From Acidihalobacter ferrooxydans (lineage in GTDB: Bacteria > Pseudomonadota > Gammaproteobacteria > DSM-5130 > Acidihalobacteraceae): a stretch of DNA of 64,000 nucleotides. Where the stretch lies: assembly GCF_001975725.1 (NCBI RefSeq), contig NZ_CP019434.1:3312792-3376791 (forward strand), read 5' to 3'. The position numbers and the translations under genes are program-made. This document shows, in pieces, positions 1-64,000 of the stretch. The notes under the pieces are model-generated. The model searched no databases and was not told the DNA's origin. It worked only from the letters and a program-made list of their open reading frames with translations. Position 1 is the first letter of the stretch. Each line of letters opens with the position of its first letter.

Positions 1-1
1 C

Positions 2-1819
2 TTCCTGACCTATGCCGAAGTCAATGATCATCTCCCCGACAGCATCGTCGATCCCGAACAAATCGAAGATATCATCGGCATGATCAACGACATGGGCATC
101 ACCGTTCACGAGGTCGCCCCCGATGCCGACACCCTGATTCTCTCCGACAACGATGTCCAAACGGATGACGACGCTGCCGAAGAAGCCGTCGCCGCGCTCA
201 CCAGCGTCGACAGCGAATTCGGTCGCACCACCGATCCCGTGCGCATGTACATGCGCGAAATGGGAACCGTCGAACTGCTGACCCGCGAAGGCGAAATCAG
301 AATCGCCAAGCGTATTGAAGAAGGACTGGCACAGGTTCTCTTCGCGCTGGCGCACTACCCACAGTCCATCGCCGCCCTGTTGGTCGAATTTGATCGCGTT
401 GAAAACGGCGAAGCGAAACTGACCGATATCGTTAACAGCTTCATCGACCCCAACGCCGAGCCCGAAGAAATCCCCACCCCGGCGCAGAAAACCAGCAGCA
501 ACGCCCAGTCCTCGACCAACAACAACGCGAGCGCTGACAACAACGCCGACAACGAGTCGGACGATGACAGCGATGACGACGACACCTCCGAACCCGTCGA
601 CACCGGCCCCGATCCGGAGGAAGCGCGTGAACGCGTCGCCAAGCTTCGCAGCCTGTTCGACAAAGCGCACAAAGCGATGCTCAAGGGCAAGCGCGAGCAG
701 TACGCTGCGCTACGCGAGGAAACGGCCAGCTACTTCATGGAATTCAAGCTGACTCCGCGCGTCACCGACTCCCTGATCAATCAGCTGCGCACCACGATCG
801 AAATGATCCGAGAACAGGAACGCCACATTCTCGACGCCTGCGTACGCCAGGCCGGGATGCCCCGCAAGGTATTTATCGACACCTTCCCGAGCCACGAGAC
901 AGACCTCGCCTGGCTCGACGAACGCATTCAGGCGCCAAATGCAAAAAAATACGCCGACGCACTCAAGGAGCATGCCGGCGAAGTGCATCATGCACAGAAA
1001 AAGCTCAAAGCGATCGAAGACAACGCAAGCCTGCCGATCCACGAGATCAAAGAAATCAATCGCCGCATGTCAATCGGCGAAGCCAAGGCCCGGCGTGCCA
1101 AAAAAGAAATGGTCGAGGCCAATCTGCGCCTTGTCATTTCCATTGCCAAGAAATACACCAACCGCGGCCTGCAATTCCTCGACCTGATTCAGGAAGGCAA
1201 TATCGGCCTCATGAAAGCGGTCGACAAATTCGAATACCGCCGAGGATACAAATTCTCAACCTACGCCACCTGGTGGATTCGCCAGGCCATCACACGCTCC
1301 ATCGCCGATCAGGCCCGCACCATCCGCATTCCGGTGCATATGATCGAAACGATCAATAAACTGAACCGCGTGTCGCGCCAGATGCTGCAGGAAATGGGGC
1401 GCGAAGCCACACCGGAAGAACTGTCCGAACGCATGGAAATGCCTGAAGACAAAGTACGCAAAGTACTCAAGATCGCCAAGGAACCGATCTCCATGGAGAC
1501 CCCCATCGGCGATGACGAAGACTCACACCTGGGTGACTTCATCGAAGACGGCAACGTCATGTCACCGGTCGATTCGGCCACGCGTGACAGCCTCAGTGAA
1601 ACGACCCGAAACGTGCTCGGCTCACTGACGCCGCGCGAAGCCAAAGTGCTGCGCATGCGTTTCGGCATCGACATGAACACCGACCACACGCTCGAAGAAG
1701 TCGGCAAACAGTTCGACGTCACGCGTGAACGCATCCGTCAGATCGAAGCCAAAGCCCTGCGTAAACTGCGCCATCCGACCCGATCGGAATTGCTGCGCAG
1801 TTTCCTCGAGGCGGACTAA
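2..1819 (+). CDS. rpoD: RNA polymerase sigma-70 factor RpoD (5' end outside window)
   Basis: Primary sigma factor, which directs core RNA polymerase to housekeeping promoters. The reading frame is open from base 2, so the gene starts before the window. The first visible residues ([11 protein letters not shown]) match the region 1.1 start of RpoD, and roughly 20 residues seem to be missing. Visible parts in order: region 1.2 ([11 protein letters not shown]), a long non-conserved insert with an acidic Ser/Asn/Asp-rich stretch, region 2 ([20 protein letters not shown]), region 3, and region 4.2 with the helix-turn-helix [17 protein letters not shown]. About 605 residues are visible, close to the usual RpoD length of about 610. 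The first internal ATG (base 80) is not the true start. Confidence 0.97.
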
Positions 1820-1832
1820 AGACCAAAGAAAC

Positions 1833-1861
1833 CGAGGCGGCTGGCTTGCGCGGCCGCCTCG
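1833..1861 (+). terminator. Stem-loop after rpoD
   Basis: A perfect 9-bp stem (CGAGGCGGC paired with GCCGCCTCG) with an 11-base loop lies 13 bases after the rpoD stop and 23 bases before the tRNA. No T-run follows, so it may be a weak terminator or a processing hairpin separating the rpoD mRNA from the tRNA. Confidence 0.45.
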
Positions 1862-1884
1862 ACACATTCGTCCATCCCTATCAT

Positions 1885-1961
<77 letters not shown>

Positions 1962-2023
1962 TTTCCTTCCCGGCGCTGCCCGGGGTCGTACACGCTAGCG
2001 CTTGAACATGATATCGGGCATAA

Positions 2024-2175
2024 GAGCCTGATTTGGCAAGATTCGGCTGCGGCGATGGTGTAATGGGAATGGGTTCACCGCCCATTCTTTTTTCATCGCA
2101 TAGAAGCACTGCCATTCTCAAAAAATCGGGAACCGACCTCCGTGGCCCACTTGCCTCACCACGATTTTCCAGGCT
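2024..2175. repeat. Family 1 MITE-like repeat, copy A (diverged)
   Basis: This stretch aligns along its whole length with the better-preserved copy at 54881-55039. It shares CGGCTGCGGCGATGG near the left end and AGGCT-like terminal bases, and a middle part with matching TTTTT(T)CGTCG/ATCGCATAGAA and CCTC blocks. The terminal inverted repeats are eroded. It ends 10 bases short of the ureD stop codon and fills most of the gap between the tRNA and ureD. Confidence 0.7.
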
Positions 2176-2185
2176 GATAGGTTTC

Positions 2186-3082
2186 CTACGTCGCCCATAT
2201 TCTCGGCACACACGCTTCGCGTCCGAACACTTCCGGTCGCAGCACTGTCCATAAACGAACGAACCATTCGCGTGCGTGTCTTGCCTGCGGACCAAGATAC
2301 CTCGCCACCAGCAAGCCATCCACGACGGTGATCCCACCCATGCCGGTCAGTGGTTCGCCGGCAGCGGTGCATAGCGCTTCGCTCCGCGCTGCGCTGAAGT
2401 CCGCGGTGCACAGCAACGTCGCCGTCACGGGCTGCGCCTGCATGCCCCAGATGCCAACCAGCTGCGCGCTGCCGCCGTCGAGCACGAGTTGTTCGTGCAG
2501 CAGCGGGCGACCGTCACGCTCGACGCCGAGTCGCTGCACCAGGCGTCCCTCGTCGAAGCGCTCGTCCGCTGCCGGACGGCCGAGGCAGACGATTTCCCAG
2601 CCGAGATAACGCGCCGAGCCTTCGAGGGTGACGTGGGTTTCCAGCCGCGCGTGGCTACCGGCGTAGAGAATCGTTTCCTGCGGCAGCCATTCGTAGGCGG
2701 CGCCGTCTGTAACGTGGAATCGCTGCACGACATGCGCCTCACCGCCAGTGCTGCGGTAGAACTTGCCGGCGCCAGGGGTGGTCACCAGCGCATGCGCGCC
2801 CGCCGCAGCTTCGACCTGAAATTCCAGCGCATCGCCCTGCACGATGCCGGCTGGCGGATGCAGCAGGTAGGTATGGCAGACTTCGCCTTCGGGATGAAAC
2901 GGGCGCTGTACCAGCAGCGGTCCGATGTGTCGGCGGTGTATGGGAATCGTGCGCCCGGCGCGGGGCGCGTAACCAAGTTCGAGGCGCGCGCGCCAGCCAT
3001 GCGTGTGTTCCGTGCGCCCTGAAAAAACGCCAGCGCGGCCAGCCGGCTGCATTGGGCGGTGCTCGCTCTCGGGCCGGTTCAT
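2186..3082 (-). CDS. ureD: Urease accessory protein UreD
   Basis: UreD (UreH) is the scaffold protein that binds apo-urease and, with UreF and UreG, helps deliver nickel to the active site. The 298-residue product has the family layout: an N-terminal LELGYAPRAGRT, the conserved PLLVQRPFHPEG and HPPAGIVQGDALE blocks, TTPGAGKFYRS, and the typical C-terminus PRIWAT. It looks full length and intact. It lies 70 bases downstream of urtE on the same strand, so it is probably the last gene of the urt transcript. The usual next genes, ureABC, are absent here: DNA beyond the stop holds a repeat, a tRNA and rpoD. The start ATG has no strong Shine-Dalgarno sequence and could lie about 10 codons later. 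Confidence 0.93.
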   Translation of the reverse strand: MNRPESEHRPMQPAGRAGVFSGRTEHTHGWRARLELGYAPRAGRTIPIHRRHIGPLLVQRPFHPEGEVCHTYLLHPPAGIVQGDALEFQVEAAAGAHALVTTPGAGKFYRSTGGEAHVVQRFHVTDGAAYEWLPQETILYAGSHARLETHVTLEGSARYLGWEIVCLGRPAADERFDEGRLVQRLGVERDGRPLLHEQLVLDGGSAQLVGIWGMQAQPVTATLLCTADFSAARSEALCTAAGEPLTGMGGITVVDGLLVARYLGPQARHAREWFVRLWTVLRPEVFGREACVPRIWAT

Positions 3083-3152
3083 TTGATTGTCTCGCGTGCG
3101 CTCAGCCCGCCTTGACGTCGAGTCTATTCGCGACGGCTTCGGGCTCTTGCCG

Positions 3153-3893
3153 TCAACTGACTTCCAGATGCGCCCGGATCACCGAATCGTCGAGACTTTC
3201 CATGCGACCGTCCGCGACCACTTGTCCGCGATCGAGGATCGTGTAGGCGTGGCCGATTTTACGCGCGAAACCGATTTTCTGCTCGACCAGCAGTACGCTG
3301 AGGCCGCGCTCACGGTTGAGAGCGGTGACTACGCTGCGAATCAGTGCGACAAGGTTCGGCTGGATACCCTCGGTGGGTTCGTCGAGGATCAATAGCTTGG
3401 GGCGCCCCATCAACGCACGTGCGATGGCGAGTTGCTGCTGCTGCCCACCGGAAAGGTTGCCGCCGCGCCGACGCAACATTTTTTTGAGGTCGGGAAAATA
3501 GTCGAACAGTTCAGGCGGAATTTCAGGATCGCGTTCGCCGCTGGCGAATCCGCCGATGCGAATATTTTCCTCGACGGTGAGTTGGGGCAGGATTTCGCGT
3601 CCCTGGGGTACAAAACCAAAGCCAAGGCGCGCGCGCCGATGCGTTGGCAGGGCGCTGATCGGTGTGCCCTCCCAGCGCAGCACACCTTTCCACGTCGGCA
3701 GCAAACCCATTGCAGCGCGTAGCACAGTGGTCTTGCCGACGCCGTTGCGCCCGAGCAGGCAGGTCACTTCGCCACGGCCGACGCTCAGATCGGCACCGCG
3801 CAGGACGGTGGTGGAGCCGTAGCCGGTCACCAGCCCTTCGATGTCCAGCAAGGAACCGGCGGCTTGCTGTACGACCTGACCTTCAGCCGTCAT
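3153..3893 (-). CDS. urtE: Urea ABC transporter ATP-binding protein UrtE
   Basis: One of two cytoplasmic ATPases that power high-affinity urea import (branched-chain amino-acid family, LivF-like). The 246 residues show Walker A GRNGVGKTT, a Q-loop in FGFVPQGRE, the signature NLSGGQQQQLAIARAL and Walker B LLILDEPTEG. The PQGREILPQLTVEEN stretch is typical of UrtE. Its ATG overlaps the urtD stop by four bases, showing translational coupling, and ureD follows 70 bases downstream. Confidence 0.95.
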   Translation of the reverse strand: MTAEGQVVQQAAGSLLDIEGLVTGYGSTTVLRGADLSVGRGEVTCLLGRNGVGKTTVLRAAMGLLPTWKGVLRWEGTPISALPTHRRARLGFGFVPQGREILPQLTVEENIRIGGFASGERDPEIPPELFDYFPDLKKMLRRRGGNLSGGQQQQLAIARALMGRPKLLILDEPTEGIQPNLVALIRSVVTALNRERGLSVLLVEQKIGFARKIGHAYTILDRGQVVADGRMESLDDSVIRAHLEVS

Positions 3894-4648
3894 GCGGCTT
3901 CCTCCTCGCCCAGATAGACTTTGCGCACTTGCGGATTGACGCTGACATGATCGAAACCGCCTTCGGCCAGCAGGCGCCCCTGATGCAGCACAATGACGCG
4001 CTCGGCGATGCTGCGCACAAAGGCCATGTCGTGTTCAATGACCAAGACGCTGCGCTCGCGCGCCAACTCGCGCAACAAGCGGACGGTCACCTCTATTTCC
4101 TCCTGGGTCATGCCAGCGATGGGCTCATCGAGAATCAGCAGGCGCGGCTGCAGCGCCAATGTCATGGCAATCTCCAACCATTGTTTTTGCCCATGACTGA
4201 GTTCTTGCGCCTGGCGCCGGGCCTGTTCGGTCAGACCGGTCTGTTCGAGCAACCCGGCGACCAGGGCGACGTCCGCTCCGGAGCGTCGTCCGAACAAGGC
4301 GGAACGCAGGGTTTTGGACGTGCGAGCGGCGAGATACAGATTCTCTTCCAGGGTCAAATCGGGGAAGACACTGGGTGCCTGGAACTTGCGGGCGATGCCG
4401 GCGCGCACGATGCGGTGCTCCTGCCAGCGCGTGATGTCGGTGCCGTCGAACATCACGTTGCCCGCGCTCGGCCGCGTGCGCCCTGTCACCACGTCGACCA
4501 GGGTCGTCTTGCCTGCGCCGTTCGGCCCGATGGCGACGGTCAGCTCACGCTCGCGCACCGCGAGGCTGAGGCTGTCGATGGCGCGAAAGCCGTCGAATTC
4601 CACGACGATATCGAACACTTCCAGAATATTTTGTGTCTGGCTGCTCAT
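3890..4648 (-). CDS. urtD: Urea ABC transporter ATP-binding protein UrtD
   Basis: Second ATPase of the urea importer (LivG-like), 252 residues. Walker A is GPNGAGKTTL, the signature is ELSHGQKQWLEIAMTL and Walker B is LLILDEPIAGMT. The start chosen is the ATG at 4648, which is preceded by AGGAGA at good spacing and overlaps the urtC stop by four bases (ATGA). The same frame runs open further upstream, but that stretch is only the out-of-frame shadow of urtC. Confidence 0.95.
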   Translation of the reverse strand: MSSQTQNILEVFDIVVEFDGFRAIDSLSLAVRERELTVAIGPNGAGKTTLVDVVTGRTRPSAGNVMFDGTDITRWQEHRIVRAGIARKFQAPSVFPDLTLEENLYLAARTSKTLRSALFGRRSGADVALVAGLLEQTGLTEQARRQAQELSHGQKQWLEIAMTLALQPRLLILDEPIAGMTQEEIEVTVRLLRELARERSVLVIEHDMAFVRSIAERVIVLHQGRLLAEGGFDHVSVNPQVRKVYLGEEEAA

Positions 4649-5724
4649 ATCGGGCGTCTCCTGTGCAGGCGGTCGAACAGGCCGACGATGCCGCGCGGAA
4701 ACACCAACACCACCAGCACGAACAGCCCGCCGATGATGTACAGCCAGCCGGAGGCGAAACTGCTGGAAAGATAGTACTGGGCGTATTGCACCAGCAGAGC
4801 GCCGATGATGGCTCCGAATACAGTGCCCCGCCCGCCGACGGCAACCCATACGACCATCGTGATGGAGGGCACGACGCCGAGCATATTCGGGGTGATGATG
4901 CCGTTTTGCGGCACGTATAACGCGCCGGCCACCCCGGCCAGCGCAGCGGCAACGGCAAACACGAAAGCCTGAAACAGCACCGGGTTGTAACCGATGAAAC
5001 GCAGGCGGTTCTCGCCATCGCGCACTGCACGCAGCAGCGCACCGAACGGTGAATGCGTGAGCCACCAGACCAGCGCCACGGCCAGGATCAGCGCGACAAC
5101 GGTTGCCAGATACAGGCCGGTGTACGTGCTGTTGTCATAGAAGGAATGACCGAGAATCGCGTTGTAATTGGTCAGCCCGGAACTGCCGCCAGTAAAGCTC
5201 TGCCGCTCCAGCACCAGGGTCGAAAAGGCCACTGCCAGCGCCTCGGTCAGAATCGAAAAATATACGCCCTTGATTCGGCTGCGGAAAATAATCAGGCCAA
5301 ACAACCAGCCGATCAGGCCGGGCACGATGAGAACGAACAGAAACATGATCCCGAAATGGCGGCTCCACTCCCAGATCAGCGGCAAATGCGACACGCCGCT
5401 GTACATCATGAAATCGGGCACTGCACCGGCGGCCAGCCCCTGGGTCTTGAGATAGAAGGCCATCAGATAGCCGCCGATGCCGAAAAACACCGCCTGCCCC
5501 AGACTCAGAATGCCGGTATAACCCCAGATCAGGTCCAGACCCACGGCGAGAATCGCCATGGCGAGGAACTGGCCGAGCAGATTGAGCGAGGTCGGTCCAA
5601 GATACAGCGGCGCGCACAGCGCGGCAGCGGACAAGACCACGGCCACGCCCCCGACCGCCAGGCGCCGGTTACGCTGCGTGGGCATGCCCGACGTTGTGGC
5701 GAGAACGGATTCGAGCGCGGCCAT
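4645..5724 (-). CDS. urtC: Urea ABC transporter permease UrtC
   Basis: Membrane permease of the urea importer (LivM-like), 359 residues. Hydrophobic segments run from about residue 22 to the end, with the family blocks DLIWGYTGILSLGQAVFFGI near residue 63 and VPSITMVVWVAVGGRGT near residue 290. The C-terminus ends FDRLHRRRPI. It overlaps urtB by one base (TGATG) and urtD by four, so it belongs to one tightly coupled operon. Confidence 0.95.
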   Translation of the reverse strand: MAALESVLATTSGMPTQRNRRLAVGGVAVVLSAAALCAPLYLGPTSLNLLGQFLAMAILAVGLDLIWGYTGILSLGQAVFFGIGGYLMAFYLKTQGLAAGAVPDFMMYSGVSHLPLIWEWSRHFGIMFLFVLIVPGLIGWLFGLIIFRSRIKGVYFSILTEALAVAFSTLVLERQSFTGGSSGLTNYNAILGHSFYDNSTYTGLYLATVVALILAVALVWWLTHSPFGALLRAVRDGENRLRFIGYNPVLFQAFVFAVAAALAGVAGALYVPQNGIITPNMLGVVPSITMVVWVAVGGRGTVFGAIIGALLVQYAQYYLSSSFASGWLYIIGGLFVLVVLVFPRGIVGLFDRLHRRRPI

Positions 5725-6635
5725 CAGTCGAGCGCCCGGTTTCGCGCCGGAAACAGACCGCCGGGGCGCAATTGCAGGAATACGATGATCAGCGTGAACA
5801 CGGCCACCTTGGCTCCCGTCGAACTGGTAAAGAATTCGAGTACTGAATGCGTCTCGCCGATAAGGAAGGCGCCGAACAGGGCACCGAACAAATTACCGAC
5901 ACCGCCGAGCACCACCACCATGAAGGCGTCGATGAGATAGTGCTGGCCCGTGGTCGGGCCAATCGAGCCGACCAGCGACAACCCCACACCGGCCACACCG
6001 GCCACGCCGGAACCCAGTGCAAAGGTGATCATGTCGATCTTGCGCGGCGAGATGCCGAAGGCCGCTGCGGTGTTGCGGTTCTGCATCGCGGCGCGAATCT
6101 GCAGCCCGATCCGCGACAGCCGCAGGTACAGCAGCACGGCGGCGAACACGACAACCACCAGAGCAAGGATATACAGACGTGCATACGGCAGTTGCAACTG
6201 CCCCAGAGTGACTCCGCCCGACAGCCAGCCAGGCGTGTTGACCGCAACATTGTTCGACCCAAAGATGTTCCGAAACGCCTGTTGCAGAATCAGCGATACG
6301 CCCCAGGTTGCTAACAGAGTTTCCAGGGCACGGCCATAGAGAAAACGCACCACCGCCCACTCCAGCAACAAGCCGAGCAGCGCAGCGATGACGAAAGCCA
6401 CCGGGATCGCTACGATATAGGTCCAATCCGCAGCCTGTGCGCCACCCAGCTTGAACAGTGTGATCTGGGTCAGGTAGGTCGCGTAGGCGCCAGCGGTCAT
6501 CAGCTCGCCGTGCGCCATGTTGATGACCCCCATCAGGCCGAAAATGATCGCCAGCCCGAGCGCCATCATCAGCAGAATGGAGGAATAACTCAGACCGTTG
6601 AACAACGGGCTGGCCATCGCGACTGAATTCATCAT
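5724..6635 (-). CDS. urtB: Urea ABC transporter permease UrtB
   Basis: Partner permease of the urea importer (LivH-like), 303 residues with about eight hydrophobic segments. Family blocks visible are GLMGVINMAHGELMTAGAYA (residues about 33-52) and VVVLGGVGNLFGALFGAFL. Some UrtB proteins carry a long N-terminal periplasmic extension; this one is the short form with no sign of truncation. Two ATG codons lie in tandem (6635 and 6632) behind GGGAG, and the second has the better spacing. A strong stem-loop separates it from urtA. Confidence 0.94.
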   Translation of the reverse strand: MMNSVAMASPLFNGLSYSSILLMMALGLAIIFGLMGVINMAHGELMTAGAYATYLTQITLFKLGGAQAADWTYIVAIPVAFVIAALLGLLLEWAVVRFLYGRALETLLATWGVSLILQQAFRNIFGSNNVAVNTPGWLSGGVTLGQLQLPYARLYILALVVVVFAAVLLYLRLSRIGLQIRAAMQNRNTAAAFGISPRKIDMITFALGSGVAGVAGVGLSLVGSIGPTTGQHYLIDAFMVVVLGGVGNLFGALFGAFLIGETHSVLEFFTSSTGAKVAVFTLIIVFLQLRPGGLFPARNRALD

Positions 6636-6652
6636 CTACTCCCGAACAAGAA

Positions 6653-6679
6653 TCCGGCGCCGCAGGGTGCGGCGCCGGA
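6653..6679 (-). terminator. Intercistronic stem-loop between urtA and urtB
   Basis: A perfect 11-bp GC-rich stem (TCCGGCGCCGC / GCGGCGCCGGA) with a 5-base loop lies 9 bases after the urtA stop. There is no T-run. It probably acts as a partial terminator or 3' stabiliser giving more UrtA binding protein than membrane components, a pattern common in ABC operons. Confidence 0.7.
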
Positions 6680-6688
6680 AAGTACCGA

Positions 6689-7957
6689 TCAGGCGCTGGT
6701 GCGCTTGATCAGGCCGCCTTTGGGCCAGTCGCATGTCATGTCGGATATGTACGGGCTGTACGGCTGCGGCTTGACCGGCTCCGGGGTGTGCCAGACCTCT
6801 TTGAACATGCCGTTGGGCTGAATTTCTCCCACGCGCACGATCTGAGACATGTTCTGGTTCTCCGCGCTGACCTGCACCACACCCTGCGGCGCGTCGAAGC
6901 TGAACGTAGAAGCCGCATCGCGCACCTTGTCGGGGTCGAAGGTGCCAGCCTTTTCCGCCGCCTTGGCCCATAGATACACATTCACATAACCGTGCTCGAT
7001 CGGGTCGTCGGTGACCGAATCCTGGCCGTAGGCATCCTTGTACGCCTTGATGAAGGCCTTGTTCTGCGGCGTATCGGTGGTCATGAAGTAATTCCAGCTC
7101 GCGTAGTGCCCGGCGCAGTACTGCGGGCCGATGCCCTGGATTTCCACCTCGGCGATGCTGGTCGACATAATCGGCATCTTCTCCGGAGTCAGACCGGCCT
7201 GCTGGAACTGCTTGAAGAACGCCACGTTGCTGCTGCCGTTGAGGGTGTTGTAGACCACGTCGGCGCCGGAATACTTGATCTTGTCGATGATGGTAGCGAA
7301 TTCCATATGCCCCAGCGGAGCGTACTCGACACCGACCGTCTCGCCACCCAGCGCCTTGAGTTGCGCCTGGATGATGGCGTTGGCGGTGCGCGGGAAGACG
7401 TAATCGGAACCGATCAGGAAAAACTTCTTGCCCTTGTTCTTGAGCAGCCATTCGACTGACGGTTCGATCTGCTGGTTCGGGCAGGCACCGGTGTAGATGA
7501 TGTTGTGCGAGCACTCCATGCCTTCGTACTGCACGGGATACCAGAGCAGGTTGTTGTAATGCTGCACCACCGGCAGCACTGCCTTACGGCTGGCGGAGGT
7601 CCAGCAGCCGAAAATGGTCGGCACATGATCCTGAGTGATCAGTTTTTTCGCCAGGCGCGCGAACAACGGCCAGTCAGAGGCCCCATCGACCACGATCGGC
7701 TCAATCTTGCGCCCGAGCACGCCGCCCTTGGCGTTGATTTCGTTGATCGCCAGCAATTCGGCGTTTTTCACCGGAATCTCGCTGATCGCCATAGTGCCGG
7801 ACAGCGAATGCAAGTCGCCGACCTTGACGGTTTCGTTGGTCACCCCGCCCTTCCAGAGTGCATCGGCATGCGCGATGTTGAGCCCACCCATGATCGGATA
7901 GGCGGCAGCACCGAGCGCCGCGGCACCCGCTCCTTTCAGAAATTCACGACGTTTCAT
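6689..7957 (-). CDS. urtA: Urea ABC transporter substrate-binding protein UrtA
   Basis: Periplasmic urea-binding protein, 422 residues, first gene of the urtABCDE-ureD cluster. The N-terminus [20 protein letters not shown] followed by AHA is a signal peptide with a twin-arginine-like RRE. The mature part is a type I periplasmic binding fold with the UrtA-typical blocks [44 protein letters not shown] and [11 protein letters not shown]. The C-terminal [12 protein letters not shown] is also typical. It is transcribed divergently from the permease-kinase fusion gene, with 341 bases between them. Confidence 0.96.
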
Positions 7958-8298
7958 CCCACACTCCTTAAGATGCGTAATTGAACGATGCAGATGCTCG
8001 AATACCGTTGACGGTCGTTCGCCCGAGAGCCGGGAGGCGCCCTGCGCTTACCAAATCTCGCATTCATACCTTACAGAGGGTTGCGTCCGCCCTGAATACG
8101 TCATATGGACAGGGCTTTGAAGATGCCGATAAAAATTCAACATGCTGTTTTTTATTGTTTTTATTAATCTCGCCCCAAAATCCATACGTTAAATTACGTA
8201 TGAAAATTTGCGTACTGCGGTAGCATGCTGCGCAGGCATACAGCGCGGTACGACTACTTTCGCCGCATGCGACATGCGGCGATCTCGGGACGGAAACG
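7958..8298. promoter_or_regulatory. Divergent intergenic region, urtA / permease-kinase fusion
   Basis: Control region of 341 bases between two divergent starts, with an AT-rich core at about 8125-8215. It holds the palindrome listed separately. No other gene is seen. Promoters for both directions must lie here, but I could not fix -35/-10 boxes with confidence. Confidence 0.5.
8183..8202. promoter_or_regulatory. Palindrome CATACGT-N6-ACGTATG, candidate operator
   Basis: Perfect 7-bp inverted repeat with a 6-base AT spacer, inside the AT-rich core of the shared urtA/fusion control region. The geometry suits a dimeric helix-turn-helix regulator, plausibly the LuxR-type response regulator encoded at 11696-12568. 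Confidence 0.45.
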
Positions 8299-11695
<3,397 letters not shown>

Positions 11696-11712
<17 letters not shown>

Positions 11713-12568
11713 AGCCGGAACCGTCCTGCTGGTCGACGACGCGCCCGACAACCTGCGCGTGATCTACACCATCCTGCATGAAAACGGCTACACCGTGCGC
11801 GTCGCGCCGGACGGCTTCGCCGCGCTGCGCAGCGTGCGGCGCCAGCGCCCGGACGTGATCCTGCTCGACGCGCTCATGCCCGGCATGGACGGTTTCGAAA
11901 CCTGCCGTCAGCTCAAGGAAGACATCGACACCCGCGACATTCCGGTCATTTTTCTCACCGGCCTGAACGACAGCGAAAGCATCGTGCATGGTTTCCAGCT
12001 CGGCGGGGTTGACTACGTCACCAAACCGGTGCTCGCCGAGGAATTGCTCGCGCGCGTCGCGGCGCACATGCAGACCGCACGCCTGCTGGCCGACACGCGC
12101 GGCGCCATCGACTCCACCGGCCACGCGATGGCCGCCTTCGACGAACACTACGCCATCCACTGGGCCACACCGCAGGCGCACCGCCTGCTGCAACCACTGA
12201 TGGACGCCAACGACCGCCTGCCGCTGCCGCTGCGCCAATGGCTGCAAAGCGCCAGCGACCGTCCCTACGCGCTGTGGCACGATGGCGAGCGCCTGCAGTT
12301 CAGTCAGATCGAACCCGGCCTGTTGCAGATCCAGCGCCATACTGCCCTGCCCGAACCCGAGGCGCTCGCCCGTGCGCTGCAACTCACCGAGCGCGAGGCG
12401 CAAGTGCTGTACTGGGTGATCCTGGGTAAAACCAACCGCGAAGCCGGCGAAATCCTCGCAATCAGTCCGCGTACCGTGAACAAGCACCTCGAACACGTGT
12501 TCGAAAAGCTCGGCGTCGAAACACGCACCGCCGCCGCCTCCAAGGCACTGGGTGCGTTGCGCGGATAG
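11696..12568 (+). CDS. LuxR-type response regulator
   Basis: A 290-residue two-component regulator. The N-terminal receiver has the acidic pair DD at 14-15, phospho-acceptor Asp58 in ILLDALMPGMDG and the conserved TKP lysine. The middle (about 140-220) is a PAS-sized, unassigned region. The C-terminus is a LuxR helix-turn-helix (LTEREAQVLYWVILGKTNRE, then ISPRTVNKHLEHVFEKLGV). The gene starts within the last codons of the permease-kinase fusion, so the two are translationally coupled and the kinase is its probable partner. The likely targets are urt and its own operon, but that is inference. Confidence 0.92.
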
Positions 12569-12841
12569 CCGTCACGCGCCGGCTCGACCCGATCGCCTCG
12601 TACCTCACAAATCGAGCACGCGACGCATCGCCGCATGCTGATCCGGGATGGTGCGCGACGTTCGCGGTCACATACCGCGGCGCGAAGATTCTGCTGGTCG
12701 CACAAAACTGTATTGACCCCGTCAAAATCTATTGCCCGCGCGTGTCGTCGGGCGTACTCTCGCGCTCCGGCGTCAATGCGGGTTCGGCTGACGCTTAACT
12801 GTCGACTGAATAATCGAACGTGGTCATTGCGGAGGTGTGTT

Positions 12842-13069
12842 GTGATTCAAACTCAAAAAAGTAAACTTGGCGGTTTTCTGACCAGCCTGAACGGCTGGCT
12901 GTACATTTGGTTGCTCGGTACGCCGATTCTGCTGCTGGCTTCCATATTGACTTCGAATGCGGACAGCGCGTATCTGGCGTTCGGCGTGCAACTTCCCTGG
13001 CTCATTCTCACCATGGTTTTGGGTTCTCTGTGGACGCTGCGCGCAAGTTCCTACACGCCGCATCGATGA
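12842..13069 (+). CDS. Small two-helix membrane protein
   Basis: A 75-residue protein starting at GTG, 6 bases after a strong GGAGG. It has a short polar N-terminus (IQTQKSKLGGFLTSLNG) and two hydrophobic helices (about residues 18-36 and 46-65) ending in RASSYTPHR. No family is recognised. Clear ribosome binding and two clean membrane segments favour a real gene. It stands alone between the regulator gene and the convergent pot operon, with about 270 bases upstream. Confidence 0.6.
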   Translation: MIQTQKSKLGGFLTSLNGWLYIWLLGTPILLLASILTSNADSAYLAFGVQLPWLILTMVLGSLWTLRASSYTPHR

Positions 13070-13104
13070 GTGTTTATCGGGCAGAAACAGACACCCGTCA
13101 CACG

Positions 13105-13168
13105 GCCGGGCATAGCCTGCGAGACTCTCGTTGCCACTGCGCAACACACTCGCATGGCGATGCCCGGC
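13105..13168. terminator. Long stem-loop between convergent genes
   Basis: Left arm 13105-13123 (GCCGGGCATAGCCTGCGAG) pairs with right arm 13149-13168 (CTCGCATGGCGATGCCCGGC) with one mismatch and one bulge, and a small GTTGC/GCAAC hairpin sits in the loop. It lies between the small membrane protein gene and the end of the pot operon and could stop transcription from both sides. A repeat element is possible. Confidence 0.5.
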
Positions 13169-13246
13169 GCGCGTCCCGGGTGAATGCCGACAGTTTGTGA
13201 CCACCATGGCCTGACGGCAGCCAGCCAGGCACGCGCCTCCATGTGA

Positions 13247-14098
13247 CTATTCCAGACCACGCATACGCGCATTGCGTCGGCGCAGCAGCTCCAGCGTCAG
13301 AAGCATGACCACCGAGAGCAGGATGATGAGCGTCGCGATCGCCAGGATCGTCGGATTGATGTTGTAGCGTAAGTTGACCCACATTTGCAGCGGCAACGTG
13401 CGTTGTTCGGGGCCCGCAAGGAACATCACGACCACCACTTCGTCGAACGACGTCATGAACGCGAACAGCGCGCCGGAGATAATCCCGGGCATCACCAGCG
13501 GCATCGTCACTTTGAAAAAAGTGTACCAGGGGCTGGCGCCCATGCTCTGCGATGCGCGCACAAGTTGATAATCAAAACCGGCAAGCGTCGCGGTGACCGT
13601 GATCACCACGAACGGGATACCCAGAATCGAGTGCACGATAATGATCCCGATGTACGTATTGACCAGATGCAACGAGGAAAAGTAGAAAAATACCGCCGTT
13701 GCCGTAATGATCAGCGGCACCACCATCGGCAGTATGAGCAGACTGCTGATGAATTGCTTGAGCGGCATATGCGAACGCGACAAGCCCAGCGCCGCCAGCG
13801 TGCCCAGGATAGTTGCGATGAGGGTGGCAATCGGCGCGATGATGAAGCTGTTGCGAATCGCGTGCATCCATGACGGGTCCGTGAACAGATGGTGATACCA
13901 GCGTAGCGAGTAACCCGCCGGGTCCAACGTCAGCATTTTGTGGGTGAACACGAAATACGGCGTCGACGTGAACGACAGCGGAATAATGATAAGCAGCGGG
14001 AGCATCAGGAAGATCAGGACCATGATGCAGAACCCGCGAAAACCGAAATACCATAACCACTGCGCGGGCCCGGCGTATGGCGGCAGATTGATTTTCAT
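13247..14098 (-). CDS. Polyamine-type ABC transporter permease (PotI/PotC-like)
   Basis: Inner-membrane permease, 283 residues, last gene of a four-gene importer operon. It has about six hydrophobic segments and the binding-protein-dependent transport motif (SQSMGASPWYTFFKVTMPL, an EAA-type loop that contacts the ATPase). The FDEVVVVMFLAGPEQRTLPL block is typical of PotC/PotI. The start chosen is the ATG at 14098, which overlaps the upstream permease stop (ATGA). The frame is open further upstream, but without support. The substrate is probably putrescine/spermidine, though related opine or amino-acid uptake systems cannot be excluded. Confidence 0.9.
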   Translation of the reverse strand: MKINLPPYAGPAQWLWYFGFRGFCIMVLIFLMLPLLIIIPLSFTSTPYFVFTHKMLTLDPAGYSLRWYHHLFTDPSWMHAIRNSFIIAPIATLIATILGTLAALGLSRSHMPLKQFISSLLILPMVVPLIITATAVFFYFSSLHLVNTYIGIIIVHSILGIPFVVITVTATLAGFDYQLVRASQSMGASPWYTFFKVTMPLVMPGIISGALFAFMTSFDEVVVVMFLAGPEQRTLPLQMWVNLRYNINPTILAIATLIILLSVVMLLTLELLRRRNARMRGLE

Positions 14099-15351
14099 CC
14101 GAGGCTGACCTTTCCAGCGCCGACGAGGCGGTTGTAGATAAGGTAAAAAACCAGGGCCGCGCCCGTCAGCAGCGTACCCAGCGCGGCCGCCAGTCCCCAA
14201 TTCAGCGATTGCTGAACGTTATAGACGATCATGTTGCTGATGAACTGCCCCGATTGTCCGCCGACCAACTCAGGCGTGATGTAGTAGCCGATCGAGAGGA
14301 TAAACACCAGCAGGCCACCCGCGCCGATTCCGGGGAGCGTGAGCGGCATATAGATTTTCCAGAAGGCGCGCGCGGGATGCGCACCGAGCGAGATGCCCGC
14401 ACGCAGATAACTCGGCGAGATGCCGCGCATGACGCTGTACAAAGGAAGAATCATGAACGGCAGTAGCACCTGCGTCATGGCGACGATGGTGCCGAACTGG
14501 TTGTAAATGAGCTTGAGGCGGTGTTGATCGCCGATGATGTGCGCCCAGACCAGGACGTTGTTGATGACCCCGTGCCCCTGCAAGAGCACGATCCATGAGG
14601 TCGTGCGTACAAGCAACGAGGTCCAGAACGGCAGCAGCACGCAGATCATCAGGAGATTGGACGTTCGATCCGGCAGCGCCGTCAACCAATACGCCAGTGG
14701 ATAACCGAGCAGGACCGTCAGCAGCGTAATGACCGCACTCATCCAGAACGTACGAATGAACAGCGGCACGTAGACCCTGTCGTAGACGGGTTTTTGAACG
14801 ATTTGTCCCTGCTGGTTGTACTTCATATCCAGCGAGGCCAGATAGAAATCGGCCGTAAACGGCGCACTCTGGCGTTTGAGCAGTCGCCAGATCGGTTTCT
14901 CGCCCCACGCTTTGTCAATCTTGATCAGCGCCGCTTTCCAGGGGCCGTGATCGACCCTCGATATGCGCATGGCGGTTTTGTTGATCAGCGTAAAACTGCC
15001 CGGCTGCTCCTCATTCAAGCGCTTGGCGATGCGCCCGAACGTATGGTCGGCGCGTGCGTGCTTCAAATCTTCCGCGACGGCCTTGTACGCCGCCTCGGGC
15101 ACCGGCGTCGAGGGAGACCAGTCGCGCAGCGCCTGCACTGTGTGCGGCATATATTCGGGTATGGTGGGATTGGCGATGCTCAGCCAGAACATTTTGAACA
15201 AGGGCAGAAAGAAAAACACAAGAACGAACAGCAACAGAGGCACCGTGAGCGAAAACGCTCCGAGCCGCCGACGTCGTTCGGTGCGCCGCAGCGCCCGTTT
15301 GAGGTCGGCACCTCCCTCCAGTGTCAATGTTTCCGGGCTGGTGGCTGCCAT
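14095..15351 (-). CDS. Polyamine-type ABC transporter permease (PotH/PotB-like) with long loop
   Basis: Inner-membrane permease, 418 residues. Helix 1 is at about residues 32-55; a long hydrophilic stretch (about 58-195) follows before the remaining five helices. The transport-domain EAA loop is GISLGAHPARAFWKIYMPLT. Typical PotB/PotH proteins are about 285-320 residues, so the loop adds over 100 residues, presumably in the periplasm. It couples to the downstream permease by a four-base overlap. Confidence 0.9.
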   Translation of the reverse strand: MAATSPETLTLEGGADLKRALRRTERRRRLGAFSLTVPLLLFVLVFFFLPLFKMFWLSIANPTIPEYMPHTVQALRDWSPSTPVPEAAYKAVAEDLKHARADHTFGRIAKRLNEEQPGSFTLINKTAMRISRVDHGPWKAALIKIDKAWGEKPIWRLLKRQSAPFTADFYLASLDMKYNQQGQIVQKPVYDRVYVPLFIRTFWMSAVITLLTVLLGYPLAYWLTALPDRTSNLLMICVLLPFWTSLLVRTTSWIVLLQGHGVINNVLVWAHIIGDQHRLKLIYNQFGTIVAMTQVLLPFMILPLYSVMRGISPSYLRAGISLGAHPARAFWKIYMPLTLPGIGAGGLLVFILSIGYYITPELVGGQSGQFISNMIVYNVQQSLNWGLAAALGTLLTGAALVFYLIYNRLVGAGKVSLG

Positions 15352-15466
15352 GCGTGGCGCTCTCCAATTCCGAATGACTTAATGGCCCATCGCCCCGCGC
15401 TGCGTCGCACGCAGCACGGGATTTGGGTATCGATTCTCATCACCGCAGCGTGGCCTGCAGGCGCTC

Positions 15467-16663
15467 CTAGCTGGACAGCCAGGCGCTGAACCGCTGCTTG
15501 AGTTGCGGTCCGTAGTTCGACCAGAAGCTCGCGTTCTTGTGAATCGCCACCGCCAGATGCTCGGGCGTGGTCGGCATGAACGGCATCATTTCCAGCTTCG
15601 GGTTCTTGTAGTACGTACCGATGAGCGGAATCGAGGACTTGCGCGCCGGCGCGTACGCGATGTACTTGGCCTGAGCGGCGAGCTGTTTGGTACTGGTCGA
15701 GAAAGCCAGGAACTTCATCGCCAGCGCCAGACGGTCTTTCGGCAGCCCCGCCGGAATAACCCAGCCGTCCCATTCGTAGAGCGCGCCATCCCAGATGAAA
15801 TCCAGCGGCTGGTGATCGGCGGCGATGGCGTTGAAGATGCGTCCGTTGTAAGCGCTGGCGATCACTGCCTGACCGGAAGCGAGCATCTGCGGCGGCTGCG
15901 CGCCCTGCGTCCACCAAATGCAGTCCTGTTTGATGGTGTCGAGCTTTTTGAACGCGCGATCGACGCCGGCCGGCGTGGCCAGCACCTCGTAAATCTTGTC
16001 GCGCGGTACGCCGTCGGCATACAGCGCCCATTCGAGATTGCCCGCAGGAATTTTCTGCAGCGCGCGCGTACCGGGGAAATTTTCCAGATCAAACACATCC
16101 TTGATCGACTGCGGCGCCTTGTCCTTGAACGCTGTCTTGTTGTACGACAGCAGCGTGTCATAGGCGATTTCCGGCACGAACCCTCCGGTCTTGCCGTCGC
16201 CGCCAAGCGAACCCTTGACGAAATCTTCCGTCGCCGGCGTGCCGTCAGGCGCCGGGGGCAAATCCTTGTCGTAGTTGATCTCATGCACCAGCCCCTGCGA
16301 ATACAGTCGCGATGCGGGGGCCTGGAGAATGTCCAGAAGATCCCAGGACACGTTGCCGGTCTGTTCCTGCGCGGTCAGCAGCGCGGGGCCGGATGCGGCT
16401 TTCTCGATATTATTGAAGGTGACGCCGGTCATCTTGGTGAAGGGTTTTTGATAAGCCATTACCTGACTGAACTGATAGGCCCCGCCCCAAGACACCACAT
16501 TGAGCGTGTTGACGGAACTGGCGAAGGCCGCGCGCGTCCACAGCGCCCCCAGGGAGGACAGTGAGATAACACCCGCAGTCTTGGCTCCCAGCGCCAGAAA
16601 ATCACGGCGGCTGATGCCCAGTTCGTCGATAATGATGTCTGAATCGTTGTCTTTACGCTTCAT
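15467..16663 (-). CDS. Polyamine-type ABC transporter substrate-binding protein (PotD/PotF-like)
   Basis: Periplasmic solute-binding protein, 398 residues. The N-terminus carries a twin-arginine motif (SRRDFLALG) and a hydrophobic stretch ending in AAFA, so export by Tat is likely. The mature chain begins NTLNVVSWGGAYQFSQ, the typical start of the PotD family, and contains WDLLDI and PEIAYDTLLSYNK. The start chosen is the ATG at 16663, preceded by GGAGAAAG; a longer frame upstream lacks a binding site. It sits between the ATPase and the permeases. Confidence 0.9.
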   Translation of the reverse strand: MKRKDNDSDIIIDELGISRRDFLALGAKTAGVISLSSLGALWTRAAFASSVNTLNVVSWGGAYQFSQVMAYQKPFTKMTGVTFNNIEKAASGPALLTAQEQTGNVSWDLLDILQAPASRLYSQGLVHEINYDKDLPPAPDGTPATEDFVKGSLGGDGKTGGFVPEIAYDTLLSYNKTAFKDKAPQSIKDVFDLENFPGTRALQKIPAGNLEWALYADGVPRDKIYEVLATPAGVDRAFKKLDTIKQDCIWWTQGAQPPQMLASGQAVIASAYNGRIFNAIAADHQPLDFIWDGALYEWDGWVIPAGLPKDRLALAMKFLAFSTSTKQLAAQAKYIAYAPARKSSIPLIGTYYKNPKLEMMPFMPTTPEHLAVAIHKNASFWSNYGPQLKQRFSAWLSS

Positions 16664-16756
16664 GGTTTCTTTCTCCGTCTGAGGATGTGATGTTGCAATT
16701 CTGCCGGATCGGGCCGCGCATCGACGTCGTGAATCCGTCATGCGCCCGGGTGGCAT

Positions 16757-17857
16757 TTACGCGGCATCCAGCGCCCGGCAGTCATCGCTGTGCCAGCCGA
16801 CCTTGATCGACATGCCGGCCTTCAGGCGCTGACCTGCGCCCTGGTGGTTGGGACGTTTGAGCACGAAATCGTTTTGTCCGACGACGCTGATACGTGCGCG
16901 GATATGATCGCCAAGGTATATAAGCTCCTCGATCCGCGCATCGAAAATATTCTGGAAACTACCCGGCTCCGGATTGATCATCACCCGCTCGGGACGCACC
17001 GACAACGTTGTCTTGCTACCCACGCCATCGACATTGACCGGCAGGGCATGAATCAGCGAACCGTCCCCAGCGCGAACGACCACGCTGTTGTCGGCCACCT
17101 CCAGCACCGCGCCGGGAATACGGTTGTTCTCGCCAATGAATTGCGCCACGAACGTGCTGGACGGCGCTTCGTAGAGTTCATCGGGCGTCGCCAGTTGCTG
17201 AATGACGCCATCGTTAAACACCGCGATGCGATCCGACATCGTCAACGCTTCGCTCTGATCATGCGTCACGTAAACAACCGTCACGCCCAGGCTGTCATGA
17301 ATGTGCTTGATCTCGTACTGCATCTGTTCGCGCAACTGCTTGTCCAGCGCACCGAGAGGCTCATCCATCAACACCAGCTTGGGTTCAAACACCAGTGCGC
17401 GCGCCACCGCGACGCGCTGCTGCTGCCCGCCGGACAACTGGGCCGGCCGGCGTTCGCCGAACCCCGCCAGCCCGACCATATCCAGCACTTTTTCAGCCTG
17501 GCCCCGAGCCTCGGCGTTGGCCATCTTGCGCACCTTGAGCGGGAACATCAGATTCTCGATCACCGTCATGTGCGGGAACAGTGCGTAGTTCTGGAACACC
17601 ATTCCGATATCGCGCTTGTGCGGCGCGACATGGTTGATCGGCTTGCCGTCGAGAAAAATTTCCCCATGCGTCGCGGTTTCGAACCCGGCCAGCATCATCA
17701 GACAGGTGGTCTTGCCCGAGCCGCTGGGACCGAGCATGGTCAGAAATTCTCCCGCCTCGATGTCCAGATTGAGATTCTTAACCACCAGCGTTTCGCCGTC
17801 GTAGCTTTTCTGTACGCCATCGAAGCGGACATATGCATCGTTATTCTGGTCGGGCAT
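16757..17857 (-). CDS. potA: Polyamine-type ABC transporter ATP-binding protein (PotA-like)
   Basis: Cytoplasmic ATPase, 366 residues, first gene of the importer operon. Walker A is GPSGSGKTTC, the Q-loop is MVFQNYALFPH, the signature is LSGGQQQRVAVARAL, Walker B is LVLMDEPLGALD and the switch histidine is in VTHDQ. A C-terminal TOBE domain (about 270-360) is present, as in PotA. There is no convincing Shine-Dalgarno sequence before the ATG. A (TTGG)7 tract starts 27 bases upstream, and a 770-base stretch without genes precedes it. Confidence 0.92.
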   Translation of the reverse strand: MPDQNNDAYVRFDGVQKSYDGETLVVKNLNLDIEAGEFLTMLGPSGSGKTTCLMMLAGFETATHGEIFLDGKPINHVAPHKRDIGMVFQNYALFPHMTVIENLMFPLKVRKMANAEARGQAEKVLDMVGLAGFGERRPAQLSGGQQQRVAVARALVFEPKLVLMDEPLGALDKQLREQMQYEIKHIHDSLGVTVVYVTHDQSEALTMSDRIAVFNDGVIQQLATPDELYEAPSSTFVAQFIGENNRIPGAVLEVADNSVVVRAGDGSLIHALPVNVDGVGSKTTLSVRPERVMINPEPGSFQNIFDARIEELIYLGDHIRARISVVGQNDFVLKRPNHQGAGQRLKAGMSIKVGWHSDDCRALDAA

Positions 17858-17883
17858 CAGATCACACCATCAGATCGATTCGA

Positions 17884-17911
17884 TTGGTTGGTTGGTTGGT
17901 TGGTTGGTTGG
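17884..17911. repeat. Tetranucleotide repeat (TTGG)7 upstream of potA
   Basis: Seven perfect TTGG units (CCAA on the potA strand) lie 27 bases upstream of the potA start codon, in its probable leader or promoter. Tracts of this kind change length by slipped-strand mispairing and can switch or tune expression of the next gene. Confidence 0.85.
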
Positions 17912-18574
17912 AAAACAGAAACGGTTTGGATCCGCATGAAGCCCGGTCACGGACGGCGTTTTTCGCGGCGCATCGCGCGGACAGATCACCACCGGCAACG
18001 GCACAGATGCCCACGCCAGCCCCAAAGCTCGACTTGTCTGCATGAACGCAGGCCAAGATACCCCGCTGCCTATCCTCAGATACTTCCAGATCACAAGTGC
18101 CCCCCGACGCGCGCCCTCTTAACGTTGCAAGGGCTTTTGATCCGATGCCATGTCGCTCGCATGCACAAAGTCCGCGTCTTGAAAATCGTTCGGCGACCAC
18201 CCTATCGCGCCATCATCCTGACGGCCTTGACAAACCGTTGCGGACGACAGGTGGCTTATTCGCCAGTTAATGCCTTTCTTTATATAAACCCGTTATCGAA
18301 AAAGATGCAAGAAACCGCATGGTTTTTACAGAACTTAGGCAGTTTACGCAAACGTAATATTAATATAAAAATCAATTTATTATAGAAAATCAGCTCATAC
18401 TGAATCGACACTAAAAAATGCGCCGCTTTTACTGAGAATCCAGCACAATAATGCGCAAAAAGAGCGACTTAACGCCCACTCAATGACCGCGGTGGTCACA
18501 ATGTGCTGATAGCGGTCAATTGCGCGGGGCATAGCCCGAGCAACCTAGGAGCCTGTCTACTTTCGGCAAACAGA
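17912..18574. other. Long intergenic stretch upstream of potA
   Basis: About 660 bases without a supported gene between the potA leader and the proX terminator. The part at about 18260-18420 is AT-rich and out of character with its surroundings. It should contain the potA promoter, but I saw no clear boxes, inverted repeats of note or known RNA. An open frame across it on the plus strand is an extension of a potA shadow. Confidence 0.4.
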
Positions 18575-18596
18575 CGGGGCTTCCGAAGAAGCCCCG
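18575..18596 (-). terminator. Terminator after proX
   Basis: A perfect 8-bp stem (CGGGGCTT / AAGCCCCG) with a 6-base loop, 31 bases after the proX stop. On the minus strand it is followed by TCTGTTTG, a modest T-rich tail. Confidence 0.65.
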
Positions 18597-18627
18597 CCAT
18601 CACTTGCCTGGCGAAGGACTCAGTCGC

Positions 18628-19494
18628 TCACGACACCCAACTGTTGACCATCTTCGGATGCGCTTTGATCCACGCCCCTACTGCAGCCTTGACGCTGGTG
18701 CCATTCTTGACCTCCAGCATCAAAGCGGATAACTGCGCGCGGGGAATCGCGAAGCGGTTCAAAAAGGCATACACCGCGGGCGACTTCTTCGCCAGCGCTG
18801 GGTTGGCCATAGTCCCGATGTAACCGCCCTTACCGTAGATATGCTTGGGATCCTTGAGGAACTTGATGTCGAATTTGGCCCACATCCACATCGGCGTCCA
18901 TGCGGTCACGGCGATCCACTGCTTGTTCTTGATCGCGCGCTTCAGCTGCGCGGTCATCGCCGCAACGGAACTGGTCTGCAGATGAAAACCACTCAGTCCG
19001 TAGGCCTTGATCGCCTTCTCGGTATCGATATTGATGCCAGCGCCGGCGCCTACACCGACGATACGGCCCTGGAACTTGCCGGCATATTTCTTGAGGCCTG
19101 CGATCGTGTTCACAGGCACGTATTTGGGCACAGCAATGCCGAGCCGCGTGCCGGTCACGTTAGGCCCCATGGGCACAACCTTCTGCCAGAGCTTTTCGTA
19201 GTAAACCTTATGCGTCGTGGGCAACCAGGCCGTGAGCATTGCGTCGGTATGATCGCTGGCCACGGCCTCCCACATCGGACCGGCGCCGGATGCAACAAGG
19301 TCGACCGGGTTGCCCAGACGTTGCTTGATGACTGCAGCGGCCAAATGGGTCGTGATATCACTGGACGGCCAACTCTGCACATAACCGAGTTTAATGGTCG
19401 GCTTGTCCGCAGCGTGCGCGGCGGGCAATAGCCCCATACCGAGGGTCGCGGCGGCCAGCAGGCCTGCCTGCAAAATACGTTTGAATTGCTTCAT
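18628..19494 (-). CDS. proX: Glycine betaine/quaternary amine ABC transporter substrate-binding protein
   Basis: Periplasmic binding protein of the OpuAC/ProX family, 288 residues. A Sec signal peptide is present (MKQFKRILQAGLLAAATLGM, cleavage after AAHA). The mature chain starts IKLGYVQSWPSSDITTHLA and contains AWLPTTHKVYYEKLW and WIAVTAWTPMWMWAKF, tryptophan-rich segments typical of quaternary-ammonium binding. The start chosen is the ATG at 19494, which gives a clean signal peptide. It is the last gene of a proV-proW-proX operon; the substrate is probably glycine betaine or proline betaine for osmoprotection. Confidence 0.9.
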   Translation of the reverse strand: MKQFKRILQAGLLAAATLGMGLLPAAHAADKPTIKLGYVQSWPSSDITTHLAAAVIKQRLGNPVDLVASGAGPMWEAVASDHTDAMLTAWLPTTHKVYYEKLWQKVVPMGPNVTGTRLGIAVPKYVPVNTIAGLKKYAGKFQGRIVGVGAGAGINIDTEKAIKAYGLSGFHLQTSSVAAMTAQLKRAIKNKQWIAVTAWTPMWMWAKFDIKFLKDPKHIYGKGGYIGTMANPALAKKSPAVYAFLNRFAIPRAQLSALMLEVKNGTSVKAAVGAWIKAHPKMVNSWVS

Positions 19495-19495
19495 G

Positions 19496-20356
19496 TTACT
19501 TGTTCCTCTTCTGTCCGAAGGATTGGGTAATACGATCCAGAATGATCGCGAGAATAACGACCGCCAGACCACCGACGAAACCTTTGCCAACGTCGAGCTG
19601 ATTGATGCCTTGCAGGACAACGTTGCCGAGACCGCCCGCGCCGATCATCGAAGCGATGACCACCATCGACAACCCGAGCATGATCGACTGGTTCACCCCG
19701 GCCATGATCGATGGCAATGCGCTCGGCAGCTGCACCTTGATCAGCATTTGCCACCAGGTGGCGCCGAAAGAGTTGGAGGCCTCGACCAGTTCGTGCGGCA
19801 CCTGGCGGATGCCTAGCGTGGTCAGACGGATCAGCGGCGGCAAGGCGAAAATGACCGTGGAAATGACCCCGGGCACCAGGCCGAGGCCAAAGAAAATCAC
19901 CGCTGGCACGAGGTACACGAAGGCCGGCATGGTCTGCATGATATCCAGCACCGGACGCATGATGCGGTCGGCCAGTTCACTGCGCCCACCGATGATGCCT
20001 AGTGGCAGCCCGATAATGACGACCATGATCTCGGCAGCGAGTACCAGTGCGAGGGTTTCCATCAGCGCGGCCCAGTAGCCGAGATTGAGCACCAGCAGCA
20101 ACCCGAGCACGGAAAACACGCCCAAACCCCAGCCAGCCTTACGCCGCCAGCCGAGCAGCCAGACCGAGACCGCCCCGATTGCCGCGACGAAAACAAACGG
20201 TGGCAGAGCCAGCAGTCCGTTGGTAAGGCCGGCAATGAGAAAGTGCACACCAGCGGTGATTGCGTTGAAAGCGCCCGCGTAATGGTCGGTCAGATAATTG
20301 ACGCTATGGCTAACGCCTTCGCCGATTGGTAACGGTTGACCCAGTTGAAAGTTCAT
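19496..20356 (-). CDS. proW: Glycine betaine ABC transporter permease
   Basis: Inner-membrane permease, 286 residues, ProW/OpuAB family. Hydrophobic helices run from about residue 45, and the conserved blocks [19 protein letters not shown] and [20 protein letters not shown] (the EAA loop) are present, followed by [20 protein letters not shown]. The start is the ATG at 20356 behind AAGGGA. The gene ends one base before the proX start and lies 10 bases after proV, so the three are co-transcribed. Confidence 0.93.
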
Positions 20357-20366
20357 GAAAAATCCC

Positions 20367-21605
20367 TTAGGCGACGCTTTCCACGACAGGATGCTCGCCG
20401 CCGCCAACCGCATCGGTCGAACCTTGCGCCAGCGCGGCGAGCAATGTGCTCTTATCCACAATGCCGACGACGCGCCCGCGTTCATCGAGCACGATGATCG
20501 GTGAGGTTTTTGCGTTGACCAGGTGTATCAGATCGCTCAGACGGGTATCGGGCGATGCCGTCGGCAACGCTTCCAGAGCATCATCGGCAAGCCGCTCGGC
20601 ATCGCGCTGACGGATCGCCGTATCCAGCCCGACGTAGCCGCGCAATCGGCGGGCACTGTCAACCATTACCAAGCCACCGAAACCGCTGCGCTCCATCTTA
20701 CGCAGCAGGGTGCGCGGCGCGTCTTCTGGATGCGCCGTGGTAGTAGGCTGGCGCATGATCTGCCCTGCGGTCAGCACCTGTGTGCGGTCAGCCCCTTCGA
20801 CAAAGGCGGACACGTAATCATCGGCCGGATGCTCGATAATTTCCTCAGGTGTGCCCACCTGAATCAACCGACCGTCACGCATGATGGCGATGCGATTACC
20901 CAGCTTGAGCGCTTCGTCGAGATCGTGCGAAACGAACACAATGGTCTTACCGAGGCGGTCCTGTATTTCCAGCAAATCATCCTGCAACTGGTTGCGAATC
21001 AACGGATCGAGTGCGCTGAACGCCTCATCCATAAGCAGTATTTCCGGGTCGGCGGCCAACGCGCGCGCCAGCCCGACGCGCTGTTGCATGCCACCCGAAA
21101 GTTCAGATGCGTACTTGCTTTCATAGCCGCCCAGGCCAACGGTCTCGATGACTTCCTGCGCCTTCGCGCGCCGCTCGACTTTGGGCACGCCCTGGATTTC
21201 CAGGCCAAACTCCACGTTACCCATCACCGTGCGGTGCGGCAGCAACGCAAAGCTCTGAAACACCATGCCAAACTTCTGCCGACGCAGCTCTCGCAGCGCT
21301 TTCACACCGAGTTCGGTGATGTCCTGACCATCGATATGGACACGCCCGGTGGAGGGTTCGTGCAACCGGTTGATCAAGCGCAACAGCGTGGATTTACCGC
21401 TGCCGGAAAGTCCCATGATGACGAAAATTTCGCCGCTCATGATCTCCATCGAGACATCAAATGCACCAACGACAGCCGCGTGCGCACTCTGTACCTCGGC
21501 CTTAGCCTTGCCGGCGCGCAGATCGTCGATAGCGCGCTGAGCCTGCCGTCCGAACACTTTGCTCACAGACTCCAGACGAATCCTGGTGCGGGGTTCTTTT
21601 ATCAC
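20367..21605 (-). CDS. proV: Glycine betaine ABC transporter ATP-binding protein with CBS domains
   Basis: ATPase of the betaine importer, 412 residues. It starts with the ProV-type extension ([14 protein letters not shown]), then Walker [12 protein letters not shown], signature [16 protein letters not shown] and Walker [15 protein letters not shown]. Two CBS domains follow (about 275-400), which in this family sense ionic strength or nucleotides and gate transport. It is the first gene of the operon, reading away from an AT-rich 199-base region shared with the gene at 21805. Confidence 0.94.
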
Positions 21606-21804
21606 GTATGACCTGAGTTATTGCGGTTGATCTTTTTCACCCTAACCTATTAAGAAATTATATGCAAAATACTATAAAAATAGGATTAAAAAACATAAAA
21701 CTATCTTAAATAACCACAATTTTTCTTATATTTATCGGGAAAATATCTATTACACGCATATAGTTTATCGTATTATTCGTACAAACCTTAAGGGGCGATA
21801 CTCG
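21606..21804. promoter_or_regulatory. AT-rich divergent promoter region, proV / unknown gene
   Basis: 199 bases, very AT-rich compared with its flanks, between two divergent starts. It must hold the proV promoter and that of the gene at 21805, which has AAGGGG ten bases before its ATG. No clear palindrome was found. Confidence 0.5.
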
Positions 21805-22293
21805 ATGGACACAATGGCTGTACTCACCGGGAAAAAGCTCGACAAAATGATTGAGGAGGGCGGCATCGGCTACTGGAAGGCGGATGCCAGGCGCGTGGCA
21901 CAATGCCTCTATATTCTGGCCATTGCCAATGCCAGGAGCGGCATTACCCAATTCAGTTCAGCGGACCAAAACAAAGGTTATTTGCTCGGCAGAATTGCCG
22001 GCACTTTCCGCCCACCAGAACACCCTGACCGACTGGTGATTGTCATCAGCGAATATGCAGAAATCGACCTGCCAAACGCTTGGCCAGGCTACCGAAACCC
22101 TGTGTTCTATACCGATCTTGAGACACTCGGCATTGATGCCCGTGCGCTCGACTGGAAAACGTTTCCGTTTATCAAACGTGACGATACGGCGAACGATACC
22201 GTTCAGGCGCTGTCTGTTGTAGAGGCTAAACTTGGCTTGGCCAAAAAATTCGGGGTCAACCCGGACCAGATCGAGATTATCATTCGCGGTTGA
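21805..22293 (+). CDS. Conserved-looking hypothetical protein
   Basis: A 162-residue soluble protein; I cannot assign a named family or function. It begins LTGKKLDKMIEEGGIGYWKA and contains a mixed alpha/beta core with GYLLGRIAGTF, VIVISEYAEIDLPNAWPGYRNPV and a C-terminal helix-strand unit VVEAKLGLAKKFGVNPDQIEIIIRG. There are no signal peptide or membrane segments. A good ribosome-binding site (AAGGGG) and a clean stop support it as real. It is followed 40 bases later by an amidotransferase-like gene and may form a small operon with it. Confidence 0.75.
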   Translation: MDTMAVLTGKKLDKMIEEGGIGYWKADARRVAQCLYILAIANARSGITQFSSADQNKGYLLGRIAGTFRPPEHPDRLVIVISEYAEIDLPNAWPGYRNPVFYTDLETLGIDARALDWKTFPFIKRDDTANDTVQALSVVEAKLGLAKKFGVNPDQIEIIIRG

Positions 22294-22333
22294 TAGCTCG
22301 CCGCCTGTCACAGACGACCGGAGCGCAAGACGG

Positions 22334-23050
22334 ATGCATCACCCCATCACGATAGGCCTGATCGGCGACTATTCACCCGAGGTAGTCGCTCATCGCGCTA
22401 TTCCCCATGCGCTTGCCCAGGCAGCCGAAGCCCTGCGATTCGGGATCGGCTTCGAATGGCTGCCAACGACTGAAATCGATTCGACGAGGCGACTTTCCAA
22501 GTTCGACGGCCTATGGTGCGTACCGGCCAGTCCATACCGGAACACGCATGGCGCCCTGATGGCGATTCGCCATGCGCGCGAGAACGCGATTCTCTATCTC
22601 GGCACATGCGGCGGTTGCCAGCATGCCATCCTCGAATATGCACGCAACGTACTTGGCTGGATCGATGCCGATCATGCCGAAACCACACCGGACGCTGGAC
22701 GCGCGGTCATCGCGCCGCTTGCCTGTGCACTGCTCGACGCAAGTGGCACGGTCGACCTCGTTCCAGGCAGCCGCCTTGCGGCGATTTACGGCCAGGAGTC
22801 CGCTACCGAGCAGTACCGTTGCAGCTTTGGCATCAATGAAGCATTTCGAGCGAAACTCACACAAGGACCGCTGCGCCTGGCAGCAACCGACGCGGAGAAT
22901 GGAGAGGTGCGCGCAGTGGAACTGGATGGCCACCCCTTTTTCATCGCTACGCTCTTCCAGCCGGAACGCGCCGCACTGCGGGACGAGCCCGCGCCATTGA
23001 TCAAAGCATTCGCGGCAGCATGCGTAACGGAGCGCGAGCAATCGCAATAA
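22334..23050 (+). CDS. Glutamine-amidotransferase-like protein (CTP synthase C-terminal-related)
   Basis: A 238-residue stand-alone class I glutamine amidotransferase fold resembling the C-terminal half of CTP synthase. It starts ITIGLIGDYSPEVVAH and carries the nucleophile elbow YLGTCGGCQHAILEYARNVLG with Cys92 as the expected nucleophile. A late HPFFIATLFQPERAA strand stands where CTP synthase has its HPE-type motif, here altered so that the His-Glu pair is uncertain. The family is, as I recall, described as CTP-synthase-related with some selenoprotein members; a second cysteine (Cys95) follows the nucleophile here. The start chosen is the ATG at 22334. The substrate is unknown. Confidence 0.8.
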   Translation: MHHPITIGLIGDYSPEVVAHRAIPHALAQAAEALRFGIGFEWLPTTEIDSTRRLSKFDGLWCVPASPYRNTHGALMAIRHARENAILYLGTCGGCQHAILEYARNVLGWIDADHAETTPDAGRAVIAPLACALLDASGTVDLVPGSRLAAIYGQESATEQYRCSFGINEAFRAKLTQGPLRLAATDAENGEVRAVELDGHPFFIATLFQPERAALRDEPAPLIKAFAAACVTEREQSQ

Positions 23051-23096
23051 ATGACGACCAGCGAACAAACCCGCAAGGCGGATTTCACTCATAAAC

Positions 23097-25274
23097 TCAG
23101 GCCAATATCTCCAGTTTCGCGTAAGCCAGCACCAGCCACTTGGCGCCATGATGGGCGAAGTTGACCTCGATCCGCGCCTGCGGACCCTGCCCCTCGTAGC
23201 CCGTCACTACACCCTCGCCGAATTTCGCGTGCGCGACGCGCTGACCGACGCGGATGCCGGGCGGCGCGTCGTCGAGCGGCGCACGTCGCGCCGACGCGGG
23301 ACGCGACCAGGACGGACGGCTGACTTGTGCGCGTGGGCGGACTTCCTCGATGAGTTCGGCGGGAATTTCGCCGAGAAAGCGTGAAGGTAGATTGTAGGTC
23401 TGCTGGCCGTGCAGGCGGCGCGTCTCGGCGGCGGTGAGGATCAGGCGCTGACGAGCGCGGGTGATGCCGACATAGCACAGCCGGCGTTCCTCTTCGAGCC
23501 GCCCCGGTTCCTCGATGGACATGCGGTGCGGGAACAGCCCTTCTTCCATGCCGCACAGAAAGACGAGCGGGAACTCCAGCCCCTTGGCCGAGTGCAGCGT
23601 CATCAGTTGCACACAGTCCTCCCAGGCTGAACCCTCGCCCTCGCCGGCCTCCAAAGCGGCGTGTGCGAGGAAGGCATCGAGCGCCGTCATGCCGGCGTGT
23701 TCCTCGGGGTCGAGGTGGAAGCCGCGTGCGGCGTTGGCGAGCTCCTCCAGGTTCTCCACCCGCGCCTCGCCACGCTCGCTCTTGTCCCTGGCGAAAAAGG
23801 CCTTGAGCGCCGAGCCTTCGACCACGCGCTCGACCTGTTCGTGCAGTTCCAGACCCTGCGTTTTCGCCGCCAGCGCCTCGATCAGTTCGAGGAAGCCGCG
23901 CAGCGCGTTGGCGGCGCGGGTGGCCAGCGTGCCCGCAGCCAGCACGGCCTGCGTCGCACGCCACAGGGAACTGCCTTCGGCCCGCGCCTGATCGCGCACA
24001 ACCTGCAAGGTGCGGTCCCCGACGCCGCGCGTCGGCTGATTGACCACGCGCTCGAACGAGGTGTCGTCGTCACGATGAGCCACCAGCCGCAGATAGGCCA
24101 GCGCGTCCTTGATCTCGGCCCGCTCGAAAAACCGCTGGCCACCGTATACGCGATACGGGATGCCGCGCCCGACCAACGCCTCTTCGATCACGCGCGACTG
24201 CGCGTTGGAGCGGTAAAGCACGGCAACTTCGCTGCGTTTACCGCCATAATCGACCCAGTCTTCGACCTGATCGACGACGTAACGCGCTTCGTCCAGATCG
24301 TTGTAGGCCATGTACAGGCGCAGCGGCTCGCCGGGTTCGCCTTCGGCCCAGAGCTGCTTGCCGAGCCGCCCCTGGTTATGGGCAATGACCGCGTTGGCGG
24401 CGTCGAGGATAGACGGCGTGGAGCGGTAGTTCTGCTCCAGACGCACGGTCTGCGTGCCGGGAAAATCGCGCGCGAAGTCCTGGATGTGTTCGATGCGCGC
24501 GCCGCGCCAGCCGTAGATCGACTGATCGTCGTCGCCGACCGCGAACACCGGCGAGTGTTCGCCGGCCAGCAGACGCAGCCAGGCGTATTGCAGCGCGTTG
24601 GTATCCTGGAATTCGTCGACCAGCAAATGTCGGAAACGGCGCTGATAGTGGCCGCGCAGTGCGTCGTTGTCGCGCAGCAGTTCCAGCGCGCGCAGCAGCA
24701 GCTCGGCGAAATCGACCGCGCCGGCCTGCCGGCAGGCGGCCTCATAGGCGCTGTAGATGCGGATAAACTGGGCGCTGGCCGGATCGCCGGTGTCGTCCAG
24801 ATGCTGCGGGCGCAGACCTTCGTCCTTGCGCCCGTTGATGAACCACTGCGCCTGGCGCGGCGGCCAGCGCGCCTCGTCCAGCTCCAGCCCGCGCAACACG
24901 CGACGAACCACACGCAGTTGGTCGTCACTGTCGAGGATCTGGAAGGCCTGCGGCAGCCCGGCTTCCCGCCAGTGCTGGCGCAGCAGACGATGCGCGAGGC
25001 CGTGAAACGTCCCCAGCCACATGCCGCTGGCGGGGATCTGCATCAGCGCCTCCACGCGCCCGCGCATTTCGTGCGCGGCCTTGTTGGTGAAGGTGACGGC
25101 GAGCAGGCTGTACGGCGAGAGGCCCTCGACGCGAATCAGCCAGGCGATGCGGTGAGTGAGCACGCGGGTCTTGCCGCTGCCCGCGCCGGCGAGCACGAGC
25201 ACCGGTCCGGGCGGCGCGGTGACGGCCTCGCGTTGCGCCGCGTTGAGGCCGGAAAGCAGATCGGAAACGTCCAT
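23097..25274 (-). CDS. uvrD: DNA helicase II UvrD
   Basis: Superfamily 1A 3'-5' DNA helicase for nucleotide excision and mismatch repair, 725 residues. Motif I is GAGSGKTRVLTHR, motif Ia VTFTNKAAHEM, motif II LLVDEFQDTN, motif III VGDDDQSIYGWRGA, motif IV LEQNYRST, and motif V/VI are LMTLHSAKGLEF and YVGITRARQRL. The C-terminal end (GQRVAHAKFGEGVV to the stop) is the Tudor-like domain that binds RNA polymerase in UvrD/PcrA. It converges with the amidotransferase gene and is divergent from sucA. Confidence 0.96.
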   Translation of the reverse strand: MDVSDLLSGLNAAQREAVTAPPGPVLVLAGAGSGKTRVLTHRIAWLIRVEGLSPYSLLAVTFTNKAAHEMRGRVEALMQIPASGMWLGTFHGLAHRLLRQHWREAGLPQAFQILDSDDQLRVVRRVLRGLELDEARWPPRQAQWFINGRKDEGLRPQHLDDTGDPASAQFIRIYSAYEAACRQAGAVDFAELLLRALELLRDNDALRGHYQRRFRHLLVDEFQDTNALQYAWLRLLAGEHSPVFAVGDDDQSIYGWRGARIEHIQDFARDFPGTQTVRLEQNYRSTPSILDAANAVIAHNQGRLGKQLWAEGEPGEPLRLYMAYNDLDEARYVVDQVEDWVDYGGKRSEVAVLYRSNAQSRVIEEALVGRGIPYRVYGGQRFFERAEIKDALAYLRLVAHRDDDTSFERVVNQPTRGVGDRTLQVVRDQARAEGSSLWRATQAVLAAGTLATRAANALRGFLELIEALAAKTQGLELHEQVERVVEGSALKAFFARDKSERGEARVENLEELANAARGFHLDPEEHAGMTALDAFLAHAALEAGEGEGSAWEDCVQLMTLHSAKGLEFPLVFLCGMEEGLFPHRMSIEEPGRLEEERRLCYVGITRARQRLILTAAETRRLHGQQTYNLPSRFLGEIPAELIEEVRPRAQVSRPSWSRPASARRAPLDDAPPGIRVGQRVAHAKFGEGVVTGYEGQGPQARIEVNFAHHGAKWLVLAYAKLEILA

Positions 25275-25418
25275 CGGTGAATTTTACACAAACGCGCCGC
25301 ACCACTCGGCTCAAGTTAAGCTATAGATATGTTGGATAACGGCATACAATCCGCACCAATGACGTCATCACTGCTCAATTGCACTGGCAAGACCTACAAA
25401 CGAGTCTAGAATCACCTC

Positions 25419-28247
25419 ATGGACGTACCCCCCGAAAAGCCCCTGGCACCGACGATGGAAGCGCAGTGGGCGGGCTCGCTGCTCTTTGGCAGCAATGCCG
25501 ACTACCTTGAAACCCTCTACGAAGCCTATCTGCGCGCACCGGACTCGGTCGACGCACGCTGGCGCGCTTATTTTGAACAGCTGCCGCAGGTCAACGGCCA
25601 CACCAGGGAAACCGCGCATTCGGCAATTCGCGCCGCCTTCGTGCAGCATGGCCGCAGCCTGCGCCCGGCGACGGTAATCACCCAGGATCACGAATCCAAG
25701 CAGTTGCGTGTGCAGAAACTGATCGCCGCCTACCGCTCACTGGGCCACACCTGCGCCGACATCGACCCGTTGCAACTGTATCAGCCGCCGGCACTCGAAG
25801 AGCTGACCCTGGAGTACTACGGGCTCGACGCGGCGGATCTGGATACCCGCTTCCGTACCGCCTCGCTCACCGACGACAGCCACGACACCCTGCGCGAAAT
25901 CATCGAGCGGCTGCAAGAGACCTATTGCGGCCCGGTCGGCGCGGAATACATGCATATCGCCTCGATGCCCAAAAAGCGCTGGCTGCAGCAGCAACTGGAA
26001 AGCTCGCGCGCGCGCGTCGAGCTCGACCGCGATCAGCGGCTCTATCTGCTGCAACGCCTGACTGCAGCCGAAGCGCTCGAACGCCACCTGCATTCGAAAT
26101 ACATCGGCCAGAAACGTTTCTCGCTGGAAGGTGGCGAAGGCCTGATACCGCTACTCGATACGCTGATCGAGAAAGCCGCCGCCGAAGGCATTCGTGAAAC
26201 GGTCATCGGCATGGCGCACCGCGGCCGGCTGAACGTGCTCATCAACATCATGGGCAAGTCGCCACAGGAACTGTTCCACGAATTCGAAGGCCTCCACGAC
26301 GACAAACTGCGCGCCGGCGACGTCAAATATCACCTCGGCTTTTCGTCCGACCGCCTGACCGCCGCCGGCCCGATCCACCTCGCGCTGGCCTTCAATCCCT
26401 CGCACCTGGAAATCGTCGGCCCGGTGGTCGAAGGTTCGGTGCGCGCGCGGCAGGATCGGCGCGGCGACCGTGAAGGCCGCGAAGTCATGCCCATCGTCAT
26501 CCACGGCGACGCCGCCTTCGCCGGCCAGGGCGTGGTGATGGAAACGCTGAACATGTCGCAGACGCGGGGCTTTGCGACCAAGGGTACGGTTCACATCGTG
26601 GTGAACAACCAGATCGGCTTCACCACCAGCATGAGCGCCGACGCGCGCTCCAGCCAGTACTGCACCGACATCGCCAAAATGATCGGCGCGCCGATCCTGC
26701 ACGTCAACGGCGACCACCCGGAGGCACTGGTGTTCGTCACCCGGCTCGCCCTTGACTACCGCATGCGCTATGGCGAAGACGTGATCATTGACCTTGTCTG
26801 CTACCGTCGCCACGGCCACAACGAAGCCGACGAGCCGCGCGCCACGCAGCCGGTCATGTACCACCGCATCCAGGAACTGCCGACCACCCGCGAGCGCTAC
26901 GCCGCGGCGCTGGCAAAGAGCGGCCTGATCGAACCGGACACCGGAGAACGCATGCTGGAAGAGGCGCGCGCCCGGCTCGAATCCGGCCCGCCATTGGTGT
27001 CGATGAGCGACATTCACACGCATGCCGATCCGGCGCACACCGCCAACTGGGCGCCGTATTACAACGCCGACCCCAATTCCGAGTGTGACACCGCCGTGCC
27101 GCTGGATCGACTGCAATCGCTCGCCGCACGCCTGCAGGTCATCCCCGAAGGCTTCGAACTCCAGGGTCGCGTCGCCAAGATCATGGAAGACCGGCGCAAG
27201 ATGGCGGCGGGCGCGCTGCCGATGGACTGGGGCTTTGCCGAAATCATGGCCTACGCGACCCTGGTCACCGAAGGTCACCCCGTACGCCTGTGCGGCCAGG
27301 ACACCGGCCGGGGTACGTTTTTCCATCGGCATGCCGTGCTCCACAACCAGCTGCGTCGCGAGGCCTATGTACCCCTGCGCCAGCTCGACCCCGAACAGGC
27401 GGATTTTCTGGTTATCGACTCCCTGCTGTCGGAAGAAGCCGTGCTCGCCTTCGAGTACGGTTACGCCACCGCCTCGCCGGAAGCGCTCGTGATCTGGGAG
27501 GCGCAGTTCGGCGATTTCGCCAATGGCGCGCAAGTCGTGATCGACCAGTTCATCAGTTCCGGCGAGGAAAAATGGGGCCGCCTCTGCGGCCTGACCCTGC
27601 TGCTGCCGCATGGTTACGAGGGCCAGGGCGCCGAACACTCATCGGCCCGCCTCGAACGCTTCCTGCAGCTATGCGCAAACGACAACATGCAGGTGTGCTA
27701 CCCCACCACTCCCGCGCAGGTATTTCACATGCTGCGCCGACAGATCTTGCGTCGCCTGCGCAAGCCGCTGATCGTGATGTCGCCCAAGAGCCTCCTGCGC
27801 CACAAACAGGCCGTCAGCAGCCTCGATGATCTCACCGGCGGCAGTTTCCAGGAAGTGATACAGGAAACCGATGCGCTGGTATCCAAGGAGGTTGGCACCG
27901 TCGTGCTGTGCTCCGGCCGCGTGTATTACGACCTGCTCGAACGCCGCCGCAACGACGAACGCCATGATCTCGCCATCCTGCGCATCGAACAGCTCTATCC
28001 GTTCCCTGAACGCGAACTCAAGCAGGCGTTGCGCCGTTATACCAATGCCGAACGCTTCGTCTGGTGCCAGGAAGAGCCGATCAATCAGGGTGCCTGGATA
28101 TCGGTACGCGACAAACTGCAGCGCGTGATCGGCGGCGAACGCCGGCTCGATTGCGTCGCGCGCCCCGAAGCCGCCGCCCCGGCCGTCGGCTATTTCGAGC
28201 TGCATACCCGTCAGTTGCACGACCTGCTCAACGCGGTATTCGTCTGA
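25419..28247 (+). CDS. sucA: 2-oxoglutarate dehydrogenase E1 component
   Basis: Thiamine-diphosphate-dependent decarboxylase of the 2-oxoglutarate dehydrogenase complex, 942 residues, cytoplasmic, citric acid cycle. The N-terminus (SLLFGSNADYLETLYEAYLR) is the E2-binding segment. Further family blocks are FSLEGGEGLIPLLDTLIE, GMAHRGRLNVL, HLGFSSDR, the ThDP motif GDAAFAGQGVV...NNQIGFTT, and GQDTGRGTFFHRHAVL. The length is normal. The start ATG has only a weak Shine-Dalgarno sequence. sucB follows after 33 bases. Confidence 0.97.
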   Translation: MDVPPEKPLAPTMEAQWAGSLLFGSNADYLETLYEAYLRAPDSVDARWRAYFEQLPQVNGHTRETAHSAIRAAFVQHGRSLRPATVITQDHESKQLRVQKLIAAYRSLGHTCADIDPLQLYQPPALEELTLEYYGLDAADLDTRFRTASLTDDSHDTLREIIERLQETYCGPVGAEYMHIASMPKKRWLQQQLESSRARVELDRDQRLYLLQRLTAAEALERHLHSKYIGQKRFSLEGGEGLIPLLDTLIEKAAAEGIRETVIGMAHRGRLNVLINIMGKSPQELFHEFEGLHDDKLRAGDVKYHLGFSSDRLTAAGPIHLALAFNPSHLEIVGPVVEGSVRARQDRRGDREGREVMPIVIHGDAAFAGQGVVMETLNMSQTRGFATKGTVHIVVNNQIGFTTSMSADARSSQYCTDIAKMIGAPILHVNGDHPEALVFVTRLALDYRMRYGEDVIIDLVCYRRHGHNEADEPRATQPVMYHRIQELPTTRERYAAALAKSGLIEPDTGERMLEEARARLESGPPLVSMSDIHTHADPAHTANWAPYYNADPNSECDTAVPLDRLQSLAARLQVIPEGFELQGRVAKIMEDRRKMAAGALPMDWGFAEIMAYATLVTEGHPVRLCGQDTGRGTFFHRHAVLHNQLRREAYVPLRQLDPEQADFLVIDSLLSEEAVLAFEYGYATASPEALVIWEAQFGDFANGAQVVIDQFISSGEEKWGRLCGLTLLLPHGYEGQGAEHSSARLERFLQLCANDNMQVCYPTTPAQVFHMLRRQILRRLRKPLIVMSPKSLLRHKQAVSSLDDLTGGSFQEVIQETDALVSKEVGTVVLCSGRVYYDLLERRRNDERHDLAILRIEQLYPFPERELKQALRRYTNAERFVWCQEEPINQGAWISVRDKLQRVIGGERRLDCVARPEAAAPAVGYFELHTRQLHDLLNAVFV

Positions 28248-28280
28248 TATTCACCCCGTACATGGAGATAGCCGCCCCTC

Positions 28281-29516
<1,236 letters not shown>

Positions 29517-29744
29517 TGCAGCGCCTCGCGGCCAGCGCGCCCTGAGCGTCGCGTAACCGCGTACGCCCGGCAATCTGCCGCTGACGCGTCTGGAGCGTCC
29601 CGTCGCATCCAGCGCGCGCGCACCTGAAACAACCTGACCGCCGATGTCCCGCGCAACGGCGGTGGACCGACCCCGTCTTTCCGGCCAACGCGGGGAACCC
29701 CGGAACGATGGCCTCACAACACACTATTTGTGGAGAAAGAAGCC

Positions 29745-31187
29745 ATGGAAAAGGATTACGACCTGATCGTCGTCGGCGCCGGCCCAGCCGGCTACGTCGC
29801 CGCACTGCGCGCTGCCCAACTCGGCCTCAAGGTCGGCTGTATTGACAACTGGCTCGACGCCGACGGCAAGCCCAGTCTCGGCGGCACCTGCCTCAACGTC
29901 GGCTGCATACCGTCCAAGGCCTTGCTCGACACGTCACATCATTATGACTCCCTGCTGCGCGAATATGCCGACCACGGCGTGTTGGTCGATGGCCTGCGTA
30001 TCGATGTCGAGACCATGCAAACGCGCAAGCGCAGCGTGGTCGGCACCCTCACCCAGGGCATTGCAACGCTGTTCAAGGCCGCCGACATCGACTGGCTCAA
30101 AGGGCACGGCCAGCTGCTCGGCAGCGGCCGCGTCGGCTTCGCCGCCCATGACCGCAAAACGCCCCGGGAACTTAGCGCAGACAACATCATCCTCGCCCCC
30201 GGCTCGCTGCCGAGCGCGCTCGACGCTGCCGCGCTGGACGGCGATTACGTGGTCGACTCCACCGGCGGACTCGAATTCAGCGAAGTACCCAAACGACTCG
30301 CCGTCATCGGCGCCGGTGCCATCGGCCTGGAACTGGGCAGCGTATGGCGCCGCCTGGGCGCGGAGGTAACCCTGCTCGAAGCGCAGCCCGAATTCCTGCC
30401 CATCGCCGACCAATCGCTCGCCCGCATGGCATTCAAGAGCTATACCGCGCAAGGCCTGCAAATCCGCCTGGGCGCGCGGATCAAATCCGCCAAGCTCAGC
30501 GGCAAGAGCGTGCGCGTGGTCTACGAAGACGCCAACGGCGAGCAGCAGGAGCGCTATGACCGCGTGATCGTCGCGGTCGGTCGTCGGCCGAATACCGTGG
30601 GGTTGAATGCCGAAGGCAGCGGTCTGCTGCTCGACGAACGCGGGTGTATCCATGTCGATGACCACTGCCGCACCAACCTGCCCGGCGTGTGGGCAATCGG
30701 CGACGCCGTGCGCGGCCCCATGCTCGCGCACAAAGGCGAAGAAGAAGGCGTGATGGTCGCCGAGCGCATCGCCGGACTGCATTCCAGCGTCGACCACAAC
30801 CTGATTCCCGCAGTGATCTACACCCACCCCGAGTTCGCCTGGGTCGGGCCGACCGAGCAGCGCCTCAAACAGGCTGGCATACCGTATCGCAGTGGCCGCT
30901 TCCCGCTGGCCGCCAATGGCCGCGCCCGCGCGCAAGGCGACACCGAGGGCGAAATCAAGCTGCTCGCCCACGCCGAAACCGATCGCCTGCTGGCCGCGCA
31001 CATGTTTGGCGCAAACGCCTCCGATCTGATCGCTCAGGCCGTTATCGCCATTTCATTGCAGGCCTCCGCGGAAGACCTCGCCCGCACCGTATTCGCTCAC
31101 CCGACGCTGTCGGAAGCCGTGCACGAAGCCGCCCTGGCGGTGGACGGGCGCGCGCTGCATAGCGCGGCCAGACCCAAACGCGGTTAA
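29745..31187 (+). CDS. lpdA: Dihydrolipoyl dehydrogenase (E3)
   Basis: FAD-dependent enzyme that re-oxidises the lipoyl arm of E2, 480 residues. Dinucleotide-binding GAGPAGYVAALRAAQLG, redox-active disulfide GGTCLNVGCIPSKALL, NAD-binding VIGAGAIGLELGSVWRRLGA, and C-terminal HPTLSEAVHEAAL with the catalytic His-Glu pair are present. The start chosen is the ATG at 29745 behind GGAGAAAG; an upstream in-frame GTG at 29730 would overlap that site. It lies 228 bases after sucB, an unusually wide gap for this operon. Confidence 0.96.
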   Translation: MEKDYDLIVVGAGPAGYVAALRAAQLGLKVGCIDNWLDADGKPSLGGTCLNVGCIPSKALLDTSHHYDSLLREYADHGVLVDGLRIDVETMQTRKRSVVGTLTQGIATLFKAADIDWLKGHGQLLGSGRVGFAAHDRKTPRELSADNIILAPGSLPSALDAAALDGDYVVDSTGGLEFSEVPKRLAVIGAGAIGLELGSVWRRLGAEVTLLEAQPEFLPIADQSLARMAFKSYTAQGLQIRLGARIKSAKLSGKSVRVVYEDANGEQQERYDRVIVAVGRRPNTVGLNAEGSGLLLDERGCIHVDDHCRTNLPGVWAIGDAVRGPMLAHKGEEEGVMVAERIAGLHSSVDHNLIPAVIYTHPEFAWVGPTEQRLKQAGIPYRSGRFPLAANGRARAQGDTEGEIKLLAHAETDRLLAAHMFGANASDLIAQAVIAISLQASAEDLARTVFAHPTLSEAVHEAALAVDGRALHSAARPKRG

Positions 31188-31354
31188 CCGGGGCTCACCC
31201 GCGCGTGAATCAGCGCACCCACCCGCCCAGACTTCCGCGCCGCGCTATCCGCGTTTGACCAAATCATTCAAGCTGGATAAACAGGCTCGGTTCTTTCGCC
31301 TGCCCGGCCTCAACACCGCAGCCGATTCTTTCCAAGTCCGACAGGCTCCCAACA
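31188..31354. other. Intergenic DNA after lpdA, with half of a family 1 repeat
   Basis: About 170 bases between the lpdA stop and the family 2 element. Besides the half-repeat at 31316-31347 I see no gene, and no clear terminator hairpin for the suc operon. Confidence 0.4.
31316..31347. repeat. Family 1 MITE-like repeat, half copy D
   Basis: One end only: CCGCAGCCGATTCTT followed by TCCAAGTCCGACAGGCT (31331-31347), the exact 17-base right terminal repeat of copy B at 54881-55039, continuing 15 bases inward with the complement of the copy B left interior. The other end is missing. Confidence 0.75.
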
Positions 31355-31681
31355 TAACCCGGATATTTCATCACTACCGCTGATCTCGCACCGGATCGTG
31401 TTTTCACAAGAGGATTTCCGAGGAATGGCGGCGTATCTGAGATGATGGCCGACTGAGGAAATATCCATTGTTAACCCGGACAATCCATTAGGCGTGACGC
31501 CCTTGCTTGATCTTTGCATCCACAGATTGTTTCCACGCTCAGGCACCGCGCGACCATGCCGCTTGCCGAAGAAACAACCTGTGAATCAAAATCTCTGCGC
31601 AACATCACCTCGCCTAATGGATCATCCGGGTTGAATCAAGAGACCCGCTGGATCGCCAGTAGTTGTGAAACATTCGGGTTA
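31355..31681. repeat. Family 2 MITE-like element, copy 1, with a nested insertion
   Basis: Left end TAACCCGGATATTTCATCAC (31355 on) and right end ending CATTCGGGTTA (31681) form imperfect terminal inverted repeats of about 26 bases. The interior (CTCGC-CCGGAT-GTGTTTTCACAAG ... GCCGACTGAGGAAATATCC) matches copy 2 at 33406-33571 in the same orientation. The element is split after AATATCCATTGT by a second element (31473-31632), and its own sequence resumes at GAATCAAGAG. Its right end supplies the stop codon of the dehydrogenase pseudogene. Confidence 0.8.
31473..31632. repeat. Family 3 MITE-like element nested inside family 2
   Basis: A 160-base element with terminal inverted repeats. The left arm AACCCGGACAATCCATTAGG matches the complement of the right arm (31611-31632) at 20 of 22 positions. 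The same sequence without its host is found, more diverged, at 55723-55844 and 59280-59442. There is no coding capacity. Confidence 0.8.
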
Positions 31682-32633
31682 AAGACTCCACGACAAACCT
31701 GCGGCCTTCTCGGTCATGTCCCAAAGCTTTTTCATGACGGGCTTGTCATGGGCATACGGTTCGAGGGTGCCCATGCCCACGGGGCCGACGAATTCCATGC
31801 GGCCCGTGGGGCCGTAGAACGCCCGTTGCTCCAGGCCGTCTTCGGTGGCGCACATGACTTCGGGGTAGGCACCCTGCTCAGCGGTTTGCACCATGGGTGT
31901 CTTGGTCATGAGCCAGAAGGTCATGCGCGTCAGAAGTCCGCCGCTGGTCGTGATGAGCGACGTGCGCGACGATCCGGGGTGACAGACATAGACCTTGACG
32001 CCGGTCTTGTTCGCCGCGGCGAGCCGGTCCTGCAGTTCGTAGGCGAACATCATCTGCGCCAGCTTGCTCTGGCTGTAGGCGGCATTGGCGCTGTAGCCCT
32101 TGTCCCAGTTTATGTCGTCGAAACGGATCGTTCGCAGCCCCATCTTGTAGCCAAGGCTGGCCACGACGACAATCCTGCCCCCCGATACCTCGATGCGCTC
32201 GAACAGCAGGCCGCACAGCAGGAAGTGACCGTAGTGGTTGGTGCCAAGCTGGCTCTCGAAACCATCCACGGTCAGCTTGCGTTCGGGAACCTGCGCAATG
32301 GCCGCATTGCAGATCAGGGCATCGATCCGCGGCACGCTTCTCAGCACTTCTTTGGCCGCGGCGCGCACGCTGGCCAGATCGCCCAGATCCATGCGAATGA
32401 AGTGCACATCGGCATTCGACCCAAGAGCCTGCTTCAAACGCTCGATAGCGGCGGTGGTTTTTTCGGCGTTGCGGTTGAGCATCACCGCGCGCGCGCCCCT
32501 GGCGAGTAGCAGCCGCGCCGCTTCGAAGCCCGTGCCCGAATTGGCGCCGGTAATGAGGTAGGTCTTGCCGGCAAGCGACCCCCAGACGGTCGGGAGTCCA
32601 GCCTTGCGGGCCGAAGGGATTGTGCTTTATCGT
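31679..32633 (-). pseudogene. Short-chain dehydrogenase/reductase, frameshifted near the N-terminus
   Basis: The product resembles SDR enzymes of the retinol dehydrogenase/protochlorophyllide-reductase-like type. The N-terminal part (TIKHNPFGPQGWTPDRLG) is in one frame. The cofactor motif KTYLITGANSGTGFEAARLL and the rest, with NAAIA, SLGYKMG and catalytic Tyr-x3-Lys in YSQSKLAQM, are in the next. The frames join at a run of five C (32579-32583); four would restore one open frame. No ATG precedes the TIKHNP segment in frame, only ACG/ATA behind AAAGGA or a GTG further up. It is either decayed or a homopolymer sequencing error. It is divergent from the tetR gene, its likely regulator. Confidence 0.75.
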
Positions 32634-32788
32634 GAGTTCCTTTTTCGGTTGAATGACAGCCACGCCACATGGGTAGCCGTGTTCACGCGGTCGACCTTGC
32701 CCGAAAGGATCGCATCGACTTTCCCGGACACGCCGCGCCCTGATGCACGGAACATGCGGTACGACCATTGCGGTCCAATCATAAACAA

Positions 32789-32815
32789 GTTGACAATTTC
32801 TGAATGAATGTCAAC
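32789..32815. promoter_or_regulatory. Inverted repeat GTTGACA-N13-TGTCAAC before tetR
   Basis: Perfect 7-bp arms 13 bases apart, ending 8 bases before the tetR start, between the divergent dehydrogenase and tetR. The arms include TTGACA, which could also be a -35 box. This is the typical place for autoregulation by a TetR dimer. Confidence 0.55.
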
Positions 32816-32823
32816 ATGTCGCC

Positions 32824-33381
32824 ATGGCCGATACCGAAAAAAACCTTCTCGAAGCCGCTGTTCGCCTGTTCTCGCGGTATGGCGTCAAGCGCACCAGCAT
32901 GAGCGACCTGGCCACCGAAGCCGGCGTGAGCCGCCAGACGCTCTACCATGTCTTCCGCAACAAGGACGAAGTGCTCAGGGCACTGATCCGCGCCTACACC
33001 GACGATCTCATCGCCGGGATCGAGTCCGGACTGGAAGGCGTGCAGGCGCTGGGCGACCAGCTCGACGTGGTGTTTGCGAAAATGGTCGTCGCCGGCTTCG
33101 AGTTCGTGGAGACGACTCCGAACGCGCAGGACATCATTGATGGATTCAACGCGGCCGGCCAGGAAGAACTGGAAGCCTCGGCCGAGCGCTTCCGCGCTTT
33201 ACTCGAACGGCTTTTTTCACCCCACGGGGAAGCCCTGGCGCACGCCGGGCTTTCGGCATCGGAACTGGCGGAATTCGTGCAGCGCACTGCCAAGGCAGCC
33301 AGCCATGCGGCACGCGACAAGGATCAGCTGCTTCGTCAGTTGAAAACCTTGAAGCAACTGTGCCTGACGGCATGCCGATGA
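32824..33381 (+). CDS. TetR-family transcriptional regulator
   Basis: A 185-residue repressor-type protein. The N-terminal helix-turn-helix domain is clear (EAAVRLFSRYGVKRTSMSDL, then AGVSRQTLYHVFRNKDEVL). The C-terminal ligand-binding helical domain (about 60-185) is not assignable to an effector. It is divergent from the frameshifted dehydrogenase across a palindrome, a common local-repressor arrangement. The gene pair is enclosed by two copies of the same family 2 element. Confidence 0.9.
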   Translation: MADTEKNLLEAAVRLFSRYGVKRTSMSDLATEAGVSRQTLYHVFRNKDEVLRALIRAYTDDLIAGIESGLEGVQALGDQLDVVFAKMVVAGFEFVETTPNAQDIIDGFNAAGQEELEASAERFRALLERLFSPHGEALAHAGLSASELAEFVQRTAKAASHAARDKDQLLRQLKTLKQLCLTACR

Positions 33382-33405
33382 TCGTGGACAGATACGGTTG
33401 CGGCT

Positions 33406-33571
33406 TAGCCCGAATGTGTCACAAACTCCTGCCGATCTCGCGCCGGATAGTGTTTTCACAAGGGACAACAGAAGGAGCGGCGCATCGGTGATGACGGCCG
33501 ACTGAGGAAATATCCCTTGTGGAATCAAGAGCCCTGCGAGAGCGGCGGGAATTCGTGAAACATTCGGGTTA
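33406..33571. repeat. Family 2 MITE-like element, copy 2 (uninterrupted)
   Basis: A 166-base element with terminal inverted repeats: TAGCCCGAATGTGTCACAAA at the left and the complement of CTAACCCGAATGTTTCACGA at the right, about 23 of 29 positions matching. The interior matches copy 1 in the same orientation and includes an internal hairpin (TTTTCACAAGGGA / TCCCTTGTGGAA). It begins 24 bases after the tetR stop. Confidence 0.8.
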
Positions 33572-33609
33572 GAAATCGACCGGCGACGTGGAATCGCTCT
33601 CCGGCCGCG

Positions 33610-33639
33610 GACGGCGCGGTCGGAACCGCGTTGACCGTC
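33610..33639 (-). terminator. Stem-loop downstream of the glucoside operon
   Basis: An inner CGCGGT-CGGA-ACCGCG hairpin and outer GACGG/CCGTC arms lie 9 bases after the last gene of the minus-strand operon. No T-run follows, so terminator activity is a guess. Confidence 0.35.
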
Positions 33640-33647
33640 TTGCGTTC

Positions 33648-34790
<1,143 letters not shown>

Positions 34791-34822
34791 GACGGTAGGT
34801 GTCTCCTGATGGGGGTTGCGCG

Positions 34823-37234
34823 TCAGAACGCGACGTCGATAGCGAGCCGGTCCGTGTCCTGCTGCCGGCGCAGCCTCAGCCAGCCGGCGTCCACTGTCCA
34901 GTCATCAGCGCCGCGAACCGGGCCCGGCGCGCGCAGCTCCAGCACGACCTCGCGTGCCATGCTCAGCGCGGGTGTTTCCAGCGTAAGCCGCAGACCGTCG
35001 GCGTCCACCTGACCCTGTACCTGCGTCCACGCGCCGGGCGCGTCGCCGTCGCCGGCGTCTTCCCAGACGCGACCGCTCACCCGGCCTGCGGCATCCGGCA
35101 GCAAGCGCAGCACCAGCGGTGCCCAGTGCGCCGTGGCGGTGTGGGGTGCCGGCTCGGTCAGCGCCAGCACGCTGCCGGCGCGCACGAACAGCGGCAGGCC
35201 ATCCAGGGGCGTGGGAATCACGATCCAGCGGCCCCCTTCGTGCAGCTCACCGCTCCAGAAATCCTGCCACCGTCCGGCGGGCAGATACACGGCGCGGGCC
35301 TGCTGCCGCGGGCGCAGCGCAGGCGCGACCAGCAGCGCCGCACCGGGCATGAACTGATCGGCGAGCGGCCAGGCGGTTGCATCATCCGGGAACTCGAACA
35401 GCATCGGCCGCAGCGGCGGCGCGCCGTCCTCCACGGCCTCGCGCGCCAGGCTGTAGAGGTAAGGCAACAGACGGTAACGCAACTGCACGGCGGCGCGCAC
35501 ATGACCGGTCCAGGGCTCGCCAAAGGCCCAGGCTTCCTGCGCCAGCGAATCGCACTCGCTGTGGTTGCGCATGAAGGGATAACAGGCGCCGAGCCAGGTC
35601 CAGCGCGTGAGCAGCTCGCCGTTGCTGTCACCGGAAAAACCGCCGATGTCCGCGCCAACGAATGCCACCCCGGACAGCGACAGTCCGAGCAGCATGGGAA
35701 TCGATTCTTCCAGATGCTGCCAGCTACTGGAGTTATCGCCGGTCCACACCCAGGCGTAGCGCTGGATGCCGGGGAACCCGGCGCGGGTGAGGACGAAAGG
35801 CCGCCGGCCCGGGCGCTGCGCGGTCAGTGCCTCGAAGGCGGCGCGGCATTCGAGCACGGCGTAGAGGTTGTGCACTTCGGCGTGCGCGTACGCGGCGTGA
35901 CGCGCGCCGGGCGGCATGCCTTTGCCGTAGGTCGTGTGGCCCATGACCGAGAAGGTCGAAGGTTCGTTCATATCGTTCCAGATCCCGGCCACGCCGGCGT
36001 CGGTCAGGCTCCGGTGCAGGCCGCTCCACCAGTTGCGCACCTCGGCGCGGGTGAAGTCCGGCCACACCGACTCGCCGGGCCAGCTGGTGCCGCGTAACAC
36101 GTCGCCGCGCGGCACGCGGATGAGGTAATCCTTCGCCAGCGCTTCGTCATAAGCGCGGTAGCCCGGTTCGGCCCGCAGGCCCGGATCGACGATCGCAACG
36201 AGTTGCACGCCTTGTGCGGCAAGGTCTCCGGCCAGCCCGGCCGGGTCATGAAAGCGGTAGGGGTCGAACGTGAAGGACTTGTAGCGCTCCATGTGGTCGA
36301 TGTCGAGCCATATCGCATCCAGCGGGATGTCGCGGCGGCGGTGTTCGGCGGCCACGTCGCGCACCGTGGCGGCGTCCACGTAGCCCCAGCGACACTGGTG
36401 GTAACCGAGCGCCCACAGCGGCGGCATCGGCGGGCGGCCGACCAGCGCCGAGTAACGCTGCAACACCTTTTGCGGATCGGGACCGGCGATAAGATAGAAA
36501 TCCAGCGTGGGGCCATCGGTGGCGATCAGGCTTTCCTCGGCACCGGCCGGCGCGAGGCTGAAGGTGCTGCGCCAGGTTTCGTCCAGATAGAGGCCGCAAA
36601 AGCGCCCGGCTTCGCGGATCAGCAAGAAGGGATGCGCCTGATACAGCGGGTCCTGGTCGTGGCTGAACGGGGGTGCCGGATCGGTGGTCCATACCGTGTA
36701 GTCGCGTCCACGGCGGTCGAGCCAGCCGGTACGTCCGCCGAGACCGTAATAGGCGCGCGCATCGCTCTCGGCCAGCCGCAGCGCCAGCCCGGAACCAGCC
36801 GGACGGCCATCGTCGGCGAAGACTTCGGGCAGTTCGTTTTCTTCCCACCAGCGGGTGAGATGGCTGGCAAGCCCACCGGTCAGCGCAGCGCCGGGCAGAC
36901 GCACGCCGCCGGACTCCGCACCGCCGAACTCCGCGCCGCCGAATTCCACGGCAAAGGGGTCGAGGTCGAGCCGCAACGTATGTGCACCGCTGCGCAGTTC
37001 CAGCGTGCCGGATTCGGCGTTGGCCGTCAGTGGCTGTGGCGTACCGGCGTGCACCACCCAACTGCGCTTTTCGGCATCCTGCGGACGATGCCAGAGCAGC
37101 ACGCGGAATACACCTTCGGCGGGCGCTTCGATGCGCCCCTGGAATCGTGGCCCCCGCAGTTCCACGCCGGTATCGGTCACGCGCCATGCCTCGAACCGCG
37201 CCACGACCGGCGCCTCGACGACCTGCCCGGCCAT
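34823..37234 (-). CDS. GH31 family alpha-glucosidase
   Basis: An 803-residue glycoside hydrolase family 31 enzyme that removes non-reducing alpha-glucosyl units. The N-terminal beta-sandwich ends around residue 220. The barrel contains PPLWALGYHQCRWGY, DIPLDAIWLDIDHME, the nucleophile Asp421 in GIWNDMNEPS and the acid/base Asp500 in WTGDNSSSW, followed by GADIGGF and PFMRNHS. There is no signal peptide, so it should act in the cytoplasm on sugar brought in by the adjacent importer. The start is the ATG at 37234, overlapping the permease stop by one base. The frame runs open upstream as a shadow of the permease. A Gly/Ala/Glu tandem (EFGGAEFGGAESGG, about 98-111) is unusual. Confidence 0.94.
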   Translation of the reverse strand: MAGQVVEAPVVARFEAWRVTDTGVELRGPRFQGRIEAPAEGVFRVLLWHRPQDAEKRSWVVHAGTPQPLTANAESGTLELRSGAHTLRLDLDPFAVEFGGAEFGGAESGGVRLPGAALTGGLASHLTRWWEENELPEVFADDGRPAGSGLALRLAESDARAYYGLGGRTGWLDRRGRDYTVWTTDPAPPFSHDQDPLYQAHPFLLIREAGRFCGLYLDETWRSTFSLAPAGAEESLIATDGPTLDFYLIAGPDPQKVLQRYSALVGRPPMPPLWALGYHQCRWGYVDAATVRDVAAEHRRRDIPLDAIWLDIDHMERYKSFTFDPYRFHDPAGLAGDLAAQGVQLVAIVDPGLRAEPGYRAYDEALAKDYLIRVPRGDVLRGTSWPGESVWPDFTRAEVRNWWSGLHRSLTDAGVAGIWNDMNEPSTFSVMGHTTYGKGMPPGARHAAYAHAEVHNLYAVLECRAAFEALTAQRPGRRPFVLTRAGFPGIQRYAWVWTGDNSSSWQHLEESIPMLLGLSLSGVAFVGADIGGFSGDSNGELLTRWTWLGACYPFMRNHSECDSLAQEAWAFGEPWTGHVRAAVQLRYRLLPYLYSLAREAVEDGAPPLRPMLFEFPDDATAWPLADQFMPGAALLVAPALRPRQQARAVYLPAGRWQDFWSGELHEGGRWIVIPTPLDGLPLFVRAGSVLALTEPAPHTATAHWAPLVLRLLPDAAGRVSGRVWEDAGDGDAPGAWTQVQGQVDADGLRLTLETPALSMAREVVLELRAPGPVRGADDWTVDAGWLRLRRQQDTDRLAIDVAF

Positions 37235-38055
37235 CAGCCTTTGACCGCGCCGAGGGTCAGGCCGGAGGTAATCCAGCGCTGGAACACCAGCACCAGCACG
37301 ACCAGCGGCGCGCTGACCACCACCGAGGCGGCCATGATGTTGCCGTAAGGAGGCATGAACGAACTGGAGCCACCGAACACGGTAATGGCGACGGGTACGG
37401 TGCGCGCACTGTTGTCGAGCGTAAAGGTCAGTGCGAACAGAAATTCGTTCCAGGCGGCAATGAACGCGAGCAGGCCGGTGGCGACCATCGCCGGCGCGAG
37501 CAGTGGCAGGAAGATACGGGTGACGATGGTCCACGGACTGGCGCCGTCGATGATCGCGGCTTCTTCCAGTTCCTGCGGCAATTCGCGCATGAAGGCGGTC
37601 AGCACCCACACGGTGAACGGCACGGTGAACAGCAGATAAGAGAAGATCAACCCCCACCAGGTGTTATACAGGCCGAGCCCGCGGATGATCGAGAACAGGC
37701 CGGTGAGGATTGCCGCCTGCGGAAACATGGTGGCGCCGAGCATGGTGATCAGCAAAAACGAACGCCCGCGAAAACTGACCCGCGACAGCGCATAGGCGGC
37801 CAGCAGCGAAATGAGTCCGGCCACCACCACGGTGAGCGTGGCCACTACCACCGAATTCAGGATGTTGCGCCCGAAGCCAAGCTGAAAGATGTGTTCGTAG
37901 TTGCTCAGCGAGGCCGCATGCGGCCACAGCGTCGGGGTCATGATCGCAAAACCCGTTTTCAGCGAGGTAACGATGGCGTAGTAGAACGGGAACACGGCCC
38001 AGAGGAAGAAAATCAGTGCCAGCAGATAGAAGCTGGCCTTGCGCAGCGCCTTCAT
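37234..38055 (-). CDS. Sugar ABC transporter permease (MalG/UgpE type)
   Basis: Inner-membrane permease, 273 residues, with six hydrophobic helices starting at about residue 8. The EAA loop ELEEAAIIDGASPWTIVTRI and the IAAWNEFLFALTF segment are typical of MalG-type carbohydrate permeases. It overlaps its partner upstream by four bases and the GH31 gene by one. Confidence 0.93.
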   Translation of the reverse strand: MKALRKASFYLLALIFFLWAVFPFYYAIVTSLKTGFAIMTPTLWPHAASLSNYEHIFQLGFGRNILNSVVVATLTVVVAGLISLLAAYALSRVSFRGRSFLLITMLGATMFPQAAILTGLFSIIRGLGLYNTWWGLIFSYLLFTVPFTVWVLTAFMRELPQELEEAAIIDGASPWTIVTRIFLPLLAPAMVATGLLAFIAAWNEFLFALTFTLDNSARTVPVAITVFGGSSSFMPPYGNIMAASVVVSAPLVVLVLVFQRWITSGLTLGAVKG

Positions 38056-39011
38056 CGGGATTCTCCCAGCAAGCGTTTGCGGCCGCCCCAGATGATCAGC
38101 GCGAGCAGAACAGCCATGAACAGGAACATCACCACCGAGGCTGCGGAGGCGTAACCGATCTCGCCGAAACTGACCAGGTGGTTCTGGATGTAGACGGCCA
38201 TGGTCTCGGTCTGCGGCACGGCACCGGTCATCACGTAAATCACGTCGAACACGCGCAGTGCGTCGAGCATACGGAAGATCACCGCCACTAGGACGGCCGG
38301 CCAGACCAACGGCAGGGTAATGCGCCAAAAGGTTTTCAGCGGGCCGACGCCGTCGACGCGCGCCGCTTCGTAAATATCCTGTGGAATGGTCTGCAGACCC
38401 GCCAGAATCAACAAGGCCATGAACGGGGTGGTTTTCCAGATGTCGACCATCATCACTGCCGGCAGCATCAGCGCCGGATTGGACAACCAGTCGATCGGCT
38501 GATGAATCAGATGTGCATTCATCAGCAACACATTGATGATGCCGCCCTGCTGCTGGAGCATCCATGTCCAGATTTCCGACGAAACAACGGTCGGAATCGC
38601 CCACGGAATCAGGACTGCCGCGCGCAATGGCCGACTCCCGCGCAGGTTGGAATCGAGTACCAGCGCCAGCATCAGCCCGACCAGGGTTTCCGTCGTCACC
38701 GTCACAACAGTAAACAAGGCCGTGTTGCGCACCGCCCGCCACCACTCGCTGCTGGCCAGCACGCCGCCCCAGCCGTTCTGGTTATGGTGAAGGAAGTTAT
38801 GCAGGCCGACGAAACGGGCCTGACCACCGAAAAAACTGGCGTTGGTCAGGCTGTTGATGAACGTCGTGACCAACGGCCACAGCGCAACCAGGATCAGGGC
38901 AATCAATACCGGCGACAGAAACACCCAGGCCCAGATCACCCGGCGCCGTTGCAGCGTCAACCCCCGCGGCGCGGATGCCGCAGGCGTTGACGCTGTGTCG
39001 TGCACGGACAT
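38052..39011 (-). CDS. Sugar ABC transporter permease (MalF/UgpA type)
   Basis: Inner-membrane permease, 319 residues. A hydrophilic N-terminal tail of about 25 residues precedes six helices. The EAA loop IYEAARVDGVGPLKTFWRIT and the segment FRMLDALRVFDVIYVMTGA are typical of the MalF-type partner in trehalose/maltose importers. It lies 9 bases after the binding-protein gene. Confidence 0.93.
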   Translation of the reverse strand: MSVHDTASTPAASAPRGLTLQRRRVIWAWVFLSPVLIALILVALWPLVTTFINSLTNASFFGGQARFVGLHNFLHHNQNGWGGVLASSEWWRAVRNTALFTVVTVTTETLVGLMLALVLDSNLRGSRPLRAAVLIPWAIPTVVSSEIWTWMLQQQGGIINVLLMNAHLIHQPIDWLSNPALMLPAVMMVDIWKTTPFMALLILAGLQTIPQDIYEAARVDGVGPLKTFWRITLPLVWPAVLVAVIFRMLDALRVFDVIYVMTGAVPQTETMAVYIQNHLVSFGEIGYASAASVVMFLFMAVLLALIIWGGRKRLLGESR

Positions 39012-39020
39012 CTTCGCGGC

Positions 39021-40331
39021 CTACCAATGCTTGCCGTGGTCACTGAGGGCATTCAGCCGCGCGGCGATGGTTCTGACCGTCGCTTGCGGCGTCATCTCGC
39101 CCAACAGCATTTGATGCACATCGGTATAGAAGATCGAACTGACGCGGTTGTACTTGGCGCCGGTCTGGGCGGTCGGCCGCGGCGAGGCGTGGCTGATCGC
39201 CTGGTAGAAGATTTTCATCACCGGCGCCTTGTCCACCACCGCCTGATCCTTGTACAGCGCCATGCGCGTCGGCATCAGTGCGCCTTCGAGAAAACGCATG
39301 CGTTGCACATCGTACGAAGTCAGATACTTGATCAGACTGATCGATGCCTCGCGATGCTGGCCGTACTTGGACAGCGCCAGCGCCCAACCGCCGATGGTGC
39401 CCGCATTACGCCCTTCCGCGCCCGAGCCCTTCGGAATCATCATCACGCCGACCTTGCCCTTGAGCGGGCTATCGGGCTTCTGCACAATCGACCACACATA
39501 GGGCCAATTGCGCATGAACAGCGCGTTGCCCGAATAAAACATCTGCAGCGACTGCGGCTCCTGGGAGCTGAGCACACCGCGCGGCGAAATGGTTCCTATC
39601 CAGTCCTTGGCCCTCGTCAGCGCGGCGACGGCACGCGGATTGTCGATGGTGACCTTGCCATCGGGTGCGACAATCGAGCCCGCTCCGTCACTCGCCAGCC
39701 ACTCGACCGCGTCGCAGGTGAGCCCTTCATAGGCCTTGCCCTGCCACACGAAACCCCAGAAATTGGGATGACCGGCGGCGCGTTCCTTGGCCTGCACAAG
39801 CTTGGCATCGGCCGTCAGCTCGGCCCAGGTCTTGGGCGGCTTGAGGCCGTACTTTTGCAACAGATCCTTGCGGTAGTACATCACACCGACCGCAGCGAAC
39901 CACGGCACCGCCAGCAGCTTACCGTCAATAGTGTCCACCTTCAGATAAGCAGGGAAGAACTTGTCGCGCTTGTTCTTGAAGTACGGCGTCAGATCGACCA
40001 GGTCCTTCTTGAGAATGCCAGGGTAGTAGACGTCGGTCATCAGCACATCAATGTTGGCGTGCGCCGCCAGCCACTGCTCATACAGCGCCAGGCGCGCCGA
40101 GCTGCTATATGGCGTGGTGACGAACTTGACGTAATTGCCGGTCTTGGCCGCCCACTGCTTGGAAGCTTTCACGCAGGTGATGTGATTAGGCGCACCGACC
40201 GAGCCACAGGCGATGCTCACCGTCACGCCGGCCGCCTGGGCCGGGCCGGGCGCGGCGAGCGCCCATCCGGCGCCCAACAATGCCGCCACCCACACACCCC
40301 GTAAGCGTTTCCTTGCAAACATTTTTTTCAT
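39021..40331 (-). CDS. Sugar ABC transporter substrate-binding protein
   Basis: Extracytoplasmic binding protein of the MalE-like cluster, 436 residues. The signal peptide is residues 1 to about 33 (cleavage after AQA). The mature chain begins VTVSIACGSVGAPNH, with VLMTDVYYPGILKKDLVDL, PWFAAVGVMYYRKDLL and GGWALALSKYGQHREAS. Context (MalF/MalG-type permeases plus an intracellular alpha-glucosidase) suggests a disaccharide such as trehalose, maltose or sucrose, or an alpha-glucosyl osmolyte. It is the first gene of the operon. Confidence 0.92.
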   Translation of the reverse strand: MKKMFARKRLRGVWVAALLGAGWALAAPGPAQAAGVTVSIACGSVGAPNHITCVKASKQWAAKTGNYVKFVTTPYSSSARLALYEQWLAAHANIDVLMTDVYYPGILKKDLVDLTPYFKNKRDKFFPAYLKVDTIDGKLLAVPWFAAVGVMYYRKDLLQKYGLKPPKTWAELTADAKLVQAKERAAGHPNFWGFVWQGKAYEGLTCDAVEWLASDGAGSIVAPDGKVTIDNPRAVAALTRAKDWIGTISPRGVLSSQEPQSLQMFYSGNALFMRNWPYVWSIVQKPDSPLKGKVGVMMIPKGSGAEGRNAGTIGGWALALSKYGQHREASISLIKYLTSYDVQRMRFLEGALMPTRMALYKDQAVVDKAPVMKIFYQAISHASPRPTAQTGAKYNRVSSIFYTDVHQMLLGEMTPQATVRTIAARLNALSDHGKHW

Positions 40332-40563
40332 GCCGTCTTCCTCCTTGGTTCCTCAATCCCGAATGTCGTCAGGCGTGCGATGAACGCGCAGCAATCTGGA
40401 TTCACAGGGGACTTTCCGAGCACGGCGCGCGCTGCTCGCCCCATGTCCGCAGCAAATCATTTTTTATGCAGCCTGAAATCCGCATCACGCATCGCCTGCT
40501 TACTTATAGACTATGGACGCCCGGATCGCATTGACCGATGTCAACAGAACTGCGGTTATTCGC
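40332..40563. other. Intergenic region upstream of the glucoside operon
   Basis: About 230 bases between the sugar-binding protein start and the hairpins following speE. It must hold the operon promoter. GGAGGAAGAC lies just before the start codon (minus strand). No gene or clear operator is seen. Confidence 0.4.
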
Positions 40564-40623
40564 CCACGGCGTACAGACCGTGAAGCCGTGGCAGCGGCCG
40601 GCATGAAACTTTCCGGCCGGCTG
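40564..40623 (-). terminator. Two adjacent stem-loops downstream of speE
   Basis: The first has CCACGGC/GCCGTGG arms (40564-40591). The second has CAGCGGCCGG/CCGGCCGGCTG arms with one bulge (40592-40623). They start about 48 bases after the speE stop on its strand. No T-run follows. Transcription termination or mRNA end protection is likely. Confidence 0.5.
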
Positions 40624-40670
40624 ACCCGGAACGTCGTCGACAGCTCTTGTATCTAAAGCGAAGCGCGCTA

Positions 40671-41528
40671 TCAGTCCAGCAGCGCGCGGCGCAGAAACTC
40701 CGGCGTGGCGGCGCAGGCGCGGTGGATGGCGTCGTTGTAATACTGCGTTGCGAAGGGTTTGTTCTCGCAGGCTTCCTCACGCAGGAAGGTAACCGGCATG
40801 TCCTTGGCCGCGATGGTGGCGGTCCACCAGCCGGACGGATAGCTGGCCTGCGGAAAGTGCAGCGTGAGCGTGTCGAGAAAACCGGCCTTGCGCATTTCGT
40901 CGTGCATCGGGCGGATGATGCTCTGCGTGTGATAGAGCGGCGATTCGCTCTGCTGGCCGAGCAGACCGTCGCTGCCGAGCACGCGCAAACAGTCCTTGTA
41001 GAACGGGCCGGAGAACAGCCCTTCGGCCGGACCGATGGGGTCGGTGCTGTCGACGATGATGACATCGACCGAGCCGGGTTCGGCGTCCTTGACCCACTGG
41101 ATGCCGTCGCCAAAGCGCAGCTCGGCGCGCGGGTCGGCATTGGATTCGCACAGTTCCGGGAAATACTGCTCGGACAAGCGCGTGACGCGTTCGTCGATAT
41201 CCACTTGCACCACGGATTCGACCTCGGGGTGTTTGAGCACCTCGCGCAGCGTACCGCAGTCGCCGCCGCCGATGATGACCACGCGCCGGGGCCGCGGATG
41301 ACTGTAGAGCACCGGGTGGCTCATCATTTCGTGATAGACGAAATTATCGCGCGTGGTGAGCATGACGAAGCCGTCGATGGTCATCAGATTGCCGAATTTT
41401 TCCGTTTCGTAGATCTCGATGTGCTGGAACGGTGTCTGTTCGTCATGGAGCTTGCGTTTGATCTGTAGCGAAAAGGCGCTGCCGGCTTCCTTGCAGCGTT
41501 CCGTGAACCAGTTCTGATCGAGCGTCAT
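40671..41528 (-). CDS. speE: Spermidine synthase
   Basis: Aminopropyltransferase that adds the aminopropyl group of decarboxylated S-adenosylmethionine to putrescine, 285 residues. The family motifs are GFVMLTTRDNFVYHEMMSH, the cofactor loop IIGGGDCGTLREVL, VDIDERV, and the catalytic DVIIVDSTDPIGPAEGLF, followed by GLLGQQSESP. The start chosen is the ATG of TLDQNWFTE at 41528; the frame is open slightly further. It is divergent from speA with 69 bases between. Confidence 0.96.
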   Translation of the reverse strand: MTLDQNWFTERCKEAGSAFSLQIKRKLHDEQTPFQHIEIYETEKFGNLMTIDGFVMLTTRDNFVYHEMMSHPVLYSHPRPRRVVIIGGGDCGTLREVLKHPEVESVVQVDIDERVTRLSEQYFPELCESNADPRAELRFGDGIQWVKDAEPGSVDVIIVDSTDPIGPAEGLFSGPFYKDCLRVLGSDGLLGQQSESPLYHTQSIIRPMHDEMRKAGFLDTLTLHFPQASYPSGWWTATIAAKDMPVTFLREEACENKPFATQYYNDAIHRACAATPEFLRRALLD

Positions 41529-41597
41529 GCCGAAAACTCCGTAAGCGGTCGAAGGCGCTATTATACCGGCACTTCCCATCCTCAGGAGTCCGTCAGA

Positions 41598-43472
41598 ATG
41601 CCGGATTGGTCACTCGAAGACGCACGCAAGCTTTACAACACCACCGTCTGGGGCGGCGGGCATTACGAAATCTGCGCGAACGGCGAACTCCATGTGCAGG
41701 CCAGCAATGGCGCGCGCCTGAGCCTGCGCGTACTGGCCGACGAACTGCGCGAACAGGGGCTGCGTCTGCCGTTGCTGGTGCGGTTCAATCATATTCTGCG
41801 CGAGCGCGTCGACGCGCTGTGCGGCGCCTTCGCCCTGGCCCGCGAAGCGCAGGAATACGCCGGCGGCTATACGGCGATCTACCCGATCAAGGTCAATCAG
41901 CAACGCAGCGTCGTCGACGAAATCCTGCGCCACGGCGGCGCGCGCGTGGGCCTGGAGGCCGGCAGCAAGCCGGAGCTGATGGCCGTGCTGGCGCTGTCGC
42001 GCACGGGCGGCGTGGTCGTCTGCAACGGCTACAAGGATCGCGAATATCTGCGCCTGGCGCTGCTCGGACGCCTGCTCGGCCATCGCATCTATGTCGTCAT
42101 CGAAAAGCCGGCCGAGCTGGAGCGCGTGATCGAGGCCGCGCAGGAACTCGGCGTGCGCCCGCTGCTCGGCGTGCGCGTGCGCCTGTCGTCCATCGGCGGC
42201 GGCAAGTGGGAAAAGACCGGCGGCGAGAAAGGCAAGTTCGGGCTGTCGGCGGCGCAGGTCATCACCGTGACCGAACGGTTGCGCGAGGTCGGCATGCTCG
42301 ACTGCCTGCAACTGCTGCACTTCCACATGGGCTCGCAGATCGCCAACATCCGCGACATCCAGCGCGGCGTCCGCGAGGCGGCGCGTTTCTACGTCGAGCT
42401 GCGCCGGCTCGGCGCGGATCTGCGCGTGGCCGATGTCGGCGGCGGCCTCGGCGTGGATTACGAGGGCAGCCGCTCGCGCAGCGACTGCTCGATGAACTAC
42501 AGCGTGAACGAATACGCGGCCAACATCGTGCGCACGCTGCGCGAGGTGTGCGAACTGGAAGACGCGCCGCACCCGGAAATCTTCACCGAATCGGGGCGCG
42601 CCCTGACCGCCCATCACGCCGTGCTGATCACGCAGATCATCGACGTGGAGCGCGCCTGCGAGACGACCGACGAGCCGCCCCCCGAAGACGACGCCCCGCT
42701 CATCGTGCGCGACATGTGGGAGCTGCTGCAGGCGGCCACGGCGCGCTCGCCAAGCGAGACGTTCCACGATGCCTCGTACTGGCTGAGCGAGGCGCACGGC
42801 ATGTATACGCACGGCGTGCTCAGTCTGGCCGAACGGGCGCGCGTGGAAGAGTTGTTCGTCGCCATCTGCCAGCGCCTGCCCGCCGCGCTGGACGGTCAGG
42901 GCCGCAGCGCCCGCGAGATGCTCGATGGTCTGCGCGAACGGCTCGCCGACAAGGTGTTCTGCAATTTTTCGCTGTTCCAGTCGATGCCCGATGCGTGGGC
43001 GATCGATCAGGTGTTTCCGGTCGCCCCCCTGCAGCGGCTCGACGAACGCCCCGAACGGCACGGCATGCTGCAAGACCTCACCTGCGATTCGGACGGTCAG
43101 ATCGAGCGCTACGTCGTCGGCAGCGAACTCGAACACACCCTCCCGCTGCACGACTGGGCGCCGGGTCAGTGCTATCTCCTGGGCATTTTTCTGGTCGGCG
43201 CGTATCAGGAAATACTCGGCGACCTGCACAACCTGTTCGGCGATACCGACGCGATCAACGTCGACCTGCGCACTGACGGCACCCATGCGCTGGCGCAGCC
43301 GGAGCTGGGCGACACCGTCGCCGAACTGCTCGGCTACGTCCATTTCGACCCCGACGAACTGCGCCGCATCTACCGCCAGAAAGTCGCAGGCACGCTGGCG
43401 CCGGAACGCGCCGACGCCGTGCTGGCCGAACTGGAGGCCGGCTTGAGCGGCTACACCTATCTGGAAGACTGA
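41598..43472 (+). CDS. speA: Biosynthetic arginine decarboxylase
   Basis: PLP enzyme of the alanine-racemase-fold class that converts arginine to agmatine, 624 residues, the first step of the agmatine route to putrescine. The PLP lysine is Lys98 in YPIKVNQ. VGLEAGSKPEL, LLHFHMGSQIANI, VGGGLGVDYEGSRS and the second-half CNFSLFQSMPDAWAIDQ are characteristic. The length fits SpeA (about 630). It is divergent from speE, so the two polyamine genes share a short promoter region. Confidence 0.96.
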   Translation: MPDWSLEDARKLYNTTVWGGGHYEICANGELHVQASNGARLSLRVLADELREQGLRLPLLVRFNHILRERVDALCGAFALAREAQEYAGGYTAIYPIKVNQQRSVVDEILRHGGARVGLEAGSKPELMAVLALSRTGGVVVCNGYKDREYLRLALLGRLLGHRIYVVIEKPAELERVIEAAQELGVRPLLGVRVRLSSIGGGKWEKTGGEKGKFGLSAAQVITVTERLREVGMLDCLQLLHFHMGSQIANIRDIQRGVREAARFYVELRRLGADLRVADVGGGLGVDYEGSRSRSDCSMNYSVNEYAANIVRTLREVCELEDAPHPEIFTESGRALTAHHAVLITQIIDVERACETTDEPPPEDDAPLIVRDMWELLQAATARSPSETFHDASYWLSEAHGMYTHGVLSLAERARVEELFVAICQRLPAALDGQGRSAREMLDGLRERLADKVFCNFSLFQSMPDAWAIDQVFPVAPLQRLDERPERHGMLQDLTCDSDGQIERYVVGSELEHTLPLHDWAPGQCYLLGIFLVGAYQEILGDLHNLFGDTDAINVDLRTDGTHALAQPELGDTVAELLGYVHFDPDELRRIYRQKVAGTLAPERADAVLAELEAGLSGYTYLED

Positions 43473-43596
43473 ACCGCAGGCAGCCGTCGGCAGCACGGAC
43501 GGGCACACGCATCCCCCCGCAACCCTCGCGCGAGCAATTCCCGCCGCCATCTGCCCGACCGCCTGCACAAGCAGACAACACAAACATTCAGCCTGA

Positions 43597-43653
43597 GAGT
43601 CTGTCGGACATGGCAAAAATCGGCTGCGGCGATCATCCAAGTCCGACAGACTC
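43597..43653. repeat. Family 1 MITE-like repeat, copy C (internally deleted)
   Basis: A 57-base element: left end GAGTCTGTCGGACATGG, right end complementary to GAGTCTGTCGGACTTGG (16 of 17 matching). Between them only ATCGGCTGCGGCGAT-type sequence is retained from the left interior. It equals copy B with about 100 central bases removed. Confidence 0.8.
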
Positions 43654-43697
43654 CTGGGCGGGCATCACGTTGCAGGCGGCTCGCACTCGGACTGTCA

Positions 43698-43721
43698 CCC
43701 GGACAATCGCCCGGACAATCG
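43698..43721. repeat. 12-bp tandem duplication CCCGGACAATCG
   Basis: Two perfect adjacent copies. The unit plus the following GTTAG resembles the left terminal repeat of the family 3 element (CCCGGACAATCCATTAG), so this may be a decayed element end. Confidence 0.6.
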
Positions 43722-43734
43722 GTTAGCAAGGCTG

Positions 43735-43858
43735 CTGTCGTCGCTCAGGCGAGTGCGAAAGAAGGATCGTTGGGCAAAAAAGCGCTGTTTACCGCGCGCA
43801 AATGCGCACGACAGCCCGCTTTTGCCCCCCTGTCCAGCCGCCTGAGCGACAACGACAG
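43735..43858. repeat. Long interrupted inverted repeat, unassigned
   Basis: Outer arms CTGTCGTCGCTCAGGCG (43735-43751) and CGCCTGAGCGACAACGACAG (43839-43858) pair with a 3-base bulge. Inner arms GGGCAAAAAAGCG (43772-43784) and CGCTTTTGCCC (43817-43827) also pair. TCTTTT follows the right arm on the plus strand. It could be a MITE-like element, a structured RNA or an elaborate terminator for speA. Confidence 0.5.
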
Positions 43859-44040
43859 TCTTTTACTGACATATCCGGCTTGAACGTTCGTCCGCTATAT
43901 CCGACACTTCCGCTTGCTGACAGTGGTTATCATTGCGCGACAACCATAGGGCTGAGCGGCTGATGATCGGCTTGCCGGAACAAAAAGACTGACAACAAAC
44001 CATGGCGGGCCGCATGCGGCGGCCGTACCGAGGAGTGAGC

Positions 44041-44943
44041 ATGTCGGACATGATCCTGCCGTTTTTCCTGCTGGGTTTGGCCATTTTCGTGCTGGGCGTT
44101 TTGCTGCTCTACCGCGGCGCATTCCGCAGCGGGTGGACCTGGGGGTTTGCCTGCCTGCTCGTGCCGCCGCTCCTGCTGCTGTTGATCCCGCTGCGCTGGC
44201 GACGCATGCAGTACGGCTTTTACACCCTGCTCACCGGACTGATGGTCGGCGGCGCCACGCTCTACGCAGGCGCGGACGCCCCCGTGCAGGCCTGGCTGCA
44301 GCAACCGCGCGTGGAAGCGATAATCGCGCGCACCGGCTGGCACGGCGAGATCCGCCTGCCATTCAAAGTCTACCAGCCACAGCCCCTGCCCAACGCCGCC
44401 GAAGCCGCGGCCGTGCGGGCCGAGGAAAAGGCAGCAGCGCAAGCTCCGCCGCCAGCGCCCAAACCCGCGCCAACCCCACCTGCCGCGCCGCCAAGCGAAT
44501 TCCAGCCTGTCGCCCTGACCGCGCTGGATCACTACCTGGGTAAAACCGTGCGCGTCACCAGCATCGCAGGCGTGACCGTGAAAGGCGTACTGAGCCGCGT
44601 CAACAGCAACGGCGTCACACTGATGACGAATCAGGGGACGGGATCGGTCAGCTACCATCTCGCCTGGACGTATCTGACCCGCGCCGAGGTCTATGCGCCC
44701 AAGGGCAGCATACCGGCGCCGACCGCGACCAACACGACTGCCACACCCGCGCCCGCGACAACAGCCACGCCGGCTCCTGCGGCAACAGCGCCCGCGCCGA
44801 GCGTCACCCTGGCCCCAACGGTGCAGACGGCACCGCTACCGCCGGCAGCGACCCACGCGCCGTCGATGCCGATTGCGCCGCCGGCCGCAGCCGCGGGCGC
44901 GCCCGCCAGCGCTGTCAACAACACCAGCCACGGACCGTCTTGA
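44041..44943 (+). CDS. Membrane protein with LSm-like domain and Pro/Ala-rich tail
   Basis: A 300-residue protein of unknown function. Two to three membrane helices lie in the first 90 residues (ILPFFLLGLAIFVLGVLLLY; LLVPPLLLLLIPL; LLTGLMVGGATLYAG). A Pro/Ala-rich linker (about 130-165), a small all-beta domain (about 175-225; GKTVRVTSIAGVTVKGVLSR then NGVTLMTNQG) that resembles an Sm/LSm fold, and a long Pro/Ala/Thr tail follow. The start is the ATG at 44041 behind AGGAG. The ycgL gene starts one base after its stop, so the two are coupled. The LSm reading is my inference from pattern. Confidence 0.75.
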   Translation: MSDMILPFFLLGLAIFVLGVLLLYRGAFRSGWTWGFACLLVPPLLLLLIPLRWRRMQYGFYTLLTGLMVGGATLYAGADAPVQAWLQQPRVEAIIARTGWHGEIRLPFKVYQPQPLPNAAEAAAVRAEEKAAAQAPPPAPKPAPTPPAAPPSEFQPVALTALDHYLGKTVRVTSIAGVTVKGVLSRVNSNGVTLMTNQGTGSVSYHLAWTYLTRAEVYAPKGSIPAPTATNTTATPAPATTATPAPAATAPAPSVTLAPTVQTAPLPPAATHAPSMPIAPPAAAAGAPASAVNNTSHGPS

Positions 44944-44944
44944 T

Positions 44945-45190
44945 ATGAAATGCTTCGTTTACCGCAGCGAACGCCGCGCCGACACCTATCTCTACCTGCC
45001 CAGGGCCGACGATTTCTCGACCGTTCCCGAAGCCTTGATGCGCGTGTTCGGCAAAGCGAGCCTTGCACTGGAATTCGAACTGACGCCGGCGCGCAAGCTG
45101 GCCCAAGCCGAACCCCGGCAGGTCATGGAAAGCCTGCGCGAGCAAGGCTTTTACCTGCAAATGCCACCGGCGAACGAAACCCTGATTTGA
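44945..45190 (+). CDS. ycgL: YcgL-family protein
   Basis: An 81-residue protein of the YcgL (DUF709) family, found mainly in gammaproteobacteria; its biochemical function is not established as far as I know. It begins MKCFVYRSERRADTYLYLP, with FEL near residue 46 and a C-terminal GFYLQMPP, all matching the family. The upstream gene's TGA is followed by a single base before this ATG, so the two genes are co-translated. Confidence 0.9.
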   Translation: MKCFVYRSERRADTYLYLPRADDFSTVPEALMRVFGKASLALEFELTPARKLAQAEPRQVMESLREQGFYLQMPPANETLI

Positions 45191-45403
45191 ACACCGCGTT
45201 CGGCGCATCAGGCGACACATCAATGCCCTCGCCAATGCCTCCGTTTCTGTACGCTTAGCTCCTGTGTTTCCTCTTCAGGCAACAACAGCGCCCTTAATTC
45301 CGGGCAATTCTGCCCTTCAAGTCAGGGGACACACTACGTGGTTTTTCATGGCATAACGCCATCAGATATTCCGTCGGATGCAGCGACTCGTTGGCACTTA
45401 CCA

Positions 45404-45751
45404 TCACCGCAAAATCTTATTCATTGCTTTTCCCTTCGCCAGCTCGTCAATTAACTTGTCGAGAATCCGAATCTTTCGCATCAGCGGATCATTGACATCC
45501 TCGACGCGAATGCCGCAAACCACGCCTTTAACAAGCGAACTATTTGGATGAATAGCGGGCGCCTGAACGAAGAATGTCTCCAAATCGTTTTTTTGCTCGA
45601 TCTGTGAACGCAGCCCCGCCTGATCATAACCTGTCAACCAGCAAATAATCTGGTCAACATCCTCTCTCGTACGACCCTTACGCTCCGCCTTATCAAGATA
45701 ACACTGATAGATTTTCCCGAATAACATCGCGTAAAGAGTGTGGTTTGGCAC
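45404..45751 (-). CDS. DUF2200-family protein
   Basis: A 115-residue cytoplasmic protein of the DUF2200 family (function unknown). Matching blocks are [55 protein letters not shown] and the C-terminal [16 protein letters not shown]. It starts at GTG, eight bases after AGGAG. It stands alone on the minus strand with intergenic DNA on both sides and may have been acquired separately. Confidence 0.88.
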
Positions 45752-45893
45752 GATTACATCTCCTGCGGGAGTGCATGAATCTGACCCCGTAATAACGTAG
45801 TCTGTACACGATCAAGTGGTCTAGACTTGCATGATTGTAAGACCCCCTTTTGCTCCGGCGGCATAAACAGATCGCCGGCGGTGGCCTCCACAC

Positions 45894-46772
45894 TCAGAAC
45901 CGATACTTGATGCCAAGCAGTGTGACGTTCTGCTTGGTCGTGCTATTGGGCTCAAACGCCGGCCCTATCTCAGTCTGAAAAATCTGCGACTGGCCGTACT
46001 TGAACTTCGTGTGCATGTAGGACAGATACACGGTCAGATTCGATCTGGGCATGTAGTCCACCTCGACGCCGTATTGCGTCCACGGCTTGCTGCCGAGGTA
46101 AGCGGTGTCATTTGAGATGTTGCTGGTCATGTAGGCGTGATGGGTATGACCAGCCTTGTACTTGACCTGCAGCACCAGCGGAATACCCGGCTGAGGCACC
46201 GCCCCGGCAAGCGTCAGGCCGACACCGTAGTATTGGTTGTAGTAATTCTCAGTGTAGCCACCGATGCCCTGTATCGCCCGGTGCCAACCGTGCTGACCAA
46301 TGAACACGTTTGGAATGACAGCGAAATCCTTGATGGGCGAGAACCCGCCGCGGATCGTGGCATGCAGATCGGCAGAGAGCGATTGCGTCGTGGTTGTGTA
46401 TGGCGTTAGCGTTACCTGCCCGGTGCTCGTATTCACGTTTTGCAGGTAGCCGTTGTAGGTCGTATTGCCAGTTCCGACGTTGTAGGCCACGTTGTAGCCA
46501 AAATGCGGCCCCATTTTCGCGTAACCGATATGGAATGCAGTGATGTTGCCGGTCTGGGTATCCAGCGGGTTAGGCAAACCCGAACCGCTCGTGGCGTGTT
46601 CGGCATAGTTTTGGTGGAACTGCCCGACGCCAATACTGAGGCCGCCCATGGCCTGCTGAATTGGCGTCGGCACCGGGCCGAAGAAGTCGCCGACGCCATA
46701 AGCAAACGCGCTCGTGGACAGTCCGGCGCCCAGGGCGGCGGCCAATGCAAGGGAAAGGTGTTTCTTGTTCAT
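45894..46772 (-). CDS. Outer-membrane beta-barrel protein
   Basis: A 292-residue protein with a signal peptide (MNKKHLSLALAAALGAGLST, cleavage after AFA) and alternating hydrophobic/polar strands ending in aromatic Phe (GIKYRF), the usual C-terminal signal for BAM-mediated insertion. I do not recognise the exact family. Sections such as YNQYYGVGLTLAGAVPQPGI and WTQYGVEVDYMPRSNLTVYL resemble OmpW/MipA/phenol-transport-type barrels. The start chosen is the ATG at 46772; the frame is open further up but lacks a signal peptide there. A perfect 14-bp inverted repeat lies 50 bases upstream. Confidence 0.8.
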   Translation of the reverse strand: MNKKHLSLALAAALGAGLSTSAFAYGVGDFFGPVPTPIQQAMGGLSIGVGQFHQNYAEHATSGSGLPNPLDTQTGNITAFHIGYAKMGPHFGYNVAYNVGTGNTTYNGYLQNVNTSTGQVTLTPYTTTTQSLSADLHATIRGGFSPIKDFAVIPNVFIGQHGWHRAIQGIGGYTENYYNQYYGVGLTLAGAVPQPGIPLVLQVKYKAGHTHHAYMTSNISNDTAYLGSKPWTQYGVEVDYMPRSNLTVYLSYMHTKFKYGQSQIFQTEIGPAFEPNSTTKQNVTLLGIKYRF

Positions 46773-47124
46773 GCCGTCATACTCCGTATGGTGAGTTGGT
46801 TGCGAGACTTCGATCACAACGGCACGGGGTCTGGTCATTCATGAGTGCAGACCAGACCCCGTGTACGTGAATCACACCCGATCAACTCCATAAAGTCTCT
46901 ACAAACACAGGATCAAGCACGAAACCGCTAACCAAGTGTACGGCGTTGCCGGGCGGATAGCGGCTCTGTAGCGATGCGCCGACCATGCTGCGTTGCGTAT
47001 CTGAATTTTCCGTCCGGTGCATCCTGAAGATTAATGCCGGGATAGCGCTGGAAGTTCCTGAATGCGGTTGCCGCGACACTCGGAACGGGTATGGCGGCGG
47101 TCCGGCAGGCGGCATTTGACCGAC
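46773..47124. other. Intergenic region between cyclophilin and porin-like genes
   Basis: 352 bases. It contains the inverted repeat at 46823-46863. A 77-codon frame at 46882-47115 on the minus strand has no recognisable family and no clear ribosome-binding site, so I do not call it. Confidence 0.4.
46823..46863. promoter_or_regulatory. Perfect 14-bp inverted repeat upstream of the barrel gene
   Basis: Arms CACGGGGTCTGGTC and GACCAGACCCCGTG with a 13-base loop, 50 bases before the start codon of the outer-membrane protein. As RNA it would form a very stable hairpin in the leader; as DNA it could be an operator. There is no T-run to suggest termination. Confidence 0.55.
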
Positions 47125-47688
47125 TTATTTGATCACGGTGACGGATTCGATGATGACGGGTTTGACCGGCACGTTCTGGCGTCCGTCGCGGTCGGTGGTT
47201 GGGGTGGCGGCAATCGCGTCGACCACGTTCATGCCCTGAACGACTTTACCGAACACGGCGTAGCCGGGGCCATTGGTGGGCGAATAGTTGAGACCAGGGT
47301 TGTTGCGCAGGTTGATGAAGAACTGTGAGGTGGCGGAGTTGGGGGCCATGGTGCGCGCCATTGCGATGCTTCCGCGCACGTTCTTCAGGCCGTTGTCGGA
47401 TTCATTCACGATGGGCGGGAAGGTGGGTTTTTTGGTCATGTTCACGGTCAGGCCTCCGCCCTGAATCATGAAGCCCGGAATGACGCGGTGGAACAGGGTG
47501 TTTTTGTAAAAGCCGGAGTCGACGTAGTGCAGGAAGTTGGCCACGGTCTTGGGGGCCTTCTGCGCGTTGAGCTGCACTTTGATGTTGCCGAAATTGGTTT
47601 TGATCAACACGCTGGGGCCGGGGCTGGCGGCGTGTGCGCTGGCGAACAGGAACAGGCTGGCGAGCAGGGCGAACAGGCGGCGTCTCAT
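47125..47688 (-). CDS. ppiA: Periplasmic peptidyl-prolyl cis-trans isomerase (cyclophilin)
   Basis: A 187-residue cyclophilin that speeds proline isomerisation during folding. The signal peptide is residues 1-21 (MRRRLFALLASLFLFASAHA), so the protein is periplasmic. Catalytic-core blocks are NFLHYVDSGFYKNTLFHRVI, PGFMIQGGG, GSIAMART and SATSQFFINL, and VFGKVVQGMNVVDAI. The start is the ATG at 47688 behind AAAGGAAA. It is typical of PpiA of gammaproteobacteria. Confidence 0.93.
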   Translation of the reverse strand: MRRRLFALLASLFLFASAHAASPGPSVLIKTNFGNIKVQLNAQKAPKTVANFLHYVDSGFYKNTLFHRVIPGFMIQGGGLTVNMTKKPTFPPIVNESDNGLKNVRGSIAMARTMAPNSATSQFFINLRNNPGLNYSPTNGPGYAVFGKVVQGMNVVDAIAATPTTDRDGRQNVPVKPVIIESVTVIK

Positions 47689-47767
47689 GGTCGGTATTTC
47701 CTTTGGCTGGGTGGGACTGATGTGATGCGCGTGCGACACCGGCTACGGCGCGAGCTAGCGGTAAGCC

Positions 47768-48160
47768 TTACGGTGGCGATGGCAGGGGGAATTTCAGCTC
47801 GACGCCATTGCCGACCGGATCGCTGAAAAAGACTTGCTGATAGCCGGCAGCGGGGGATTGAACGTGGCGATGGTCGATGCCTTGTGCGCGCAGGCGCGCG
47901 AGGTACGCGGGCAGGTCGGTGCAGGCGAAGGCGATGTGGTCGAAGGTGCCGCGCGTATGGGGCGGGCGCGATTCTCCCGGACGCTCCTGGGAGAGATGGA
48001 GTACGGCGCCGGGGCCGGCGGCGTAGAGCCAGTATCCGGGGCTGCTCAGTGGGCGCTCGCCCACGCGCAGGCCGACGATGTGGACGTAGAAGTCGCGCAG
48101 TTCGTCGAGCACGTGCCGGGGGGCGCGCAGATTGATGTGATCGATGCAGGTAACGGGCAT
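47768..48160 (-). CDS. VOC-family (glyoxalase/bleomycin-resistance-like) protein
   Basis: A 130-residue single-chain vicinal-oxygen-chelate protein. Two beta-alpha-beta-beta-beta units are visible: IDHINLRAP...FYVHIVGL, and [18 protein letters not shown] followed by [17 protein letters not shown]. His8, His75 and Glu near residue 122 are the likely metal ligands. The substrate is not predictable. It lies 3 bases after ubiA on the same strand, so it is probably co-transcribed. Confidence 0.88.
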
Positions 48161-48163
48161 GTG

Positions 48164-49060
48164 TCAGCCGTGCAGCAGGTAGCTGGCGACGATGCCGGCG
48201 AAGATCACCGCACCGAACCAGTTGTTGTTCATGAAGGCGCGGAAACAGAATTCGGGGACGCGGTAGAAGGTGAGCAATTGCTGGTAGCCGAACATGCCGG
48301 CGGCGACGACGAGAGCGAGAAAGTACGGCCAGCCGAACCCGGCGTCGCGGCCGATCAGCAGCAGGGCAAGCAGCATCAGCACCTGGAGGACGCCGATGAT
48401 CAGGCGGTCGGCATCGCCGAACAGGATGGCGGTGGATTTGACGCCGATGCGGATGTCGTCGTCGCGATCAACCATGGCGTACTGGGTGTCGTAGATCGTC
48501 GCCCAGACCACCGCGGCAATGAAAATCAGCCATGCCAGTTGGGTCGGCATCTGGCCGGTCTGCGCAGTCCAGGCCATCGGCACGGCCCAGCCGAACGCGG
48601 CGCCGAGATGCACCTGCGGCAGATGGTGGAAGCGCTTCATGAACGGGTAGCTGGCGGCCAGGGCGACGCCGACGAAGGAGAGCAGGATGGTCAGGCGGTT
48701 CTGGGTGAGCACGAGCGCGAAGGCGAGCAGGCTGAGCACGACGAATACGCCGACCGCTTCGCGTGCGCGTATGCGCCCGGTGGCCAGCGGTCGGTCGGTG
48801 GTGCGCGCGACGTGCGGGTCGACCTCGCGGTCAGCAAAATCGTTGATCGCGCACCCGGCCGAGCGCATCAACCAGGTACCGAGCAGGAACACGATCAGCA
48901 CGCCTGCGTCAGGGTGTCCGTTGCCTGCGATCCACAGCGCCCACAGCATCGGCCAGAGCAGCAGCAGCGTGCCGATCGGGCGGTGCATGCGTGTCAGCAG
49001 GGCGTATTGCCAGAGTCGCGCGCGGACACGCGGCCATTGCGTTGCGGTGAAGGTCGTCAT
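48164..49060 (-). CDS. ubiA: 4-hydroxybenzoate octaprenyltransferase
   Basis: Membrane prenyltransferase that attaches the polyprenyl tail to 4-hydroxybenzoate in ubiquinone synthesis, 298 residues. It has about eight to nine helices and two Asp-rich Mg-diphosphate motifs: NDFADREVD (about residue 77) and the second around [29 protein letters not shown] matches the family N-terminus. Starts at 49060 (used) or 49078 are both possible; neither has a strong Shine-Dalgarno sequence. It is divergent from gor. Confidence 0.94.
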
Positions 49061-49216
49061 GACGGAGAACTTTGGCATCCCGGACGAGGCAAAATCAAGC
49101 GCGGCGGTCAGGATGGCTGCGCGAACGGGGTTGGCCGGGATGGGCCGCGGCGGGTAAAGTGTCGGGTTCGGCGGTGGACGAACGAGCTACCGCAACACAG
49201 GCAGCAGGAGCGAATC

Positions 49217-50569
49217 ATGTCGGAACACTCTTTCGATCTCATCGCCATCGGCGCGGGCAGCGGCGGCTTGTCCGTGGCAGAGCGCGCCGCCGCCTATGGC
49301 AAGCGCTGCGCGGTGGTCGAGTCGCGCCGGCTGGGCGGCACCTGCGTCAACGTCGGCTGCGTGCCGAAGAAGGTCATGTGGTTCGGCGCCCAGCTCGCAC
49401 ATGCGCTGGCGGATGCGCGCGATTACGGCTTCGACGTGACGCGTGGTGATTTCGACTGGAACACGCTCAAAACCAAGCGCGACGCCTATGTGAGCGGCAT
49501 CAACGCGTGGTACCACACGTATCTGGCGGATTCCGACATCGCTGTGCTCTCTGGCCATGCGCGCTTCGTCGATGCGCATACGCTTGAAGTGGGCGGCCAG
49601 ACCTACACGGCCGAGCACATCGTGATCGCTACGGGCGGCGAGCCGGTGTGGCCGGATATCCCGGGGGCCGAGCTCGGGATCACGTCCGACGGATTCTTCG
49701 AACTGGACACCCTGCCGCGACGTACCGCGGTGGTCGGCGCCGGCTATATCGCCGTGGAACTGGCCGGAGTGCTCAACGCTCTGGGTTCGGACGTCAGCCT
49801 GTTTCTGCGTGGAGACCATCTGCTGCGACGGTTCGACAGCCTGCTGCGCGAACACCTGACGGAGGCGATGCTGGAGGATGGCATCGATATTCTTTCGCGC
49901 ACGCAGGTGGCGCAGGTGCGCCGCGCCGCTGACGGCACGCTGGGGCTGTTCTGCGAGCAGGGGCGGGAAAGCGGCGGCTTCGACGCGGTGATCTGGGCGA
50001 TCGGACGCCAGCCGTCGGTGGCGGGGCTGAATCTGGAAGCGACCGGCGTGGTCACGGACGCGGCCGGCTACGTGGTCGCCGACGCCTATCAGAATACCAA
50101 CATCGAGGGCGTCTATGCCCTGGGCGACGTGACCGGGCGGGCCGAATTGACGCCGGTTGCGATTGCCGCAGGCCGGCGGCTAGCCGATCGCCTGTTCGGC
50201 GGGCAGCCGGAGCGGCATCTGAGCTATGAGAACATCCCGACGGTGGTGTTCAGCCACCCGCCGATCGGCACGGTCGGTCTTACCGAGGACGAGGCGCGCG
50301 AGATCCACGGCAGCGCGGTCAAGACCTATCAGACCTCGTTCACGCCGATGTACCACGCGGCGACCGAGCGCAAGGTGAAAACAGCCGTGAAGCTGGTCAC
50401 GGTCGGCGCGAAGGAAAAAGTGCTCGGCGTGCATATCATCGGGCAAGGTGCCGACGAAATGCTGCAGGGCTTTGCGGTGGCGCTGCGCATGGGCGCGACC
50501 AAGCGCGATCTGGACGACACGGTGGCCATTCACCCGACCAGCGCCGAGGAGCTGGTGACGCTGCGTTGA
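49217..50569 (+). CDS. gor: Glutathione-disulfide reductase
   Basis: FAD/NADPH oxidoreductase keeping glutathione reduced, 450 residues. FAD motif is [16 protein letters not shown], the redox pair Cys43/Cys48 is in [13 protein letters not shown], and the NADPH-binding region is [20 protein letters not shown]. The C-terminal [12 protein letters not shown] carries the catalytic His-Glu. GSGGL and VPKK favour glutathione reductase over dihydrolipoyl dehydrogenase or mercuric reductase. The start is the ATG at 49217 behind AGGAG. The open frame extending far upstream on this strand is the shadow of ubiA and the VOC gene. Confidence 0.94.
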
Positions 50570-50704
50570 CGTAGCTGCTCACGCGCGCCGGCCCATCCGT
50601 CGGTCATGGTGCGCAGCGTGCCCGGTCTCGCCTGTGCGCCGGTTCCTCGAGGCGCCACGCGCCTGCGCCGCTGAACGCGAACGCAGGCGCGCATGCGTGG
50701 TCGA

Positions 50705-51373
50705 TCAACCGCCGCTGCTGGTCACCGGCGATAGCGTGATGGTCACGCGACGGTTTTGCGCGCGGCCGGCCGCCGTGGCATTGCTGGCGATCGGGTCCGC
50801 CTCGCCATAGCCGGTGGCCTGGATGCGCACGGGCTGCACACCCTGCGCGATCAGGTAGTTGGCCACCGATGCCGCACGTTTGCGCGAAAGCTGCATGTTA
50901 TAGCTCGCCGTGCCGGTGCTGCTGGTATAGCCGGCGACGTCGACGAGCGTTTTGTCGTAATGCACCAGCACCTTGGCGACGGAATTGAGCACCGGATAGA
51001 ACTGCGACTGGATGGTGTACTGATTATTCGGGAAGGTGATGTCGCCCGGCATATTCAGGATAATGTTGTTGCCGCTGCGCGTCACGCTGACGCCGGTGCC
51101 CCGCAACTGCTGGCGCAAGGCGTTCTGCTGGCTGTCCATGTAGTAACCGACCGAGCCGCCGGCCAGCGCACCGAGCAGTGCGCCGACGTTGCGGTTACGC
51201 CGCTGGTTGCCGCCGACGTTGTTGCCGATCACGGCGCCTGCGACAGCACCGACGCCCGCGCCGATGGCGGCCGGGTTAACTTCTTGCTGCCCGGTATAGG
51301 GATTCGTGGTGCAACCGACCAGGCTTGCGCCGAGGGTCACGGCGGGAATCAGGGCCAGATAGCGAAATTTCAT
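50705..51373 (-). CDS. OmpA-type lipoprotein with glycine-zipper domain
   Basis: A 222-residue outer-membrane lipoprotein. The lipobox is ASLVGC with Cys21. A glycine-zipper segment follows (AIGAGVGAVAGAVIGNNVGG and GALLGALAGGSVGYYMD, about 36-80). The C-terminal OmpA/MotB peptidoglycan-binding domain (about 108-215) contains DVAGYTSSTGTASYNMQLSR and AQNRRVTITLSP. The architecture matches YiaD-like proteins that anchor the outer membrane to the cell wall. It lies 42 bases after aroE on the same strand. Confidence 0.9.
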   Translation of the reverse strand: MKFRYLALIPAVTLGASLVGCTTNPYTGQQEVNPAAIGAGVGAVAGAVIGNNVGGNQRRNRNVGALLGALAGGSVGYYMDSQQNALRQQLRGTGVSVTRSGNNIILNMPGDITFPNNQYTIQSQFYPVLNSVAKVLVHYDKTLVDVAGYTSSTGTASYNMQLSRKRAASVANYLIAQGVQPVRIQATGYGEADPIASNATAAGRAQNRRVTITLSPVTSSGG

Positions 51374-51415
51374 GGAAGGTTCTCCGCAATGGGGGACGGG
51401 TGGGGAAAGTATGAT

Positions 51416-52255
51416 TCAAGCATAGGATGCGGCGAGTTGCGCGCGCAAGTCGGCGATGACCGGCGCCGTCCGCGGGCGCACGCCGCGCCACAGGAAAAAA
51501 GATTCGGCAGCCTGCTCGACCAGCATCCCGAGCCCGTCCGCGACCCGCGCGGCGCCGTGCTCGCCGGCCCAGCGCATGAACGGCGTGGGCCGGGCGGCAT
51601 AGACCATGTCGTAGGCGACGGAATCGGCAGCGACCAGATGTGCGGGCAGCGCGAGCGTGGTCCCGGCGAGGCTGGCCGATGTGGCATTGATCAGGATGTC
51701 GAAGGCGGCTGCACCGTCCAGCGCGTCGAGCGCGGTTGCGCGCAGTGGGCCCAGATCGGCGAAAAGCCGGGCAAGCTGTTCGGCGCGTGCAGCCGTGCGA
51801 TTGGCGATGACGAGTTCCGCCGGCGCGGCCTCAAGCAGCGGCTCGATCACGCCGCGCGCGGCGCCACCGGCACCGAGCAGCAGGATGCGCCGACCCGCCA
51901 GCGTGAGGCCGAGATTGCGTTGCAGGTCGTGGAGCAGACCGACGCCGTCGGTGGTGTCGCCGAACACCGGTTCGCCGGGCGCGAAACGCAGGGTATTGAC
52001 CGCTCCGGCGCGGCGCGCGCGCGGCGTGAGTTCATCGGCCAGGGCGCAGGCTTCCTGCTTGAACGGGACGGTGACGTTGAGCCCGCGCCCGCCCTGCTCC
52101 CGGAACGCAGCCACCGCGGCGGCAAAACCTGCGACCGGGGCGAGGATGGCGGCATAGTCGATGGCCTGCCCGGTTTGCGCCGCGAACCGGGCGTGGATCG
52201 CAGGTGAGCGGCTATGGCCGATGGGATTGCCCATCACCGCGTAACGGTCGGTCAT
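51416..52255 (-). CDS. aroE: Shikimate dehydrogenase
   Basis: NADPH-dependent reduction of 3-dehydroshikimate in aromatic amino-acid synthesis, 279 residues. Shikimate-binding [12 protein letters not shown], catalytic Lys in [19 protein letters not shown], nucleotide-binding [12 protein letters not shown], and the AroE block NATSASLAG are present. The start chosen is the ATG at 52255, which gives the canonical [13 protein letters not shown]-terminus and follows the hemB stop by one base. Confidence 0.95.
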
Positions 52256-52256
52256 T

Positions 52257-54775
<2,519 letters not shown>

Positions 54776-55097
54776 AAGAAAACGGCAAGGTGAGTCATGC
54801 AAGAATTGTCTGGCTTGAAATACCGGCGCCCATTATCCCGGATGCCCCGTTAGGCGGGAAATGTTTGCGCAGAACCTGGAAGCCTGTCGGACTTGGAAAG
54901 AATCGGCTGCGGCGATGGGATAATGGGCCCATTTCCACGGTCTTTTTCGTCGAATAGAACCACTATTGTCCTCAAAAGACCGTGAAACTGGCCTCCATTC
55001 CCCACTCGCCTCGCTTCGATCCTCCAAGTCCGACAGGCTCCTGCGGCACGCAAGGACACCGTGTTCGGCTTTTTTGCTTTCTGTTTCGAGCAGCCAG
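54776..55097. other. Intergenic region holding a family 1 repeat
   Basis: 322 bases between tsaC and the methyltransferase gene. The family 1 element (54881-55039) occupies half. The rest should contain the tsaC-cluster promoter, and no gene is seen. Confidence 0.4.
54881..55039. repeat. Family 1 MITE-like element, copy B (best preserved)
   Basis: A 159-base element with perfect 17-bp terminal inverted repeats, AGCCTGTCGGACTTGGA at 54881-54897 and its complement at 55023-55039. It has no coding capacity. Diverged or deleted relatives lie at 2024-2175, 31316-31347 and 43597-43653. No clear target-site duplication is visible at the edges. Confidence 0.85.
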
Positions 55098-55694
55098 TCA
55101 CGCTGTTCGAAACACGGCCGCGTAGTGGTACGGGCCGACATCCGCGACGCTCTCCTGAATAAATCCGGCGGGCTCGACGATTTCGCGCACCTCTTCCGGG
55201 CGCATGCGCAGTTCGGTGTCCGGGCCTCGCGGTTTTGCCAGCACGACGGTTTCCTCACGCGGCCTACGGTGCCAGTTGACGATGGCAAAGCGGCCCCCGG
55301 GTTTGAGCACCCGATGGACTGTCGCAGCCAAACCGGCCTTGTCCGGCACGCCGTGGAAGGTGTTGGCGATAAAAATCAGATCGACCGGACTCGTGATCCG
55401 GTCTGGCAACTCCCGCGCATCGCCCAGAATCGGTCGAAAGTTGAGCGCATCCCGACAGCCCTCGCTGGCCTGACTCAGGAGTCCGGCATCCAGATCGATC
55501 GCCCACGCCAAGCCGGGATACGTCAGTCGACACAGAGCACGGGTGAAATGACCATCGCCACAACACAGATCGACGGCATCCATGCCCGACTCGACTCCGA
55601 TCCCGGCCAGCACCGCTTCGGGATCGGGCCACAAGGCCTGCCACCAATCCTTGTCCGGCATGAGCGTGGCGGGGAAACGCGTATCCTGATTCAT
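55098..55694 (-). CDS. SAM-dependent methyltransferase (class I)
   Basis: A 198-residue soluble methyltransferase. The SAM-binding motif I is VDLCCGDGHFTRAL (about 41-54), the acidic ribose-binding residue is in WAIDLDAGLL, and later motifs are DLIFIANTFHG and VLKPGGRFAIVNWH. The substrate is unknown. It lies between a family 1 element on its 3' side and a family 3 element on its 5' side, so it may have been acquired or rearranged. The start ATG follows AGAGGG. Confidence 0.85.
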   Translation of the reverse strand: MNQDTRFPATLMPDKDWWQALWPDPEAVLAGIGVESGMDAVDLCCGDGHFTRALCRLTYPGLAWAIDLDAGLLSQASEGCRDALNFRPILGDARELPDRITSPVDLIFIANTFHGVPDKAGLAATVHRVLKPGGRFAIVNWHRRPREETVVLAKPRGPDTELRMRPEEVREIVEPAGFIQESVADVGPYHYAAVFRTA

Positions 55695-55722
55695 GTCGCC
55701 CTCTTTCGATCCGTTGATTTCA

Positions 55723-55844
55723 AACCAGAAAATCCATTATGGAGAGGCGCCCTTGCCTGATCTTTGAATCGACCGCTTGCTTCTGCTCCCGGGCATCGCG
55801 CAACGATGCCGCTCAAGCATCGCCTCGCCTGAATTATACAGCTT
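55723..55844. repeat. Family 3 MITE-like element, diverged copy
   Basis: The left end AACCAGAAAATCCATTATGG and the inner CGCCCTTGCCTGATCTTTG match the nested element at 31473-31632. The right end CGCCTCGCCTGAATTATACA is eroded, and about 35 bases before it are missing. It lies 28 bases upstream of the methyltransferase start. Confidence 0.65.
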
Positions 55845-56013
55845 GAATTGTCCCGGCATGTCGTTGTCACTGAGGCCCGAAAACCCGGCGCTTTCGGTGG
55901 CGCAATCACAGGGGTTCTGCGAGTCACATGGCGTCGTGATGTGGCTGAACGCAACCTTTGCTACAGAGAACTACACTCACAGATTGGGGCGGCTCTGGAT
56001 TGGGGTAACGCAG

Positions 56014-56691
56014 ATGCATCTTCTGCTGATCGAAGACGACCGCAAGACGGCGAAACATATTGCACGAAATTTTTCCGAAAAGGGGCTTGTCTGTGATGTC
56101 GTCCAGGACGGCAGAGCCGGCCTGGAAGCGGCCAGCAGCGGGCGCTACGATGTCGTTATCGTCGACCGCATGCTACCCGAGCTTGACGGCCTGTCGTTAG
56201 TGAAGGCGCTACGACTGGCCCACGACACCACCCCTGTTATTTATTTAACTGCCCTTGGCGGTATCGATGACCGTGTGGCCGGGCTCGAAGCGGGCGCGGA
56301 CGATTATCTGACCAAGCCGTTTGCATTCAGTGAGCTGGCGGCACGGGTTCGAGCGCTCACACGCCGGAATGTTCCCGCGTCAGCGGCAACGATACTGCGT
56401 GTCGCGGATCTCGAAATGGACCTGGTCAAACGCACAGTGCAACGGGCGGGTGAGGCGATCAGTCTGCAGAAACGCGAATTCTTGCTGCTCGAAGTTCTGC
56501 TGCGATCCTCGGGACAGATACTGACCCGTAGCATGCTGCTCGAACAGGTGTGGGACATTCATTTCGATCCCAAGACAAGCATTGTCGAGACGCACATCAG
56601 TCGCTTGCGCGCGAAGATCGACAAGCCATTCGACACGCCCTTGCTGCATACGGTCCGAAATTGCGGATACACAATCCGTGCGCCCGCTTAG
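56014..56691 (+). CDS. OmpR-family response regulator
   Basis: A 225-residue two-component regulator. The receiver has DD at 8-9, phospho-acceptor Asp51 in VIVDRMLPELDG, and the conserved lysine in YLTKPF. The winged-helix C-terminal domain (about 130-222) contains LQKREFLLLEVLLRSSGQIL and IVETHISRLRAKID. The start chosen is the ATG at 56014, the canonical MHLLLIEDD; the frame is open further upstream but non-homologous. It overlaps the kinase gene by 14 bases. Confidence 0.93.
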   Translation: MHLLLIEDDRKTAKHIARNFSEKGLVCDVVQDGRAGLEAASSGRYDVVIVDRMLPELDGLSLVKALRLAHDTTPVIYLTALGGIDDRVAGLEAGADDYLTKPFAFSELAARVRALTRRNVPASAATILRVADLEMDLVKRTVQRAGEAISLQKREFLLLEVLLRSSGQILTRSMLLEQVWDIHFDPKTSIVETHISRLRAKIDKPFDTPLLHTVRNCGYTIRAPA

Positions 56692-58042
56692 ACTGCTTCA
56701 CAGCACAGCATTTCGCATGGCACTGACCTACGCCGTGCTCAGTATGGTGGCGGTTTTTCTAGCCGGCACTGCCACCACGCAACTGCTGAAGTGGCACTTG
56801 GCGCGCCATCGAGATCGCGAAATCCATGCCGTTTACAGGGTACTCGCAAGCACCTATATAGACGGTGGAACCGCCAATCTCGTCAGTACGCTCAATGCCT
56901 ATATCCAGCAAACCCTGGAACACAGCTGGTTGTTCATCGCCATTGGACCGGGCGGTAAGGTGTTCGGCGGAAATGTGCACGCCCTGTCACTGGAAATACC
57001 GCAGGGCTGGTCTACCGCGGATGGCGCACAACTCGGACTCAGCACTGGCATGCGCTATCGCCTCTACTCCGGGACTGTCCACGGCAAGCTTCGTCTCGTG
57101 GTGGGGATGAAATTTCAGCAACTCGGTTATCTCGGGCGCCTTGTGCAAACCAACTTCGAATGGGCGTTTTTCGCCACCATGTTATTTGCGATCATTGGCG
57201 GCAGCCTGATTGCACAACGAATGCAGCGACGATTCGACGCGGTCCGGAAAACGATGGACCAAGTGGCGCAGGGAGAGCTGACAATGCGGGTGCCGCTAAC
57301 CGGACACAATGACGATATCGAGCGGCTATCTGGCGATCTCAATAGCGCACTGGATCGACTGGCCGCTTCGGTTGAGGCCATGCAGCAAGTCAGCTCCGAT
57401 ATTGCACACGATCTGAAAACGCCGCTCGGCCGGCTCCAGATGTCGGTCGCCGAAGCCATCAGAAAGCAGGCGGATTCATTGTCGGTCTCTGAGGAGCTTG
57501 AGAGCGTGGCGCTCGAAGTCGATCAGATCAACCGGACGTTCGATGCGTTGCTACGCATCGCACAAATCGAGGGCGGCGCACGCAAGGCCAGTTTCAAGCC
57601 AGTCGATGTGACCGAAATGATCACGACCCTGGACGAGATCTACCGTGAAGTGGCGCGGGAAGCGGGCCATACCTTTTCGGTGGCGGCACCGCCAGACGGC
57701 ACGATCAACATCCTGGGTGATCGTGAACTGTTGATCCAGATGTTCGCCAATCTGATCGAAAATTCAATCACTCACTGTCCGCACGGTTCGACCATTCGAT
57801 GCAGCGCGGCGGTCTACAGCGACGCGGTCTGGATCACTGTGACCGATAACGGCCCTGGTATTCCGGAAAGCGAACATGCACATGTCTTGCGTCGATTCTA
57901 TCGCCTGGAAAAAAGCCGTACGTCAAGCGGCACGGGACTGGGTTTGAGCCTGGTCAAGGCGGTGGCCGATCTGCATGGGGCGCAATTGCGTCTGGATGCG
58001 GCGCATCCCGGCCTGATGGTTACAGTAATTTTTGCCCGCTGA
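56678..58042 (+). CDS. Sensor histidine kinase
   Basis: A 454-residue membrane kinase. TM1 is at about residues 16-36, a periplasmic sensor region of about 120 residues follows, then TM2 at about 158-180 and HAMP (about 180-235). HisKA has phospho-acceptor His244 in DIAHDLKTPLGRL, and HATPase has NLIENSITHC, DNGPGIP and GTGLGLSLVKA. The start chosen is the GTG at 56678 within the regulator's last codons; an ATG at 56717 is the alternative. The signal is not predictable. It faces a NitT/TauT-type transporter operon, a possible target. Confidence 0.92.
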   Translation: MRPLRLLHSTAFRMALTYAVLSMVAVFLAGTATTQLLKWHLARHRDREIHAVYRVLASTYIDGGTANLVSTLNAYIQQTLEHSWLFIAIGPGGKVFGGNVHALSLEIPQGWSTADGAQLGLSTGMRYRLYSGTVHGKLRLVVGMKFQQLGYLGRLVQTNFEWAFFATMLFAIIGGSLIAQRMQRRFDAVRKTMDQVAQGELTMRVPLTGHNDDIERLSGDLNSALDRLAASVEAMQQVSSDIAHDLKTPLGRLQMSVAEAIRKQADSLSVSEELESVALEVDQINRTFDALLRIAQIEGGARKASFKPVDVTEMITTLDEIYREVAREAGHTFSVAAPPDGTINILGDRELLIQMFANLIENSITHCPHGSTIRCSAAVYSDAVWITVTDNGPGIPESEHAHVLRRFYRLEKSRTSSGTGLGLSLVKAVADLHGAQLRLDAAHPGLMVTVIFAR

Positions 58043-58080
58043 CCGCAGTGTTCGGCTCGATTCGTGAGCACTGTCTTCGC

Positions 58081-58119
58081 TCCAAAAATGAGGAGGCGGC
58101 CCTGAAGGCCGACTCCTCA
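58081..58119 (-). terminator. Rho-independent terminator of the NitT/TauT operon
   Basis: Stem TGAGGAG...CTCCTCA (58089-58095 with 58113-58119) continued by a GGCC/GGCC inner stem with one mismatch, then TTTTT on the minus strand (58084-58088). It lies 29 bases after the binding-protein stop and between convergent genes. The hairpin may also stop the kinase transcript. Confidence 0.85.
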
Positions 58120-58147
58120 TGCTTGAAGCCAACTGCATTCGCTGCGT

Positions 58148-59224
58148 TTATTGCGATGCCGCATACTCGTTGGCCAGCAACGCGTTGGCCCGGATGGCGT
58201 ATTTGTTGGTATAGGTAATGGAAAGATCGACCGGCTTGATGATTTTTCCAGCCACTTTTTCCACCGCCAGAACGGTTTGAGGGCCACCGGGAGGCATGAT
58301 TCCGTCAGGCATGAACTGCCCCTTGTCCTGCGCCAGTGCGTGAATGTATTCCGCCTTGGTTGACAGCGGGTTGCTGACGAAGTCCTTCGGCAAATGGTCG
58401 GCGATCTGCGCGGCACTGTGCGTATTGATCCAGTGCATCGTGGCGACCATCGCGTCGACCACGTCTTGGGTCAGTTTCGGATGCGCCTTGACCCAGTTGG
58501 CGCGTGCCAGCACACAGGCAGTCGGCCAATAACCACCGAGCCATTTATTGACACCCTTACCGGTTGCCAAATCAATCGCCGAATAGCCAATACCGAGCTT
58601 TTCGATCGCGTTGACGGTCGGTTGCGTGGTCATGCCGCAGACAATGCGACCATGTTTGAGCGCACTGATCAGAGTTTCGCCGGCCCCCACGCCGATGCGC
58701 GTAAAGTCCCTTGAAGTCAAGTGATAGCGCGCAGCCAGATACAGGGTCAGGTCATCCGTACCCGAACCGATATCCGTGACACCGACCGCCTTGCCTTTCC
58801 AGTCTGCAGGCGATTTCACGCCGGAGCCTGTCGCACACATCTCCCGCTCACCAGGCGCGCCACTGAGCTGCACAATGTCGATGACTTTTTTGCCGTGCAT
58901 CTGAAAATCGATGGTGTGCACGTACCACGCACCGGCCATGTCGACCTGCCCCGAGGCCATCGCCATCTCTGCGCCTACGCCACCGGCATGCTCGTTACTA
59001 AGCACCATATGGACGCCGTATTTTTTGAAATACCCCAGGTCTTGGGCAAGTTGGTAAGGCAGATAGATCTGTTTGTCGATGCCGCCGACCATCATGGTTA
59101 CGGTAGGTAACTGGCTGGCAGAGGCTTGCGCACTGGGCATGCCAGCCAGGCACAGACCCACCCCAACGACTGCGAGTCCCGCCATCATAGCCGCCATTTT
59201 ATCAATCAGCTTTCGTCTGTTCAT
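58148..59224 (-). CDS. ABC transporter substrate-binding protein, NitT/TauT type
   Basis: Periplasmic binding protein, 358 residues. The signal peptide is residues 1 to about 36 (hydrophobic AAMMAGLAVVGVGLCLAG, cleavage after AQA). TVTMMVGGIDKQIYLPYQLA, GAEMAMASGQVDMAGAW and KGKAVGVTDIGSGTDDLTLY match the SsuA/TauA/nitrate-binding superfamily. The substrate is unknown: sulfonate, pyrimidine precursor or other. The start chosen is the ATG at 59224 behind GGAGGAG. It is the last gene of its operon, separated from the permease by a family 3 repeat. Confidence 0.9.
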   Translation of the reverse strand: MNRRKLIDKMAAMMAGLAVVGVGLCLAGMPSAQASASQLPTVTMMVGGIDKQIYLPYQLAQDLGYFKKYGVHMVLSNEHAGGVGAEMAMASGQVDMAGAWYVHTIDFQMHGKKVIDIVQLSGAPGEREMCATGSGVKSPADWKGKAVGVTDIGSGTDDLTLYLAARYHLTSRDFTRIGVGAGETLISALKHGRIVCGMTTQPTVNAIEKLGIGYSAIDLATGKGVNKWLGGYWPTACVLARANWVKAHPKLTQDVVDAMVATMHWINTHSAAQIADHLPKDFVSNPLSTKAEYIHALAQDKGQFMPDGIMPPGGPQTVLAVEKVAGKIIKPVDLSITYTNKYAIRANALLANEYAASQ

Positions 59225-59279
59225 AACCACTCCTCCTCTCCTTCCGGAACCAACACGGGCCCTTCATGTAGTCGTTTTT

Positions 59280-59442
59280 AATCCCAGATAATCCACTCGC
59301 AGAGGGACCCCTGCTTGATCTTCGAACCCATAAAAAATCTTCTACGTTCAGGCATAGCGCAACGATGTCACTCGCTAAAAATACCCTCTGCATACCCAAA
59401 ATCTCTGCGCAATTACCACCTCGCCTAATGGAACATCTGGGT
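59280..59442. repeat. Family 3 MITE-like element inside an ABC operon
   Basis: A 163-base copy with left end AATCCCAGATAATCCACTCG and a right end complementary to ACCCAGATGTTCCATTAGG. The inner blocks CCCTGCTTGATCTTCGA, CGTTCAGGCATAGCGCAACG and AATCTCTGCGCAA match the copy at 31473-31632. It lies between the permease and binding-protein genes of one transporter. Confidence 0.75.
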
Positions 59443-59463
59443 CAATACGCTTTTGCACACGGG

Positions 59464-60378
59464 TCACATGCCCGCATGATTGGCGCCCGAAGACGACGGC
59501 GGCTGCCATGCAAGCAGCCGTTTCTCCAACAAAGTCATAAGCCATTCGGCGCTGAGTGCCAGGAGCCCGATGATCAACATGGCGCCAAATACCCCGTTGG
59601 CATCAAAGTTGTCTTGCGCTGTAGCGATAACTAGCCCCAGCCCTCTCTGCGCGCCGAGAAATTCTCCGACGATTGCACCGATTATTGCGAAGCCGAGAGC
59701 GACGTGCAGGCTGGCAATGATCCAGGTCATTGCCGAAGGAAAGATCACGTGACGTACGACCTGAAGACGGGATGCACCCAAGATGCGGGCGTTTGCGATC
59801 AGATTGCGGTCCACGCTACGCACACCTTGAAAGGCATTGAAAAAGACGACAAAAAACACCAACACAGCCGCTAATAACACCTTGGAAGGCAGCCCCAGAC
59901 CTAGCCACATGACAAAAATTGAACCCAATACGATGCGCGGCAGTGCGTTCACCATTTTGATGTAGGGCCCCAGTACGTCCGCCAGAAAAGGAATCTCCCC
60001 CAACAGGACACCAGCGACGATGCCGGTCACCACCCCGACGCCGAACCCCAGGATGGATTCTTCGAGCGTAATCCAGATTTGCAGCCACAACGGGCCGTAC
60101 GCCGTGCCATGCACCGCCCAATCACTCAGGCGCAGGACGATACCGACAGGTGAGCCAAAGAAAAACGGATCGACAATCTTCAGATCGGTGAGAAGTTGCC
60201 AGCTTCCCAATACTCCGATCAGCGTGGCCGCTTGTGCGAGGCGCACCCACACTCTGCGCCGATGAATGCGGCGCTTCGCATTGGCGGCAATCACAGCCTC
60301 GTCCGCACCCGCTGTGACGGACAGTTGGCTGATTTTGTCCGTACTCATGTTCTGAATATCCGCCCGAATGCTGTTCAT
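59464..60378 (-). CDS. ABC transporter permease, NitT/TauT type
   Basis: Inner-membrane permease, 304 residues, SsuC/TauC-like. A hydrophilic N-terminal tail of about 45 residues precedes six helices. The EAA loop is ANARILGASRLQVVRHVIFP and is followed by WIIASLHVALGFAIIGAIVG, typical of the family. It overlaps the ATPase gene by four bases (ATGA). The family 3 repeat follows its stop by 21 bases. Confidence 0.92.
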   Translation of the reverse strand: MNSIRADIQNMSTDKISQLSVTAGADEAVIAANAKRRIHRRRVWVRLAQAATLIGVLGSWQLLTDLKIVDPFFFGSPVGIVLRLSDWAVHGTAYGPLWLQIWITLEESILGFGVGVVTGIVAGVLLGEIPFLADVLGPYIKMVNALPRIVLGSIFVMWLGLGLPSKVLLAAVLVFFVVFFNAFQGVRSVDRNLIANARILGASRLQVVRHVIFPSAMTWIIASLHVALGFAIIGAIVGEFLGAQRGLGLVIATAQDNFDANGVFGAMLIIGLLALSAEWLMTLLEKRLLAWQPPSSSGANHAGM

Positions 60379-61223
60379 ACCGCCGTCGTCGCCTCCATAT
60401 TGTTAGCCACCTCAGACGTACGTGAGTAGGCTTGTCTGACCTCCTCTCGCAATGATTCCCATATCTGCTGGTACAGCTCCAGAAAATGTGAATCAAAACG
60501 AATTTCCTGCACCGCACCGCGTGGACGCGGCAAATTGATGTCGTAAACCGCCTTAACGGTCGCGGGGCCTGCGGTCATGACCACCACCCGATCCGCGAGC
60601 GCAATGGCTTCTTCCAAATCATGCGTGACGAACAGAACCGACGGTTTCGTTTTCTCCCACAGGCTCAGCAGTTCGTTGGACATAATTGCCCGGGTCTGCA
60701 CGTCCAGCGCCGAAAAAGGTTCATCCATGAGCAGAATGGACGGCTTGTTGATCAACGCGGCGGCGAGGCTGACACGCTTGCGCATACCACCGGATAACTG
60801 ATGGGGATAGTGATTTGCGAACCCGGACAGGCCCACCGTATTCAACCAGTCGCGCGCCTCTGCGTGCGCGTCCCGACGCTTGGTTCCACGAAAAATGGGA
60901 CCCAATGCAACATTTTCCAGAACGGGTTTCCAGGGCAGCAGCGCATCGCTTTGAAATACGAAACTGACGCCTCTGGTAATGCTATCGACAATTTGCCCGG
61001 ACACACGCACCGTACCGGCGCTGGGCATTTCAAGCCCGGCGGCCAATGTCAACGTGGTAGATTTGCCGCAGCCGGTTGGCCCGACGACGGCACAGAACTG
61101 GCCTGGTTCGACGACAAGATTAACGTCTCGAATGGCGGTCATCGCGTCCCCCGCCGGAGTGACGAAACGCTTCGTCACTCCGGTCAGTTCGATCCCACCT
61201 TGTGCAACCGCCGTCTCCAACAT
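60375..61223 (-). CDS. ABC transporter ATP-binding protein, NitT/TauT type
   Basis: ATPase of the SsuB/TauB type, 282 residues. Walker A is GPTGCGKSTTL, the Q-loop is FVFQSDALLPWKPV, the signature is QLSGGMRKRVSLAAAL, Walker B is ILLMDEPFSALD and the switch is VTHDLEEAIAL. It is the first gene of the operon. The start chosen is the ATG at 61223, directly behind GCAGGAGG; an in-frame ATG at 61241 lies upstream of that site. Confidence 0.93.
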   Translation of the reverse strand: MLETAVAQGGIELTGVTKRFVTPAGDAMTAIRDVNLVVEPGQFCAVVGPTGCGKSTTLTLAAGLEMPSAGTVRVSGQIVDSITRGVSFVFQSDALLPWKPVLENVALGPIFRGTKRRDAHAEARDWLNTVGLSGFANHYPHQLSGGMRKRVSLAAALINKPSILLMDEPFSALDVQTRAIMSNELLSLWEKTKPSVLFVTHDLEEAIALADRVVVMTAGPATVKAVYDINLPRPRGAVQEIRFDSHFLELYQQIWESLREEVRQAYSRTSEVANNMEATTAV

Positions 61224-61248
61224 TACGCCTCCTGCCGTCATGGCTGAT

Positions 61249-61264
61249 CGTATTAATTGATACG
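61249..61264. promoter_or_regulatory. Short palindrome CGTAT-N6-ATACG upstream of the ATPase gene
   Basis: Perfect 5-bp arms with an AT-rich 6-base centre, about 25 bases upstream of the first gene of the NitT/TauT-type operon. It is a possible regulator site, short enough to be chance. Confidence 0.25.
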
Positions 61265-61787
61265 AAGGAGCGTAGTTTCGCCTTGAGCGCTGTCAAACTG
61301 ACACGGCACTCTTGCCGCGATAAATCAGAGGGCTTGTTTTATTCTTTACCGTTGCGCTCGTACAGACGTCAGCATGACGAAAAGTTTAGTTTTATCGAGA
61401 TCGTCACTCATGTGATTACACGCAGGCGTCAGACTCAAAAGCATTTTATAACAATAAAATCAAATAATTGCATGGATTAAAGGCGTGCTCGTTAAAACAA
61501 GCAGTTATAGTTTACTTGCCTTTATCGCCACAATTATCACAGGAAGACCAGTTTTATTGAGACCGGTACTGACGCCTTATTCGTGCAGGAAAACCCGTAT
61601 CTATACATTTTTGTATGATTTGAGTTTGCGCTATTCAGGGCGTGAATCCGGTTGCTTTTTACACATCGGTCAAAGGCACGTTGAAATCACCTCGCACAGA
61701 CATTGTGCAGGCAACGCGTTGCATTGCGGGTGACCGCCCTGGATTCAGGTGTCAATCCGGGGCGGCCCGGTCTGTTACGACCGTCTG
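61265..61787. other. Long intergenic region, no supported gene
   Basis: About 520 bases, AT-rich from about 61320 to 61680, between the start of the ATPase operon and the end of the clpP-like gene. Short frames (such as 61485-61733 plus) have no ribosome-binding site or recognisable family. I see no terminator with a T-run for the clpP-like gene and nothing else of note. Confidence 0.4.
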
Positions 61788-62387
61788 TTACAACAAATCC
61801 GCTTCGTGCGCGATGACCCGCGAGACGATGCCGTACTCCAGCGCCTGATCGGTGTCCATCCAGTAATCGCGTTCGATATCGCGGGAGACCCGCTCGACGG
61901 GTTGGCCGGTCTGGTCGGCGATGACCCGCGCGATGCGTTCGCGCATCTGGATGATCTGTTCGGCCTGGATCGCGATGTCGGATGCCTGGCCGCCCGCGCC
62001 GCCAGCTGGCTGATGGATCAGGAACCGGGTGTTCGGCAGGCAGATACGGCGCTCCTTGGCCGCAGCCAAAAAGATGTGTGCTGCGGCGCTGCCGACCCAG
62101 CCGGTGCCGACCACGGTGACCGGTGCACGCACGAAGCGAATCATGTCGTGGATGGCGTCGCCCGACTCCACATGACCGCCCGGGGAGGACACGAAAATAG
62201 TGATCGGCGCGTCGGATTCGGTCGATAGGGCCAGCAGGCGCCGACAGACGGCGCTCGCCTGTTTGTCGTTGATTTCACCAAAGATCAGCAGCTTGCGCGC
62301 ATTGAAAAGGATGCGGTCGTCATTATTGTTGTTGCCGGCAGCGTGTGGCGGGGTTTCCTCGGGCGTGCTTTCCAGATACTCGAACAT
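61788..62387 (-). CDS. ClpP-like serine protease paralogue
   Basis: A 199-residue ClpP-fold protein. The core SSPGGHVESGDAIHDMIRF, the Ser in GWVGSAAAHIFLAA aligned with the ClpP nucleophile, CLPNTRFLIHQP with the catalytic His, and IERDYWMDTDQALEYGIV with the Asp are all present, so it should be active. Differences from the housekeeping ClpP are a Gly-Ser instead of the usual Ala-Ala-Ser-Met around the nucleophile, and an N-terminus rich in Asn/Asp in place of the axial-loop sequence. No clpX is adjacent. The start is the ATG at 62387 behind AGGAG. Confidence 0.88.
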   Translation of the reverse strand: MFEYLESTPEETPPHAAGNNNNDDRILFNARKLLIFGEINDKQASAVCRRLLALSTESDAPITIFVSSPGGHVESGDAIHDMIRFVRAPVTVVGTGWVGSAAAHIFLAAAKERRICLPNTRFLIHQPAGGAGGQASDIAIQAEQIIQMRERIARVIADQTGQPVERVSRDIERDYWMDTDQALEYGIVSRVIAHEADLL

Positions 62388-62470
62388 TCCTTGTCTCCTG
62401 CAGATTGCGCGGCGTGCGCATGGGGTGTGTAGACGCATTCTACGCAAACCGGCCGCTCTTGAGGCATGTC

Positions 62471-62788
62471 TCAGCCGGCCCGTTCCAGGCGCCGTAAAAA
62501 CACCTGCATTTCCTTGCTGGCCTGTTTGTCACCGCGCGCCTCGGCCACAGCGATGCCTTCGCGGTAGGCCTGGATGGCGCCGGCCGCGTCGCCGGCCTCG
62601 GCCAAGGCACGGCCGAGCAGCTTCCAGGCAGCGGAGTATTGCGGGTCATGGGCCACCGCCGCGCGCAGTTGTTCGGCGGCATCGGCGAAGCGCTGTTTCT
62701 TGTAGTAAGCGTTGCCCAGGGAGAAGCGCAGCAGTGCGTTGTCCTGACCTGTGGCGAGCATCTGTTCGAAACGTTCGGTCATGTTCAT
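62471..62788 (-). CDS. TPR-repeat protein
   Basis: A 105-residue soluble protein made of about two and a half tetratricopeptide repeats: ALLRFSLGNAYYKKQRFADA (about 18-37) and SAAWKLLGRALAEAGDAAGA (about 52-71), then a helix pair to the end. It probably mediates protein contacts; no partner can be named. Its ATG overlaps the stop of the methyltransferase gene upstream (ATGA). Confidence 0.88.
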   Translation of the reverse strand: MNMTERFEQMLATGQDNALLRFSLGNAYYKKQRFADAAEQLRAAVAHDPQYSAAWKLLGRALAEAGDAAGAIQAYREGIAVAEARGDKQASKEMQVFLRRLERAG

Positions 62789-63360
62789 GTGGGCGTGTCC
62801 TCCCGCTGGAATATCGCATAAGCCTCATCGCGCAGGCCTTGTGTCAGATCGCCCAGGGTGGTTTCTTCGCGATAGGCCACCAGGCGCAGACCGGAGAATA
62901 GCGCGAGCAGCTCATTCGGCGCCAAGCGGTACGCCTCGGATCGCGGACCGCGCTGCGGATCCGGCGCCTGGCGAACGAAGGTCTGATAGAACAACAGTCC
63001 GCCCGGGCGCAGGGCGGCGCGCAGTGCCGGTGCGAGCTCACGCGCCAGAAATCGGCTGACCACGATCACGTCGAAGGCATTCGCCGGGGGCGGGGCGCGC
63101 AGTACGTCGCGCACTTCGGCACGTATGCGCAGCCCTTCGCCAGCCGCCGCCGCACGCAGCCGTTCGATCGCCACGGTCGAGCGATCCCAGGCCACGGCGT
63201 CCAGCCCGTGTCGGGCCAGCAGCCGTGCATTGGCGCCGAGCCCGCAGGCAAGATCCAGCGCGACACCGCCGGACGGCAGCAGGTGCGCGAACTCGCGCAG
63301 CACCTGCGCGGGCGTGGCGGCGGGCGATGCGACGGCGTAGCGGGCGTCCCAGTCAGGCAT
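62785..63360 (-). CDS. SAM-dependent methyltransferase (tellurite-resistance/TehB-like)
   Basis: A 191-residue class I methyltransferase. It begins PDWDARYA and has motif I ALDLACGLGANARLLARHG, acidic AWDRS, DVIVVSRFLARELAPAL and LRPGGLLFYQTF. The layout resembles TehB-like small-molecule methyltransferases; the substrate is unknown. The start chosen is the ATG at 63360, sharing one base with the trkH stop. The frame continuing upstream is a trkH shadow. It is co-translated with the TPR gene. Confidence 0.87.
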   Translation of the reverse strand: MPDWDARYAVASPAATPAQVLREFAHLLPSGGVALDLACGLGANARLLARHGLDAVAWDRSTVAIERLRAAAAGEGLRIRAEVRDVLRAPPPANAFDVIVVSRFLARELAPALRAALRPGGLLFYQTFVRQAPDPQRGPRSEAYRLAPNELLALFSGLRLVAYREETTLGDLTQGLRDEAYAIFQREDTPT

Positions 63361-64000
63361 CAGGGGCGCCAGTACATCGGGGTGAACAGGACGAGAAAGG
63401 TGAAAATTTCGAGCCGCCCGACCAGCATGGAAATGGAGCAGATCCAGGTTGCCGCCGTGCTGATATGGGCGAAATTTGCGCCGACCTGGCCCAGGCCGGC
63501 ACCCATGTTGTTCAGGCAGGCCGAAACGGCGGCAAAGGCGCTGTACCAATTCATCCCGGCGCCCATCAAGGCCAGCATGAACATCAGATAAACAAGGATG
63601 TAGGCCGCCAGAAACCCCCAAATGGCACTGACCACCCGCTGCGGCAAAACCATGTTGTCGAGTTTGACCGGAATCTCCGCGCGCGGATGCAGGATGCGGC
63701 GGAATTCGCGGAAACTCTGTTTGACCGCCAGATAAACCCGCACCACCTTCATGCCCCCGGCGGTCGAGCCCGCACTGCCGCCGATGATGGCCAGCATCAT
63801 CAGCAGGGTGGGCAGATACAGTGGCCATGTGCCGAAATTGGCGCTGGTGAAACCGGTGCAGGTGATCACGGTGAGCACCTGGAAGGCGCCATAGTTGAGA
63901 GCCGCGCCCAGCGTGGGATAGGTGTGGGTGAACAGCAGGGTCAGGCTGACCACCACGATGCTGCTGGCCACGAAGGCCGTATACCACCGGGCTTCCGCAT
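63360..64000 (-). CDS. trkH: Trk-type potassium uptake protein TrkH (5' end outside window)
   Basis: C-terminal part (213 codons) of the potassium-translocating subunit of the Trk system. The frame is open to the window edge (EARWYTAF...). A selectivity-loop block TVITCTGFTSANFGTWPLYL, the GGSAGSTAGGMKVVR loop, and a fourth loop CLNNMGAGLGQVG are visible, with hydrophobic helices between. It takes up K+ with TrkA and is relevant to osmotic and acid stress. The usual length is about 480 residues, so somewhat more than half is missing. Confidence 0.94.
   Translation of the reverse strand, partial: AEARWYTAFVASSIVVVSLTLLFTHTYPTLGAALNYGAFQVLTVITCTGFTSANFGTWPLYLPTLLMMLAIIGGSAGSTAGGMKVVRVYLAVKQSFREFRRILHPRAEIPVKLDNMVLPQRVVSAIWGFLAAYILVYLMFMLALMGAGMNWYSAFAAVSACLNNMGAGLGQVGANFAHISTAATWICSISMLVGRLEIFTFLVLFTPMYWRP

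Follow-up and report, generated by a model that had tools for sequence, protein, structure and literature searches.

On balance, the repeat in front of potA in Acidihalobacter ferrooxydans is most probably a lineage-specific microsatellite. It would have arisen by slippage during replication in the 5' leader of the pot operon, which is non-coding and probably transcribed, and it would have little or only a graded effect on the operon. We regard the tract as a candidate for a mutable site, and not as an established switch. All coordinates below refer to the window, the whole stretch of 64,000 nucleotides that was analysed.

Position and sequence of the tract

Seven perfect TTGG units with a total length of 28 bp were found on the + strand at positions 17884 to 17911, both in the sequence itself and by repeat scans. 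This confirmed the unit number given in a first-pass annotation of the same DNA, which was also right about the position and the class of the repeat. As potA is located on the minus strand, its message reads (CCAA)7 before the ATG. The A of the potA ATG lies at 17857, and a spacer of 26 nt (17858 to 17883, minus strand) separates it from the tract. The annotation had placed the tract just before the potA start, as was observed, but had counted the distance as 27 bases. The spacer contains the stops of all three upstream frames, the third of which overlaps the A of the ATG.

The sequence is that of A. ferrooxydans DSM 14175 (strain V8, CP019434), an iron- and sulfur-oxidising halotolerant acidophile, and the published assembly was obtained from about 13x Illumina and 355x PacBio coverage with four gaps (PMC5477407). 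The number of seven units is thus a consensus value for a single strain.

Two further repeats were observed in the leader. The 9-bp direct repeat CATCAGATC, with copies 13 bp apart at 17855 to 17876, duplicates the region of the start codon. Through the duplication another ATG (17870) arises out of frame and opens a frame of two codons, ATG GTG TGA (17862 to 17870, minus strand), that ends just before the potA ATG. The presence of this repeat in the spacer would fit a slippage-prone stretch. The motif CAGATCAC (GTGATCTG in the sense of potA) occurs three times in the potA leader, with + strand starts at 17858, 17982 and 18087, and one of these copies touches the potA start codon. In the window four copies were counted on the + strand and three of the reverse complement, and in 400 kb of the genome 13 were counted on both strands. 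The motif was picked post hoc, and its copies may represent an operator or chance.

Rarity of the tract

The sequence TTGGTTGGTTGG had five matches in the whole one-contig genome of 3,448,835 bp, all of them inside the tract, and (TTGG)4 had no match in 100 dinucleotide shuffles. Run lengths were compared in 464 kb, consisting of the 64-kb window and 20 spaced stretches of 20 kb (about 13% of the genome). Within these, apart from one run of N, the tract exceeded in length every other perfect repeat with a period between 1 and 8, and the next longest perfect run of period 4 measured 14 bp compared with 28 bp for the tract. The expected number of such tracts in 464 kb was about 5e-9, a rough figure extrapolated from the tail of the shorter runs. 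Tandem Repeats Finder gave the tract a score of 56, the third of 29 rows in the window, while the two higher rows (scores of 63 and 65) were imperfect arrays of longer units. The tract is genuine, with a length far above what chance would give, and a perfect short-unit tract of such length is one of the features by which a contingency locus is recognised.

Among 369 genomes of the class, six or more TTGG units were present in two, this genome and one other (G236). The second genome contains ten CCAA units (contig C231, L129, 830 to 869) soon after an ATG; a 7-base repeat comes next, and then an open frame. The units lie beside an apparent nonribosomal peptide synthetase gene, named from the reading of its ORF only, and resemble a repeat at the 5' end of a gene.

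The pot operon and its relatives

The genes behind the tract all lie on the minus strand. potA itself (16757 to 17857) encodes a PotA-subfamily ABC ATPase according to its profile match. It is followed by a gene for a solute-binding protein (SBP_bac_8; 15467 to 16756 for the frame as listed, its true start being probably later), a PotB/PotH-like permease gene identified by profile match (14095 to 15351), and a second permease ORF in the position of PotC (13247 to 14200), which was named from ORF reading only. The potA product passed the PotA subfamily TIGR01187 with 375.7 bits (cut-off 355.6) and reached 357.1 bits with the spermidine/putrescine equivalog NF006987 (PRK09452), below its cut-off of 482 bits. 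The earlier name of polyamine importer thus holds at the family level only, with polyamines as putative substrates.

potA adjoins proX, part of an osmoprotectant importer, and the accessible part of a genus comparison lists proX for this strain (PMC6396713). Between proV and a UvrD/Rep-like helicase gene, the stretch 21598 to 23109 with ORFs at 21805 to 22293 and 22232 to 23050 had no DNA match in a genome of the same genus (G001), where the flanking matches are about 110 bp apart.

In this same-genus genome proVWX was present with 74% DNA identity, the homology ended at the end of proX (window position 18632), and the next gene after proX was read from its ORF only as a KefB-like antiporter. 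For two genomes of the same family (G002 and G003) the homology ended at 18652. The pot operon and its leader (13247 to 18627) were absent beside proX in all three, and a search for the binding protein found no orthologue in any of them at E<=1e-60. The nearest orthologues at this threshold, with 70% identity, came from a different class of the same phylum (two genomes), and one with 66% was found in Acidimangrovimonas sediminis. A further genome (G004) gave matches of 43%, 31% and 36% to PotA, PotB and PotC in the stretch around its distant PotA relative, so a different and only distantly related operon of this type exists in the family. Judged from these alignments, leader and operon are specific to this lineage among the relatives compared, which would fit either acquisition by transfer or loss from the other relatives.

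The repeat was also searched for in the leaders of PotA orthologues. The 68 loci with a PotA match at E<=1e-120, overlapping copies included, yielded 47 distinct leaders, a number that includes the potA leader of this genome; three loci (L065, L042 and L038) had been dropped since an in-frame start was not found for them, and 137 to 300 nt were scanned per leader. Three or more CCAA/TTGG units occurred in none of the 46 other leaders, and three of the 46 (L059, L039 and L078) carried a run of seven of one base. When the leader was compared with 56 genomes, homology was found in the own genome and as one 45-bp match of 84% in G033 (E 1.2e-5), which lies in AT-rich sequence and was taken as chance. 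The leader was not found in phages, and two pattern matches to PotA in viral contigs were both left without confirmation.

Promoter and ribosome-binding signals

Changes in tract length had been proposed to alter the spacing of a promoter or of the ribosome-binding site. Between 17800 and 18700 a promoter tool reported no site under its rules (mean of shuffles 0.9). In our own sigma-70-like scan, the best hexamer pair with its second hexamer ending in 17858 to 17959 had 6 of 12 matches. The sole perfect -10-like hexamer of the 770-nt intergenic stretch, TATAAT at 18384 to 18379 (minus strand), may belong to a promoter; its -35 partner has 3 of 6 matches, and it lies about 470 bases upstream of the tract. 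With no better pair near the tract, the proposed effect on promoter spacing had no support from sigma-70-like signals.

The core Shine-Dalgarno pairing of the potA start with the 16S tail amounted to -1.5 kcal/mol, a value matched or exceeded by 62% of about 2000 random 20-mers. Pairing as weak or weaker was found for 30% of 240 gene starts of this genome, a rough percentage because the gene calls were crude and took the first ATG as the start. Among the 46 orthologue leaders 37 reached -4 or better, and four were as weak as potA or weaker. Two bases before the ATG lies GUGAUC (17860 to 17865, minus strand), a candidate partner of GAUCAC near the 16S 3' end, and with it the pairing with the whole tail of this genome's own 16S end reached -9.1 kcal/mol. 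Such a value or a better one was obtained for 5% of random 20-mers and, equally roughly, for 13% of the 240 starts. The ribosome may pair GUGAUC with that part of the tail. The remark that potA has no convincing Shine-Dalgarno sequence thus applies to the core, but leaves aside this candidate. As the tract ends upstream of the candidate pairing region, additional units would not change the distance of that region to the ATG, and the proposed effect on ribosome-binding spacing was not supported.

These signals bear on the possibility of a true contingency site, at which unit changes at a high rate switch or grade the transcription or translation of potA by a route invisible to consensus scans, e.g., through an unmapped promoter or a site for a regulator (compare the AGAT tract of uspA2). 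We consider this unlikely, with a chance that is nevertheless appreciable. The class of the repeat, its perfection and its placement speak for such a site, and so do the unit that it shares with variable CCAA tracts of Haemophilus influenzae and the upstream tetranucleotide tracts that alter the transcript level in Moraxella catarrhalis (accessible parts of PMC2651432 and PMC7302503, respectively). Against it are the lack of a promoter-like pair near the tract and the count of seven units, which is among the lowest given for tracts in those parts of the two papers. In addition, there was no other perfect tetranucleotide run of more than 14 bp in the 464 kb, and hence no sign of a wider set of contingency loci. 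A literature search joining Acidihalobacter with phase variation, outside of which most subscription journals lay, found no report. If the tract varied and changed the output of potA, a free-living extreme acidophile would show phase variation through a simple repeat, and this in an operon for solute uptake located beside an osmoprotectant importer. Such variation is usually met in host-adapted bacteria and in surface structures.

Reading frames crossing the tract

All three frames stop between the tract and potA, the stops ending at -12 (the frame of potA), -4 and +1 relative to the ATG. Switching of potA by frameshift is thus excluded, and a tract inside the reading frame of the gene, another feature by which contingency loci are recognised, was absent. 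Two upstream frames, traced with unit numbers from 2 to 12, always ended at one of these three positions, and the stop rotated with the unit number.

One of the frames crossing the tract is a candidate ORF of 26 codons (17857 to 17937, minus strand) with an ATG at 17937 and a TGA that overlaps the potA ATG. At seven units it ends in UGAUG over the potA start, which from the sequence would be an attractive layout for reinitiation. Its ATG had weak upstream pairing with the 16S tail (-4.2). The frames crossing the tract had codon scores of -0.12 to -0.32, compared with a median of 0.40 for gene pieces of 50 to 110 codons and about -0.05 for off-frame pieces. The gene set used for the codon and start comparisons was crude (ORFs of >=150 aa with GC3 >0.70), and the frame from 17937 has only 8 codons before the tract, too few to be judged by this score. 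A frame of 112 aa that crosses the tract had no Pfam or NCBIfam match. Together with the codon scores, which were not coding-like, this left a hidden gene through the tract unsupported.

The rotating stops and the UGAUG overlap are what would be expected of a coupling by leader peptide, in which a short frame is translated across the tract, ribosomes reinitiate at potA, and the unit number modulo 3 places the stop at -12, at -4 or over the ATG, giving three expression levels. The low codon scores, the weak pairing at 17937 and the missing family match of the 112-aa frame argue against it, and we judge it improbable. The extended proposal, in which the tract would serve this acidophilic chemolithotroph as a contingency site and adjust solute import through the leader-peptide stop and hence the efficiency of reinitiation, is more improbable still. 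If true, it would represent graded, frame-dependent phase variation of an importer by a repeat outside its coding sequence.

Structure of the leader

The predicted mean opening of the region from -12 to +5 varied by no more than 0.04 over 4 to 12 units in leaders cut at 60, 120, 250 and 400 nt. Below four units the predicted opening of the start region shifted by up to about 0.12. A leader piece of 263 nt did not fold more stably than shuffled sequences (z 0.50), 130 of 200 of which equalled or surpassed its stability. The suggestion that translation depends on leader structure was therefore not supported. Rfam gave no match above the cut-off for 17600 to 18800, with two sub-threshold hits (E 0.6 and 0.99), and a known structured leader was rejected on this result and the z value. 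At seven units the tract itself was predicted to be mostly unpaired (0.75 to 0.85).

Two-layer GGTT quadruplexes occur, and the GGTT strand, the template strand of potA, might form one that slows replication or transcription. The + strand piece folded at -12.6 kcal/mol with a quadruplex and at -11.4 kcal/mol without it. This difference is small and was obtained with RNA parameters applied to DNA, and the tract is not conserved; such a role appears very improbable. Least probable of all is a small RNA with UUGG repeats that binds the CCAA tract, in the manner of RepG at the tlpB leader (accessible part of PMC8295292). The predicted unpaired state of the tract and the RepG precedent speak for it. 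Against it, a search for exact matches to TTGGTTGGTTGG, hence for long perfect partners, gave none elsewhere in the genome, and Rfam gave no match above its cut-off in 17600 to 18800.

Probable origin and effect of the microsatellite

Our preferred reading remains the microsatellite born by slippage. In the message it would form a mostly unpaired stretch of C and A only, ending 26 nt before the start codon. Its length probably varies over generations, as the class and length of the repeat suggest. Since the tract does not belong to the coding sequence, precedes the ribosome-binding region and lies away from any recognisable promoter, changes in unit number would most likely alter PotA synthesis little, or only in a graded manner. 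The closed frames, the lack of a promoter-like pair, the flat opening, the z value of 0.50, the non-coding character of the crossing frames, the 46 leaders lacking the repeat and the loss of homology at the end of proX in the three relatives all count in favour of this reading. Against it stand the extreme rarity of a perfect 28-bp tract in this genome, its placement directly ahead of the leading gene of an operon, a location of regulatory repeats in some other bacteria, and the change in predicted opening below four units. The weak core Shine-Dalgarno pairing (-1.5) would also give room for an unusual mechanism of initiation.

Comparison with known repeat tracts

The leader of tlpB in Helicobacter pylori contains a G-repeat of variable length that is read by the small RNA RepG, as described in the available part of PMC8295292. 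Both are simple repeats in a messenger leader. However, according to that part of the paper the tlpB repeat is a homopolymer with variable length and a cognate small RNA, whereas the potA tract is known from the sequence of one strain alone.

Variable CCAA(n) tracts of H. influenzae are found at hgp iron-acquisition genes and at a putative glycosyltransferase gene, with 4 to 39 units in the part of PMC2651432 available. Their repeat unit is identical to that of the potA tract in gene sense. The tracts of H. influenzae act by frameshift within the reading frame, whereas the potA tract does not belong to the frame, and every frame that leaves it meets a stop before potA begins.

In M. catarrhalis, AGAT(n) is located 132 bp upstream of uspA2, a gene for a surface protein, and comprises 13, 14 and 18 units in three listed genomes; its length varies and the transcript level changes with it (accessible part of PMC7302503). 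Like the potA tract, it is a tetranucleotide tract upstream of a gene and outside the coding sequence. The potA tract differs in having seven units, located 26 bp upstream of a gene for an importer ATPase, compared with the 13 to 18 units at 132 bp from a surface protein gene given in that part of the report.
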